Origin: Mycolicibacterium lutetiense
Lineage (GTDB): Bacteria; Actinomycetota; Actinomycetes; Mycobacteriales; Mycobacteriaceae
Reading direction: 5' to 3'
Assembly (NCBI RefSeq): GCF_017876775.1
Contig: NZ_JAGIOP010000002.1
Span: 682,001-746,000 of the forward strand
Length of the DNA: 64,000 nt
The notes under the pieces are model-generated. The model did not search any database. It worked only from the letters and a program-made list of their open reading frames with translations, and was not told the DNA's origin. A program made the translations under genes and the position numbers. Within the stretch, counting starts at the first letter, position 1, and every line of letters starts with the position of its first letter. Below, piece by piece: positions 1 to 64,000 of the stretch.

Positions 1-538
1 CGGCCTCACGAGCGACGAACCGGTTGACCGACTCGAGTGCGCTCTTTGCGACGGTCATCCAGTTGTACGCCGGCATCGCGCGGGTCGGGTCGAAGTCCAT
101 ACCGACGATGCTGCCGCCCTCGTTCATGACCGGCAGGGTGGCCTTGGCCAGCGAGGCGTAGGAGTACGCCGAGATGTGGATGCCCTTGGCGACGTCCGCG
201 TACGGGGCGTCGAAGAACGGGTTCACCCCCATGCCGGTCTGCGGCATGAAGCCGATCGAATGGACCACGCCGTCGAGCTTGTTGCCCTCGCCGATGACAC
301 CGGTGACCCGATCGGCCAGGCTCGCCAGGTGCTCCTCGTTCTGCACATCGAGCTCCAGCAGCGGTGCCGGCTTGGGCAACCGGTCGGCGATGCGCTGGAT
401 CAGCTTCATCCGGTCGAATCCGGTGAGCACCAACTCAGCCCCGGCCTCCTGGGCCACCCTCGCGATATGGAACGCGATCGACGAGTCCGTGATGATCCCG
501 GTGACGAGGATGCGCTTGCCTTCGAGCAAACCTGCCAT
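1..538 (-). CDS. inhA: InhA enoyl-ACP reductase (3' part missing)
   Basis: NADH-dependent trans-2-enoyl-ACP reductase of FAS-II mycolic acid synthesis, the isoniazid/ethionamide target. The window holds the first 179 of about 269 residues; the C-terminus lies beyond base 1. The N-terminus [20 protein letters not shown] contains the short-chain-dehydrogenase-like cofactor loop. Tyr158 and Lys165 of the catalytic motif (YNWMTVAK) are present. Ser94, the residue changed in some isoniazid-resistant strains, is the wild-type serine. It follows fabG1 by 64 bases on the same strand, the conserved mycobacterial mabA-inhA operon, so it is probably driven from the fabG1 promoter. Confidence 0.98.
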
Positions 539-602
539 TAGTGCGACTCCTTCTTGGGAAAGTTTCAGTAGACCAATATCTTTGGGGTCAGATCCGGGTG
601 GG

Positions 603-1397
<795 letters not shown>

Positions 1398-1463
1398 TCA
1401 CCAGCATGGTCTGAAAATCGCATCACCGGTGCGGACTGCCGTCCGGCAACATGCGATCGTGGC

Positions 1464-2471
1464 TCAACCGGGCAGTCTGCGGTTGATCAGCAGGGCGGCC
1501 GCCCCAGCCAGGGCCAGCACCAACGCACCCAGCCGCAGCCAACCGAGGCTGGCATCGCCCTTGATGGTCTCGTAGCCGATCTGCTGCTGCAGCGAGGTGA
1601 ACACCTGCTTGAGCTGTTCCAGGCTGGACGCGGTGAAGGCGTCACCGCCGGACAGCTTGGCGATCCTGCCCAGCATCTCGTCGTCGACCGGAACCGGCTG
1701 GCGCTGGTCGTTGATCTCGACATAGCCATACGGCGTGCCGAAGGACACCGTGGAGATCGGCACTCCCTGGTCCTTGGCGGTGCGTGCCGCGGTGTAGGCG
1801 CCCTTCGGGTTGTCCGGATTGGACGGCACGGTTTCCTTGCCGTCGGACATCAGCACGATGCGCGCGGGTGGCTTCTCGTCACCGCCGCCGATCACGGCAC
1901 CGACGGTGGCGATCGCCTGCAGTGCGGTGAAGATGCCCTCACCCGTTGCGGTCCGATCGGCCAACTGCAGCTTGTCGAGACCGTTCTTGGTGGCCTCGCG
2001 GTTGGTGGTCGGCTGGACCAGGACGGTCGCCGTCCCGGCGTAGGCGATCAGGCCGAGGTTGATCCCCGGTGTGAGCTGATCGGCGAACTGCTTGGCGGCC
2101 TCCTGCGCGGCGGCCAGCCGGCTGGGCGCGACATCGGTGGCCCGCATCGACTGCGATACGTCGATCACCAGCATCACCACCGCGCGATTACGCGGAATCC
2201 GCACATCATGGGTAGGACCGGCCATCGCCACCGTCAACAGGACAAGCGAAGCCGCCAACAGGGCCGCGGGCAGATGCCGCCACCTGGTCGGCTGTTTGGG
2301 CGCCACACTTTCCAGCAGCTCCATGTTGGCGAACCGCAGGACCCGCTGCTTGCGCGCCCGCTGCACGATGACGTAGTACGCCATCAGGCCCAGCACCACG
2401 AAGAGGAAAAGGAACCACCACGGGTGCGCGAAGCCTGTCAGGCTCATCGGACCGAGAATCGGTAAAGTCAT
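1464..2471 (-). CDS. VWA-domain membrane protein (Rv1481 type)
   Basis: A 335-residue BatA-like protein. Hydrophobic segments lie at about 16-36, 66-84 and 311-330, with a von Willebrand A domain between them facing outside. The MIDAS metal site starts at DVSQSM (104-109), with the later LMSDGKE motif. It is the last of a moxR-DUF58-VWA trio (overlap of 4 bases, then a 29-base gap). In other bacteria such trios form AAA+/VWA systems that mature or protect envelope proteins; the mycobacterial substrate is not known to me. Position just before fabG1 is the same as Rv1481. Confidence 0.9.
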
Positions 2472-2500
2472 GTGCTAGAAGTCTTTTCGCTTTCGATTTC

Positions 2501-3454
2501 TTATCGTCCAGCCAAGGCGCCACGCCGCCGGCTCGCAACGAACCGCACCACATCGGCGATCCAGTCCCGGTCGGTGCGCAGACTCAGCAGCGGCGCATCG
2601 CAACGCCGCAACGTGCGTGCCACTTCTTCGCGGTGCGCTGCGGCGGCGCGCTCGAAGTCACTGCGCAACTGCTCGTCGATGGTGAACTCGCGGGTGACAC
2701 CGGTCTCGGTGTCCTGCAGCACCACGTCACCGATGGCAGGCAGTTCGACGTCGCGCGGGTCCAGGATCTCGATTCCCAGCACCTCGTGACGACCGGCGAT
2801 CGCCCGCAGCGGGCGCATCCAGTTGATCGGTCCCAGGAAGTCGCTGATGATCACCGCCATCCCGCGCCGCCGCTCGGGACGACGCAGCGCATCGATGGCC
2901 GCGGCCAGATCGCCGCGGACCCCGGTCGGGGCCTTCGGCGTGGTGGCGATCGCCCGCAGCAATTCCTGCTCGTGTATCCGCCCACTCAGTGCCGGAACCC
3001 GGCGCACGATGTCGCCGTTGGCGATGATCGCACCGATCCGGTTGCCGCCACCGCTGTTGAGAAATGCGATCGCGGCGGCGGCCGCCACCGCAAGGTCGCG
3101 CTTCTCACACCCGGCGGTACCGAAGTCCAGGCTGGCCGACATGTCGACGACCAGCCAGGTCTCCAGTTCACGGTCGGCGATCATCTGCCGCACGTGCGGC
3201 GTCTGCGTCCGCGCTGTCACCGACCAGTCCATCCGGCGCACATCGTCGCCGGGCTGGTAGATCCGCGAGTCCCCCGGCTCCGACCCCGGACCCGGGATCA
3301 GGCCGAGGTGATCGCCGTGGAGCACGCCGTCGAGCTTGCGGCGCACCGTCAGCTCAAGCTTGCGTAACGCCGCCGTCAACGCAGGGTCCCGAATCTCCCC
3401 GCGCTTCAGAGACGGCAGATCCACTGAGCGTCGGGCCCCGGGAGGTGTGGTCAC
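2501..3454 (-). CDS. DUF58 protein (Rv1480 type)
   Basis: A 317-residue DUF58 protein. The family signature PGDDVRRMDWSVTAR is at about 68-82, followed by a VWA-like DMSASL metal site at 104-109. There is no clear signal peptide or membrane segment. The start ATG overlaps the moxR1 stop by 4 bases (ATGA), implying translational coupling. DUF58 proteins are regular partners of MoxR AAA+ ATPases, so it probably acts with the genes on either side. The precise role is unknown. Confidence 0.9.
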   Translation of the reverse strand: MTTPPGARRSVDLPSLKRGEIRDPALTAALRKLELTVRRKLDGVLHGDHLGLIPGPGSEPGDSRIYQPGDDVRRMDWSVTARTQTPHVRQMIADRELETWLVVDMSASLDFGTAGCEKRDLAVAAAAAIAFLNSGGGNRIGAIIANGDIVRRVPALSGRIHEQELLRAIATTPKAPTGVRGDLAAAIDALRRPERRRGMAVIISDFLGPINWMRPLRAIAGRHEVLGIEILDPRDVELPAIGDVVLQDTETGVTREFTIDEQLRSDFERAAAAHREEVARTLRRCDAPLLSLRTDRDWIADVVRFVASRRRGALAGR

Positions 3455-4614
3455 CGACTACCGGCCGCGGCAGCCGCGGCGGGAACGGCGGGCGGAACCG
3501 AATGCCCCTGCTGCGGAAGTGCATTCACCTGCGGCAGCGCGACTGTCTGCAGGATCCGGTTCACCACGGTCTCCGCCGACACCTCGTCCGCCAACGCGTC
3601 ATAGGTCAGCACCAGACGGTGACGGAGCACGTCGGGAATCACCTCGACGACGTCCTGCGGGATGACGTAGTCGCGGCCCCGCACCAACGCCAGCGCGCGG
3701 GCTGCCGAGATGATGCCAAGTGAGGCACGCGGCGAGGCACCGTAGGCGATCCACGCCTTGGCGTCGGGCATGCCGAACTTCTCGGGCTCGCGGGTCGCGG
3801 TGACGATCCGCACCACGTAATCCACCAGTGCGTGGTGCACGAAGTTGTTGGCCGCGAGTTCCTGGAGCCGCAGCAGGTCGCCGGTGTCCAGGATCTGCTT
3901 GGCCTCCGGAGGCTTGACACCCATCCGGTAGATGATTTCGCGCTCTTCCTCCGGCGACGGGTAGTCGACGTTGAGCTTGAACAGGAAGCGGTCGCGCTGA
4001 GCTTCGGGAAGCGCGTAGACGCCTTCCTGCTCGATCGGGTTCTGGGTGGCCATCACCAGGAACGGGCTGGGCAGCGGGAAGGTCTTACCGCCGATCGAGA
4101 TCTTTCGCTCGGCCATCACCTCGAGCAGTGCGGACTGCACCTTGGCCGGCGCACGGTTGATCTCGTCGGCCAGCAGGAAGTTGACCACCACCGGGCCGAG
4201 CTCGATGTCGAAGTCTTCCTTGCCCTGCCGATAGATGCGGGTACCGATGATGTCGGTGGGCACCAGGTCAGGGGTGAACTGGATGCGGGCGAACGTACCG
4301 CCGACGACCTTGGCGAACGTCTCGACCGCCAGGGTCTTGGCGACACCGGGCACACCCTCGAGCAGCACGTGGCCCTTGGCGAGCAGACCGACGAGCATCC
4401 GCTCGACGAGCTGGTCCTGGCCGACGATGATCCGCTTGACCTCGAAGATCGCACGTTCCAGGGTATGCACCTCGGCCTGCAGGCTGCCGTTGGTGGTGGT
4501 CTGCGGGGCAGCCGGCGCGGCGTGGGAGCCCGCCGACCCGGGCGGAAAGCCCGGCGCCGGGCTCGAACCGGGATAACCTCCGGCGCCCTGCAGCGGTCCA
4601 CTCGGTGACGTCAT
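3451..4614 (-). CDS. moxR1: MoxR-family AAA+ ATPase MoxR1
   Basis: A 387-residue AAA+ ATPase of the MoxR family, chaperone-like regulators working with VWA proteins. Residues 1-45 are a Gly/Pro/Ala-rich disordered tail. Walker A GVPGVAKT is at 87-94 and Walker B LLADEINRAP near 147-156, followed by the sensor stretch ATQNPIEQEG. ATG 4614 was chosen because GGGAGGAAG lies 4 bases upstream; a longer frame to 4683 would add 23 residues encoded partly by a short tandem repeat. It heads the moxR1-DUF58-VWA set. About 150 bases separate it from ripB, so it may have its own promoter. Confidence 0.95.
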   Translation of the reverse strand: MTSPSGPLQGAGGYPGSSPAPGFPPGSAGSHAAPAAPQTTTNGSLQAEVHTLERAIFEVKRIIVGQDQLVERMLVGLLAKGHVLLEGVPGVAKTLAVETFAKVVGGTFARIQFTPDLVPTDIIGTRIYRQGKEDFDIELGPVVVNFLLADEINRAPAKVQSALLEVMAERKISIGGKTFPLPSPFLVMATQNPIEQEGVYALPEAQRDRFLFKLNVDYPSPEEEREIIYRMGVKPPEAKQILDTGDLLRLQELAANNFVHHALVDYVVRIVTATREPEKFGMPDAKAWIAYGASPRASLGIISAARALALVRGRDYVIPQDVVEVIPDVLRHRLVLTYDALADEVSAETVVNRILQTVALPQVNALPQQGHSVPPAVPAAAAAAGSR

Positions 4615-4634
4615 CAACTTCCTCCCACGGTGTT

Positions 4635-4662
4635 CGACTAAAAAACGATCGACTAAAAAACG
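4635..4662. repeat. Two copies of a 13-base AT-rich repeat before moxR1
   Basis: The 13-mer CGACTAAAAAACG occurs at 4635-4647 and 4650-4662, a 15-base period, about 20-50 bases upstream of the moxR1 start. A-tracts in phase like this are unusual in such GC-rich DNA and could be part of the promoter or a protein site. No function can be assigned. Confidence 0.6.
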
Positions 4663-4763
4663 CTGGTCTTGCGTATTGCTCATCGGGCAATCGGGTGCCC
4701 GCCGTCAACTATTCCAGGCACTTCGAAATCCGTCGACGCTGCCCGGAAGACTTCAGGTTCCCC

Positions 4764-5459
4764 TCAGGATTCGATGATGCGGGCCGCATAGGGCTGGATG
4801 CCTGACATGCGGACCGGACTCACGGTGACTTTTTCCGCGCTGCCCGACGCCTCCAGCATCTTGCCGCCACCGAGATATATCGTCACATGCTGGCTACCGC
4901 CCGGACCCCAGAACAGAAGGTCACCGCGCTTTGCCTGAGCCACCGGCACCTTGCGGCCGGTGTTGTACTGGTCTCCGGAGTACTTGGGAATCTGCACCCC
5001 GACGCCGGCGAACGCGTACCGGGTGAAGCCCGAGCAGTCGTAGCCGATCTTGCCGGCGTCGTAGTCCACACCGGGGCCCGGGCCGGTCAACGTCCCGCCG
5101 CCCCACGAGTACGGCACGCCCATCTGTGAACCCCCGCGCCGGATCGCGTACTCGATGGCCTGTGGGCCACGGACCCGACCGCCGGGGAATGCCGAGGCGG
5201 ACTGCTTGGGGGCCAGCCCGATCGTCTGCAGGAACTGCGAACCAAGGCTCTGTGTGGTCTGCAGCGCGATCTGGCTGACCTGGAACGAGGCGTTGGCGAT
5301 GGCGACCGGGTCCCCTGGCGCGCCCGAGCTGGCGATCTTCGGCAAGGTCGGATCCCATTGGCCGGCGTCGGGCGCGGCGTTGGCCGGCGCCACGAAACTG
5401 ACCGCCGCGAACGCGCATGCGGCGATCAGGATCAGGCAACGGAAGACGTAGGAGCGCAA
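4764..5459 (-). CDS. ripB: NlpC/P60 peptidoglycan endopeptidase RipB
   Basis: Secreted D,L-endopeptidase cutting peptide stems of peptidoglycan. 231 residues: signal peptide about 1-28 (ending PANA), a short linker, and an NlpC/P60 domain from about 100 to the end. Catalytic Cys142 (DCSG), His191 (SQHV) and Glu203 (MLEAS) are visible. The only workable start is TTG 5459, giving MRSYVFRCL and a proper signal peptide. It follows ripA by 10 bases and its catalytic domain closely resembles RipA's, but it lacks RipA's coiled-coil N-terminal domain, as in M. tuberculosis Rv1478. Confidence 0.95.
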   Translation of the reverse strand: MRSYVFRCLILIAACAFAAVSFVAPANAAPDAGQWDPTLPKIASSGAPGDPVAIANASFQVSQIALQTTQSLGSQFLQTIGLAPKQSASAFPGGRVRGPQAIEYAIRRGGSQMGVPYSWGGGTLTGPGPGVDYDAGKIGYDCSGFTRYAFAGVGVQIPKYSGDQYNTGRKVPVAQAKRGDLLFWGPGGSQHVTIYLGGGKMLEASGSAEKVTVSPVRMSGIQPYAARIIES

Positions 5460-5469
5460 AGTATTCCAA

Positions 5470-6891
5470 TCAGTATTCGATATAGCGGACGACGTACGGG
5501 GTCATCCCGCTCGTGCGGACCGGGGAGACCTTGACCTCCGAACCCGTGTAGGGCGCTTCGAGCATCTGGCCGTTGCCGAGATAGAGCGTCACGTGCTGGC
5601 TACCGCCGGGGCCGTAGAAGATCACGTCGCCCCGCCGCATCTGCGAGGACGGGATCTTGCGGCCGGCGTTGTACTGCGAGCCCGAGTAATGCGGCAGCTT
5701 GATACCGACGCCGGCGAACCCGTAGAGGATCAGGCCCGAGCAGTCGAACCCGACCGTGTTGGCCCCCGAATCGATGCCGCGACTCGGCCCGGCGGCGTTG
5801 CCGCCGCCCCAGGAGTACGGCACGCCCATCTGGGAACCGGCCCGCTGGATGACGTATTCAGATGCCTGCCGGCCGTACACCCGCGGGATGGCACCGTTCG
5901 TGTAACCGGTCGGCGTAGGCAGAATCCCCAACTTCTGCAGGAAACCGCGGCCCATGTTCTGCGTCACCTGCGCCGACGTCGACGAGATGCCGAGAATGGT
6001 GTTGATGATGGCGACCGGGTCACCGCTGACGAAGGCACTGGGGATCGCCGGCAGCGTCGGATCCCATACGCCATCCCAGTTCTGGCCGGCCTGCACCGGC
6101 GCGCCCGGGGCGCGATCCCAGTCGCCCGCCGCCGCCTGTGGTGCCGGCTGCTGAGCCGGGGCGGCCGGGGCCGTCGACGCCGAGGCCTGGTGCACCTGGG
6201 CGAGCTGGGCTTGGGCCGCGGCTCGTTCGGAGGTCAACCGCTGCAGTTCATCTCGCTGCGAGCCGAACGTCTGCTGCGCAGTTTTCAACGCGGTGACCGC
6301 ACTGTCCTGACTGGTCTGGGCGTCGACGGTCGCCTGATCGGCATTGCGCTTGGCCAGGCGCGCGGCCGACTCCCGGTTGACCTGCTCGGTACGGGCGCGT
6401 TGCAGATCGGCGATCACCTTGTCGCTGCTGACCGCCAGGGTCTGACCGGTGGCGGCGGCGCTGACGATGTCGGCCGGGTCGGACGCGGTCAGGTACGCAC
6501 TGGACGGGCCGCTGACATAGGTGGCCGCAGCGAAGGTGTCGAAGCGCTTCTGCGCTTCATCGATGGCGGTGCTGGCGTCGGCGATGCCTTGCTGGCTGGC
6601 ATCGAGTTCCTGCTGCGCCGTGGCAGCCGCATCGCGGGCGTCCTGCACGTCGACAATTGCCTTGTTGACGGCTTCCTGCTGGGTCTGGATGGCAGCACCC
6701 AACTCCTGCAGCTTCTGATCGGCGTTGGCCACCGCGGCGACGAGCGTTGCGACCTGATCGGGTGCCCCCGGCTCAGCGGCGGCCGGGACACCTCCGGACA
6801 TGGCCGTGACAACCAGCATCCCGGCGGCCACCGGCACAGCCAAGAAACGGCCGTACAGCCGGGACGCCGAGGCGCCAACGGTGCGTCTCAT
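5470..6891 (-). CDS. ripA: NlpC/P60 peptidoglycan endopeptidase RipA
   Basis: Septal D,L-endopeptidase needed for daughter-cell separation in mycobacteria. 473 residues from ATG 6891: signal peptide about 1-39; an N-terminal alpha-helical coiled-coil region about 45-240 that in M. tuberculosis RipA blocks the active site; a Pro/Ala-rich linker; and an NlpC/P60 domain with Cys384 (DCSG), His433 and Glu445, one off the M. tuberculosis numbering. ATG 6891 has AGGAGA 10 bases upstream; the TTG at 6900 is too near that site. The 230-base upstream region holds MtrA-like motifs, a nested palindrome and a LexA-like box. Confidence 0.97.
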   Translation of the reverse strand: MRRTVGASASRLYGRFLAVPVAAGMLVVTAMSGGVPAAAEPGAPDQVATLVAAVANADQKLQELGAAIQTQQEAVNKAIVDVQDARDAAATAQQELDASQQGIADASTAIDEAQKRFDTFAAATYVSGPSSAYLTASDPADIVSAAATGQTLAVSSDKVIADLQRARTEQVNRESAARLAKRNADQATVDAQTSQDSAVTALKTAQQTFGSQRDELQRLTSERAAAQAQLAQVHQASASTAPAAPAQQPAPQAAAGDWDRAPGAPVQAGQNWDGVWDPTLPAIPSAFVSGDPVAIINTILGISSTSAQVTQNMGRGFLQKLGILPTPTGYTNGAIPRVYGRQASEYVIQRAGSQMGVPYSWGGGNAAGPSRGIDSGANTVGFDCSGLILYGFAGVGIKLPHYSGSQYNAGRKIPSSQMRRGDVIFYGPGGSQHVTLYLGNGQMLEAPYTGSEVKVSPVRTSGMTPYVVRYIEY

Positions 6892-6956
6892 TCGACTCAA
6901 GTCTCCTATGGCTCAACGACGGCGTACCGGCGTTTGCTCGGGGCCATTGCACAGAA

Positions 6957-7067
6957 GTCACATGAGGCACAACTACAACAATGGCTACCGACTGCACCGT
7001 ACGTCACATCTGTAGCCAAAGAAACATTGGTCACAAATTACAAGTTTGTAATTGCGAATAGTGTGAC
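6957..7067. promoter_or_regulatory. Cluster of four GTCACA (MtrA-like) motifs upstream of ripA
   Basis: GTCACA occurs on the plus strand at 6957-6962, 7003-7008 and 7030-7035, and as its complement TGTGAC at 7062-7067, all within 180 bases upstream of ripA. The response regulator MtrA is reported to recognise GTCACA-type repeats and to control ripA in mycobacteria. The motifs are seen directly; binding here is inferred. Confidence 0.55.
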
Positions 7068-7071
7068 CAAT
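7026..7071. promoter_or_regulatory. Nested palindrome upstream of ripA
   Basis: Outer arms ATTGGTCACA (7026-7035) and TGTGACCAAT (7062-7071) are perfect complements. Inside them AATTACAA (7036-7043) and TTGTAATT (7046-7053) form a second perfect inverted repeat. The block is strikingly AT-rich. It lies 135-180 bases upstream of ripA and shares its GTCACA arms with the MtrA-like motifs, so it may be a dimer-binding operator. Confidence 0.5.
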
Positions 7072-7091
7072 TAGTGATATTGGAAGCTATA

Positions 7092-7107
7092 CCGAACGAA
7101 TGTTCGA
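7092..7107. promoter_or_regulatory. LexA-like box between Rv1476-type gene and ripA
   Basis: CCGAACGAATGTTCGA matches the mycobacterial SOS consensus TCGAAC-N4-GTTCGA at 11 of the 12 fixed positions (first base C for T). It is about 200 bases upstream of the ripA start and 15 bases past the end of the Rv1476-type gene. LexA occupancy is inference. Confidence 0.4.
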
Positions 7108-7121
7108 GGGCTTTCCGGTAA

Positions 7122-7700
7122 CTACTCCGAGGAGGCGTCCGACGCCTCTGACCCGGCCGATTGTTTGCTGCGGCGCTGCAGAACCCGGGCGAAGGCGGCC
7201 GCCGCGGCGACGCCGACAACCATTGCGATCGCGAGCGCCGTCCAGGGGAAATCCGGGGTGGAAATCTCGCCGACGAAATTCTGCGCAGATAACACCGGAT
7301 TACCGGTCTTGGCGACGTCCTGCCCCGCCTCCAAAGTCACCCGATCGATCGTCGGACTGTAAGTGCCGGCAAACGACGGGCTCAGCGCCAGCACGGTCGC
7401 ACCCGGATTGGCGTGCCCGACCTCCGTGGCGATATCCCGCAGCGGGGTGTCGATACCCGGATTGCTCGGCAGCACGACGATCTTGAGGTCGATGCCCTCC
7501 TGTCGGGCATCGCTGACCACCTGGCGCAGGGCTTCGACATCGGCGGCGGGGGCACTGACCCCGTCATCGCGCACGTCGGCCTGCACCGCAGCCATACACT
7601 TGGCTACCCCGTCGGGTTGCGCCGCATCGAGCCCTACGGTGTCGCACACCTCGACCGGAATGTAGGCCGGCAGGAACGGGATGACATGGGGTCCGGTCAC
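7122..7700 (-). CDS. Rv1476-type membrane protein
   Basis: A conserved mycobacterial protein of about 192 residues. A hydrophobic segment (WTALAIAMVVGVAAAAAF) near the C-terminus is followed by a short basic, then Ser/Glu-rich tail, so the protein is probably anchored by its C-terminus with most of the chain on one side. No catalytic motif is seen. I chose GTG 7700, which gives a length near that I recall for Rv1476; GTG 7757 would add 19 residues. Neither has a good ribosome site. It sits upstream of ripA as in M. tuberculosis and is divergent from acn. Function unknown. Confidence 0.82.
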   Translation of the reverse strand: MTGPHVIPFLPAYIPVEVCDTVGLDAAQPDGVAKCMAAVQADVRDDGVSAPAADVEALRQVVSDARQEGIDLKIVVLPSNPGIDTPLRDIATEVGHANPGATVLALSPSFAGTYSPTIDRVTLEAGQDVAKTGNPVLSAQNFVGEISTPDFPWTALAIAMVVGVAAAAAFARVLQRRSKQSAGSEASDASSE

Positions 7701-7771
7701 GCCAGCACGGTACGCCTCGACCGTTCGACCTGACGATGGGGACAGGGGAATCGTCACCGGGTCGAACGTCG

Positions 7772-7823
7772 ATCGTCACGCAGGAGTGATGCTCGGGCTC
7801 GAATGCCACTCCAGCGTGACGGT
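7772..7823. promoter_or_regulatory. Inverted repeat upstream of acn (first)
   Basis: GTCACGCAGGAGTG (7775-7788) and CACTCCAGCGTGAC (7807-7820) are complementary except for one pair, and pairing extends outwards to 7772/7823 with one further mismatch. The 18-base loop is long. Part lies in the region just upstream of (or inside, if GTG 7757 is used) the divergent Rv1476-type gene. It could be an operator or an RNA hairpin. Confidence 0.45.
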
Positions 7824-7844
7824 GGGGCGGAGGGTCCGGGCGGA

Positions 7845-7878
7845 CCACCCAGTCGGACGGATCCGCCCGACTGGGTGG
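7845..7878. promoter_or_regulatory. 34-bp near-perfect palindrome upstream of acn
   Basis: Arms CCACCCAGTCGG (7845-7856) and CCGACTGGGTGG (7867-7878) are perfect complements around the palindromic centre CGGATCCG; only one base pair of 17 fails. It lies 124 bases upstream of the acn start in the acn/Rv1476 divergent region. The TetR regulator next to acn is reported to control aconitase in M. tuberculosis, so an operator is the leading idea; a hairpin terminator is the alternative, though no T-run follows. Confidence 0.5.
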
Positions 7879-7947
7879 CAACGAGTAACCGACAGGGGAA
7901 GACTGGACCCCGACTGACCAGGCCTTGCAGGACAAGCGTACTGTTAA

Positions 7948-10830
<2,883 letters not shown>

Positions 10831-10867
10831 TCCTGACCGGACCGGACGAAGCAGCGAAGGCACACAC

Positions 10868-11449
10868 GTGCCCCGGGTGACCGACGACCATCTTGCGGCC
10901 CGGCGCCGTCAGATTCTCGACGGCGCCCGGCGCTGCTTCGGTCAGTACGGATACGAGAGTGCGACCGTGCGACGGCTCGAAGAAACCATCGGGCTGTCGC
11001 GCGGCGCAATCTTTCACCACTTCAAGGACAAGGACACCTTGTTCTTCGAGTTGGCCCGAGAGGACGCCGAGCGGATGGCCGACGTGGCTGCCCGCGAAGG
11101 ATTGATTCAGGTGATGCGGAACATGCTCGCCGCTCCCGAGCAGTTCGACTGGCTGGCCACCCGGCTGGAGATCGCCCGAAAGTTACGCAACGATCCGGCT
11201 TTTCACCGAGGCTGGGCCGAGCGGTCAGCAGAGTTGGATGCCGCCATCACCGAGCGCCTGCGCCGACAGAAGCAGGCCGGTCGACTGCGCGACGACGTGC
11301 CCAGTGCGGTCCTGCACATCTACCTGGACCTCGTGCTCGACGGACTGGTGGCCCGGATCGCCTCCGGCGAGGACCCGAAGAACCTCACCGCGGTGCTCGA
11401 TCTGGTGGAGGACAGCGTGCGGCAGCAGACGTCGGCGGCGGATAGCTGA
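10868..11449 (+). CDS. TetR-family regulator of aconitase
   Basis: A 193-residue TetR-family repressor. The N-terminal helix-turn-helix covers about 8-55 (RRRQILDGARRCFGQYGYES, then SRGAIFHHFKDKDTLFFEL). The C-terminal ligand domain is all-helical. It begins with GTG 10868 behind GAAGG and follows acn by 37 bases, so the two are probably cotranscribed. The orthologue by position, Rv1474c, is reported to bind the acn promoter; the palindrome at 7845-7878 is a candidate site. AcnR of corynebacteria plays the same part. Confidence 0.92.
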   Translation: MPRVTDDHLAARRRQILDGARRCFGQYGYESATVRRLEETIGLSRGAIFHHFKDKDTLFFELAREDAERMADVAAREGLIQVMRNMLAAPEQFDWLATRLEIARKLRNDPAFHRGWAERSAELDAAITERLRRQKQAGRLRDDVPSAVLHIYLDLVLDGLVARIASGEDPKNLTAVLDLVEDSVRQQTSAADS

Positions 11450-11478
11450 ATCCGGCTACCGCACGGCCGCTGCGTTTG

Positions 11479-11673
11479 TCATGCCCTGGCCCGGGTGCGG
11501 TGATTGGGCCCACCGCGGCTGCGCATCGTCGTTCCTGACTCGCGCAGCAAGCTGTGAATCGAACCGTAGGAACGGCCGGTCTTGGCCACGAGCGAGCGGA
11601 TGCTGGCACCCCCCTCGTAGGCCTTGCGCAACTCTGCCAGCAGTTCGCCGCGATTCATGTTCATATCCCTCAT
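11479..11673 (-). CDS. Small helix-turn-helix protein (Rv1473A type)
   Basis: A 64-residue basic protein with a probable HTH (ELLAELRKAYEGGASIRSL, then GRSYGSIHSLLRESG), resembling the short DNA-binding proteins annotated as Rv1473A. ATG 11673 has GGGAG six bases upstream; ATG 11658 with AGGGAT upstream is nearly as good and would give 59 residues. It is convergent with acnR and lies 129 bases past the start of the ABC-F gene in the same direction. Possibly a local regulator; target unknown. Confidence 0.8.
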   Translation of the reverse strand: MRDMNMNRGELLAELRKAYEGGASIRSLVAKTGRSYGSIHSLLRESGTTMRSRGGPNHRTRARA

Positions 11674-11802
11674 CGACATCTCCCCGCTTGTGATGTCCCG
11701 ACGGGTACCCACACTAGAAACGACGCACACACCGATGGGTCGATTTGTCCAACGTCTTATATTGACGTATTCGAAAGTGTGATGGTTCTTGCGAATTCGC
11801 GG

Positions 11803-13431
11803 TCAGGCGAGCTCGATGAGATCCCGGTATTCGGTGGACCAGAAGTCCTCGGTGCCGTCCGGCAGCAGGACCACGCGCTGCGGGTTGAGCGCCTCGGCTG
11901 CACCCGGATCGTGCGTCACCAACACCACCGCCCCCTGGTAGCTCCGCAGCGCATCGAGAACCTGCTCTCGTGACGCCGGATCGAGGTTGTTGGTCGGCTC
12001 GTCCAGCAACAACACATTGGCCTTGGAGGCAACCAGCCCGGCCAGCGCGAGGCGAGTCTTCTCACCACCGGACAGCGTGCCTGCCTGCTGCTCCAGCTGA
12101 GGGCCGGTGAACATGAACGCGCCCAACAGGCCACGCAGGTCCTGTTCTCCGGTATCCGGAGCGGCGTGGCGGATGTTGTCCCACACCGACGCATGGTCGT
12201 CGAGCGTGTCGTGTTCCTGGGCGAAGTACCCGATCTTGCAACCGTGACCGGGTTCCATGGTGCCGGCATCGGCATTTTCGGTGCCGGCCAGCAGGCGGAG
12301 CAGGGTGGTCTTGCCCGCGCCGTTGAGCCCGAGCACCACCACGCGCGATCCGCGGTCGATGGCCAGGTCGACGCCGGTGAAAATCTCCAACGAGCCGTAG
12401 GTCTTGGTCAGGCCCTTGACGACCAACGGGGTCTTGCCGCACGGGTCCGGGATCGGGAACCTGATCTTGGCTACCTTGTCGGACACCCGTTCGGCGTCCA
12501 GCTCGGCGATCATCCGCTCGGCACGGCGCAACATATTCTGCGCGGCAACGGCTTTGGTGGCCTTGGCACCCATCTTGGCGGCCTGAACCCGCAGCGCGCC
12601 TGCCTTCTTCTCCGCATTGGCCCGCTCGCGGCGGCGACGCTGTTCATCGGTCGCGCGCGCGTCGAGGTACTTCTTCCAGCCCATGTTGTAGACGTCGGCC
12701 TCACCGCGCACCGCATCGAGGAACCACACCCGGTTGACGACCTCGTCGAGCAGGTCGACATCGTGGCTGATGACGACGAGCCCACCGGTGTGATTGTGCA
12801 GGAAACCCCGCAACCAGCCGATCGAGTCGGCGTCGAGGTGGTTGGTGGGTTCGTCGAGTAGCAGAGTCGTGTCCGACCCGGAACCGGTGTCACTCGCCGC
12901 GAACAGGATGCGCGACAGCTCGACGCGGCGGCGCTGACCACCGGACAGGGTGCGCAGCGGCTGCGTCAGCACCCGATCGGGCAGGCCCAGGCTCGCGCAG
13001 ATGCGGCCGGCCTCGCTCTCGGCGGCGTAGCCGCCCAGCGCCGAGAACCGCTCCTCGAGCTGACCGTACTTGCGGACCGCCTTGTCGCGGGCCGCATCGT
13101 CGGCGACCTCGGCCATCAAGACCTGCTGCTTCTCCAGGTCTGCCAACAGCTTGTCGAGCCCGCGGGCCGACAACACCCGGTCACGGGCCAAGACGTCGAG
13201 ATCACCTTCTTTGGGATCCTGTGGCAGGTAACCGATTTCACCGGTCGTGGTGATAGATCCGGCGTACGGCTCGCCCTCGCCGGCCAGAATCCTCATCGTG
13301 GTCGTCTTGCCTGCGCCGTTACGCCCGACCAGTCCGATCCGGTCACCGGGTTGCACCCGCAACGCCGAGCCCTCGAAGGACAGCAGCGTGCGCGCGCCGG
13401 CGCGGACCTCCAGGTCCGTTGCGGTGATCAC
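11803..13431 (-). CDS. ABC-F family ATPase (Rv1473 type)
   Basis: A soluble 542-residue protein with two ABC ATPase domains and no membrane segment, the ABC-F plan. Domain 1: Walker A GRNGAGKTT near 37-45, signature LSGGQRRR, Walker B LLLDEPTNHLD. A charged helical linker of about 80 residues (rich in Arg/Lys/Ala) follows. Domain 2: Walker A GLNGAGKTT, LSGGEKTR, LLLDEPTNNLD. ABC-F proteins bind the ribosome and govern translation or antibiotic protection; the M. tuberculosis orthologue has been called a macrolide transporter, which this architecture does not support. It precedes echA12 in the opposite transcriptional order (echA12 upstream, 12-base gap). Confidence 0.93.
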   Translation of the reverse strand: MITATDLEVRAGARTLLSFEGSALRVQPGDRIGLVGRNGAGKTTTMRILAGEGEPYAGSITTTGEIGYLPQDPKEGDLDVLARDRVLSARGLDKLLADLEKQQVLMAEVADDAARDKAVRKYGQLEERFSALGGYAAESEAGRICASLGLPDRVLTQPLRTLSGGQRRRVELSRILFAASDTGSGSDTTLLLDEPTNHLDADSIGWLRGFLHNHTGGLVVISHDVDLLDEVVNRVWFLDAVRGEADVYNMGWKKYLDARATDEQRRRRERANAEKKAGALRVQAAKMGAKATKAVAAQNMLRRAERMIAELDAERVSDKVAKIRFPIPDPCGKTPLVVKGLTKTYGSLEIFTGVDLAIDRGSRVVVLGLNGAGKTTLLRLLAGTENADAGTMEPGHGCKIGYFAQEHDTLDDHASVWDNIRHAAPDTGEQDLRGLLGAFMFTGPQLEQQAGTLSGGEKTRLALAGLVASKANVLLLDEPTNNLDPASREQVLDALRSYQGAVVLVTHDPGAAEALNPQRVVLLPDGTEDFWSTEYRDLIELA

Positions 13432-13443
13432 GCTGCTGTCCTC

Positions 13444-14274
13444 CTATTTGTCGTCAGTAAAAGCCGCGGGCCGTTTCTCGGCGCGCGCAGCAACCGCTTC
13501 CTCAAAGTTTGCGGTGAGCAGGCGCACGAAAAGTTGTCCCAGGCCCTCGGCCTGCATGTGCCCTTCCAGGCTAGCGGCGTCCAGTCCACTCCAAAGTGTG
13601 CGCTTGGTCAACTCGATACCCGGTCGGGAGAACGCCGCCATCCGGTCCGCCATGTCGTAGCAGGTATCCAGCAGGGCCTCCTCGGCCGTCACGCTGGACA
13701 CCAGACCGATGCTCGCGGCCTCCCGGGCGTCGACGTCGCGGCCGGTCAACATGATCTCGAAGGCGCGTGACGAGCCGATGGCGCGTGGCAGCAGGTAAGA
13801 CAATCCCAGCTCACTGGCGGTAAGACCGTTGTTGATCCCGGCGGCCCGGAAGTAGGCGCCCTCGGCAGCGACCCGGATGTCACAAGCCAGAGCCAGGCAG
13901 AGCCCGCCACCGATGGCCGCACCGTTGACCGCCGCGATCACCGGCTGATGCAGTCGCCGTAGGGCGAGGATCACATCGTCGAGGATCTCCATCGACCGCA
14001 ATGCGTACGTCGGTCTGGTCAGCCCGGCCACGTGCGGCACCGATCCGGCCGACTTGTGATCGGCCCCGGACGAGAATCCCCGACCGGCACCGGTCAGCAC
14101 GACCACGCGCACGCTGTTGTCGTAGCGCAAGTCTTCCAGGATGCCCTTGAGCGGGACCATCACGTCGAAGGCCATCGAGTTCATCCGCTCGGGCCGGTTG
14201 AGGGTCACCAGGGCCACATCGGGTCGCGGACGGTCGACCAGTACGAGTTGGTTCTGCGCAGTCACAGACAGCAC
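13444..14274 (-). CDS. echA12: Enoyl-CoA hydratase/isomerase EchA12
   Basis: A 276-residue crotonase-family protein. The oxyanion-hole segments are visible as GRGFSSGADHKSAG (about 64-77) and NGAAIGGGLCLALACD (about 117-132). A glutamate in NNGLTASELG matches one of the two usual catalytic acids (E164-like); the other is less clear. Substrate unknown, presumably a fatty acyl-CoA. Start GTG 14274 has a weak ribosome site; GTG 14265 is equally possible. It lies between trxB1 (18 bases upstream) and the ABC-F gene (12 bases downstream), the order of Rv1471-Rv1473. Confidence 0.92.
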   Translation of the reverse strand: MLSVTAQNQLVLVDRPRPDVALVTLNRPERMNSMAFDVMVPLKGILEDLRYDNSVRVVVLTGAGRGFSSGADHKSAGSVPHVAGLTRPTYALRSMEILDDVILALRRLHQPVIAAVNGAAIGGGLCLALACDIRVAAEGAYFRAAGINNGLTASELGLSYLLPRAIGSSRAFEIMLTGRDVDAREAASIGLVSSVTAEEALLDTCYDMADRMAAFSRPGIELTKRTLWSGLDAASLEGHMQAEGLGQLFVRLLTANFEEAVAARAEKRPAAFTDDK

Positions 14275-14292
14275 GCTAGCGCGTGCCGGTAC

Positions 14293-14667
14293 TCACACCT
14301 GTTCGGCGTCGCCCTGACCGGCCTGCTCATTCATGGCCGCGTCGATGTCGAACTCCTTGATCTTCTGGACGAGGTCCTCCAGCGCCGCCGGCGGCAGCGC
14401 GCCGGCCTGGTTGAAGACCAACTTGCCCTTCTTGAAGGCCATCAGGGTGGGGATCGAACGGATCTCGGCAGCCGCCGCGAGCGCCTGCTCAGCCTCGGTG
14501 TCCACCTTGGCGAAGACCACATCTGGGTGCTTCTCGGCAGCCGCGTTGAATGTCGGCGCGAACGCCCGGCACGGTCCGCACCACGACGCCCAGAAATCCA
14601 CCAACACGATCTCGTTGTCCTTGACGATGTTGTCGAACTCTTCTGAGGTGATGTCCTGCGTACTCAC
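14293..14667 (-). CDS. trxB1: Thioredoxin
   Basis: A 124-residue thioredoxin: redox motif WCGPC with Cys30 and Cys33, cis-proline in SIPT near 71-74, and GALPPAAL before the last helix. A C-terminal acidic tail (about 15 residues) extends past the fold. It is the first gene of the trxB1-echA12-ABC-F set. The M. tuberculosis neighbour trxA (Rv1470) is not present next to it. Confidence 0.93.
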   Translation of the reverse strand: MSTQDITSEEFDNIVKDNEIVLVDFWASWCGPCRAFAPTFNAAAEKHPDVVFAKVDTEAEQALAAAAEIRSIPTLMAFKKGKLVFNQAGALPPAALEDLVQKIKEFDIDAAMNEQAGQGDAEQV

Positions 14668-14789
14668 ACTTGTCCTAACGTCGGGGCATAGCGGCCTGTT
14701 CCCAGCCTATTTCAATAGAGCCGGGGCAACGCGGTTTCGGGATGGCAGCCGACGAACCCGGATCCGCCAAACACCGCAGAACCGTCACC

Positions 14790-14805
14790 GATGTCCTGAG
14801 ACATC
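14790..14805. repeat. Short perfect palindrome upstream of the HNH gene
   Basis: GATGTC-CTGA-GACATC, six-base perfect arms around a four-base loop, 40 bases upstream of the HNH gene start and about 30 bases before the LexA box. It could be a second regulator site or a remnant of an element; no function is known. Confidence 0.4.
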
Positions 14806-14836
14806 ACACCCGGAGTGTCACCCACCTGTGGCATAA

Positions 14837-14852
14837 TCGAACGTATGTTCGA
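14837..14852 (+). promoter_or_regulatory. Perfect LexA (SOS) box over the HNH gene start
   Basis: TCGAACGTATGTTCGA fits the mycobacterial SOS consensus TCGAAC-N4-GTTCGA at all twelve fixed positions. The ATG at 14845-14847 lies inside it, and a CATAAT -10-like hexamer (14832-14837) just precedes it, so transcription probably starts at or near the ATG (leaderless). LexA here would block both promoter and start. Some M. tuberculosis 13E12-family genes are known LexA targets. Confidence 0.85.
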
Positions 14853-16299
14853 CATCGAGTCGGGTTCCGGTGCGGCGCTGATCGACGCGGTCAGTGCTGG
14901 GGCGCGGGCGGAGTCGGTGGCGATCGCGGGTCGGCTTTCGGCGATCGGGGCATTGGACAGCTTCCGGGAACAGGAGCTGGCCGAGTCGATCTTTTGGACC
15001 ACCGATCCCTTCGAGGCGGTGGCCGCCGAGATTTCGGCGGCGATGCGGATCAGCCGGGGTCGGGCCGGCACCCAGATCCACCGCGCCCGGGTGTTGCGGG
15101 ACAAACTGCCCCTGGTGGCGGCCCGGTTCGCCGTCGGGGACATCGACTATCGGGTGGTGTGTGTGATCATCGCCCGCACCGGCATCGTGGACGGCGCGGT
15201 GTGGGCCGGACTGGATGCAGAACTGGCCGCCCGGGCACACCGGTGGATGCGGCTGTCTGAACGCCAGCTCCGCGACCGGGTGGACCGGTGGATCGCCAAA
15301 CTCGACCCCAACGGGGTGCGAGTCCCACCCAATGTGAACGATGAGCGGTTCGTCCAGATCGAACCGAGCAGCCCGGGCATGACCTCACTGTGGGCCAACG
15401 TGCATGCCGAAGACGGTGTCGCGCTCAATCAACGGTTGGATGCGTTGGCGGCCACGGTGTGTGAACATGATCCCCGCACCCGTGAGCAGCGTCGTGCCGA
15501 TGCGGTGGGGCCGTTGGCCCGGCTGGAATCACAGCTGCCATGCCGGTGCGGTCGCGACGATTGCCCGGCCACCCAGAAACGGGCCGCAGCCAACGCTGCA
15601 ATGGTCCATGTGCTGGCCGAGCAGGCCACCCTCGACGGCACCTCCAATGCGCCGGGGTATCTACCCGGCCATGGCATCCTGCCCGCCGAATCGGTGCGCG
15701 ACCTGGCCGCCAACGCCACACTCAAGCCAGTGGTGGTGCCCGCCCAACCCACCGAATCCGGCGCCCCGGAGGCCGCCGAGCCGGGGTACCGCCCGTCGGT
15801 GGCGCTGAGTGAGTTCATCCGATGGCGGGACCTGACCTGCCGGTTCCCCGGCTGTGACGCCCCAGCCGAACGCTGCGACATCGACCACACCGCACCCTGG
15901 CCCGCAGGCCCGACACATCCGTCGAACACCAAACTATTCTGCCGGGCCCATCATTTGGTCAAAACGTTCTGCCCCGGCTGGAACGACCGTCAATTCCCCG
16001 ACGGCACCGTCGAATTCAGATCACCGACCGGGCACACCTACACCACCGAACCCCACGGTGCTGACCTGTTTCCCGTCCTGGGGCAACCGACCGGGGAGGT
16101 GAATCTCCCCGAACCCCAAGCCCCGCACCCCAACCGTGCCGCAATGATGCCCAAACGCACACGGACCCGCGAACAAGACCGCCAAGAACGCATCGCCGTA
16201 GAACGACACCTACGCGCCGAACTCAACAACGACCTCGCATACGAACGCGACTACCAAGCCTGGCTCGCCGAAGAATACGGACCACCCCCACCCTTCTGA
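14845..16299 (+). CDS. DUF222/HNH endonuclease of the 13E12 family
   Basis: A 484-residue protein of the REP13E12 type common in mycobacteria: N-terminal DUF222 (about 1-290) followed by a C-terminal HNH nuclease domain (about 325-395). The zinc and catalytic residues are visible in TCRFPGCDAP, CDIDHTAPW, then KLFCRAHHLVKTF. The C-terminal tail is charged. ATG 14845 was chosen over GTG 14815 because it sits in the LexA box behind a -10-like hexamer. In M. tuberculosis several family members are DNA-damage induced and their copies carry the phiRv1 phage attachment site; the cellular role is unsettled. It replaces ctpD/fadE15 seen here in M. tuberculosis. Confidence 0.9.
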   Translation: MFDIESGSGAALIDAVSAGARAESVAIAGRLSAIGALDSFREQELAESIFWTTDPFEAVAAEISAAMRISRGRAGTQIHRARVLRDKLPLVAARFAVGDIDYRVVCVIIARTGIVDGAVWAGLDAELAARAHRWMRLSERQLRDRVDRWIAKLDPNGVRVPPNVNDERFVQIEPSSPGMTSLWANVHAEDGVALNQRLDALAATVCEHDPRTREQRRADAVGPLARLESQLPCRCGRDDCPATQKRAAANAAMVHVLAEQATLDGTSNAPGYLPGHGILPAESVRDLAANATLKPVVVPAQPTESGAPEAAEPGYRPSVALSEFIRWRDLTCRFPGCDAPAERCDIDHTAPWPAGPTHPSNTKLFCRAHHLVKTFCPGWNDRQFPDGTVEFRSPTGHTYTTEPHGADLFPVLGQPTGEVNLPEPQAPHPNRAAMMPKRTRTREQDRQERIAVERHLRAELNNDLAYERDYQAWLAEEYGPPPPF

Positions 16300-16313
16300 G
16301 CGGAACAGTGTTG

Positions 16314-16342
16314 TGCCGCTCGGGTTCAGCCCCCGAGCGGCA
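16314..16342. terminator. Strong stem-loop between convergent genes
   Basis: TGCCGCTCGGG (16314-16324) and CCCGAGCGGCA (16332-16342) pair perfectly over 11 bases with a 7-base loop. It lies 14 bases after the HNH stop and 7 bases before the stop of the gene on the other strand, as expected of a bidirectional terminator. There is no T-run, which is usual in mycobacteria. Confidence 0.6.
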
Positions 16343-16348
16343 ACAACG

Positions 16349-17041
16349 TCACGACACGAGATCGTGCTGATGTGGACGTCCGGATTCGAACCGCCATATC
16401 GCGTGATCGAGTGTGAAGGCATCCCAACCCGCGAATGCGGCCACCTCACGCACCACCTCAGCGGCGCATTCGGCACTCACCGCCCCGAGGTGGCGGGCCA
16501 CGTACGCCGCCACCACGCGGCCGGCCCTCGCCCCAGGAATCTGCGTGAGCTTCAGCGCGTACTCCCAGGTGACACCCGACCGCTGACCGGGCACCGCACA
16601 CCATGCCTCCTTGACCTGCTCCCGGCGGCCGTCCTCGCCCGCCACGGCACGCAGGTCTGCGGATGTGCGAACACCCAGTGCGACAAGCGCTTCCACAACC
16701 TGTTCGACGGCCACCGACTTCAACGGCGCATTCGCCGTAGTGGAGGTGGGCCGACGGTTCCCGATCTGCGTCGCCCATGGATCAGGCCCGCCCAAATCGG
16801 CGATGTTCTGTAGGAGTTCGACGGCGCCATCGGTGTCGGCGTCCGCGCCCTGCGCCGCCCGGTAGCCGCGGTACCGGGCGATGATCTTCTCCACGGTGAC
16901 GTACTGCGCCCCGGTCGAGTAGATCGAATCAATCACGCACAGCGCCAACGAATCTGGGTATCCGCGCGGGTTGAACCAGCGTTGCGGATCACCGAGATCG
17001 CGCAAGCATGCTTCGTGCAATTTTTCGAAGTCCGAGTCCAT
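16349..17041 (-). CDS. Hypothetical protein, possible HhH-GPD-like fold
   Basis: A 230-residue soluble protein I cannot place with certainty. The layout resembles the helix-hairpin-helix DNA glycosylase/EndoIII fold: a helix with YPDSLALCVIDSIYSTGA, a middle set of helices ending ALGVRTSADLRAV, and WCAVPGQRSGVTWEYALKLTQIPGARAGR, a segment similar to the PGQxSGxxWxY loop of uncharacterised HhH-GPD-like proteins. A final region (GWDAFTLDHAIWRFESGR) resembles endings I have seen in such proteins. The DNA repair link is inference; no catalytic Asp/Lys could be assigned. It is convergent with the HNH gene. Confidence 0.7.
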   Translation of the reverse strand: MDSDFEKLHEACLRDLGDPQRWFNPRGYPDSLALCVIDSIYSTGAQYVTVEKIIARYRGYRAAQGADADTDGAVELLQNIADLGGPDPWATQIGNRRPTSTTANAPLKSVAVEQVVEALVALGVRTSADLRAVAGEDGRREQVKEAWCAVPGQRSGVTWEYALKLTQIPGARAGRVVAAYVARHLGAVSAECAAEVVREVAAFAGWDAFTLDHAIWRFESGRPHQHDLVS

Positions 17042-17146
17042 TGCGATTCCTTCCGGCTGTCCAGGAAACCCCTTCGGCTCCCGGTGTGCTGGAAGCTAGC
17101 GAGGTCGGCCGACAGAAAACCGGCGAGAAACCATGCAGTGGCGAAG

Positions 17147-17674
17147 TTATCCACAGGCCTGTCGGACATTGGCCAGCAACTGGGCTTGGCGCTTTGGCCA
17201 CCAGACCAACTCCAAGACCAGCGCCGCCAGGTAGACGACCGAGACCACGGCATTGCCGACCGACCCGGATACGGCGTCCCACAACGCACTCGCCGCGGCG
17301 ACGACGAGCACCAACGGCAGGAGCCAGCGAAACGGTCGTCCCGCTGTGGCGGCCTCATACACGCCCCGGCCATAGTCGCGGGCGGCTTCGACCAGTCGCG
17401 GGTCGTCGATCTGCTCACCACGGCGGGCGGCGGCTACGACCCTGACCCGATCAGAGCCGGTCAGCCGTTCCGACATCGGCCAGTACCGGGCCATCCGGCG
17501 CGCCATCCAGACGCCGTAGAACGTGCCCACGATGACGAGGACCAGCACGCCGGAGATCCAGAACCCGGAGTCCAGCCAGGAGAGCACACCCAGCACCAAG
17601 CCCACGCTGCCGCCGATCATCAGCGCTCGACCCCAGAAGCCGCTGCGCCAGACGAACGCCGGGACGGTCACCAT
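17147..17674 (-). CDS. Hypothetical membrane protein
   Basis: A 175-residue protein with two N-terminal hydrophobic segments (about 14-32 and 36-56), a soluble charged loop (about 57-113, with PMSERLTGSDRVRVVAAARRGE) and two more hydrophobic segments (about 114-130 and 137-158). No enzyme motif. It lies 105 bases upstream of the HhH-like gene and 21 bases after the next gene on the same strand, so it may belong with that gene. Function unknown. Confidence 0.75.
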   Translation of the reverse strand: MVTVPAFVWRSGFWGRALMIGGSVGLVLGVLSWLDSGFWISGVLVLVIVGTFYGVWMARRMARYWPMSERLTGSDRVRVVAAARRGEQIDDPRLVEAARDYGRGVYEAATAGRPFRWLLPLVLVVAAASALWDAVSGSVGNAVVSVVYLAALVLELVWWPKRQAQLLANVRQACG

Positions 17675-17695
17675 GAACGCATACGGTATCCCCCG

Positions 17696-18679
17696 CTACC
17701 AGTCTCCACCGGTAACGACGTCACCTGGCGCGCCCTTGAGCGTGACCACTTTCCCGGGATCAACAGGGACAAAAGGCATTTCACTTTCCCCGAACCACTC
17801 ACCGACACTCTTGACGTTCGCCAACGTGTCGGTGGCGGCCAAGTCCTGGGCGTCCGCGTCGTAATAGTCGAACCAAGGCAGACCGGCTTCGACATACGCG
17901 TCGCGGTCCACCGGGGTGGGCGGCGGCACCTCACCCGTGATCGCAGTCCACTGCGCCGCGCTGCAGAGATGCACGAACACCCGCTGGGAACGGTCCTCGT
18001 CGTAGTCGGAGAGCGGACGGCCGTCGGCGTAGACCTCCTGCCGCATCCTGCCGCCGGCGCCCAAACCCATCGACGGCGCCGCGCTGGGGGCCGGGAGGAG
18101 CTCGCAACTGTCTTCGTCGATCATCATCGAGCCCTCGAACCGAGGACGCGCCCGCCACTGTTCAAGCGCCTGCGCGGTGAGACCGACGGCCCGCAACTGG
18201 ACACCGCCATGGACTTCTTGCCCCGTGATCTGTCCTTCGACCGTTGCCCCGGAGCCGAGCGGCACGGCCACGAACTGGCGGATGAACCCGTCACCGGCAT
18301 TGATGCCGTCGAGCCACGGCTGGTCGGGCAACGCGACATAGTTCTGCGGACCCCGGGCCAGGCGTTCCTTCCAGCCCGCGCCGCTGACCGCACACACCTT
18401 CCCCACACCGACCTGCAGCGCGGCCGGATCGGACGAGTGGAACGACAGCCACATCGCCTCACGTTGGTAGACCGGCAACATGATGCCACCGTGCGCCAGC
18501 CACTCGGCCGGCACCCGATCGGGATAGTCCTGGACCCGACGCAACGGAAACGCGCCGAGACCCGGTGGGAGCGGGTGTAATCCGGTCTCCGGGATGCGCA
18601 ATGTCCGCTCGAATCCGACAGTGACCGAGCCCAACACCAGCTGGTCGTCGAAAACCTTTACCTCAGGACGGTGCTCCAT
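17696..18679 (-). CDS. Conserved protein of unknown function
   Basis: A 327-residue soluble protein of a family I recognise as widespread in actinobacteria and other bacteria but without an assigned function. Typical stretches are LGAFPLRRV, GGIMLPVYQREAMWLSF, QPWLDGINAGDGFIRQFVA and LGSGATVEGQITG. ATG 18679 has GGAGG five bases upstream; ATG 18691 would add four residues but lacks a site. A small inverted repeat lies directly upstream. It could be cotranscribed with the membrane protein that follows 21 bases later. Confidence 0.78.
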   Translation of the reverse strand: MEHRPEVKVFDDQLVLGSVTVGFERTLRIPETGLHPLPPGLGAFPLRRVQDYPDRVPAEWLAHGGIMLPVYQREAMWLSFHSSDPAALQVGVGKVCAVSGAGWKERLARGPQNYVALPDQPWLDGINAGDGFIRQFVAVPLGSGATVEGQITGQEVHGGVQLRAVGLTAQALEQWRARPRFEGSMMIDEDSCELLPAPSAAPSMGLGAGGRMRQEVYADGRPLSDYDEDRSQRVFVHLCSAAQWTAITGEVPPPTPVDRDAYVEAGLPWFDYYDADAQDLAATDTLANVKSVGEWFGESEMPFVPVDPGKVVTLKGAPGDVVTGGDW

Positions 18680-18689
18680 GCGTGCCTCC

Positions 18690-18710
18690 ATATTCGCCTG
18701 TTGGCGATAT
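18690..18710. promoter_or_regulatory. Inverted repeat directly upstream of the 17696-18679 gene
   Basis: ATATTCGCC (18690-18698) and GGCGATAT (18703-18710) are complementary apart from one extra base, around a four-base loop. They begin 11 bases upstream of the start codon, overlapping the ribosome-site region, so this could be an operator. Confidence 0.35.
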
Positions 18711-18736
18711 TGGTAGCACCCACCACCGACAGTCCG

Positions 18737-19113
18737 TCAGACGGTGAAACCGAGCGCCCGCAGCTGTTCGCGGCCGTCGTCGGTGATCTTGTCCGGGCCC
18801 CACGGCGGGTTCCAGACCCAGTTGATCTTGATCTCGTTGACCAGCCCGGAGCCCACAAGCGCGGTGCGCGACTGATCCTCGATCACGTCGGTCAGCGGAC
18901 AGGCCGCCGAGGTGAGCGTCATGTCGATCAGCGCCACGGGGCCCTCGTTGCTCTCTTCGACGTTGAGCCCGTAGACCAGGCCCAGGTCGACGACGTTGAT
19001 GCCCAACTCGGGGTCCACGACGTCCCGCATGGCCTCCTCGAGGTCGGCGAGCATTTCGTCAGACGCCCCAGTGGCATCCCCGCTCGCTTCGCTCGTGCCC
19101 GCCGGTACCTCGC

Positions 19114-19117
<4 letters not shown>
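18737..19117 (-). CDS. sufT: SufT, MIP18/DUF59 Fe-S maturation factor
   Basis: A 126-residue DUF59 protein (Rv1466 orthologue by position), an accessory factor in Fe-S cluster maturation. After an acidic Ser/Thr-rich N-terminal tail (about 1-22) come the family motifs DPELGINVVDLGLVYG (35-50) and TSAACPLTDVIE (69-80) with the conserved Cys73. ATG 19117 overlaps the sufU stop by 4 bases, so it is the last gene of the suf operon. Confidence 0.94.
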
Positions 19118-21600
<2,483 letters not shown>

Positions 21601-21602
21601 AA

Positions 21603-22781
21603 CTAGTTGGCTTTCGATTCGGTGATGGCAAGTTCTTTTTCGATCGCCGCGGTCAGGCGCTCGCGCACCTCCGGGACAGCGATCTTGGCGATGATCTCGT
21701 TGAAGAATCCGCGCACGACCAAGCGGCGGGCCTGATCCTCGGGGATGCCGCGGGCGCGCAGGTAGAACAACTGCTCGTCGTCGAAACGCCCGGTGGCACT
21801 GGCGTGCCCGGCGCCGACGATCTCGCCGGTCTCGATCTCGAGGTTGGGCACCGAATCAGCGCGGGCACCGTCGGTGAGAACCAGGTTGCGGTTCACCTCG
21901 AAGGTGTCGGTACCGGTGGCCTCGGCCCGGATCAGTACATCGCCGATCCACACCGTGTGCGCATCGGGCTTCTTGGAATCCGGATCACCCTGCAATGCGC
22001 CCTTGTACAGGACGTCAGACTTGCAGTGCGGCTGAGCGTGATCGACCAACAACCGCGACTCGAAGAACTGGCCGTCGTCGGCGAAGTACGTACCGAGCAT
22101 CTTGGCGTCACCGCCCGGTCCGGCGAACCGCACGGTCGCCGAGGTGCGCACCACGTCGCCACCGAGGGTGACGTTGACGTGTCCGAGCACCGCGTCCTTG
22201 CCGAGCTTGGCGTGGTGTGCGCTGACATGCACCATGTCGTCGGCCCAGTCGGCGATCCAGATGACGCCGACACCGGCCGCGTCACCGACGATGATCTCGA
22301 CGTTGTCGGCGTAGATTCCGCTGCCGCGCAGATCGACCACGACGGTGGCTCGGGACAATTCCTCGACCCGAATCTGCAGGTGTCCGTAGGCCACCTTGTC
22401 CGCACCGGGCCCGTCGATGACGATCTCGATCGGCTCGGCGACCTCGGTGTCACGCTTGACGGTCACCACGGTGGCTGTTTCGAATGACGAGAAGGCCTGG
22501 GCCGCAACGCGATCGGTGGGCACACCGCCCTCGCCGAGACGTATGTCGTCACGGCCGACGGTCTCCACGGTCACGCCGGGACGCTCGGTCACGGTGATGC
22601 CGGCCTTGCCATTCGCTACGGCAGTGCCGTCATGCAGGCCGCGAAGCCGCTTGAGCGGGGTGAACCGCCACAGCTCGTCGCGACCGCCGGGGACCTCGAA
22701 GGCGTTGACATCAAAGGATCCGAACAGCTCGCCCTTATTTGTCACGATCCCTTCGACCGCTCCAGTGAGATTCTGTGTCAC
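21603..22781 (-). CDS. sufD: SufD scaffold subunit
   Basis: Pairs with SufB to form the scaffold on which SufC acts. 392 residues, mostly a right-handed beta-helix core; the C-terminal motif ATGRFDDEQLFYLRARGIPEDQARRL is shared with SufB. It starts at GTG 22781, directly after the sufB stop (TAA then GTG), implying coupling. Confidence 0.96.
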   Translation of the reverse strand: MTQNLTGAVEGIVTNKGELFGSFDVNAFEVPGGRDELWRFTPLKRLRGLHDGTAVANGKAGITVTERPGVTVETVGRDDIRLGEGGVPTDRVAAQAFSSFETATVVTVKRDTEVAEPIEIVIDGPGADKVAYGHLQIRVEELSRATVVVDLRGSGIYADNVEIIVGDAAGVGVIWIADWADDMVHVSAHHAKLGKDAVLGHVNVTLGGDVVRTSATVRFAGPGGDAKMLGTYFADDGQFFESRLLVDHAQPHCKSDVLYKGALQGDPDSKKPDAHTVWIGDVLIRAEATGTDTFEVNRNLVLTDGARADSVPNLEIETGEIVGAGHASATGRFDDEQLFYLRARGIPEDQARRLVVRGFFNEIIAKIAVPEVRERLTAAIEKELAITESKAN

Positions 22782-24212
22782 TTAACCGACCGCGCCTTCC
22801 ATCTGCAGCTCGATGAGCCGGTTCAGCTCAAGCGCGTATTCCATGGGCAGTTCCTTGGCGATGGGCTCGACGAAGCCGCGCACCACCATCGCCATTGCCT
22901 CGTCCTCGGTCAGGCCGCGGCTCATCAGATAGAACAGCTGATCCTCGCTGACCTTGGACACCGTGGCCTCATGGCCCATGGTGACGTCGTCCTCGCGGAT
23001 GTCGACGTACGGGTAGGTGTCGCTGCGGCTGATCGTATCGACCAGCAGCGCATCGCATTTCACGCTCGACTTGCTGCCGTGCGCACCCTTGTTGACCTGG
23101 ACCAGCCCGCGGTAGGACGCCCGGCCACCGCCACGAGCAACCGACTTCGACACGATGTTGCTCGACGTGTTGGGTGCCAGGTGCAGCATCTTGGCGCCGG
23201 TGTCCTGGTGCTGACCCTCGCCGGCGAACGCCACCGAGAGCACCTCGCCCTTGGCATGTTCACCGGTCATCCAGACGGCCGGGTACTTCATGGTGACCTT
23301 GGAACCGATGTTTCCGTCGATCCACTCCATGGTGGCGCCGGCCTCGGCGCGCGCACGCTTGGTCACCAGGTTGTAGACGTTGTTCGACCAGTTCTGGATG
23401 GTCGTGTAGCGGACGCGGGCGCCGGGCTTGACGATGATCTCGACCACGGCCGAGTGCAGCGAATCCGACTTGTAGATCGGCGCGGTACAACCCTCGACGT
23501 AGTGCACGTAGGAGCCCTCGTCGGCGATGATCAACGTCCGCTCGAACTGGCCCATGTTCTCGGTGTTGATCCGGAAGTAGGCCTGCAGCGGGATGTCGAC
23601 GTGCACGCCCGGAGGCACATAGATGAACGAACCACCCGACCAGACTGCGGTGTTGAGCGCGGAGAACTTGTTGTCCCCGGCCGGGATCACCGTGCCGAAG
23701 TACTGCTTGAACAGCTCCGGGTGTTCCTTGAGCGCGCTGTCGGTGTCCAGGAAGATGACGCCGAGGGCTTCGAGGTCCTCACGGATCGAGTGGTAGACCA
23801 CCTCGGACTCGTACTGTGCGGCGACACCGGAGACCAGGCGCTGCTTCTCGGCCTCGGGGATGCCGAGCCGGTCGTAGGTGTTCTTGATGTCGGCGGGCAG
23901 GTCGTCCCACGTGGCGGCCTGCTTCTCACTGGACCGCACGAAGTATTTGATGTTGTCGAAGTGGATACCCTCGAGGTTGGAACCCCAGTTCGGCATCGGC
24001 TTCTTGTCGAAGGTACGTAGCGCCTTGAGCCGAGCCTCCAACATCCACTCCGGCTCGCTCTTCTTGGCCGAAATGTCACGCACGACGGCTTCCGACAGGC
24101 CGCGCTGCGCACTGGCGCCCGCGACGTCCGAGTCCGACCAGCCGTAGCCGTAGTTACCCAGCGACGCGATGGTCTCTTCCTGGGTCAATGGCGTTTCGGG
24201 CGTGATGGTCAT
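22782..24212 (-). CDS. sufB: SufB scaffold subunit, no intein
   Basis: Main scaffold of the SUF system. 476 residues starting at ATG 24212, which overlaps the sufR stop (ATGA); an upstream frame to 24272 only reads into sufR. The conserved VEGCTAP cysteine region is at about 260 and [18 protein letters not shown] near the C-terminus. The frame is uninterrupted: the intein that splits M. tuberculosis SufB (Rv1461) is absent. It is adjacent to sufD. Confidence 0.97.
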
Positions 24213-24931
24213 GTCGCCGCTCCTTGCTTGCTCGCTGTCGATTGGGTTGGAACGTGAGTGGTGCAGGCACAATCACCGTTGACGATGGTGGCCAGGCGCT
24301 GCACGTGGGTGCCGAGGATCTCGGCGAACGCCTCACTCTCCGTCTCACACAACTCCGGGAACTCCTCGGCGACGTGCGATACCGGACAGTGGTGCTGGCA
24401 GATCTGCACCCCGGGAATCGGACCGTCCACCGGATTCGTCGTGGTGGCATAGCCCGCCCGGGTCAAGGCGTCCGCAACACGCTCTGCGGTGTCGGCGACT
24501 CCGCCGGACCCCTCGGTGACGCCGGCCAGGATGGTGTCCATCCGGCGGCGCGCGAAAGTCCGCACGGCATCCTTGCCGCCGATCTCACGCAGTTGTCGAA
24601 TCGCGGCGACCGCGAGGTCGTCGTAGGTGTGGCCGAGCTTGGCGCGCCCGGCGGCGGTCAACCGGTAGCGCTTGGCCGGACGGCCCCGGCCGCTGTGCTG
24701 CCACGCGGCGGCGGCACTGGCCTGCGCATCACCGGCTTCGATCAGGGCGTCAAGGTGCCGACGCACGCCGGCAGCCGAAATGCCGAGCCTGTCGCCGATC
24801 TGCCCCGCGGTGATCGGACCCTCGAGCAACAGGTGAATGATCGAACGCCGAGTGTGTCCGTCGGATGCCGGCACGACATCGGCGACCGGCATCGGTGCAC
24901 CCGATGCGGAGCCCGCAGTCGTCCGACGCAT
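24209..24931 (-). CDS. sufR: SufR Fe-S-sensing repressor of the suf operon
   Basis: Winged-helix repressor that senses Fe-S status by its own cluster and controls suf transcription. 240 residues from ATG 24931. An HTH covers about 27-68 ([15 protein letters not shown], then [18 protein letters not shown]). The C-terminal cluster ligands are Cys178 and Cys182 (CQHHC), Cys195 and Cys221 or Cys223 (CAC). ATG 24931 lies three bases from a perfect operator palindrome, so the mRNA may be leaderless; GTG 24937 and downstream ATG 24892 are alternatives. First gene of the operon. Confidence 0.93.
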
Positions 24932-24933
24932 TT

Positions 24934-24950
24934 TCACAACACCATTGTGA
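24934..24950. promoter_or_regulatory. SufR-type operator palindrome
   Basis: TCACAA (24934-24939), five bases, TTGTGA (24945-24950): a perfect inverted repeat beginning three bases upstream of the sufR ATG. It resembles the ACACT-N5-TGTGA palindrome reported for M. tuberculosis SufR. It lies in the 116-base gap between sufR and the divergent mannosyltransferase gene. Autoregulation of suf by SufR is the natural inference. Confidence 0.7.
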
Positions 24951-25047
24951 CGGAATTCCACCCGCGGTTCCAGCAAGGGCACCCTTACGTGACCTGGGCC
25001 ACCGCCGCCTGGCGGAGACCGTCTCGGCCGACCGCTACGCTGCCCTG

Positions 25048-26724
25048 ATGGCAAGCCGCCTGTCGACCTTCAGCACATCGATCGCCCGGTGGCACGGCGA
25101 CGAACGGGCCGTCGGGTCCCCACTCAACGCCGCCGAGGTTGTCGCACAGCGTCGTACCCGGCTTTTCGGGGCCACCGGAACCGTCCTGATGGCGATCGGC
25201 GCCCTCGGTGCCGGCGCCCGCCCGGTCGTGCAGGATCCGACCTTCGGGGTCCGACTGCTCAACCTGCCCTCCCGCATCCAGACGGTATCGCTGACGATGA
25301 CCACCACCGGTGCGGTGATGATGACGCTGGCGTGGCTCATGCTCGGGCGATTCGCCCTCGGCCCCCGCCGGATGTCACGCAGCCAGCTGGACCGGACACT
25401 GCTGCTGTGGGCGCTCCCGCTGCTGGTCGCGCCCCCGATGTACAGCAAGGACGTCTACTCGTACCTGGCGCAGAGTGAGATCGGCTACATCGGCCTCAAC
25501 CCGTATCAGGTCGGTCCGGCGACCGGCCTGGGCCTCGATCACGTATTCACCCTGTCGGTGCCCAGTCTGTGGCGCGAGACCCCGGCACCGTACGGCCCAC
25601 TGTTCCTGTGGATCGGCGAGAGCATCTCCGCGCTGACCGGTGAGAACATCGTCGCCGCGGTGCTGTGCCACCGCGCCGTGGTGCTGCTGGGCGTCGGGCT
25701 CATCGTGTGGGCGACACCCCGGCTGGCCCGTCGCTGCGGCGTCGCCGAGGTCAGCGCATTGTGGCTCGGTGCGTGTAATCCGCTGCTGTTCATGCACTTG
25801 GTGGCCGGAATCCACAACGAGGCGCTGATGCTCGGCCTGATGCTGGCGGGCACCGAGTTCGCGCTGCGCGGCATCGAAGCTGCAGCGCCATTGATGCCCC
25901 GACCACTGACCTGGCCGCAGTCACGCGAGGACTGGGACCGCTGGTACCCCGCGGGGATGCTGCTGCTCGGCACGGTCCTCATCACGCTGTCCTCCCAGGT
26001 CAAGCTGCCCTCACTGCTCGCGCTCGGATTCGTCGCGATGGCCCTGGCCTGGCGTCTGGGCGGCACGATCAAGGCGTTCTTCGTGGCGAGTGTGCCCCTC
26101 GGCGTGATCTCGCTGGCGGTGATGGCCGTGATCGGCTGGGCCAGCGGGTTGGGCTTCGGGTGGCTGGGCACCCTCGGCACCGCCAATGTGGTGCGCAGCT
26201 GGATGTCACCGCCGACACTCCTGGCCCTGGGCACCGGCCAGGTCGGCATCCTGCTGGGCCTCGGTGACCACACCACCGCAGTGCTCGCGCTGACCCGCGC
26301 CATCGGCGTCGTCCTGATCGCGATCCTGGTCAGCTGGCTGCTGTTCGCCGTGATGCGCGGCCGTTTGCACCCCGTGGGCGGTCTGGGCGTGGCCCTCGGC
26401 GGCACCATCCTGCTGTTCCCGGTGGTGCAGCCGTGGTACCTGCTGTGGGCGGTGATCCCGCTGGCCGCGTGGGCCACCCGGCCCGGATTCCGTGGTTCCG
26501 CGATCGCCATCACGTTGGTTGTCGGGATCTTCGGCCCGACGGCCAACGGCGACCGGTTCACCTTGTTCCAGATCGTGATGGCCACCCTGGCGAGCGCGTT
26601 GATCGTGCTGATCCTGATCGGGCTGACCTGGCGCCGACTGCCGTGGCGTGCATCACGCCAACCGGACAACAAGCCACCTCCGACACCCGCACAGCCGCCC
26701 GACGCCTACGCTGAATCCCCGTGA
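25048..26724 (+). CDS. mptB: Alpha-(1->6)-mannopyranosyltransferase, MptB type
   Basis: A polytopic GT-C-type glycosyltransferase of the MptA/MptB family that uses polyprenyl-phosphomannose to extend the mannan core of LM and LAM. 558 residues with about a dozen membrane segments. The extracytoplasmic acidic motif SKDVYSYLAQ and the family stretch GIHNEALMLGLMLAG are seen. ATG 25048 was chosen; the open frame runs to 24865 but would invade the sufR start. Divergent from sufR. Its stop overlaps the next gene by 4 bases. Confidence 0.88.
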   Translation: MASRLSTFSTSIARWHGDERAVGSPLNAAEVVAQRRTRLFGATGTVLMAIGALGAGARPVVQDPTFGVRLLNLPSRIQTVSLTMTTTGAVMMTLAWLMLGRFALGPRRMSRSQLDRTLLLWALPLLVAPPMYSKDVYSYLAQSEIGYIGLNPYQVGPATGLGLDHVFTLSVPSLWRETPAPYGPLFLWIGESISALTGENIVAAVLCHRAVVLLGVGLIVWATPRLARRCGVAEVSALWLGACNPLLFMHLVAGIHNEALMLGLMLAGTEFALRGIEAAAPLMPRPLTWPQSREDWDRWYPAGMLLLGTVLITLSSQVKLPSLLALGFVAMALAWRLGGTIKAFFVASVPLGVISLAVMAVIGWASGLGFGWLGTLGTANVVRSWMSPPTLLALGTGQVGILLGLGDHTTAVLALTRAIGVVLIAILVSWLLFAVMRGRLHPVGGLGVALGGTILLFPVVQPWYLLWAVIPLAAWATRPGFRGSAIAITLVVGIFGPTANGDRFTLFQIVMATLASALIVLILIGLTWRRLPWRASRQPDNKPPPTPAQPPDAYAESP

Positions 26725-27653
26725 CCTCGCGTTCTGATCAACCTGTGCTGCTCCGCGGCGTCAGCAAGCGCTACGGATCGACCACAGCGGTCGCCAACCT
26801 GGACCTTGATGTGCAGCGTGCCGAGGTATTGGCCCTGCTCGGCCCGAACGGTGCGGGCAAGACCACCACCGTCGAAATGTGCGAGGGATTCATCCGCCCC
26901 GACGACGGCCGTGTCGAGATCCTCGGGTTGGATCCCGTTGCCGACAACGCCCAGGTGCGCGCACGGATCGGCGTGATGCTGCAGGGTGGCGGCGGCTACC
27001 CCGCGGCACGGGCCGACGAGATGCTCCATCTCGTCGCCTCCTATGCTGCCGATCCTCTCGATCCGGCCTGGTTGATGGACACCCTCGGCCTGACCGAATC
27101 CGCCCGCACCACCTACCGGCGTCTGTCGGGCGGCCAGCAACAACGCCTCGCACTGGCCTGCGCCGTGGTGGGTCGCCCCGAGCTGGTGTTCCTCGACGAG
27201 CCAACCGCGGGGATGGATGCTCACGCCCGAATTGTGGTGTGGGAGTTGATCGATGCGCTGCGCCGTGACGGTGTCACGGTCGTGCTGACCACCCATCACC
27301 TGGCCGAGGCCGAAGAACTGGCCGACCGGATCGTGATCATCGATCACGGCGTGGCCGTAGCCACCGGCACACCCGCCGAGCTCACCCACAGCGGCGCCGA
27401 GAACCAGTTGCGTTTCCGGGCGCCGCGCAAGCTCGACCTGTCCCTGCTGGCCGCGGCTCTGCCGGAGCAGTACAAGGCCACCGAGACGGCACCCGGCGAG
27501 TACCTGGTCGAGGGGCACATCGACCCGCAGGTGCTGGCGACCGTGACGGCGTGGTGCGCCCGACTCAACGTGCTGGCCACCGATATGCGGGTGGAACAGC
27601 GCAGCCTCGAAGATGTATTCCTCGACCTCACAGGACGGGAGCTGCGGTCATGA
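26721..27653 (+). CDS. ABC-2 exporter ATPase (Rv1458c type)
   Basis: A 310-residue ABC ATPase of the DrrA/CcmA type. Walker A GPNGAGKTTT at 41-50, signature LSGGQQQRLALACA, Walker B LVFLDEPTAGMD, then H-loop TTHHLAE. The C-terminal extension (about 230-310) is typical of ABC-2 exporters. GTG 26721 overlaps the mptB stop; its own stop overlaps the permease start (ATGA). Substrate unknown. Confidence 0.94.
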   Translation: MTSRSDQPVLLRGVSKRYGSTTAVANLDLDVQRAEVLALLGPNGAGKTTTVEMCEGFIRPDDGRVEILGLDPVADNAQVRARIGVMLQGGGGYPAARADEMLHLVASYAADPLDPAWLMDTLGLTESARTTYRRLSGGQQQRLALACAVVGRPELVFLDEPTAGMDAHARIVVWELIDALRRDGVTVVLTTHHLAEAEELADRIVIIDHGVAVATGTPAELTHSGAENQLRFRAPRKLDLSLLAAALPEQYKATETAPGEYLVEGHIDPQVLATVTAWCARLNVLATDMRVEQRSLEDVFLDLTGRELRS

Positions 27654-28432
27654 CGAGCGCTCCGAACCGGTTCGCCCCGGGCACCTTCTCCCCCGATCCC
27701 CGCCCGGCCAAGGTGCCGGCCATGCTGGCCGCCCAGTACGGGCTGGAACTGAAGTTGCTGCTCCGCAACGGCGAACAACTTCTACTCACCATGTTCATCC
27801 CGATCACGCTGCTGGTCGGGATGACGCTGCTGCCGTTGGGCTCGTTCGGCGACGATCGGGCGGGGACATTCACTCCGGCGATCATGGCCCTGGCCCTGAT
27901 CTCCACGGCATTCACCGGCCAGGCCATCGCGGTGGCTTTCGACCGCCGCTACGGCGCCCTGAAACGCCTTGGTGCCACCGCACTTCCAGTGTGGGGAATC
28001 ATCGCCGGCAAGTCGCTGGCGGTGGTGACCGTCGTGTTCTTACAGGCAGTCTTGTTGGGCGCCATAGGTTTTGCACTGGGCTGGCGGCCGTCGCCGCTAG
28101 GGCTGGCGCTGGGTGCGGTGATCATCGCGCTGGGTACCGGCACGTTCGCCGCGTTGGGGCTGCTACTCGGCGGCACCCTCAAGGCCGAGATCGTGCTGGC
28201 GCTGGCCAACCTGCTGTGGTTCGTGTTCGCGGGCCTGGGAGCGCTGACCCTGGAAGGCGGCCCGGTGCCGTCGGCCTTGCGCTGGGTAGCCCGGTTGACC
28301 CCGTCCGGAGCCCTCACTGAATCCCTGACCCAGGCGATGACGCTGTCGATGGACTGGTTCGGCGTGGCCGTGCTGGCGGTGTGGGGTGTCATCGCCGCGA
28401 TCTGCGCCCTGCGCTGGTTCCGGTTCACCTGA
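27650..28432 (+). CDS. ABC-2 exporter permease (Rv1457c type)
   Basis: A 260-residue ABC-2 membrane subunit with about six hydrophobic segments, for example MFIPITLLVGMTLLPLG near 48-64 and a C-terminal VAVLAVWGVIAAICALRWF. It pairs with the ATPase immediately before it (4-base overlap) and precedes ctaA by 52 bases, an order kept from M. tuberculosis. The conserved link with ctaA and ctaB suggests a cell-envelope or respiratory role, but this is inference. Confidence 0.92.
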   Translation: MTSAPNRFAPGTFSPDPRPAKVPAMLAAQYGLELKLLLRNGEQLLLTMFIPITLLVGMTLLPLGSFGDDRAGTFTPAIMALALISTAFTGQAIAVAFDRRYGALKRLGATALPVWGIIAGKSLAVVTVVFLQAVLLGAIGFALGWRPSPLGLALGAVIIALGTGTFAALGLLLGGTLKAEIVLALANLLWFVFAGLGALTLEGGPVPSALRWVARLTPSGALTESLTQAMTLSMDWFGVAVLAVWGVIAAICALRWFRFT

Positions 28433-28484
28433 TCCACACCGGCCCTACTACGGGCTGTAGTTCCTGATCAACTACGATCAGGCC

Positions 28485-29432
28485 GTGCCCGGCGGAACTG
28501 CTTTCCAGCGACTGGTCGACCTGCTGCCCATGCCGAGCCTGCGGCTCCAGCGCCAGATCGCGTTCCTGGTCATCCTCACCCAGGGCGGTATCTCGGTCAC
28601 CGGAGCGATCGTCCGGGTCACCGCATCCGGCCTGGGCTGCCCCACCTGGCCCCAGTGCTTCCCCGGCAGCTTCACCCCGGTTCCCCACGCCGAGGTCGCC
28701 GTCGTGCACCAGGTGGTCGAGTTCGGCAACCGGATGATCACCTTCCTGGTGGTGTTGACCGCCATCGCGGCGGTCCTGGCCGTGACCCGGGCCCGCCGAC
28801 GCCGCGAGGTGTTGATCTACGCCTGGCTGATGCCGGCCTCCACCGTGGTCCAGGCCATCATCGGCGGCATCACGGTGCGGACCGGCCTGCTGTGGTGGAC
28901 CGTCGCCGTCCATCTGCTCGCGTCCATGGTGATGGTGTGGCTCGCGGTGCTGCTGTTCGTCAAGATCGGCCAGCCCGATAACGGCACACCGACCACCGTC
29001 GTGCCGAAACCGTTGCGGCAGTTGACAGCCCTGAGCGCAGGAATCCTGGCCGCAGTCCTGGTGACGGGCACACTGGTGACCGGTGCCGGACCGCACGCCG
29101 GGGACAAGAGCCTCGATCGCGTGGTGCCGCGCCTGGAGGTCGAGATCACCACGCTGGTCCACATGCATTCGTCCCTGCTGGTCGCCTACCTGGCGCTGAT
29201 CGTCGCGCTGGGATTCGGACTCACCGCGGTACGGGCACCACGCCCCGTCATGGTCCGACTCGGTGCCCTGGTGGCATTGGTGTGCGCACAGGGTCTGATC
29301 GGGATCGTGCAGTTCTACACTGGGATTCCCGCGGTCCTGGTCGCCGTGCACGTCGCCGGGGCGGCCGTGTGCACCGCGGCCACCGCAGCGCTGTGGGCCT
29401 CGATGCGTGACCGGGTGGAACCCAGCGGCTAG
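28485..29432 (+). CDS. ctaA: Heme A synthase CtaA
   Basis: Converts heme O to heme A for the aa3 cytochrome oxidase. 315 residues with about eight membrane segments. The paired cysteines are Cys52 and Cys58 (GLGCPTWPQC), and heme-ligand histidines lie in VVHQVVEFGNR (His75), AVHLLAS, HMHSSLLV and AVHVAGA. GTG 28485 start. It converges on the ATP-grasp gene with a 4-base overlap of stops. ctaB is about 9 kb away across the qor/cassette interval. Confidence 0.95.
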   Translation: MPGGTAFQRLVDLLPMPSLRLQRQIAFLVILTQGGISVTGAIVRVTASGLGCPTWPQCFPGSFTPVPHAEVAVVHQVVEFGNRMITFLVVLTAIAAVLAVTRARRRREVLIYAWLMPASTVVQAIIGGITVRTGLLWWTVAVHLLASMVMVWLAVLLFVKIGQPDNGTPTTVVPKPLRQLTALSAGILAAVLVTGTLVTGAGPHAGDKSLDRVVPRLEVEITTLVHMHSSLLVAYLALIVALGFGLTAVRAPRPVMVRLGALVALVCAQGLIGIVQFYTGIPAVLVAVHVAGAAVCTAATAALWASMRDRVEPSG

Positions 29433-30367
29433 AACCCGCGGCGCGACAGCGGGCCCAGCCCGAAGCGCTCCAGCGCACCCTCGACACCCACTGCGAATTG
29501 CCGCTCGGCGTCCTTCCTGTCGTTCTGGTCGAGCTGCCCGAATCCCAGTCCGGGCTCGACCAGCTCCAGCTCCAGCAGGCGCGCATCCTCCGGGCCGCCG
29601 ATCACATCGACCCGCGCGTACAGCAGATCCTGCGGCTGAAGGTCGAACATGCGGAGCACCGCGTCGATCGCGAGGCGGCCCACCTCCCAGACCTCGTCAT
29701 CGGGAGCGGCCGGTGACAACGATTCCTCGGCATAGGTACCGGTCTCCTCGAATGCGGGTGACCGTCCGGCCGGCGGCAGGATCGGGGCCTTGGTGAACGC
29801 GTGAGACTCCTCACCGCCCAAGAACACCAGCGCCGTCTCACCGTCCGCGATCCGCGGGTCATACGGCTGCACCAGCACCGCGCGGCCGGCGGCCTGCAGC
29901 GCCGCGGCGTGGGCCAGGGCCGCTGAGGCATCGATGAAGCGCTGCGCGCCGGTCGAGCCGGCGCCCACCGCGGGCTTCACCACGACTTCGCCATCGGGCA
30001 CGCTGACCAGCTCGTCGGCCTCGAAATAGCCGGTCGGCACCACCGGAACCCCCATGCGGTGCAGATCCTTGAGGTACCGCTTGTCGGTGTTCCACTCCAC
30101 GATTCGCGCCGGATTGATCAGGTGCGGCACCGACCGGACCCAGGTCAGGAACTCACCCAGGCGCTCGGTGTAATCCCAGGTGGCCCGCAGGATCACCAGA
30201 TCGGCGTTCAGGGTCTCCGGGTCGTCCCAGGGCAGCCAGCGGGCATGCAGGCCGCGGTTGCGCAGCGCCCTCACCAGGCCGGCGTCGTCGCCGTCGCCTT
30301 CGGGCAACGCGGCACAGCCGGCCAACACGATGCGGGGATGGAACACATCCGGACGGGCAAGCTTCAC
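29429..30367 (-). CDS. ATP-grasp-like protein (Rv1455 position)
   Basis: A 312-residue protein resembling the ATP-grasp/glutathione-synthetase group. An N-terminal Rossmann-like part (IVLAGCAALPEGDGDD) is followed by a fold with LVILRATWDYTERLGEF, GEVVVKPAVGAGSTGAQRF (substrate/ATP grip) and RLLELELVEPGLGF (metal-binding acidic strand). Substrate unknown; peptide-like or carboxylate ligation is inferred only from the fold. It is divergent from qor and lies at the place of Rv1455. Confidence 0.75.
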   Translation of the reverse strand: MKLARPDVFHPRIVLAGCAALPEGDGDDAGLVRALRNRGLHARWLPWDDPETLNADLVILRATWDYTERLGEFLTWVRSVPHLINPARIVEWNTDKRYLKDLHRMGVPVVPTGYFEADELVSVPDGEVVVKPAVGAGSTGAQRFIDASAALAHAAALQAAGRAVLVQPYDPRIADGETALVFLGGEESHAFTKAPILPPAGRSPAFEETGTYAEESLSPAAPDDEVWEVGRLAIDAVLRMFDLQPQDLLYARVDVIGGPEDARLLELELVEPGLGFGQLDQNDRKDAERQFAVGVEGALERFGLGPLSRRGF

Positions 30368-30390
30368 CCCCGCGATGATAGGTGTGGATG

Positions 30391-31374
30391 ATGGATGGCG
30401 TGTATGCCATCGAAGTTGCCGAGACCGGCGGACCCGAAGTCCTGAGCTACGTCGAGCGGCCCGAGCCCGCTCCCGGCCCGGGCGAGGTACTGATCAAGGC
30501 CGAAGCCATCGGCGTCAACTTCATCGACACCTACTTCCGGTCCGGGTTGTATCCGCGCGACCTGCCGTTCGTCGTCGGGTCCGAAGTCTGCGGTACGGTC
30601 GCCGCCGTCGGTGACGATGTCGCGGCGCTGGCCGTCGGCGACCGCGTGGTCACCGCCAACGCGACCGGCGCATACGCCGATTTGTGCGTCGCCCCAGCTG
30701 ATTTCGTTGCCTACGTGCCTGACAATGTGGCCCCCGACGCCATCGCCTCGGCGCTGCTGAAGGGTATGACCGCCCACTACCTGATCAAGTCCACCTACCC
30801 GGTGCAGCCGAACGACACGGTGCTGGTGCATGCCGGGGCCGGCGGCGTCGGCCTGATCCTCACCCAGTGGGCCACCAGCATCGGCACCCGCGTGATCACC
30901 ACGGCCTCGACACCGGAGAAGGCCGAGTTGTCTCGGCAGGCCGGCGCGATCGAGGTGCTCGAGTACCCCGAGGATCCGGTCGAGTTCGCCGACAAGATCC
31001 GCGACCTCACCGGCGGGGCGGGTGTGGCCGCAGTGTACGACGGGGTCGGCGCGTCGACGTTCGACGCCAGCCTGGCCAGCCTCGCGGTGCGTGGCACGCT
31101 GGCCCTGTTCGGGGCGGCCAGCGGTCCGGTGCCACCGGTGGACCCCCAACGGCTCAACGCGGCAGGGTCTGTGTTCCTGACCCGGCCGACGCTGGCCCAC
31201 CACACCCGCACACCCGATGAATTCTCTTGGCGTGCGGGCGAATTGATCAATGCCATCGCAGACGGATCGATCACCATCACCGTCGGCGGCCGCTACCCGC
31301 TGGCCGAGGCGGCCCAGGCCCACACCGACCTGCAAGGGCGCCGGACGGTCGGCTCCGTCGTGCTGGTGCCCTAG
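30391..31374 (+). CDS. qor: Zinc-less quinone oxidoreductase
   Basis: A medium-chain dehydrogenase/reductase of the quinone oxidoreductase class, NADPH-dependent. About 328 residues. The N-terminal catalytic part lacks the structural and catalytic zinc cysteines of alcohol dehydrogenases; the cofactor motif HAGAGGVGL is near 148-156. Start is uncertain: ATG 30391 is used; GTG 30400 aligns best with the start of Rv1454c; ATG 30388 is also in frame. Its stop lies within the 11-base repeat that bounds the cassette. Confidence 0.92.
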   Translation: MDGVYAIEVAETGGPEVLSYVERPEPAPGPGEVLIKAEAIGVNFIDTYFRSGLYPRDLPFVVGSEVCGTVAAVGDDVAALAVGDRVVTANATGAYADLCVAPADFVAYVPDNVAPDAIASALLKGMTAHYLIKSTYPVQPNDTVLVHAGAGGVGLILTQWATSIGTRVITTASTPEKAELSRQAGAIEVLEYPEDPVEFADKIRDLTGGAGVAAVYDGVGASTFDASLASLAVRGTLALFGAASGPVPPVDPQRLNAAGSVFLTRPTLAHHTRTPDEFSWRAGELINAIADGSITITVGGRYPLAEAAQAHTDLQGRRTVGSVVLVP

Positions 31375-31378
31375 ACCG
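31368..31378. repeat. 11-bp direct repeat, left boundary of cassette
   Basis: GCCCTAGACCG, containing the qor stop codon TAG (31372-31374). The same 11 bases occur at 37386-37396 over the stop of the DUF1254 gene. CTAG is rare in such GC-rich DNA, which makes the match less likely by chance. Confidence 0.7.
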
Positions 31379-31677
31379 GATCCTGAAACCCGAAGGTGAT
31401 TTGGCTCTAGCTCACTATGACGAACTAGATGTTGTACAGATCGGTAGCAGATATTGCCACCTGGCGACTCCCAGGACTAGAGCTAGATGCACAGCCGTTT
31501 CATTCGAGACGCCGCGACCGATAGGGCGGTCTTGCCCTGTGCATCGATAATGCACTCAACGGAAGCCCTGTCCATACTTACCCACGCCTGTAATGACTGC
31601 TCTCGGTTCATGCTGTATTCATTGAACATCGAGAAAGCGACTCTTGGGCCGCCAGCAATTCTTAGGATGCAAACGCC
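31375..31677. other. Non-coding leader of the cassette
   Basis: About 300 bases between qor and the first cassette gene, visibly more AT-rich than the core genome. No ORF with mycobacterial codon bias, tRNA or recombinase site was recognised. TCTAGCTC and GAGCTAGA form an 8-bp inverted repeat far apart. A TAGGAT -10-like hexamer (31663-31668) lies ten bases before the first ATG, suggesting a promoter and perhaps leaderless mRNA. Confidence 0.5.
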
Positions 31678-32712
31678 ATGGATGACACGACGTTCGAAGG
31701 CCACAGCCCCAAGGACGTGGCTCGCGATATCTCGCGCGATATCGCGACGCTCCTCGTCGCGCACATGGACGGGTACGCCCTCCTCAACAAGAATCCCTTC
31801 GCGCAGGTCGACGGATACCCACCAGAACATCCGGGGTCTGCACCGATACGTATCGATAAGTATCTCGGCGACGCCGCCAAAGACATCGTCCAAGAAATCC
31901 GCATCGAACAGCCCACTCTTTACGGAGCAACGCTCTACCAGGAAGAAGAGATCCAGCTGTCGTATATCAAGGGCGAGGACACACGTCGCTACCGAGTCGT
32001 CGTCGACCCCCTCGACGGCTCCACCATCTACAGCGCGTTCGGCGTCGGCTGCGTTTCTGTCCTCGTCTACTGGTGGAAGAACCCCGATGACCGGCAGCGC
32101 CGCGAAGACATCTGGCAACTGCAGGGCGGATGTATCGCCCTCAATAATGGCTACGCCTTCACGTACACGCTTAACCGGCGCAGATTCCAAGATCCATTCG
32201 GCACCGTACGCGCCGACGTCGCCGTTTCGCGATTCGACCAACGCCCCCGCAGCCGCGGCGACTACAGACCCGTCGACATCATCAACCCCAATATCGACCT
32301 CGACGACAGAAACCCCGAAGGAAAGTCGACATACGTTCTGGCAAGTACGGCCGGATCCTCGCGCCGACGCAAATCGATCGAAGAAGACCTGGCGCGACAC
32401 AGTGTGGACATAGACTTCCTCGGCAGTTTCGCTGCCAATCTGTCCGTCTGGGGCGCTGTCCTCGGCACCACCAGCGTGATCATCGATCCGGCCCCGTCCA
32501 CCATGCACGACGGCAACTATCTGTTGGTGCTGCAAGCACTGAACTGGATCGTCCTCGACGCCAAGACGTGGGATGTAGTTCCTCTTCTGACAATCGCCGA
32601 GAGGCACTGCGAACCCACGATTACCCGCGAAGCACGCATTCCACCCATCTACGCGTTCCGCAACCGAGCGGTTATGGAACGATGGCGTGAAAGCAATGAC
32701 CCCAGATCATAA
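31678..32712 (+). CDS. IMPase/FBPase-superfamily protein (cassette gene 1)
   Basis: A 344-residue protein with the metal-dependent phosphatase fold of inositol monophosphatases and CysQ. The second metal motif DPLDGS is at 110-115, an acidic cluster EEE (89-91) matches the first glutamate ligand, and Asp278 (MHDGNYLLVLQALN) occupies the place of the third motif, whose usual WDxAA is altered. The natural substrate (sugar phosphate, inositol phosphate or a nucleotide such as pAp) cannot be read from the sequence. First gene of the cassette; the next starts 3 bases after its stop. Confidence 0.75.
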   Translation: MDDTTFEGHSPKDVARDISRDIATLLVAHMDGYALLNKNPFAQVDGYPPEHPGSAPIRIDKYLGDAAKDIVQEIRIEQPTLYGATLYQEEEIQLSYIKGEDTRRYRVVVDPLDGSTIYSAFGVGCVSVLVYWWKNPDDRQRREDIWQLQGGCIALNNGYAFTYTLNRRRFQDPFGTVRADVAVSRFDQRPRSRGDYRPVDIINPNIDLDDRNPEGKSTYVLASTAGSSRRRKSIEEDLARHSVDIDFLGSFAANLSVWGAVLGTTSVIIDPAPSTMHDGNYLLVLQALNWIVLDAKTWDVVPLLTIAERHCEPTITREARIPPIYAFRNRAVMERWRESNDPRS

Positions 32713-32715
32713 CGA

Positions 32716-33657
32716 GTGCGACCGCAGTCTGCTTACCGGGAGAGGCTGCCCTACAACATCGCTACAATCGGCCACGGCAGAATGGCGGGCCGCTGCACGG
32801 CACCACCCACGATTCGGCGCAAATGCCGTAGCCAGAATTGGGGCGAGGCGATGAGACGGCCACACGTAGGAGAAGCCGGGATATCAAATAGCGCCCATCA
32901 TCAGGCGATCGCACAGGCGAATATCGATGCCGACAGCACCGGTCAACTCGACAACTTTCGCGCCATGGCACACGACAGCGTCCCAGCCACCAACATCACC
33001 GCGGCCAAGGCCCTCGCGTTCGACGACCTCGTAGCTGTCGTCGACGGTCGTACCCTCCAGATCCACTGGCACGCCGGGGACCGTGGTGCCGGCCTGGCCG
33101 CCTATAGGAACGCGCAGCGCACTTTCTATGTGCGCCGCGGGGCCTTTGAGGCCCTATGGCATGGCGGTGACGGTTTCATATACTTCAGCCTCAACCACGA
33201 CACGGCCGGCACCACGGCATTCGGCCCCTTCTGCATTGCCATCGCTACCTCCCTTGACGGCCACCCTGACGCCGCCGTGTTTCCCGCCGACACCGCCCAG
33301 CGGTACACCGACTCGAGCGGAGGGATCAACGTCACGCAGGTCATGTCTGAGGTTGGCGACTGGACGGCCCGCGGCGACATCGCCGTCAACGAACTGCACA
33401 CGGACGTCGTGCCCCCGCCGTCAACGTGGCCAAACCTACTATGCAGCAAGGATCGTTACCTTGAAATCGTTGTCGTCGGTCCAGTACCTCTGGCCGACGT
33501 CTTCGAGCTTCGGTTGAACCGTGACGATGCGAAGACACTGAACCGGCTCAGCCGCCAACAGCGACGAGGTGATCTATCCGACCCCACCGACATCGCTGCA
33601 GCGCTGGCCTACCAAGCGATTCGTCGCTGGCGCGGCACGCGTCTTCGAATAGTCTGA
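32716..33657 (+). CDS. Unrecognised cassette protein (gene 2)
   Basis: Up to 313 residues. I recognise no family. Visible features: a beta-rich middle (LVAVVDGRTLQIHWHAGDRG, FIYFSLNHDTAG, FGPFCIAIATSL), a stretch GDWTARGDIAVNELHTD, and a helical C-terminus with a basic end (IRRWRGTRLRIV). No membrane segment or signal. GTG 32716 follows the previous stop at 3 bases; ATG 32851, behind GGGGCGAGG, would remove 45 poorly coding-looking residues and is a good alternative. The tight spacing suggests it works with its neighbours. Confidence 0.6.
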   Translation: MRPQSAYRERLPYNIATIGHGRMAGRCTAPPTIRRKCRSQNWGEAMRRPHVGEAGISNSAHHQAIAQANIDADSTGQLDNFRAMAHDSVPATNITAAKALAFDDLVAVVDGRTLQIHWHAGDRGAGLAAYRNAQRTFYVRRGAFEALWHGGDGFIYFSLNHDTAGTTAFGPFCIAIATSLDGHPDAAVFPADTAQRYTDSSGGINVTQVMSEVGDWTARGDIAVNELHTDVVPPPSTWPNLLCSKDRYLEIVVVGPVPLADVFELRLNRDDAKTLNRLSRQQRRGDLSDPTDIAAALAYQAIRRWRGTRLRIV

Positions 33658-33661
33658 TGGC

Positions 33662-34174
33662 ATGGCTAGACACCGGGAACAGGGTTTAACGCTTGTTGCA
33701 ATGCCCTCGAGCGGCGACGTGTTCATCGCCCAAGACAGCGATGGCGACTTATGGCTCTTTGAACCGGTGTTCAGCCGCCGAACCAAAGCCACAACCGACG
33801 ACCTCACGCTCGCCCTCGCACGGCACGATTGGGACGCGGTCGACAGAACATTCCGGACGTGGCCAGAACTCGAGGCCTACCGACAGGACATCGCTCGTGC
33901 ATTTATCGGCGGACGCACGTCGCGCCAATTCGCCGAGTACGACGAACGCGATGTGGAACTAGTTCTCGAGGAATCCCGCGACATTGATATCGATGAACGC
34001 GAGGAAACGCTCGACCTCTTATTTGCCGTGCTCAGATACGCCGAAGTGGTCCGCTCGGCCCCCTACCTCTTCAAGCAAGTCACCGACCGCATTGATGAGC
34101 TGCGCCAGCGACGGAGCACGCTGCTCGCAGACGAAAAAACGATGGCTCGAATGGCCCTACCCGCCGCGGCATAA
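33662..34174 (+). CDS. Unrecognised cassette protein (gene 3)
   Basis: A 170-residue soluble protein, probably an alpha/beta N-terminus (LTLVAMPSSGDVFIAQDSDGDLWLFEP) followed by acidic helices (EYDERDVELVLEESRDIDIDEREE and later). No known motif. Gene starts 4 bases after the previous stop and its stop lies 2 bases before the ATPase start, so translation of all three is likely coupled. Could be a small partner or adaptor of the ATPase. Confidence 0.6.
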   Translation: MARHREQGLTLVAMPSSGDVFIAQDSDGDLWLFEPVFSRRTKATTDDLTLALARHDWDAVDRTFRTWPELEAYRQDIARAFIGGRTSRQFAEYDERDVELVLEESRDIDIDEREETLDLLFAVLRYAEVVRSAPYLFKQVTDRIDELRQRRSTLLADEKTMARMALPAAA

Positions 34175-34176
34175 GC

Positions 34177-37014
34177 ATGCGCACGATCACATTCTATTCG
34201 TACAAAGGTGGGACAGGACGCACACTCCTCGTGGCCAACACCGCGATACTTGCTGCGCGCTTGGGCATGTCCGTGATGATGGTTGATCTCGACCTCGAAG
34301 CGCCTGGGCTGCCCTACAAGTTTCCCAACCAACCTAGAGCCAAACACGGGGTATTGGACTGGCTAACGGCGGAAGAACCGCCCACGGTAAACGACATCGC
34401 TACACAACTAGACGTTCCGCGGCCGTTCAGGCCGGGCGGCTCGCTGCACATGGTCGCAGCGGGACCGCCGCCGTCAATCGACTACCTGCACGGGATGAGA
34501 TCGCTGCAGAAAGGAGCACTGGCGGACGATTCAAGCGTGGCCGTACATATGCTGGTCTCACTCTGCGACGCGATTCGCGATCGATGGGCCCCCGACCTTC
34601 TGCTCCTGGACGCCCGCACCGGTGTCACAACTACAAACTTCATCACCACCCGAGTACTGGCCGACGACGTTGTCGCGCTGACCCTGAACAACCCCGAACA
34701 GCTCGAGGGCACCCGCGCGGTGCTGCAATCGCTTGTGCCGTTGAGCAAGCCCGGCGACGATACCCCCCTAGGCCTCAGCGTGATCGTTAGCAGAGTCTCC
34801 GGGCGCGCCGCTAACATCGGATCATACGAATGGAGCGACGACGAGCTTGCGACCGTCGAATCGGTGCGCGACTACCTTACCGAGCCCGCCTCGCCTCTCA
34901 GTTTGACCCTGAACGACCCTCAGGTGCTGCTCCTCCACAATGATGAAAGAGTCGCCGCCCGCGAAACTCTGCTCATGGCTGGCAACACCTCGCTGCAGTC
35001 AACCGCCCTGCACGTCGACTACCTGCGCACCGCGGTGGCGCTGTTCGGCGCCGATCTCGATGACAGGATTTCGGCTGCCATCGCTGAAGCCGACGACCAA
35101 GACAGCGCCGGCGCGCGGGCCTCCTTCTTCGCCCGTGCTGGACATACCGGTGCCGTGAAACCCGATCCTGCACAACGGATCAGTGCTGACGACACGGACA
35201 ACCTCAGCCTCACAGACCAAGTAACCCTACTGCGGTCGTTGGCTCTCAACGACCCCGCGCGTACACATGATCTGGCTGAGGCGTTGATCGCGCTCGCCGA
35301 AACCCAGCGAGCGCTTGGCGACCGGAGTGCGGCAGTGGAATCAGCGCGCGAAGCCTCTACGCTGCTGTCGCGCCTCGCCGACACCGACACCGAGAAATTC
35401 GCGTCTGATGCGTCGCGCAGCCTCGTAACATTGTCGACGTTTCTGGCAGAGTGCGGCGACGTCAACGAAGCATTGGCATCCGCCCAAGCGGCATACGAGA
35501 GAACCCAGTCCATCGCCATCACTGGACCGACGGCGGACCGCGCCCGGGCTCTGACTATCCTCACTGCGCGCTACGCCGAGAAAGGCGACGATCAAGCAGC
35601 GTTTCAGGCGGCCAGGGACGCTGCCGAGATGTGGCGCTCGCTCACGGCCGGATCCGAAGCCCAACCCGAGCTAGGTCACGCGCTTTCGGACCTGGCTACT
35701 CAGGCGGCGCAGGTCGGCGACTACGGGGGCGCGACCCATGCCGCAGAAGAAGCGGTCGCGATCTTTCGGTCGCTGACCGCCGACTACCCTCATCGGTATC
35801 TCTCCGACCTTGGCCACTCACTCGCCGGCCTCGCCGCCTCGTACTCCGACGTCGGCGCGCTGCAACCGGCTCACGATGCCGCCGCCGACGCCGCTGACCT
35901 ATTCCGATCGTTAGCGCAGGCCGAACCAGAGAAGTACCTGGATGACCTCGCTCAGACTCTGGGCAATCTCGCTACCCGCTCGGCCGACCTTGGTCTGTAC
36001 GAATCAGCGATCACGTCGGCGGAGGAAGCTGTCAGCATCTTCCGCCGTTTGGGCGTCATGGATCCAGATCGTTATCGCCCCGACCTAGCAGCGCTCCTCG
36101 CTTCGCTCAGCAGGTGGACTGGGCAAGCTGGCAACAAGGACGAAACAGTCCGTTACGGCCACGAAGCCGTCGACTTGTATCGGTCGCTCGCTGCCAACGA
36201 GCCGACTCGCTATAGCGCCGCACTGGCCTCCGCACTGACAGATCTAAGCATCGCAGAACCTTCCGCCACAGACGCCATCGACCTAGCTCAACAAGCCATC
36301 AGGCTGTACGAACCCCTCACTGTCGCACAGCCTTACGTGTACTCCTCGATCCTCGGGCGTGCCAAAGAGAACTTGGCGCGCCGTTACGCCCGCGACAATC
36401 GCACCGATGCAGCTATCGAGAACGTGCGCGATGCCATACGCCTTTACCACGAAACGGCCGACATCGACGAGTGGCGGCGCATCGAGAGACTGGCGCAGGC
36501 GTTGCACGAACTGAGCGGATTTCTGGCTATGTCTGCGACGCAGCTCACCGTCGCCGGACGGGACCCGGAAGCGCACGCCAGACGCCAGGAAGCCCTAACG
36601 ACGGCCAGCCAGTCTGCCAGTTTCTACCGCCAGCTCGGAAACACAAATTCTGAGCGCTACCTTCCTGCATTAGCGAGTGTGCTCTCCGATATCGCAGATC
36701 TTCAGGCGCTCCTCGGTGATGGTGCAAAAGCTCAATCCGCCGATAGTGAAGCTCATTCCATTCACAACCAACTGATTCACGCCAAACCTCCCCGTCGGGC
36801 GTCGGGCACAGCCACGCGCATCAGTCGGTTCGAGATCTTCCGGGAAGTGGGGGGTGGGTACAGCTTCCGGCTCAAAGACGCCAATGGCCAAATCATATTA
36901 ACCGGAACTCCGCAACCCACCATCGCCGGCGCCCGAAACGGAATACGGGAAATTCGCGACATCGCTAGTGAACCCGCTGAGATCATGGACGTCACGGAAG
37001 GTGGAACAACATAG
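34177..37014 (+). CDS. KGGTGR-type P-loop ATPase with TPR array and DUF1508 tail (gene 4)
   Basis: A 945-residue multidomain protein. Residues about 1-290 form a MinD/ParA-like ATPase with the variant Walker A KGGTGRT (10-16), DLDLEAPGL (37-45) and Walker B LLLLDARTG (141-149). A short linker leads to a long TPR-like array from about 345 to 870, with recurring signatures such as A..EAV.IFR.L and PEKYLDDLAQTL about 45 residues apart. The last 60 residues (about 884-930) match DUF1508/YegP (FEIFREVGGGYSFRLKDANG, then ARNGIREIR). KGGVGR/KGGTGR ATPases joined to TPRs occur in Streptomyces conflict and FxSxx-COOH type systems. Role here unknown; a sensor/effector scaffold is inferred. Confidence 0.8.
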   Translation: MRTITFYSYKGGTGRTLLVANTAILAARLGMSVMMVDLDLEAPGLPYKFPNQPRAKHGVLDWLTAEEPPTVNDIATQLDVPRPFRPGGSLHMVAAGPPPSIDYLHGMRSLQKGALADDSSVAVHMLVSLCDAIRDRWAPDLLLLDARTGVTTTNFITTRVLADDVVALTLNNPEQLEGTRAVLQSLVPLSKPGDDTPLGLSVIVSRVSGRAANIGSYEWSDDELATVESVRDYLTEPASPLSLTLNDPQVLLLHNDERVAARETLLMAGNTSLQSTALHVDYLRTAVALFGADLDDRISAAIAEADDQDSAGARASFFARAGHTGAVKPDPAQRISADDTDNLSLTDQVTLLRSLALNDPARTHDLAEALIALAETQRALGDRSAAVESAREASTLLSRLADTDTEKFASDASRSLVTLSTFLAECGDVNEALASAQAAYERTQSIAITGPTADRARALTILTARYAEKGDDQAAFQAARDAAEMWRSLTAGSEAQPELGHALSDLATQAAQVGDYGGATHAAEEAVAIFRSLTADYPHRYLSDLGHSLAGLAASYSDVGALQPAHDAAADAADLFRSLAQAEPEKYLDDLAQTLGNLATRSADLGLYESAITSAEEAVSIFRRLGVMDPDRYRPDLAALLASLSRWTGQAGNKDETVRYGHEAVDLYRSLAANEPTRYSAALASALTDLSIAEPSATDAIDLAQQAIRLYEPLTVAQPYVYSSILGRAKENLARRYARDNRTDAAIENVRDAIRLYHETADIDEWRRIERLAQALHELSGFLAMSATQLTVAGRDPEAHARRQEALTTASQSASFYRQLGNTNSERYLPALASVLSDIADLQALLGDGAKAQSADSEAHSIHNQLIHAKPPRRASGTATRISRFEIFREVGGGYSFRLKDANGQIILTGTPQPTIAGARNGIREIRDIASEPAEIMDVTEGGTT

Positions 37015-37083
37015 TGCCGCGAACAGTCACCGATAGGCACCCATCGACCCCGACCGTCTTGCTGAACATGCGAAAGGCGACTA

Positions 37084-37266
37084 GTGACAGCCAGATTCGA
37101 GATCATCGACGATGAGTTCGGCACCTACAAATTCCAGGTCCGATCACGCGGCGGCGACATCTTGGCTACCAGCGATCCTTACCCGTCGAAGGCATCTGCT
37201 CGAGAGGGCATCGCGTCCATCCGATCGCTAGTCCTCGACGGACCGGTGTTGGATCTCACAGACTGA
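37084..37266 (+). CDS. Small DUF1508 (YegP-like) protein (gene 5)
   Basis: A 60-residue protein that is essentially one DUF1508 unit: ARFEIIDDEFGTYKFQVRSR, then ATSDPYPSKASAREGIASIR. It aligns with the C-terminal tail of the ATPase 70 bases upstream (shared RFEI, Y-F, G-I, P, AR-GI, IR). GTG 37084 is the start. It may be a free partner of the fused domain or a decoy. YegP proteins are small, of uncertain function, seen in many bacteria. Confidence 0.7.
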   Translation: MTARFEIIDDEFGTYKFQVRSRGGDILATSDPYPSKASAREGIASIRSLVLDGPVLDLTD

Positions 37267-37343
37267 CGACTTCGCCGTGACGCTGGGACCATGCGCGCAT
37301 CGAGTGTAGTGGCGATCGGTGTGTACGAGTCTGCCGCTGCAGC

Positions 37344-37366
37344 GCACCCAACGAAAGTTGGCGTGC
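37344..37366. terminator. Stem-loop with GAAA tetraloop, end of cassette
   Basis: GCAC-CCAAC (37344-37352), GAAA loop, GTTGG-C-GTGC (37357-37366): nine pairs with one bulged C, just downstream of the DUF1508 gene. Probably the cassette terminator. It would also face the DUF1254 gene on the other strand. Confidence 0.45.
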
Positions 37367-37385
37367 ACATCGCTGGCCCCAAACC

Positions 37386-37396
37386 GCCCTAGACCG
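37386..37396. repeat. 11-bp direct repeat, right boundary of cassette
   Basis: GCCCTAGACCG again (compare 31368-31378). On the minus strand its TAG is the stop of the DUF1254 gene. Removing 31379-37396 would leave qor and the DUF1254 gene convergent with overlapping stops sharing CTAG. Confidence 0.7.
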
Positions 37397-38336
37397 CCTG
37401 CGCCTCGGGGAACGTCCAGGACCCGTCGAGAATCTCGGGCCTCGGCCGGTACAGCCGCACGATGTAGTTCCACCCCTCGGTGACCGGCAACAGATTCGGC
37501 GCGCCGCTCCCACCGAACTGCACCGTGGTGGAGCCGTCCGGATCCTTGACCGCGGTGACGTTGTTCAGCGAGTAGGCATTCTGCGGGTTCGCGGTGAAAT
37601 AGCCGTCCTTGTTGTAGACCGTCACCGACCAGAACCCGTCCACCGGGACGTCTTTCACGGTCAGCCGGTGCACGGTGGCGCCGTCGTTGCGCGCCGGCAC
37701 CACCGTGAGATAGAACGCGTCGCGGGCGGGGTTGCCGCCCCAGGCGAACGCCGAGCCGATCAGATGCCGGACCGGCTCCACTTCGTACTTGGGCCCGAAC
37801 ATTCCCCTGGTGTCTGCAAGGGTGGTCGACAGGGTGATGAGTGCGTCCCGAACCGTCTTCTGACTGACCGGATCCCACTGCGGGATCTCGAAGAATCCCG
37901 GCTCGTCCTGCGAGACGGTGATCGCATCCTGCAGCGCATGCACTGCGGCCAGGTCAGCGGTATCGCCCGGGTCGACCAGGGTGCGCACCGCCGCGATCGC
38001 ATAACGGGTGTCGACGGAGTCGCGGCTGAACGTCACCTCGGCCGGCGCATAGGCGACGTTGGTGGTGTAGTGGTCCTCGCTGATGACCTGCAGCGACATG
38101 AATCGGCCCGCGCTGTCGGGCAGCGTGACGGTGACGGGCCCGCCGTCGAGATCGAACACCGCCGCGGAGTAGAGGGTGTCGCGGTTCTGCCGGATGACGA
38201 GCTGATGATCGATCGGGGTCAGCTCGCGGTTGTGGAAGAACTTTCCGAACCCGCCGTCCTTGACGGCATTGGCGAAGTACACATCGGATTCGGCGCGGGC
38301 GAAGTTGTCGGGGCTCACCAATTCGGTCATGCCCAC
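37389..38336 (-). CDS. DUF1254/DUF1214 protein
   Basis: A 315-residue protein of the DUF1254-DUF1214 family. DUF1254 spans about 18-150 (FFHNRELTPIDHQLVIRQNRDTLYS is its hallmark) and DUF1214 about 195-300 (FAWGGNPARDAFYLTVV, then VPVDGFWSVTVYNKDGYF, YSLNN). No clear signal peptide. Function unknown; some relatives are linked to envelope or sugar metabolism. Start at 38336 or ATG 38330. Its stop falls in the right cassette repeat. It is divided from ctaB by a stem-loop. Confidence 0.88.
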   Translation of the reverse strand: MGMTELVSPDNFARAESDVYFANAVKDGGFGKFFHNRELTPIDHQLVIRQNRDTLYSAAVFDLDGGPVTVTLPDSAGRFMSLQVISEDHYTTNVAYAPAEVTFSRDSVDTRYAIAAVRTLVDPGDTADLAAVHALQDAITVSQDEPGFFEIPQWDPVSQKTVRDALITLSTTLADTRGMFGPKYEVEPVRHLIGSAFAWGGNPARDAFYLTVVPARNDGATVHRLTVKDVPVDGFWSVTVYNKDGYFTANPQNAYSLNNVTAVKDPDGSTTVQFGGSGAPNLLPVTEGWNYIVRLYRPRPEILDGSWTFPEAQAV

Positions 38337-38340
38337 AACG

Positions 38341-38369
38341 CTGCCACACCAACGGTGTTGGGGCGGCAG
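38341..38369. terminator. Stem-loop after ctaB
   Basis: CTGCCACACCAAC (38341-38353), GGT loop, GTTGGGGCGGCAG (38357-38369): 11 of 13 pairs. It lies 11 bases after the ctaB stop (both genes on the minus strand) and before the DUF1254 start, so it probably ends ctaB transcription. Confidence 0.45.
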
Positions 38370-38379
38370 TTCGCCGAGC

Positions 38380-39312
38380 CTAGTGACCGAAGATCGTCGG
38401 CAACGCCAACGCCGAATCGACCGCCAGTGCGCAGAACACCACCGCGAGGTAGTTGTTCGACTGCAGGAACAGCCGCAACGGCTTCACCGGCTCGCCGCGC
38501 TTCACCCCGGAGTACAGCTGGTGAGCCATCACCAGGAACCACGCACCCGCCAGTAGCGCCACGGCGCCGTAGAGCCATCCGGTGGCCAGCGCCAGCAGAA
38601 GCGTGGTGAGCACCGTCAGCCAGGTGTAGATCAAGATCTGCCGGGTGACCTCACGCTCGGTGGCCACGGCGGGCAGCATCGGCACACCGGCCGCCTTGTA
38701 GTCGTCCTTGTAGCGCATCGCCAGCGCCCAGGTGTGCGGCGGTGTCCAGAAGAAGATGATGAGGAACATCACCACGGCCGGCCACTGGATGGTGCCGGTG
38801 ACCGCAGACCAGCCGATCATCACCGGCATACAGCCGGCCGCCCCGCCCCACACCACGTTCTGCGAGGTGCGGCGTTTGAGCAGCAGCGTGTAGACGAAGA
38901 CGTAGAACGCGATGGTGGCCACGGCCAGCAATCCGGACAACAGGTTTGTCGTCCAGGTCAGCCAGCAGAACGACGTGACCGACAGCACCAGTCCGAAGAT
39001 GAGGGCATGCCGCGTCGGCACTGAAGCCTGGGCCAGCGGCCGGCGGGCCGTTCGCTTCATCACCTTGTCGATGTCGGCGTCAGCCACACAGTTGAGGGTG
39101 TTGGCACCGGCCGCGGCGAGCATGCCGCCGATCAGCGTGTTGAGGATCAGCAGCGGGTCAACAGTGCCCCGGGCTGCCAGCAACATCGCCGGAATGGTGG
39201 TGACCAGCAACAACTCGATCACGCGCGGCTTGGTCAAGGCCAGGTACGACAGAATCGTGGACCGTATTCGGCTCGGCGCCCCATGAATGAGCCGGCGCTC
39301 GCGAATGCTCAC
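38380..39312 (-). CDS. ctaB: Protoheme IX farnesyltransferase CtaB
   Basis: Heme O synthase, a UbiA-type prenyltransferase that attaches a farnesyl group to heme B, the step before CtaA. 310 residues with about nine membrane segments. The prenyl-diphosphate/Mg site is NCVADADID (74-82) with KRTARRPL following, and a second motif in [21 protein letters not shown] 39312 with GAGGAG 8 bases upstream. Divergent from tkt across 181 bases, which should hold both promoters. Confidence 0.95.
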
Positions 39313-39493
39313 GCAAATAACTCCTCGGGTGGCGTCACGCGGCTTCTACTACAGACGATGGTAGACCGCCGCCCCAACAGCTCGGCATCGCAGGGTCTGT
39401 TCCGGGCAACGACGGGGTAAACCACCGGGTATCGGTGGGAGAACCAGTCTGCACCGGACGAGTCCGCCCCACTAGGGTGTTTGAGGTAGCAGC

Positions 39494-41635
39494 ATGGCAA
39501 CTGCGCCGACGTATCAGCAGATAGATGACGAGGAAGTGACCTTAGTGACCACGGCCGAAGAGATCACCGCTCTCACCCAGCCCATCCACCCCGATGACTG
39601 GACCGAAGTCGACAGCGTTGCCGTCGATACCGCCCGGGTGCTTGCGGCGGACGCAGTGCAGAAGGTCGGCAACGGCCACCCGGGAACCGCGATGAGCCTG
39701 GCTCCCCTCGCTTACACGCTGTTCCAGCGGCAGATGCACCACGATCCCAGCGACACCCAGTGGATCGGCCGGGACCGTTTCGTGTTGTCCTGTGGGCACT
39801 CCAGCCTCACTCTGTACATCCAGCTGTACCTCGGCGGTTTCGGCCTGGAACTGTCCGACATCGAGGCGCTGCGCACCTGGGGCTCGCTGACCCCGGGCCA
39901 CCCCGAGTACCACCACACCAAGGGTGTGGAGATCACCACCGGCCCGCTGGGCCAGGGTTTGGCGTCGGCGGTCGGGATGGCGATGGCCGCGCGCTACGAG
40001 CGCGGGCTGTTCGATCCCGACACCGCTCCGGGCGAGAGCCCGTTCGACCACTACATCTACGTGGTGGCTTCCGACGGCGACATGGAAGAGGGCGTCACCA
40101 GCGAAGCGTCGTCGCTCGCGGGCACCCAGCAGCTCGGCAACCTCATCGTGTTCTGGGACGACAACAAGATCTCCATCGAGCACAACACCGACATCGCACT
40201 GAGTGAGGACGTGCCCGCGCGCTACCGCGCCTACGGCTGGCACGTCCAGGAGGTCGAGGGCGGCGAGAACGTCACTGGAATAGAAGAAGCCATCGCTGAG
40301 GCCAAGAAGGTGACCGACAAGCCGTCGTTCATCGCGTTGCGCACGATCATCGGCTACCCCGCCCCCACCAAAATGAACACCGGCGGCGTGCACGGCTCGG
40401 CGCTGGGCGCCGACGAAGTGGCCGCCACCAAGAAGATCCTCGGCTTCGACCCCGACAAGAGCTTCGAGGTGCGCGACGACGTCATCGCCCACACGCGTGA
40501 GCTGGTGACCCGCGGCAAGCAGGTCCACGACGAGTGGCAGGTGACCTTCGACGCCTGGGCCAAGCGTGAGCCCGAGCGCAAGGCGCTGCTGGATCGGTTG
40601 CAGGCCAAGGAACTTCCTGAGGGCTGGGACGCCGATCTGCCGCACTGGGAGCTCGATTCCAAGCCGGTGGCCACCCGCGCCGCCTCCGGGGCCGTTCTGG
40701 CCGCGGTCGGACAGACGCTGCCCGAGCTGTGGGGTGGTTCGGCCGACCTAGCCGGCAGCAACAACACCACGATCAAGGGCGCGAACTCGTTCGGACCGCC
40801 GTCGATCTCGACCGAGGACTGGAATGCGACCTGGTACGGCCGCACCTTGCACTTCGGTATCCGTGAGCACGCCATGGGCGCGATCCTGTCCGGCATCGTG
40901 TTGCACGGCCCGACCCGGGCCTACGGCGGAACGTTCCTCCAGTTCTCGGATTACATGCGGCCGGCCGTGCGTTTGGCCTCGTTGATGAACATCGATCCGA
41001 TCTACGTCTGGACGCACGATTCGATCGGGCTCGGCGAGGACGGCCCGACGCATCAGCCGATCGAACACCTGGCCGCATTGCGCGCGATCCCGAACCTCTC
41101 GGTGGTCCGACCGGGCGATCCGAACGAGACCGCCTACGCGTGGAAGACCGTGCTCGAGCGCACCGCCAGCACCGGCCCGGTCGGATTGATCCTGACCCGC
41201 CAGGGCGTCCCGGTACTCGAAGGCACCAGCGCCGACGGTGTTTCCCGTGGCGGCTACGTGCTCGGCGGAACCCCGGAGGAGAACCCTGACGTGGTGATCA
41301 TCGCCACGGGCTCCGAACTTCAGCTTGCCGTCGCGGCACAGAAGCTGTTGGCCGACAAGGAGATCAACGCCAGCGTGGTGTCGATGCCGTGTGTCGAGTG
41401 GTTCGAGTCGCAGCCAAGGGAATACCGCGATTCGGTGCTGCCGCCCGCGGTGTCTGCCCGGGTGGCGGTTGAGGCCGGAGTGGCGCAGAGTTGGTACAAG
41501 CTTGTCGGAGACACCGGCGAGATCGTCTCGATCGAGCACTACGGAGCCTCCGCCGACGACAAGACGCTGTTCCGAGAGTTCGGTTTCACCGCCGAGGCCG
41601 TGGCGGCCGCGGCGGAACGCTCCCTGGACAACTAA
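39494..41635 (+). CDS. tkt: Transketolase
   Basis: TPP-dependent transketolase of the non-oxidative pentose phosphate branch. 713 residues. GHPG near the N-terminus, TPP motif GDGDMEEG then [12 protein letters not shown], and the catalytic-half signature [29 protein letters not shown] 39494 has GAGG seven bases upstream; GTG 39545 (VTTAEEI) aligns better with the M. tuberculosis start. A TAGGGT hexamer near 39474 may be the -10. First of the five-gene pentose phosphate operon. Confidence 0.95.
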
Positions 41636-41661
41636 CTCACGACTGGCAGGAGAAGGCGAAC

Positions 41662-42777
41662 ATGACTCAGAACCCGAACCTCGCGGCGCTGAGCGCGGCG
41701 GGGGTATCCGTCTGGCTCGACGATCTGTCACGCGAGCGGCTGCAAACCGGAAATCTCCAGAATCTGATCGATACCCGCAGTGTTGTGGGCGTCACCACCA
41801 ACCCGTCGATCTTCCAGGCGGCGCTGTCGAAGGGCACCGCCTACGACGCTCAGGTCAAGGAACTGGCCGAGCGGGGAGCCGACGTCGACGCCACCATCCG
41901 CACCGTCACCACCGATGATGTCCGCAACGCGTGCGACGTCCTGGCCAAGCAGTACGAGGCCTCCAACGGGGTCGACGGCCGGGTGTCCATCGAGGTCGAT
42001 CCGCGACTGGCCCACGACACCGAGAAGACGATCCTGCAGGCGATCGAGCTGTGGAAGATCGTCGACCGGCCCAACCTGCTGATCAAGATTCCCGCGACAC
42101 TTGCCGGGCTGCCCGCGATCACCGCGGTCATCGCGGAGGGCATCTCGGTCAACGTCACGCTGATCTTCTCGGTGGAGCGGCATCGCGGTGTGATGGACGC
42201 TTACCTGGCCGGCCTGGAGGCAGCCAAGGAAGCCGGCCACGATCTGTCCAAGATCCATTCGGTCGCCTCGTTCTTCGTGTCCCGGGTGGACACCGAGATC
42301 GATGCCCGACTCGAAAAGATCGGCTCTGACGAGGCTTTGGGCCTGCGAGGCAAGGCCGGTGTGGCCAACTCGCGCCTGGCCTATGCGGCCTACGAAGAGG
42401 TCTTCGGGGGCGACCGTTTCGGGGCGCTCAAGGGCGACGGTGCCCGCGTTCAGCGCGTGCTGTGGGCCTCGACCGGCGTCAAGAATCCGGACTACTCGGA
42501 CACGCTGTATGTCACCGAGCTGGTCGCCGCCAACACGGTGAACACCTTGCCGGAGAAGACGCTGGAAGCGGTCGCCGACCACGGCAAGATCACCGGTGAC
42601 ACCATCAGCGGGACCGCGGCGGCATCGCAGGAGACCTTCGACAAACTCAGCGCCGTCGGCATCGACCTGGTCGATGTGTTCAAGGTGCTCGAAGACGAGG
42701 GCGTGGAGAAGTTCGAGAAGTCGTGGCAGGAACTGCTCGACGCGACCCAGGGCCAACTCGACGCCGCCACGCGATGA
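41662..42777 (+). CDS. tal: Transaldolase
   Basis: Transfers a dihydroxyacetone unit between sugar phosphates. 371 residues; Schiff-base Lys142 in LLIKIPAT, and N-terminal VTTNPSIF (44-51). ATG 41662 with GGAGAAGG upstream was chosen; the frame open from 41491 lies inside tkt. Its stop overlaps zwf2 by 4 bases (ATGA). Confidence 0.96.
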
Positions 42778-44324
42778 GCCCGGCCAACGGCAGGCCCGAC
42801 ACCGCCTGGCGTAATCCCTTGCGGGACAAGCGCGACAAGCGCATGCCCCGCATCGCGGGGCCTTGTGCGGTGGTGATCTTCGGCGTGACGGGCGATCTGG
42901 CCCGCAAGAAGTTGATGCCGGCCATCTACGACCTGGCCAATCGCGGCCTGCTGCCACCCGGCTTCGCGCTGGTGGGCTTCGCACGCCGCGATTGGGCGGA
43001 CGAGGATTTCGGCAAGATTGTCCTGGATGCGGTCAGGCAGCACGCCCGCACCCCGTTCCATCAGGAGGTCTGGGACCGCCTCGCCGAGGGATTCCGGTTC
43101 GTGCAGGGCACTTTCGACGATGACGCCTCGTTCGAGCGTCTTTCAGAGACGCTGCACAAACTCGATGTCGAGCGCGGCACCAGCGGCAATCATGCGTTCT
43201 ACCTGTCTATCCCGCCGAACGCGTTCCCCCAGGTCTGCGAGCAACTGTCGAAATCGGGGCTGGCCGACAAGCCGGAGGGCAGCTGGAGCCGGGTAGTCAT
43301 CGAGAAGCCGTTCGGCCACGACCTCAAGAGCGCCGAGGAACTCAACTCTGTCGTCAACAGCGTGTTTCCCGAGTCGTCGGTGTTCCGCATCGACCACTAC
43401 CTGGGCAAGGAGACCGTCCAGAACCTCCTGGCACTGCGCTTCGCCAACGAGATGTTCGAGCCGGTGTTGAACTCGCACTACGTCGACAGCGTGCAGATCA
43501 CGATGGCCGAGGACATCGGTCTCGGCGGGCGCGGCGGCTACTACGACGGAGTCGGCGCCGCCCGCGACGTCATCCAGAACCATCTGCTGCAGCTACTGGC
43601 GCTGACGGCGATGGAAGAGCCGGTGAGCTTCTCCCCCGCAGAACTGCAAGCCGAGAAGATCAAGGTGCTCTCGGCGACCCGCCTCGCCGAGCCGCTGAAC
43701 GAGACGACGTCTCGGGGGCAGTACGCCGCGGGTTGGCAGGGCGGCGAGAAGGTCGTCGGGTTGTTGGACGAGGAAGGCTTCTCCAAGACATCCACCACCG
43801 AGACGTTCGCAGCCATCACGCTGGATGTGGACACCCGACGCTGGGCGGGCGTGCCGTTCTATCTGCGCACCGGAAAACGCCTGGGCCGCCGGGTCACCGA
43901 GATCGCACTGTTGTTCAAGCGCGCACCGCACCTGCCCTTCGATGCCACGATGACCGATGAGCTCGGCCAGAACGCGCTGGTGATCCGGGTCCAACCGGAC
44001 GAAGGCATCACCCTGCGTTTCGGGTCCAAGGTTCCAGGCCACATCATGGAAGTCCGCGATGTCAGTATGGACTTCTCCTACGGTTCGGCCTTCGCCGAGG
44101 AGTCACCGGAGGCCTACGAGCGCCTGATCCTCGATGTGTTGCTGGGCGAGCCATCGCTGTTCCCGGTCAACGCCGAGGTCGAATTATGTTGGAAAATCCT
44201 GGATCCCGCACTCGAGTACTGGGCTAGCCACGGTAAGCCCGATTCCTACGAGTCCGGAACCTGGGGCCCCGAATCATCGTTCGAGATGCTGCGCCGGTCA
44301 GGCCGGGAATGGAGGCGGCCGTGA
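42774..44324 (+). CDS. zwf2: Glucose-6-phosphate dehydrogenase
   Basis: NADP-linked glucose-6-phosphate dehydrogenase, entry to the oxidative pentose phosphate branch. 516 residues. Cofactor motif [11 protein letters not shown] (37-47) and active-site [14 protein letters not shown] near 205-218 are clear. Uses ATG 42774, coupled to tal; GTGA overlap with opcA. OpcA is its known allosteric assembly partner in actinobacteria. Confidence 0.96.
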
Positions 44325-45232
44325 TTGTCGATCTGCCCGAGACCAATACCGGGGCGATCAACAAGAAGATCGTCGCACTGCGCGAAGAGGGCGGCGCGAT
44401 CACTCTCGGTCGGGTACTGACACTCGTCATCGCCCTCGATAGTGAAGCGCTGCTGGAGGAGTCCATCGACGCGGCCAACGCGGCCAGCCGTGAGCATCCG
44501 TGCCGCGTGATCGTGGCTCTCCCCGGGGACCGTCTGACCACGGAGGCCCGGCTGGATGCCCAGCTACGGGTAGGCCGCGATGCCGGCGCCAACGAGGTGG
44601 TGGTGCTGCGACTGTCCGGCCCGCTGGCCAACCACTCCAGCAGCGTCGTGACGCCGTTCCTGCTGCCAGACACGCCGGTGGTGACCTGGTGGCCCGATCT
44701 CGCCCCCGCCGTCCCTGCACAGGATCCGCTGGGCAAGTTGGCGATTCGCCGGATCACCGACGCCACGAACGGCTCTGATCCGCTGGCCTGCATCAAGAGC
44801 AGGCTCAACGGTTACACCGATGGTGACACCGATCTCGCCTGGAGCCGCGTCACCTACTGGCGCGCGCTGCTGGCCGCCGCGATCGATCAGCCGCCACACG
44901 AACCCATCACCTCGGCGCTGGTGTCCGGGCTCAAGGACGAGCCCGCGCTCGACATCCTGGCCGGCTGGCTCGCCAACCGGATCGACGGGCCGGTGACGCG
45001 GACAACCGGTGACTTGAAGGTCGAGCTGACCAGGCCCAGCGAAACCGTGACCCTGGCGCGGCCGCAGACCGGCGTCACCGCAGTACTGAGCCGAACCGGC
45101 AAGCCTGATGCGTTGGTGCCCTTGGCCCGCCGCGAAGCCAAGGAGTGCCTGGCAGAGGATCTGCGCCGGCTCGACGCCGACGAAATCTACTACGACGCAC
45201 TCACGGGAATCGACAAGGTCCAGTACGTATGA
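44321..45232 (+). CDS. opcA: OpcA, glucose-6-phosphate dehydrogenase assembly protein
   Basis: 303 residues. Needed for activity of G6PDH in cyanobacteria and actinobacteria. GTG 44321 (MIVDLPETN) matches the family start; ATG 44309 would add four residues. Overlaps zwf2 and pgl by 4 bases each, the classic zwf-opcA-pgl arrangement. Typical segments: [33 protein letters not shown]. Confidence 0.93.
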
Positions 45233-45960
45233 GCACTGTTATCGAGCGTTACGCCGACACCGACGCACTGGTGGCCGCAGCCGGAGACCGGTTGGTGGGT
45301 GCCATCGCGTCGGCGATCTCCGCGCGTGGTCATGCCAACATCGTGCTCACCGGCGGAGGAACGGGAATCGGCCTGCTCAAGCGCGTCGGTGAGCGCAGCG
45401 GCGAGATCGACTGGTCGAAGGTGCACATCTACTGGGGCGACGAGCGTTTCGTACCGCAGGACGACGACGAGCGCAACGACAAGCAGGCCCGCGAGGCACT
45501 GCTCGACCATGTCGGGATCTCGGACGTCAACGTGCACGCGATGGCCGCCAGCGATGGCGAATTCGGTGACGATCTCACCGCGGCCGCCGCCGGGTATGCA
45601 CAGCTGCTGGCCGCCAACTTCGACCCTCCCGGGCCCGAGTTCGACGTGCATCTGCTCGGTATGGGCGGCGAGGGACATATCAACTCACTGTTTCCCGACA
45701 CCGACGCAGTGCGTGAGAATGACCGCATGGTGGTGGGCGTGGCCGACTGCCCCAAGCCACCGCCACGCCGAATCACGTTGACGCTTCCGGCGGTTCGCAA
45801 GTCCCGCGAGGTGTGGCTGGTGGTGTCCGGCGAGGCCAAGGCCGACGCCGTCGCCGCCGCGATCGGTGGTGCCGATCCGGTCGACATCCCCGCCGCGGGC
45901 GCGATCGGTCGCGACCGGACGGTGTGGTTACTCGACGAGGCTGCGGCAAGCAAGCTCTGA
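45229..45960 (+). CDS. pgl: 6-phosphogluconolactonase
   Basis: Hydrolyses 6-phosphogluconolactone. 243 residues of the SugarP isomerase-like fold: ILTGGGT-type [10 protein letters not shown] near 41-50, [17 protein letters not shown] and [15 protein letters not shown], with the conserved acidic/His residues. Coupled to opcA (ATGA). Called devB in M. tuberculosis (Rv1445c). Last enzyme of this operon. Confidence 0.95.
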
Positions 45961-45969
45961 GCCGACCCA

Positions 45970-46125
45970 CTAGTCGTCCGAGGTGCCGCCCTCCCACTCG
46001 CCGGTTCGGTCGGCCAAGGCCTCGGCATAACCGGCCAGGTAGTCGGCCACCTGACGGTTGGGCGTGAGCCGGTCAGTCACCACAGCCGACCGGGCTCGGT
46101 GTTCGCAGAATTGCCGCACAACCAT
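45970..46125 (-). CDS. Possible 51-residue small protein
   Basis: An ORF too short for routine calling, antisense to the gap after pgl. From ATG 46125 the chain ends ...PNRQVADYLAGYAEALADRTGEWEGG and TSDD. Third-position G/C bias is strong in the last 35 codons, as in real mycobacterial genes. GTG 46083 and GTG 46080 are shorter starts. No ribosome site is clear, and no homologue is recalled. Real but unproven. Confidence 0.35.
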   Translation of the reverse strand: MVVRQFCEHRARSAVVTDRLTPNRQVADYLAGYAEALADRTGEWEGGTSDD

Positions 46126-46175
46126 TCAGACGCGGTTGGTCCGCGTTTGGTTCCCCACCGGCCATACTGTCTGGC

Positions 46176-46553
46176 ATGGCAGACAAAGGGGACGGCCGCA
46201 CCCGCCCGAACTCCGGGCGGCAACGAATCCGGACGTTGACGCAGGCTGCACTCAATGCCGATATGACCGTCGAGCAGGTCGACACGCTGCTCACCGATCT
46301 CAGCAGCACCCTGGTCGATCTCAACAGGTCGACCGGTGGCCTGGATGTCACGCTCGACCGCTTCAACGAAACCATCACCCGCATCGACGAACTCGCACCT
46401 CGCCTCATCGGCATGGTCGAGCGCCTGGAGGCGATCGTGGATCGGGTCGAGGTCATCGTCGGCATCGGCGAGGCCGTGATGGCACCGCTGGCAGCGACGG
46501 AGAGTGCGGTGCGCGGAATGATCGACCGGGTCCGCAAGAGCGCCGGCCTGTAG
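46176..46553 (+). CDS. Small conserved helical protein (Rv1444c position)
   Basis: A 125-residue, strongly helical protein with long Leu/Ile/Val heptad-like stretches (DTLLTDLSSTLVDLN, then MVERLEAIVDRVEVIV), so a coiled coil or amphipathic helix bundle is likely. Basic Arg-rich N-terminus. TACTGT at 46165-46170 lies just before ATG 46176, compatible with a leaderless transcript. It lies downstream of pgl on the same strand, as Rv1444c does. Function unknown. Confidence 0.75.
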   Translation: MADKGDGRTRPNSGRQRIRTLTQAALNADMTVEQVDTLLTDLSSTLVDLNRSTGGLDVTLDRFNETITRIDELAPRLIGMVERLEAIVDRVEVIVGIGEAVMAPLAATESAVRGMIDRVRKSAGL

Positions 46554-46566
46554 GGCGGGTCCGGAT

Positions 46567-49371
46567 TCAGCCGCTGTTGCGCAGCGCTGTCGCCAATCCG
46601 CTCATGGTGAGCAGGATGCCACGCTGCACCCGCTCGTCGGTATCCCCGCCGCGGTACCGGCGCAGCAGCTCGACCTGCAGGTGATTGAGCGGTTCGAGGT
46701 ACGGGAACCGGTTGAACACCGACCGGGCCAGGGCCGGGTTGTCGGCGAGCAGGTCGTCCTGACCGGTGATCAGCTTGTACATGTCGATGGTGCGGGTGTG
46801 CTCGGCGACGATCTTGTCGAACACCCGGGCCCGCAGTTCCTCGTCGGCGACCAACTCGGAATACCGTGCCGCCAAACCCATATCCGACTTGGCCAGCACC
46901 TGGGCCATGTTCGACAACACCGTGCGGAAGAACGGCCAGCGTCGGTACAGATCCTGCAACACCGAGAGCCTGGTCTCGTCGTCGGCGATCCACTGCGCGA
47001 ACGCGCTGCCCGTGCCGTACCAACCCGGCAGCATCACGCGGGACTGGCTCCAGGCCAGCACCCACGGGATGGCCCGCAGATCGGCGATGGAGGTCGTCGG
47101 TTTGCGTGAGCTGGGCCGGCTGCCGATGTTGAGTGCGCCGATCTCGCTGACCGGTGTCGAAGCCTTGAAGTATTCGACGAATCCTGGTGTTTCATGGACC
47201 AATTCGGCGTAGGACCGCTGCGCCAGGGCGGCCAGCTCGTCGAGCACCTGGTAAGCGGGGCCGGCTTCGCCGCCGAGGCCCTCGACGTCGAGGAGGGTCG
47301 ATTCCAGCGTCGCGGCCAGCAGCGTCTCCAGATTGCGGTGCGCGATCCGTGGCTCGGCGTACTTCGCCGCGATCACCTCACCCTGCTCGGTGATACGCAA
47401 CGACCCCTTCACCGCGCCGGGCGGTTGCGCGAGGATCGCGTCGTAACTCGGTCCGCCACCACGGCCCACGGTGCCGCCCCGTCCGTGGAACAGCCGCAAC
47501 CGAATCCCGGTCGTGCGCGCGGCTTCGACGAGGTCCAGTTCGGCTCGGTACAGCGCCCAGTTGGCCGCCAGGTAGCCGCCGTCCTTGTTCGAGTCCGAGT
47601 AGCCCAGCATCACTTCCTGGTGCTGTCCGCGCGCGGTGACGATGCTGCGGTAGACCGGCAGCGCGAGAGCCGCCTGCAGGACCTCCGAACCCTGCTGCAG
47701 GTCCTCGATGGTTTCGAACAGTGGCACGATCCCGACCGGTGCGTACACCTCGCCGTGCGCTGCACCCGAAACATCGAGTAGGCCTGCCTCTTTGAGCAGG
47801 ATCGCCGTTTCGAGCAGATCGGACACCGATTGACACATCGAGATGACGTAGTTGGGCACGGCCTGGGCGCCCAAGACGGTGACCGCCCGCGCCGCCGCAC
47901 CGATGATGTCGAGTTCCTTGCGGGCCAGCTCCGACAGCTCGGCACCCTCGCCGATCAGTGGTCGCCGGGTGGCGATCTCGGTCGCGAGCAGTTCGACCCG
48001 CTGTGCTTCGGAAAGGGACGCGTAGTCGGGATGGACTCCGGCCCAGGCCAACAATTCCGCGACCACCTGCTCGTGCACCTCGGAGTTCTGTCGCATGTCC
48101 AGGCCGCACAGATGAAAGCCGAAGACCCGCACCGCTTCTCGTAACCGGCTCAGCCGGTCGTCGGCCAGCACCGCGCTGCCGTGGCCTCGCAGTGAAGCGT
48201 CCACGGTGTCGAGGTCTGCCAGGAATTCCTGCGGACTGCGGTAGGCGGTGCGGCCCAGGTCGAGCTCGTGCTCGGGTTGCTCATCGAGTATTTCGCGACC
48301 GGCGGCAGTCAGACGCGCATGGATCACCCGCAGTGCCCGCCGGTAGGGTTCGTCGGCACGTGCCGGCTCATCGCAGGCATCGGCCAGCAGGGCCAGCCCC
48401 TCACTGATGCTGACCAGCCGGGCCGACATCGACAGCTCTTCTTCCAGGGCGGTGATCTCGGTGAAGTAGTGCGCGAAGGCCACGTGAGCGGCGCGCCCGG
48501 TGGCGAGCCGCACCACGCCCGCGTCGACATTGGGATTCCCGTCCCGGTCACCACCGATCCAGCTTCCCGGCCGCAGAATCGGCTGCTCCAACAGGTTCTC
48601 CCCCGGCCAGCGGGCCTGCAACGCGTTCCGCACCTCGGCGTTCACCTGTGGGATCACCTCGAAGAATGCCGCTGGGTAGTACCGCAGCCCGGTTTCTATC
48701 TCGTCGGAGATCTTGAGTCGCGACAACCGAACGAGCGCGGTTTGCCACAGCGTCAGGATGTTGCGGCGCAACTCGACCTCGATGTCCCGCCCGTCCGCGG
48801 TGCGTGTGAGCCCGTGCATGCGCAGCCGCATCAACTCGGTGACCCGATGCTGGGTGTCGAAGACGGTGCGACGCCGGGTTTCGGTGGGATGCGCGGTGAT
48901 CACCGGTGACACCAGGGCACCGCTCAACGCGTCGGCGACGGCGGCGGCTTCCAGGTCGGCCCGATCGAGCTTCAGGTAGGTGGCGGCCAAACTGCTGTCC
49001 TGCGGGGGCTCACCCGCGGCCTCGTGCACGGCGCGTCGCCGCTCGCGGTGGATGTCCTCCGCGACGTTGGCCAATAGAGCGAAGTGGGTGAACGCACGGA
49101 TGACCGGGATCGCCTGGTGGATATCGATACCGGTGAACAGGTCCGCCAGCTCCGCCCGGTCGATCTCCGAGCGGCGTACCCGGAAGGACTCGACCCGGGC
49201 CCGTTCGACCAGGTCGAAGACCTCGGCTCCGTTCTGTTCGCGCACGGTGTCGCCGAGAATCGCACCGAGCAACCGGATGTCCTCACGCATCGGCTCGGTG
49301 GCCTCGCGGCCCACCGGAGTGCGCTGAACCGCACCGATCGGATCCAGCGCGGTATCGGGACCGTCAGCCAT
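46567..49371 (-). CDS. ppc: Phosphoenolpyruvate carboxylase
   Basis: Carboxylates PEP to oxaloacetate, an anaplerotic enzyme. 934 residues. Active-site motifs [14 protein letters not shown] (His), [10 protein letters not shown] (Lys) and [15 protein letters not shown] (Arg/Gly) are intact, and the C-terminus is TALRNSG. To my knowledge M. tuberculosis lacks this gene; fast-growing mycobacteria have it. It converges on the small helical gene (13-base gap) and is 50 bases downstream of secG on the same strand. Confidence 0.95.
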
Positions 49372-49421
49372 GTCCCCAGTATCGTTGCCCCGCCGGCGTA
49401 CCGCACGGCGGGTCAGAGGGT

Positions 49422-49655
49422 TTAGCCGTACTTGATCAGCAACCCGACGCCGAGGATCGACACCAGCCAGATGCCGGCCACGAACAACGTCAGCCGGTCG
49501 AGGTTCTTCTCGACCACGGTGGAGCCGGACAGACTGGACTGGACACCGCCACCGAACAGGGTGGACAGACCGCCACCTTTGGCACGATGCAGCAGCACCA
49601 AGAGCACGACCAGCACGCTGGTCACGACCAGAGTGATCTGCAGGGCCAATTCCAT
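49422..49655 (-). CDS. secG: Preprotein translocase subunit SecG
   Basis: A 77-residue protein with two hydrophobic segments (about 3-21 and 54-72) and the SecG middle loop [32 protein letters not shown]. Auxiliary subunit of SecYEG. Follows tpiA by 44 bases on the same strand, as Rv1440 follows its neighbours. Confidence 0.94.
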
Positions 49656-49699
49656 GGCTGTAAGACTACCCGGTGAGGTGTCCGGTCCAGGCCCCCGGG

Positions 49700-50494
<795 letters not shown>

Positions 50495-50497
50495 GGT

Positions 50498-51724
50498 CTA
50501 CGACTCCAGTACTTCGATGCCGGGCAGGGTCTTGCCCTCAAGGTATTCCAGTGACGCGCCGCCACCGGTCGAGATGTGCGAGAAGCCGTCCTCGGCCAGG
50601 CCGAGTTGTCGCACCGCGGCCGCCGAATCGCCGCCGCCGACGACGCTGAACGCACCCTTTTCGGTGGCGCCGATGATCGCCTCGGCCACCCCCTTGGTGC
50701 CCGCCGAGAAGGCCGGGAACTCGAAAACGCCCATGGGCCCGTTCCAGAACACGGTCTTGGCATTGGACAGCAGCGCGGTGAAGCGCTTGACCGACTCCGG
50801 GCCGATGTCCAGGCCCATCTTGCCCTCGGGGATGCGGTCGGAGGCCACGGTTTCCGGTTCGGCGTCGGCGGCGAACTTGTCGGCCACGACGATGTCCACC
50901 GGCAGGTGGATCACGTCGCCGTAGGTGTCCAACAGTCGCCTGCAGGTGTCGATCATCTCTTCCTGACACAGCGAGGTCCCCACCGAAACCCCTTGTGCAG
51001 CAAGGAACGTGAAGCACATTCCGCCACCGATGACGATGCTGTCAGCCTTGGTGGCCAGGTTCTCGATGACGGCGAGCTTGTCGGAGACCTTCGAGCCACC
51101 GAGCACCACGGCGTAAGGGCGCTCGGTCGAGCTGGTCAACTGCTCGAGCACCTTGACCTCGGTGGCCACCAACGTGCCCGCGTAGTGCGGCAGCAGGGTG
51201 GCGACGTCGTAGACCGAGGCCTGCTTGCGGTGCACCACACCGAATCCATCGGAGACGAAGGCACCCGGCGAGCCGTCGGCACCCTCGACCAGGGCTGCCA
51301 ATTCACGGGCCAGCGCCGACCTCTCGGCATTGTCCTTGCTGGTCTCCCGCGGGTCGAAGCGGATGTTCTCCAACAGCAGCACGTCGCCGTCGGTGAGCCC
51401 CTCGGCCCGAGCCAGCGCGTCGGTGCCGACCACATCGCCGGCCAACTGCACGTGGCGTCCGAGCTTCTCCCCCAGTGCCGCGGCCACCGGCGCGAGCGAC
51501 AACTTCGGGTCCGGGGTTCCCTTGGGGCGGCCCAGGTGCGCCGCGACGACGACCTTGGCGCCGGCCTCGGCCAGCGCTTTGAGCGTCGGGACCGAGGCGA
51601 TGATGCGGCCCTGGTCGGTGATGGCGCCCTCGTCATCGAGTGGGACATTGAGGTCGGAGCGGACAAGTACGCCGCGCCCCTCCACGCCCTCGGCCAACAG
51701 GTCAGCGAGTGTTTTAACAGTCAT
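50498..51724 (-). CDS. pgk: Phosphoglycerate kinase
   Basis: Makes ATP and 3-phosphoglycerate. 408 residues. RSDLNVPLD near the N-terminus, the nucleotide-binding [14 protein letters not shown] and [13 protein letters not shown] near the C-terminus. 5 bases downstream of gap and 3 upstream of tpiA, a tight glycolytic operon. Confidence 0.97.
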
Positions 51725-51729
51725 TGGTA

Positions 51730-52839
<1,110 letters not shown>

Positions 52840-53832
52840 TCAGATTTCGCGGTCGTGTAGGGCGAGTTGGTCGAGTTCGTGCGGATCCTGGCCGACCAGA
52901 TCGGCAATGAGCCCGTCATCCGAGAGGTCCATCGGTTCAGAGTGTTTCCAGTCGTGATGCGCTACCTCGTTGAGCCGCTTGATGATGTGGTGGTCGGTCA
53001 CCTCGATGGCCAACTCGCGACGATGATCGAAGCTGCCCGGGGAGAAATTGATCGAGCCGACGATGGCCCGCTCGTGATCGGCGAGAATCATCTTGGCGTG
53101 CAGCTTCATGTGCTTGAGCCGGTGGATCTTGATGCCGACGTCGTCCAGGATGCGCATCCCGCTGACACCTTCGAGGAGCTTGCCTGACTTGAGATGGTGG
53201 GCCGCGCGGGCCATGACGTGAACCTTCACGCCACGACGTGCCGCACGGACCAGACGCTCGATGATCACCGGGTCCTGGTATCGCTCATTCTGGACGAACA
53301 AAGTGTGTTCGGCCCTGTCGATGAACTCGGCGATGCGATGCCGACCGTTCGTCGGGCACCAGATCAGGTGCGCACCACCGCCGGGATCGAAGTCCTCACG
53401 CGCCCAGTCGGCTTCGAAGCAGTCGATGATCTCGGCGACCTCATAGGCGCTGGGTGTGACGACGGCGTAGTCCCGCGTCACGGTGAAGTTCTCCTCGGTC
53501 CAGTTCAGCGACTCGACGAACGCATGCTCATCGTCGACCACCATCGACTTCTCGTGCGTCAGGTCGAACGCGGGATTGCTGGCACGGACCTGGATGCCGT
53601 ACCGCTGCAACGTCTCCCGCGCGACGTCGTTGTCGGTCTCCCCGTCGCGCCGTTCGGGGTTGAGCATGACCTTGACGTCCACGCCGCGCCGGTGGGCGGC
53701 CACCACAGCCTCCAACAACGGCAGGTGGCTGAAGGCGAACATCTTGATGCGCACCGACCGGGTGGAATTACCGATCGCGTCGATCACCGGCTGTGCCGAG
53801 TCGTCGGGCAGGATGATCAGCGAACGTGTCAC
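52840..53832 (-). CDS. Phospholipase D-like protein
   Basis: 330 residues with two HKD motifs: HEKSMVVDD then VESLN (N-terminal half, ESLN for GSxN) and HAKMILAD then VGSINF (C-terminal half). No signal peptide or membrane anchor. PLD-superfamily members include cardiolipin synthases, nucleases and lipases; which one is open. Its GTG start overlaps the stop of the ABC exporter (GTGA), so they are coupled, which suggests work on a shared lipid substrate. Confidence 0.86.
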   Translation of the reverse strand: MTRSLIILPDDSAQPVIDAIGNSTRSVRIKMFAFSHLPLLEAVVAAHRRGVDVKVMLNPERRDGETDNDVARETLQRYGIQVRASNPAFDLTHEKSMVVDDEHAFVESLNWTEENFTVTRDYAVVTPSAYEVAEIIDCFEADWAREDFDPGGGAHLIWCPTNGRHRIAEFIDRAEHTLFVQNERYQDPVIIERLVRAARRGVKVHVMARAAHHLKSGKLLEGVSGMRILDDVGIKIHRLKHMKLHAKMILADHERAIVGSINFSPGSFDHRRELAIEVTDHHIIKRLNEVAHHDWKHSEPMDLSDDGLIADLVGQDPHELDQLALHDREI

Positions 53833-55604
53833 GATGGCTCGTCCTCGTATTGGATGCGGTGCAGGTCGGCATATCTGCCGCCCGCGGTCAGTAGCTCGCT
53901 GTGCGTGCCCTGTTCGACGACGCGGCCCTCCTCGAGCACGACGATCTTGTTCGCGTCACGAATTGTGCTGAGCCGGTGGGCAATCGTGATGACGGTGCGG
54001 TCTTTCATCAACCGCTGCAGCGCGGACATCACCAGACGCTCGGACTCGGCGTCCAGCGCCGCGGTCGGTTCGTCGAGGATGAGGATCGGGCTGTCGCGGA
54101 TGAGGGCACGCGCGATACCGATGCGCTGACGCTGACCGCCGGAGAGGGTGAGCCCACGCTCCCCGACCGGACTGTCGTAGCCCTGCGGCATCCCGGAGAT
54201 GAACTCATGGGCATTGGCCAGTTTGGCCATCTCGACGATCTCGTCGTGGTCGGCGTCGGGCCGGCCGAAAGCGATGTTGTCGCGGATGGTGCCCCGGAAC
54301 AAGACCGTGTCCTGCAGTACGTAGGCGATCTGACGGCGGAGTTCGTGGAGTTTGTAGTCGCGCAGGTCGACTCCGTCGACCCGGACAGTGCCCATGCTCG
54401 GGTCGTAAAACCGCGGAATCAGGCTGACCAGACTGGATTTTCCACTTCCGGTGTGTCCGACGACGCCGACGAGCTGGCCGGGTTTCACCTCGAAGGTGAC
54501 GTCACGCAGCACGGGCGTCGTGCTGTCGTAGCTGAACGCGACGCGCTCGAAGCTGATCGCGCCCTTGATGCGCTCCGCATCGATCGCGTCGGATTTCTCC
54601 TCGACCGACGTCTCCGCGGTCAGCAGCTCATTGACGCGGTCCACCCCGACCGAGGCCATCGCGATGGTGTTGGTGAGCTTGGCCAGATCCTGCACGGGCT
54701 TGAAGAACGACGCCAGGTACGAGATGAACACCGTCAACGTGCCAGCCGTCATCGCCCCCGCGAGGATGAGCGCCGACCCCCGCCACAACACGACCGCGGT
54801 ACAGGCGGCCACCACGACGCCGACGATCGGTGACACCACCGATTTCACCCGCCGCGCGTTGAGTGCGGCATCGACGGCCTGCTGGCCGGCGGTCGCCAGC
54901 TCGCGTTCCTGCATGTCCTCGCGATCGAATGCCTTGACGACACGGATGGACTGCAGGCCCTCCTCCGCGACGGCGACGATGTCGGATTCGCGTCGGCGCA
55001 CTTCGTGGGTTGCCGCCTTCACGGCCTTACGGATCCGGGACACGAACAGCAGTAGCAGGGGTGCCACGGCGAGCGCGATGAGCGTGAAGTCCCACTGCAG
55101 CCACAACATCATGGCCAACATGCCCACGATGGTCAGCAGGTCGGTTGCGATGCCCAGGGTCGAGGACGACGCGAAGCCCTGGATGGTGTCGACGTCGTCG
55201 GTGAGCGTGCTCAAGATGGGGCCGACGCGATGGGTGTCGAAGTAGTTGAGGGACAACTGCTGCAGGTGGTGGTAGGCGCGGGTGCGTAGGTCGTTGCCGA
55301 TGCGCTGGCCGACGGTTTCGGTCAGGTAGTTGGAGACATATGACGCGATTGCTGCCACCAAGGCGATGACGAACACCATGATCGCCGCGAGGCCGGCGAT
55401 GTGCATCTTGGTTTCGCCGCCCAGCAGCGGCCCCAGCAGACCATGCAGCCATCCGGGCAGCGGGTGGTGACCGACCACGCTGTCCAGCACAACCTTGAGC
55501 GGCCACGGCGCGGCGAGACCGGTGGCGATCTGCACCAGCAGCACGGCAAAGATTCCGGCGATCAGCAACCGGTAGGGGCGAATCAGCTCAAGAATCAGTC
55601 GCAT
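53829..55604 (-). CDS. Fused ABC exporter (membrane plus ATPase)
   Basis: A 591-residue half-transporter. Six membrane segments lie in about 1-320, and the ATPase domain has Walker A GHTGSGKSS, signature LSGGQRQRIGIARAL and Walker B ILILDEPTAALD, then H-loop AHRLST. Similar to MsbA/lipid-flippase or multidrug exporters; substrate unknown. ATG 55604 (MRLILELIRPYR) was chosen with AGGTGG upstream; the frame open to 55886 reads into poor-coding DNA. Coupled to the PLD gene. Confidence 0.91.
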   Translation of the reverse strand: MRLILELIRPYRLLIAGIFAVLLVQIATGLAAPWPLKVVLDSVVGHHPLPGWLHGLLGPLLGGETKMHIAGLAAIMVFVIALVAAIASYVSNYLTETVGQRIGNDLRTRAYHHLQQLSLNYFDTHRVGPILSTLTDDVDTIQGFASSSTLGIATDLLTIVGMLAMMLWLQWDFTLIALAVAPLLLLFVSRIRKAVKAATHEVRRRESDIVAVAEEGLQSIRVVKAFDREDMQERELATAGQQAVDAALNARRVKSVVSPIVGVVVAACTAVVLWRGSALILAGAMTAGTLTVFISYLASFFKPVQDLAKLTNTIAMASVGVDRVNELLTAETSVEEKSDAIDAERIKGAISFERVAFSYDSTTPVLRDVTFEVKPGQLVGVVGHTGSGKSSLVSLIPRFYDPSMGTVRVDGVDLRDYKLHELRRQIAYVLQDTVLFRGTIRDNIAFGRPDADHDEIVEMAKLANAHEFISGMPQGYDSPVGERGLTLSGGQRQRIGIARALIRDSPILILDEPTAALDAESERLVMSALQRLMKDRTVITIAHRLSTIRDANKIVVLEEGRVVEQGTHSELLTAGGRYADLHRIQYEDEPS

Positions 55605-55734
55605 CGGGAGCGCCACCTGGATTGTTGGTGTTGACGTCGAAGTTTGTCGCCACACACTACAACGTGACGATGACATCGAAGTGTCACGAACCGGGCGGCC
55701 CGGCAAGTGTCGGCAACTCCGGACGCCGACGCGT

Positions 55735-56661
55735 CTAGTGCACCGCGCCCTGAACCGAAAGTTGCTGCGCCTCACGCTCGACAGTCGTTGCAGTTTCGGC
55801 GTTTTCGCTCCATCCGGGCGGCCCGAACAGGTAGCCGAGCCGGCCGCGCCAGGTCCGCGCCCGCCAGACATCGCCGACCATCGCAACGAACTCGTGGTAG
55901 TTCACCTTGAGCGGGTTGTAGGTGTCGATGTTCTTGGTCAGGCCGTAACGGACGGGTTCGCCCTCGGCGGCGAAGGTGCCGAACATCCGGTCCCACAGGA
56001 TGAAGATGCCGGCGTAGTTCTTGTCGAGGTATGGGTTGTTGGCTCCGTGGTGCACGCGATGGTGCGACGGGGTGTTGAACACGTACTCGATCCCACGCGG
56101 AAGCCGATCGACCCGCTCGGTGTGGATCGGGAATTGGTAGAGCAGCACGATCGCCTGCGACAGGAAGACCAACCAGGCCGGGACGCCGATCAGCGCCACT
56201 CCCACGTACCCGATGGTGGCCAGGAACGATCCGGGAATCAGCCAGGACAACCGCATGGCGGTGGACAGGTTGAAGTACTGGCTCGAGTGGTGCACGTTGT
56301 GCGCGGCCCAGAACATCCGAATGCGGTGCGACATCCGGTGCTGCAGGTAGTACGCAAGGTCGGCCAGCACGATCGCCAGCACCCAGACCCACCAGTGCGA
56401 TGCCGAGAGATGCAGCGGCGTCACGGATGCGGCGATCGCAACCATCGGAACGGTGATGAATTTGTCCAGCGGCCGAAGGATAAAGCCAAGTACATAGATC
56501 GACAGGTTCGTGGCACTGTCCCGCCAGGAGATCCCCGCCAGGGGCCGGGCTGATCCCTTTCCGCCCTTGCCGTCTTTGTCGAAGCGATAGCTGAGGAATT
56601 CGACCGCCAAGAGCACGAAGTAGGCCGGCATGGCGTAAAGCCCGATCCGCAATGGGTCCAT
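55735..56661 (-). CDS. Fatty acid hydroxylase/sterol desaturase-like protein
   Basis: A 308-residue membrane di-iron oxygenase. Histidine motifs HRMSH, HNVHHSSQYFN and HRVHHG are seen, with about four to five hydrophobic segments. In mycobacteria similar proteins act on sterols or fatty acids; the substrate here is unknown. Preceded 5 bases upstream by a TetR gene on the same strand, so probably repressed by it. Confidence 0.88.
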   Translation of the reverse strand: MDPLRIGLYAMPAYFVLLAVEFLSYRFDKDGKGGKGSARPLAGISWRDSATNLSIYVLGFILRPLDKFITVPMVAIAASVTPLHLSASHWWVWVLAIVLADLAYYLQHRMSHRIRMFWAAHNVHHSSQYFNLSTAMRLSWLIPGSFLATIGYVGVALIGVPAWLVFLSQAIVLLYQFPIHTERVDRLPRGIEYVFNTPSHHRVHHGANNPYLDKNYAGIFILWDRMFGTFAAEGEPVRYGLTKNIDTYNPLKVNYHEFVAMVGDVWRARTWRGRLGYLFGPPGWSENAETATTVEREAQQLSVQGAVH

Positions 56662-56666
56662 GGCAA

Positions 56667-57329
56667 TTACTCCTTTTCCGCGGATGTCTCCGCCGACGCC
56701 TTGGGCATTCCCGCCAACTGCCAGGCCAGCGCCTCACCGAAAAGATCCTCGGGCACCCGGGTCGGATCGATGCGGCGCTGCCGGATCAGTCCCTGGAAGA
56801 GCGCGAGTACCACCACGGCGAATCCGTCTGCCGAGACGCTGTCGTCGATGTTGTTGCACGCCAGCGCTTCGGCGAGGATCTCGCGCAGTGAGGCCAGTGT
56901 GCGCGCCGACCGCTCCTGCAAAATTCGCATGGCATCGGGATTGCGCACGGCGTGCAACCAGAATTCGGCCTGGATCGCCTCGAACTCGATGTCGTTGTCG
57001 GCAATCTCGACGAGCACCTGGCCCAGGGCGGTCAGCGGTCCCCCCTCGGCGCCCTCGGAGACAGACCGGACCACCTGGTCGAGCCGACCGGATGCACGCT
57101 CATTCATCAGCTCGGAGAACAACTGCTCCTTGTTGGAGAAGTTCGAATACACCGCCCCGACCGAATACCCCGCTGCGGCGGCGATCTCGTCCACCGACGC
57201 CGCGGCGTAGCCCTTGCGGGCGCAAGTCTCGGCGGCGGCATCCAGGAGAGCAGCCCGGGTCCGGGCCTGCGCCTCGGCTCTCGTCAGCCGTACCGGTGCC
57301 GCAGCTGCGTTACCTGGATCGTCGACCAT
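56667..57329 (-). CDS. TetR-family regulator
   Basis: A 220-residue TetR protein: HTH near 25-65 (LLDAAAETCARKGYAAASVD, then GYSVGAVYSNFSNKEQLFSEL). A Pro/Ala-rich start and helical ligand domain follow. ATG 57329 directly abuts an inverted repeat, so an autoregulatory operator is likely. It precedes the fatty-acid-hydroxylase-like gene by 5 bases on the same strand. Confidence 0.92.
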   Translation of the reverse strand: MVDDPGNAAAAPVRLTRAEAQARTRAALLDAAAETCARKGYAAASVDEIAAAAGYSVGAVYSNFSNKEQLFSELMNERASGRLDQVVRSVSEGAEGGPLTALGQVLVEIADNDIEFEAIQAEFWLHAVRNPDAMRILQERSARTLASLREILAEALACNNIDDSVSADGFAVVVLALFQGLIRQRRIDPTRVPEDLFGEALAWQLAGMPKASAETSAEKE

Positions 57330-57357
57330 ATTTCAGATAGTAATCGTTATCCGAAAT
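57330..57357. promoter_or_regulatory. Operator abutting the TetR start
   Basis: ATTTCAGATA (57330-57339), eight bases, TATCCGAAAT (57348-57357): arms complementary except for one pair. The left arm begins immediately upstream of the ATG, giving a site that would block transcription start. No ribosome site is present, so the transcript may be leaderless. Confidence 0.6.
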
Positions 57358-57448
57358 TGTCGGCTAGCCGCGGCAGCCGAAACCAACTCGATCCGATTAG
57401 TGTCCCCAGGGAGATTGAGGTGCTGCTGACACGGGGGTAGGGACACAG

Positions 57449-58357
57449 ATGGAATCGATCGAGACTGTCCGCGAACGCGTCGCGACCGCCGGACGTCAAC
57501 ACCTGGGCGACGAACTCGGAGCGCGATGGACGTCGATGTTGGCCGAGGGCACCCGTTTACGGGCATCCCAGCCCCCCGCGAAACGTCGGTTTGCGCTTCG
57601 GCGAAGCGCCGGCCCAGCACCGGTCGGCCGGCTGGGCGGACCTGCGCCCCTTCCGCGAGACGCGGCATGGCCGGTCTGGGAGGGATACGGTCCGCTGGCG
57701 CACATCGCCACCCTCGATTGCCGGGAGCTCGTCCGGTACGTGCCGGAGTCGCTCAAGGCTGCCGGATTCCCTCGGGACGGGCTCCTGTCGTTCTTCTACT
57801 TCGACGGCCAGGTCGACGATGGCGTCGAGGTCGTCGGCGCACAGTTCGGAACGAATGATGGCGCGAGAGTGATCCATACCCCGGCGGATCTGCCGGTCGC
57901 CCTGACCGAGCCTCCGTCGCCGATCACCGCCTACCCGGAAGTTGAGCTTCGGGCTGAACCGGTCCTCACCTGGCCGACGTCGGAGCACCCGGACCTAGAC
58001 GATGAAAACTGGCCAACCGAGGGATGGAGTGGGCTGTTCGAAACCTTGGATGCCGTGCGGCAGGCAAGTCCCGGACCGCTACATCAGATCGGTGGTCACC
58101 CAGACCCCGTCCAAGGCCCCGTCGAGGTCGAAACCGCCTATGGGCAGCTAACGGATGGCGGCCGAAACGAACTCGATTGGAGCGATCCGGCCGTGACGAC
58201 CGAGTCACGGGAATGGCAGCTGCTCGCCCAGTTCGACACCGATGAGAATGCCGGATTCATGTGGGGTGACTGCGGTGTTCTCTACTTCATGATCCGGCCA
58301 CAAGATCTCGCGGCAGGGGCGTTCGACCGCGTGAGCTTCACGTGGCAGTGCGGGTAA
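57449..58357 (+). CDS. DUF1963 (YwqG-like) protein
   Basis: 302 residues. The family signature is visible: RLGGPAPLPRDAAWPVWEGYGPLAHIATLD near 70, GLLSFFYFD, HQIGGHPDPVQG, and the C-terminal LLAQFDTDENAGFMWGDCGVLYFMI. ATG 57449 with GGGGGTAGGG upstream. Divergent from the TetR gene and convergent with whiA (6-base gap). Biological role unknown. Confidence 0.85.
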   Translation: MESIETVRERVATAGRQHLGDELGARWTSMLAEGTRLRASQPPAKRRFALRRSAGPAPVGRLGGPAPLPRDAAWPVWEGYGPLAHIATLDCRELVRYVPESLKAAGFPRDGLLSFFYFDGQVDDGVEVVGAQFGTNDGARVIHTPADLPVALTEPPSPITAYPEVELRAEPVLTWPTSEHPDLDDENWPTEGWSGLFETLDAVRQASPGPLHQIGGHPDPVQGPVEVETAYGQLTDGGRNELDWSDPAVTTESREWQLLAQFDTDENAGFMWGDCGVLYFMIRPQDLAAGAFDRVSFTWQCG

Positions 58358-58363
58358 CGACGT

Positions 58364-59341
58364 TCAGGCGTCGTCGAGCAGGTCCGGGGTCACCGCTGAC
58401 TCGGTGTCGGGCAGCCCTTCCTGCTTGGCTTTGCGATCGGCCATCGACAGCAGGCGCCGGATACGTCCGGCCACAGCATCTTTCGTCATCACCGGGTCGG
58501 CAAGCCGGCCCAGCTCCTCGAGAGATGCCTGCCGGTGCTCGACCCGAAGCTTGCCTGCCGCTGCCAGGTGATCGGGCACTCCGTCACCCAGGATGTCCAA
58601 CGCACGCTCCACCCGGGCCGCCGCAGCCACCGCGGCCCGCGCCGACCGGCGCAGGTTCGCATCGTCGAAATTGGCCAGCCGGTTGGCCGTGGCACGGACC
58701 TCGCGGCGCATGCGCCGCTCCTCCCACGTCAGCCGCGTATCCTGGGCGCCCATCCGGGTCAGCAACGCGCCGATCGCCTCCCCGTCACGCACCACCACCC
58801 GGTCAGCACCACGCACCTCACGTGCCTTGGCACTGATCCCGAGCCGCCGAGCTGCGCCCACCAGGGCCAGGGCAGCCTCCGGGCCGGGGCAACTGACCTC
58901 GAGCGCCGAGGACCGCCCCGGCTCGGTCAGCGATCCATGGGCGAGGAAAGCACCGCGCCACGCAGCCTCGGCATCGCCGACGCTGCCGCCGACCACCTGC
59001 GCGGGCAGTCCACGCACCGGGCGTCCACGAAGGTCGAGCAATCCGGTCTGCCTCGCCAACGCCTCACCGTCGGCGGCCACCCGCACCACATAACGGGTGT
59101 TCTTGCGGATGCCGCTGGCCGACAGCACGTGCACCACCGCGTTGTACCCGTACAGGTCGTGGATGTCCTTGCGCAGACGCCGCGCGATGATCCCGAGATC
59201 CACCTCGGCTTCCACCACCACCCGGCCGGCCACGATGTGCAGGCCGCCGGCAAAACGCAACAACGACGCCACCTCCGCGCGGCGAGCGCTCACCGAGTTG
59301 ACTACCAGGCGGCTCAGCTCGTCCTTCACTTCGGCTGTCAT
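58364..59341 (-). CDS. whiA: WhiA-family DNA-binding protein
   Basis: 325 residues: N-terminal LAGLIDADG-like domain and C-terminal HTH ([25 protein letters not shown]). Required for sporulation septation in streptomycetes and conserved in non-sporulating actinobacteria. ATG 59341 overlaps the yvcK-type stop (ATGA). Last of the uvrC-rapZ-yvcK-whiA run. Confidence 0.93.
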
Positions 59342-60399
59342 CGCCACGGATCGTCCCCTCTCGGTGTTTTCGGCGCCGGCTCCTGGTGCGCGACGTCGAC
59401 CGACCTCGCAGCTGGCGTGGGAACGGTCGACTCCGGCACTACCCGGCCGGGCGCCGTCGCGCGCAACCGAACTCCCTCCAGCACCGCAGCCAACTTGGCC
59501 GGGTCATGTAAAGGTGTACCAGGTCGAGACACGTCAGCAAACTCAACTCGGGCATTGAGGATGTTGGCCGTGCGGACGAGTTGCTCTCGTTCGCGGTCGC
59601 TCGGCACTCGGCTGGCATCGACGATGATGTCATGCACGCTGAAGTCCGGAGCATGCTGGGCCAGAACGTGGATGTGACGTTCGGCCGAGAACCCCGCCGT
59701 CTCACCCGGCTCTGCCGCCAGATTCAACACGAGCGCACGCCGCGCCGTCGTCGCCCGCAAGGCCGCCGCCAACTGCGGCACCAACACATGCGGGATCACA
59801 CTGGTGAACCACGACCCCGGGCCGAGCACCACGAGATCGGCACTCATGATGGCCTCCACCGCCTGCCGAGTGGCCGGCGGATCCCCTGGCAGCAACCGCA
59901 CCCGCCGCACCTTGCCCACTGTGGTGGCGATCGCCACCTGACCGCGGATCACCCGGCTCATCCTGGGGTCGGACTCCAGACCGGCGACATCGGCCTCGAT
60001 CTGCAGGGCGATCGGGCACATCGGCAGGACCCGGCCCTTCACCCCGAGAATCCGCCCGAGCTCGTCGAGCGCTGCTACCGGGTCGGCCAGCACCTCGTTG
60101 AGGCCTGCCAACAACAGATTGCCGATCGGATGACCGGCCAGCGCACCGCTGCCACCGAACCGGTGCTGAAAGATTGTCGCCCACAATCGGCCATGCGGAC
60201 TGTCAGAAGCCAAGGCCGCCAACGCCATTCGCAAGTCACCGGGAGGCACCACATCGAGTTCGCTGCGCAGCCGGCCCGATGAACCGCCGTCGTCGGCAAC
60301 CGTCACCACGGCCGTCACGTGCGGGCTGAGCCGCCGAGCCGCCGACAAGGTGGCGTACAACCCGTGCCCTCCACCGAGGGCGACGATCCGCGGGGTCAT
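59338..60399 (-). CDS. YvcK/CuvA-family protein (Rv1422 type)
   Basis: 353 residues. The N-terminal GGGHG (9-13) and [10 protein letters not shown] are typical of the YvcK UDP-sugar-binding fold, and [17 protein letters not shown] and the catalytic-like region follow. In M. tuberculosis CuvA is linked to cell envelope and nutrient use. A charged C-terminal tail of about 35 residues is present. Overlaps rapZ and whiA by 4 bases each. Confidence 0.92.
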
Positions 60400-61310
60400 T
60401 CGCGACCCAGATCCCGGTGCAGCACATGAACGGTGAGCCCGTCACCACCCTGCAACCGCTCCGCCAACGCCTCGGCCATCGCCACGCTGCGGTGTTTGCC
60501 GCCCGTACACCCGATGGCGACGGTCATATAACGCTTCCCCTCCCGGCGGTAACCGGCGATCACCACGTCCAACAGACGATGGTAGGTGTCGAGAAATTCT
60601 CTGGCCCCAGGTTGGCCTAGCACGTAGTCACGCACATCCGGATGTTGACCGCTGTGCGGTCGCAACGCATCCACCCAGTGCGGGTTCGGCAGGAACCGCA
60701 CATCCATCACGGTGTCCGCATCCATCGGCAGTCCGTACTTGTAACCGAAGGACTCCACGGTGACATTCGTGTAGGCGACGGTCTCACCGCCGAACGCACG
60801 CTCGATACTCTCACGCAGCGCAGGAACCGGGAGCGCAGACGTGTCGATCACCAGATCGGCCGCCGCGCGGACCGGTGCCAGCAACGCCCGCTCGGCGGCG
60901 ATCCCCTCGGCCAGGGTCTGCGTGCCCTGCAGCGGGTGACTGCGGCGGTTCTGCTCGTAGCGGCGCACCAGAATGTCGTCGGACGCCTCCAGGAACAACA
61001 CCCGCGGAGTGATACTCCGCGCCGCCAACTCGTTGCGCACCCAGTCCAGATCACCGGTGAAGCCCCGCGACCGCACATCCATCACCACGGCCAGCTGGGT
61101 GATCCGCGATCCCGCGGCCAACCCCAACTCGACCATGCGGGCAATCAGCTCAGGCGGCAGGTTGTCGGCGACATACCAGCCGAGGTCCTCCAACACCTTG
61201 GCGGCGGTACCACGCCCGGCCCCCGACAGACCGGTGACCAGAACCACGTCGATACCCGAATCCGCGTCCGCACCACCGATGATGCTGCCCTCGCGCACGT
61301 GTTCGTTCAT
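60396..61310 (-). CDS. rapZ: RapZ-family RNase adapter/P-loop protein
   Basis: 304 residues. Walker A GLSGAGRGTAAK (about 28-39) and the C-terminal IGCTGGKHRSVAMAE are diagnostic. E. coli RapZ directs RNase E to sRNAs; in actinobacteria the function is less certain. It lies between uvrC (37-base gap) and yvcK with a 4-base overlap. Confidence 0.93.
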   Translation of the reverse strand: MNEHVREGSIIGGADADSGIDVVLVTGLSGAGRGTAAKVLEDLGWYVADNLPPELIARMVELGLAAGSRITQLAVVMDVRSRGFTGDLDWVRNELAARSITPRVLFLEASDDILVRRYEQNRRSHPLQGTQTLAEGIAAERALLAPVRAAADLVIDTSALPVPALRESIERAFGGETVAYTNVTVESFGYKYGLPMDADTVMDVRFLPNPHWVDALRPHSGQHPDVRDYVLGQPGAREFLDTYHRLLDVVIAGYRREGKRYMTVAIGCTGGKHRSVAMAEALAERLQGGDGLTVHVLHRDLGRE

Positions 61311-61347
61311 GCGCGATCCGCCTGGCTTGTCATGTCCCCGTTACCTG

Positions 61348-63453
61348 TCATCCCGACACCGTCCGTCGATCATCCTCGATAACCGTTGCGGGCACCCCTG
61401 AATCGCCCAGTCCGGTGTTGTTCTCACTTGGTTGCTCGCCGCCCGGCTCGATTGGCGGCTCGATTGGCGGCTCGCCGCCGAGCGCAGCCAGGACCGCCCT
61501 CGCCGTCGCCACACCGATCCCCGGCACCGCCGTGATCTCCTCCACCGTCGCTTCCTTGAGTCGGGCCACCGAACCGAAATGCGTCACCAACGCCTTGCGG
61601 CGCTGTTCACCCAACCCACGCACCGAGTCGAGTGCCGACGCGGTCATCCGCTTGGACCGCTTGCTGCGGTGATAGCTGATCGCGAACCTGTGCGCCTCGT
61701 CGCGCACACGCTGCAACAGATACAACCCTTCGCTGTTGCGCGGGAGAATAATCGGTTCGGGCGCCACTCCTTCTTCAGCGGGTACCCACACCTCCTCGAG
61801 GCGCTTGGCCAACCCGATCACCGCGACATCGGTGACACCCAGTTCGTCGAGCACCGCCGCAGCCGCGTTGACCTGAGGGGCACCGCCGTCCACCACGAAC
61901 AGATTGGGCGGATAGGCGAACCGGCGCGGCCGCTGATCAGTACCCGCCTCGGGCTGCGCATCGCTCACGTGCCGCAGGAAACGACGCCGTGTCACCTCGG
62001 CGATCGAGGCAACGTCGTCGGAGCGGCCTTCACCGGCAGCCTCACGGATCGCGTAATGCCGGTAATCCGACTTGCGCGGCAACCCATCCTCGAACACCAC
62101 CAGTGAGGCCACCACATCCGTGCCCTGCACGTGGCTGATATCCACACATTCGATCCGCAGCGGCGCATCGGCCAGGCCCAGGGAGTCCTGAATACTCTGC
62201 AGCGCTTCCGATCTCGCGTTGAAGTCACCGGCCCGCTTGAGCTTGTGCTGGGTCAGCGCCTCACGCGCATTGCGTTGGACAGTCTCGGACAGCGTGCGTT
62301 TGTCGCCCCGGACCGGCACCCGCAGGCTCACCCGCGAACCACGAAGCCCCGACAGCCAGGCCGCCAGTTCCTCGGCATTCGGCGGGAGCACCGGCACCAG
62401 CACCTCCCGCGGCACCGGGTTGGTCGCCTCATCGGCGGCACCCCCCAGTTCAGCCTGGTCACCGTAGAACTGGGTGAGGAACTGCTCGACCAATTGTTGT
62501 CGCCCGGATTCACTACCGTCCGCTGTCGCCGCCGGGGCGGCTCCGGGACCGGAATCACGGGTTTCCTCCGGCTCCGAAGGCTTCTCGACGATCCAGCCGC
62601 GCTGGCCGCGCACCCGGCCACCACGCACGTGGAACACCTGCACCGCGGCCTCGAGATCGTCGTCGGCAAACGCCACCACATCGGCATCGGTGCCGTCACC
62701 GAGCACCACGGCCTGCTTCTCCAGCGCACGCTTGAGCGCTGCGATGTCATCGCGCAGTCGGGCGGCCCGCTCGAAGTTCAACTCCTCGGCGGCCGCGGCC
62801 ATCTGCTGTTCCATGTCGCGGGCCAGCCGGTCGGTCTTGCCCGAAAGAAAATCACAGAAGTCCAGAACGATCCGCCGGTGCTCCTCAGCACTGACCCGGC
62901 CGACGCACGGCGCCGAGCACTTGTCGATGTAGCCGAGTAGGCACGGACGGTCGATCTGCCTGTGCCGCTTGAATACTCCCGCCGAACAGGTCCTGGCCGG
63001 GAACACCCGGGTCAGCAGGTCGAGCGTCTCGCGGATGGCCCAGGCATGCGAATACGGGCCGAAGTACCGCACCCCCTTGCGTCGGGGCCCGCGGTACACC
63101 ATCAGCCGCGGGTACTCCTCGTTGAGCGTGACCGCCAGCACCGGGTACGTCTTGTCATCGCGGTAGCGGATGTTGAAGCGTGGATCGAACTCCTTGATCC
63201 AGTTGTACTCCAACTGCAGTGCCTCGACCTCCGTGCTGACCACGGTCCACTCGACACTGCCCGCCGTCATCACCATCTGCCGGGTGCGCGGCGCCAGACT
63301 CGTGATGTCGGCGAAGTACGACGTCAGCCGACTGCGCAGGCTCTTGGCCTTACCGACGTAGATGACCCGACCGTGCGGGTCCCGGAACCGGTACACGCCC
63401 GGCTCCACTGGTATCGATCCGGGCGCCGGCCGGTACGTCGCTGGATCGGGCAC
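61348..63453 (-). CDS. uvrC: Excinuclease ABC subunit UvrC
   Basis: 701 residues: GIY-YIG nuclease near 15-95 ([21 protein letters not shown]), UVR motif about 207-240, an acidic Gly/Ala/Glu insert (about 290-320), the UvrC endonuclease domain, and HhH at the C-terminus ([16 protein letters not shown]). The tail is extended by a Pro/Glu-rich stretch made by a tandem repeat. Longer than the 646-residue M. tuberculosis protein. Makes both incisions in nucleotide excision repair with UvrAB. Confidence 0.95.
61445..61474. repeat. 12-bp tandem repeat in the uvrC tail
   Basis: GGCTCGATTGGC at 61445-61456 and 61457-61468, then a third partial copy (GGCTCG). On the coding strand this gives the repeated PPIE residues at the C-terminus. 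Such repeats can vary in copy number. Confidence 0.7.
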
Positions 63454-63503
63454 GGTTTCCAGGTTACTGCCGCGATCCGACTCAACTCCGCTACCGTCGA
63501 ACT

Positions 63504-64000
63504 GTGCGGTTGCTGGCGTCCACCCGTTCGGTCATCACGCTGCTCAGCGTCGTCGCTGTGGTCCTTGCCGGATGCGCCGATGGCAGCCGGCGCCCGGCCG
63601 GGACCTTCGCCGGGCCGTGCCAGATCCTGTCCAACGGCACCCCGGAGCCCAAGGCTCCGCCGGCGCCGACCCTGGCGACCAACCCTGAGATCGGCACCGG
63701 TTACCGCAGCGACATGAAAGCCGTCCGCACCTCCACCTACGCGGTCGCCACCGCCAACCCACTGGCCACCGAAGCGGCCTGCAAGGTGCTGCGCGACGGC
63801 GGCACCGCAGCCGACGCACTGGTGACCGCACAGGCGGTACTCGGTCTCGTCGAACCGCAGTCCTCCGGGATCGGCGGCGGCGGGTTCCTGCTGTACTACG
63901 ACGCCGCAGGCAATGCGGTGCGCGCGTATGACGGGCGTGAGACGGCACCGGCCGCGGCGACCGAGAACTACCTGCGGTGGGTATCGGAGACTGACCGCAC
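63504..64000 (+). CDS. Lipoprotein gamma-glutamyltransferase (3' cut)
   Basis: The reading frame from GTG 63504 runs off the window end (about 165 residues seen). Signal peptide with a lipobox VVLAGC, then the GGT N-terminal motifs: [23 protein letters not shown] and [17 protein letters not shown], and [11 protein letters not shown] enzymes cleave gamma-glutamyl bonds, such as in glutathione. The catalytic Thr lies beyond the end. Divergent from uvrC. Confidence 0.9.

Follow-up and report, generated by a model that had tools for sequence, protein, structure and literature searches.

A repeat-bounded island of Mycolicibacterium lutetiense carries a conserved gene triad that may form a conflict system

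Do five neighbouring genes of foreign appearance work together as one system, or do only some of them belong together? The question is raised by a block at positions 31379–37385 of the window, the whole 64-kb stretch of DNA analysed here. A preliminary description had read the block as an interruption of the conserved core gene order and as one five-gene system with a small-molecule phosphatase arm. We examined its borders, its occurrence in other genomes and the families of its proteins, and compared it with known systems.

The block is an island acquired horizontally, an insert whose borders directly abut the two copies of an exact 11-bp direct repeat, GCCCTAGACCG (Table 1). This 11-mer occurs exactly 2 times in the 64 kb, against 0.02 occurrences expected from shuffles. 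Of the two flanking genes, 30382–31374 (qor) is presumably quinone oxidoreductase-like and 37389–38336 DUF1254-like.

Relatives retain the site in unfilled form. Among 20 same-genus intervals compared, the convergent neighbour 37389–38336 is present in 4. It adjoins qor without any insert in L005, L006 and L015, and a different insert lies between the two genes in L007. The 11-mer stands once and unbroken in the unfilled site of L006, and contains 3 additional bases in that of L005. Hence, the break in the core order is real, as first claimed. The island entered at a single exact point, where the stop codons of the two convergent core genes meet, and left the 11-bp duplication behind.

The composition agrees with the earlier impression of lower GC content, being 0.609 in the block and 0.661 in the rest of the window. 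The lowest-GC stretch of 6007 bases in the window begins at 31364, 15 bases off the block edge, so the GC minimum coincides with the block. All five ORFs lie co-directionally on the + strand at the places first described. Scans for tRNA, Rfam families and promoters or terminators gave nothing usable.

The same junction holds other inserts elsewhere. The relative G099 carries a different insert with GmrSD_N and HipA genes, and the ends of that insert have no common end sequence of at least 7 bases. Other relatives hold apparently metabolic cargo in the same interval.

Table 1. Coordinates of the island genes, their motifs and the bounding repeats in the window
Feature	Position	Strand	Remark
Left copy of the 11-bp direct repeat	31368–31378	+	Overlaps the stop codon of the quinone oxidoreductase-like gene 30382–31374
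Gene 1, FBPase/IMPase-superfamily phosphatase, 344 aa	31678–32712	+	Fold and motif; outside the conserved triad
Gene 2, core gene, no family match	32851–33657 (alternative GTG start 32716)	+	ADP-ribosyltransferase fold weakly hinted at by structure
Gene 3, core gene, no family, 170 aa	33662–34174	+	Short conserved N-terminal stretch
Gene 4, core gene, 945 aa	34177–37014	+	KGGVGR-motif ATPase, residues 1–186; TPR array, about 367–870; DUF1508 tail
KGGTGR variant Walker A of gene 4	34204–34221	+	The same in each of the five loci
DUF1508 tail of gene 4, residues 893–932	36853–36972	+	E 2.1e-7
Gene 5, stand-alone DUF1508 protein, 60 aa	37084–37266	+	DUF1508 match, E 8.8e-8
Right copy of the 11-bp direct repeat	37386–37396	+	Overlaps the stop codon of the convergent gene 37389–38336

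The intergenic gaps had been given as 3, 4, 2 and 69 bases. The first of them rests on the less favoured GTG start of gene 2 and becomes 138 bases with the ATG start. The ATG is favoured by a public prediction (P0005, 268 aa, 86% of the query) and by the lengths of four homologues, whose starts we set ourselves. For gene 3, the public prediction (P0006, 157 aa) starts 13 residues later, and a stretch TL(V/L)A(M/L) upstream of that start is common to gene 3 and 3 of its 4 homologues and reads RLLAM in the fourth (L068). Because this stretch is conserved, the start at 33662 with the 4-base gap is the better reading.

Other genomes tell which genes belong together. The order gene 2-gene 3-gene 4 recurs in four further independent actinobacterial loci (L053, L054, L068 and L069), with gaps or overlaps of 2–13 bases at the junctions and with proteins 20–40% identical to those of the window. 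Pairwise identities are 20–38% for gene 2, 19–31% for gene 3 and 30–46% for gene 4, the best conserved of the three. These loci come from the genomes G425, G532, G962 and G295. The first three genomes were found by gene 2 similarity regardless of position, and genes 3 and 4 come next in 3 of 3. G1341 equals G962 over 15,984 bases and was left out of the count.

The fourth genome, G295, gave a weak gene 2 match (E 0.0019) and was retained for its adjoining KGGVGR gene. Since this was a choice by position, held-out profiles were applied afterwards. With the held-out gene 2 profile, G295 scores 1.1e-19, compared with 0.064, 0.089 and 2 for ORFs at G671, G349 and G470, and no ORF from G287 appears at E 10. 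When built from the window, L053 and L069, the gene 2 profile detects L054 at E 1.1e-19 and L068 at 7.9e-15, and the next non-family ORF among 2,297 background ORFs is at 0.064. The held-out gene 3 profile finds L068 at 2e-9 and L054 at 2.7e-6, with the next ORF at 0.47, and the reverse held-out profiles for both genes agree. The conserved triad of genes 2, 3 and 4 is well supported.

Several candidates were rejected before the count. G287, G349 and G470 matched gene 2 at E about 0.002 in genomes without a KGGVGR match at E 1e-15. G671 matched at E 2.6e-4, and none of genes 1–5 was matched there in 11.8 kb. L059–L062, under the KGGVGR cut-off, yielded no KGG.GR ORF in a scripted scan and were set aside.

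The five genes as one unit did not survive this comparison. In other actinobacteria, genes 2-3-4 recur, while genes 1 and 5 were found to accompany the triad at this locus only. Neither has a convincing tblastn match in L053, L054, L068 or L069, where the 60-aa gene 5 could escape tblastn if distant. The DUF1508 tail is likewise found in 1 of 5 gene 4 proteins, that of the window.

Gene 1 belongs to the FBPase/IMPase superfamily, as both the fold and the two-metal motif EE...DPLDGS...D are present. The DPLDGS noticed earlier lies at residues 110–115. E89, E90, D110, D113 and D278, presumably the metal-site residues, do not vary among the 4 sequences aligned, gene 1 itself counted. A plain FBPase is not supported by either curated cut-off, since gene 1 reaches 22.6 bits with Pfam FBPase PF00316 (gathering score 34.8) and 15.4 bits with NCBIfam class 1 fructose-bisphosphatase (cut-off 368). 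Its structural scores are tied among FBPase, SBPase, PAP phosphatase, IMPase and histidinol phosphatase, so no substrate class is singled out.

Gene 1 is found among 151 family genomes in its own genome only, and no relatives turned up when viral contigs were scanned with the alignments of genes 1 and 2. A Leifsonia gene 1 has none of genes 2–5 within 10 kb. Because gene 1 has no convincing match in the other triads and is separate in Leifsonia, the phosphatase arm once proposed for the core is not supported. Gene 5 is the lone DUF1508 protein that had been described, and it resembles the gene 4 tail (36% identity, E 3.8e-5). The best reading of genes 1 and 5 is that they are accessories or passengers.

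One could extend this reading to the whole island, whose metabolic phosphatase, TPR protein and unknown genes would then travel together by chance, with no joint function. The Leifsonia gene and the apparently metabolic cargo of other relatives would fit, but four further independent loci keep the triad order at 20–40% identity, and the held-out profiles confirm that their genes 2 and 3 are homologous. We regard chance cargo as very unlikely for the island as a whole, and chance association stays likely for genes 1 and 5 only.

Gene 4 has the P-loop (KGGTGRT), the TPR array and the DUF1508 tail, all as first read, and its ATPase is of the KGGVGR type. It scores 123.7 bits over residues 1–186 with the NCBIfam KGGVGR ATPase model NF047398 (cut-off 90), and the L053 and L069 proteins also pass. 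The PADLOC candidate-defence model PDC-M28B is matched by 5 of 5 gene 4 proteins. The likeness of the window's protein is through its ATPase domain (residues 2–184, E 1.1e-20), but it covers model positions 129–317 of 438 only. Searches with gene 4 gave 65 plasmid records, none with 80% cover and mostly TPR-type among the rows listed, and no match in phages.

KGGVGR ATPase-TPR proteins had been said to sit in conflict or signalling loci, and their presence in conflict-type loci holds. Two of them (L057 and L058) lie in FxSxx-COOH loci and score 995 and 820 bits with the FxSxx_TPR model NF040586 (cut-off 300). In L055, such a gene adjoins a cluster that is presumably BREX-2. Gene 4 is similar to the FxSxx-COOH TPR protein in having TPRs behind an N-terminal ParA/MinD-like ATPase of the KGGVGR variant. 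It differs in that the window's gene 4 is not listed with NF040586 at E up to 1, the block has no radical SAM match, and the partners are genes 2 and 3. The radical SAM family of the FxsB maturase has no match in the five proteins, and the surrounding genes of the window were read by eye only.

Such a likeness allows a signalling or developmental module, in which the nucleotide state of gene 4 would lead to regulatory output, with genes 2 and 3 as regulators instead of toxin and restraint, and no anti-phage role. The L057 and L058 proteins, the weak match of the L069 TPRs (62 bits) and the kinesin-light-chain-like TPRs of gene 4, repeats that serve as protein-binding scaffolds, agree with it. 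However, the missing radical SAM and FxSxx_TPR matches speak against it, and patchy, island-borne occurrence is less usual for development genes. We consider this module unlikely.

Neither gene 2 nor gene 3 matches a Pfam family, and the preliminary description had likewise noted two proteins of no familiar family. Gene 2 is found among 296 class genomes in its own genome only, and its R96 and E205 are invariant in 5 of 5 sequences. A low-confidence model of it resembles the ADP-ribosyltransferases SopF, DarT and Tpt1. In a structural second look, Z falls from 3.4 to 2.6 after the 8 best rows, which we take to be all chains of the ADP-ribosyltransferase superfamily. Further searches for this fold were weak or empty. 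Tentatively, gene 2 may be an ADP-ribosyltransferase-fold enzyme that differs from DarT, SopF and Tpt1, having no similarity to them by sequence, Pfam or profile.

By this fold, gene 2 might be a DarT-type DNA ADP-ribosyltransferase, with gene 3 in place of the macro-domain antitoxin of DarTG. DarT chains occupy ranks 3–7 in the second look, and the gene 2 and DarT alignments share an invariant Arg, a Tyr that follows it by 15 residues and a Glu late in the sequence. But gene 2 does not match Pfam DarT PF14487, its hhalign probability is 0.15%, and no macro domain is present in gene 3 or its four homologues. Membership in the DarT family is thus ruled out at the sequence level, the fold hint alone being left, and a DarTG-like pair is most improbable.

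A two-gene toxin-antitoxin pair is another reading. Gene 2 would be the toxin and gene 3 the antitoxin, and gene 4 a mere regulator or stabiliser. In L054 there is a 4-base overlap between genes 2 and 3, as also in L068 and L069 with GTG starts of our choice, and gene 3 is the less conserved of the two. Yet gene 4 is the best conserved protein and comes next in all five loci, and is therefore a core part. The pair alone is distinctly unlikely.

The VMAP/vWA-MoxR ternary systems have a similar three-component conflict layout, and MinD/ParA-like domains, predicted to be inactive, are reported among their effector domains (Kaur et al. 2020, PMC7159879). They differ in that the five proteins have no Pfam match to vWA or MoxR AAA+, and that genes 2 and 3 have no Pfam family. 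A literature search by titles and passages found no description of this gene set, in line with the earlier statement that no described system with this exact gene set is known.

We favour, slightly short of an even chance, a horizontally acquired ternary conflict system formed by the triad. It is argued for by the repeat and the unfilled sites, the triad itself, the held-out profiles, the patchy distribution, the KGGVGR and PDC-M28B matches, the GmrSD_N and HipA genes in G099 and the structure rows of gene 2. The analysis shows the insertion, the gene contents, the conserved triad, the superfamily of gene 1 and the family of the gene 4 ATPase, and we infer the defence role, the division of labour, the ADP-ribosylation and the role of gene 1.

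In this conflict system, gene 4 would serve as sensor and switch. A cue would be bound by its TPR array together with the DUF1508 tail, possibly with gene 5 as an exchangeable partner, and the KGGTGR nucleotide-binding domain would change state. Gene 3, which follows gene 2 immediately in all of the loci, would be an adaptor or restraint, either holding gene 2 back or linking it to gene 4. The effector would be gene 2, which would modify or deplete a target once released. Gene 1 may be an accessory phosphatase, possibly one that acts on a nucleotide or sugar product carrying phosphate.

A bolder and rather unlikely version is a new ternary immune system. There, the ParA-like KGGTGR ATPase with TPRs would free an effector of the ADP-ribosyltransferase fold from its small restraining partner, the phosphatase would clear or recycle an ADP-ribose or phosphonucleotide product, and gene 5 would supply the sensor's DUF1508 tail as a separate copy.

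In summary, the triad is rare, island-borne here and kept across distant actinobacteria, and it includes two families unnamed in Pfam. It is thereby well suited to testing for a new conflict system. If the conflict reading is true, the triad would be a partner set for the KGGVGR ATPase-TPR proteins of actinobacterial conflict loci.

The block at 31379-37385 carries five co-directional ORFs, as the preliminary description had it. Pfam and NCBIfam confirm the KGGTGR ATPase, TPRs and DUF1508 of gene 4 and the DUF1508 of gene 5, the ATPase scoring 123.7 bits for the KGGVGR variant, whose cut-off is 90. The two proteins read as lacking a recognised family, genes 2 and 3, indeed stay below every cut-off of both collections. 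The described gaps of 4, 2 and 69 bases hold. That of 3 bases separating gene 2 from gene 1 is doubtful: the later gene 2 start, 32851, is favoured by homologues and a public prediction.

Features of the block and of related loci (block coordinates in the window, others in the fetched locus)
Feature	Coordinates	Length	Content
Gene 1 (+)	31678-32712	344 aa	phosphatase-like protein
Gene 2 (+)	32716 or 32851-33657	313 or 268 aa, by start chosen	no family match above cut-off (Pfam, NCBIfam)
Gene 3 (+)	33662-34174	170 aa	no family match above cut-off (Pfam, NCBIfam)
Gene 4 (+)	34177-37014	945 aa	ATPase-TPR-DUF1508 protein
Gene 5 (+)	37084-37266	60 aa	DUF1508 protein
Convergent neighbour	37389-38336		
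L007, close relative	about 2862-5832		insert, GC about 0.57; HipA-like and GmrSD_N (DUF262) genes
L011	1825-11174		apparent sugar-transport and kinase operon, by eye
L017	4645-13998		same arrangement as L011, by eye
L053, beside triad	3100-5961	953 aa	divergent; many TPRs, STAND-like NTPase region below Pfam's cut-off
L054, just upstream of triad	4159-5314		ATPase-like gene over two overlapping frames, by eye
L004, Leifsonia	8677-10993		gene 1 relative divergent from 383-aa protein
L055	7242-9032		KGGVGR ATPase and second ATPase-like gene between apparent PglX and PglW genes

The block is a real island, inserted beside a quinone-oxidoreductase-like gene (qor). The 11-mer GCCCTAGACCG has two copies in the 64 kb (0.02 expected), precisely at both block edges, and the window's lowest-GC 6007-base stretch is the block to within 15 bases, bearing out its visibly lower GC. 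Of the 76 other same-genus genomes having a ctaB match, we sampled 20 for their qor-ctaB interval, and four of these intervals contain the convergent neighbour gene. It directly adjoins qor without the block in three (L005, L006 and L015), while L007 has a different insert between the two. The 11-mer is a single uninterrupted copy in L006, and L005 has three extra bases at its site. Genes 1-5 have no tblastn match at E 1e-3 in any of the 20 intervals. No integrase or transposase family match was found among the five proteins and no tRNA gene within the 64-kb window.

The qor-ctaB interval varies in content within the genus. The different insert, in the relative G099, is 3.2 kb with GC 0.565 at the same junction, and its HipA_C/Couple_hipA and GmrSD_N genes, also matched by PADLOC, are possibly a defence pair. 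In more distant relatives the interval holds other contents, including the apparent transport operons of L011 and L017, one of which has an extra IMPase-like gene.

The block was proposed to be a single five-gene system. This falls, since the conserved unit is genes 2-3-4, a rare triad. A co-occurrence search recovered these three, not the five-gene set, in the same order in 4/4 new loci: L053 (genome G425), L054 (G295), L068 (G532) and L069 (G962). Between genes 2 and 3 there is a gap of 4 in the window and 9 in L053, and a 4-base overlap in L054, L068 and L069, which in the latter two rests on a chosen GTG start and is larger with the longest ORFs. Genes 3 and 4 overlap by 4 bases in L053 and are separated by 2 (window), 13 (L054), 6 (L068) and 5 (L069). 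In L068 the terminal run of gene 4, in the TPRs, looks frame-broken. The split ATPase-like gene near the L054 triad is a broken gene or an assembly error; its second part has no Pfam match.

Pairwise identities across the five loci are 20-38%, 19-31% and 30-46% for genes 2, 3 and 4. The gene 2 proteins fall into two groups, the first made up of the window, L053 and L069 and the second of L054 and L068; identity between the groups is 20-29%. G295 had been kept by position, so the link was tested afterwards with held-out profiles among 2,297 background ORFs. The first group's gene 2 profile found L054 (E 1.1e-19) and L068 (7.9e-15; next non-family ORF 0.064), and the second group's found L053 (1.1e-22), L069 (1.3e-16) and the window (1.2e-7; next 0.05). 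The corresponding gene 3 profiles found L068 (2e-9) and L054 (2.7e-6; next 0.47), and L069 (1.2e-7), the window (1e-5) and L053 (6.7e-4; next 2.4). Each of the three genes is thus homologous across the five loci.

Among 5.8 billion database proteins, genes 2 and 3 match none but themselves, and gene 1 has three relatives besides itself. In 296 genomes of the phylum, gene 2 matches (E up to 0.01) occur in 6 and KGGVGR matches (E up to 1e-15) in 11; three have both, namely the genome of the window and, with the two matches side by side, G425 (gene 2 E 6.4e-46) and G295 (0.0019). Gene 2 hits of G287, G349 and G470 (E about 0.002) were dropped, these genomes having no KGGVGR match. Further searches gave gene 2 matches in 3/248 genomes (G425, G532 and, weakly, G671) and 2/249 (G295, G962). 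The window's class gave 1/296, its own genome, and the order of G962 gave 3/181 (G962, G295 and G1341, the last identical to G962 over 15,984 bases). These draws overlap, so the counts are not additive. We found no description of the triad in the papers searched, nor in Pfam, NCBIfam or PADLOC when these were searched with the window's proteins.

The ParA/MinD loop usually has a lysine where KGGTGR has an arginine, which gene 4 keeps in 5/5 loci. Other KGGVGR proteins include FxSxx-COOH TPR proteins by NCBIfam (L057, and L058 with an FxsB gene); gene 4 of the window does not belong to the FxSxx proteins. The L056 KGGVGR gene adjoins an apparent radical SAM protein gene by eye. The genes flanking that of L055 we take to be PglX and PglW of BREX-2, and the two ATPase-like genes between them are perhaps an undescribed part of this cluster. 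Passages of a 2020 eLife paper (PMC7159879) report MinD/ParA-like domains, predicted inactive, in conflict systems and stand-alone peptide-processing systems. From this and the L055-L058 contexts, the KGGVGR domain recurs in conflict-type loci.

As to gene 1, the 383-aa neighbour of its Leifsonia relative matches an ATP-cone and, below threshold, a zinc ribbon of NrdR type, which hints that this phosphatase family has a nucleotide-linked role. Parts of a 2022 paper (PMC9503650) describe phosphatases coupled to ADP-ribose-handling defence loci, which makes a role of gene 1 at most thinkable. The inferred defence function is no more than a plausible reading from context.
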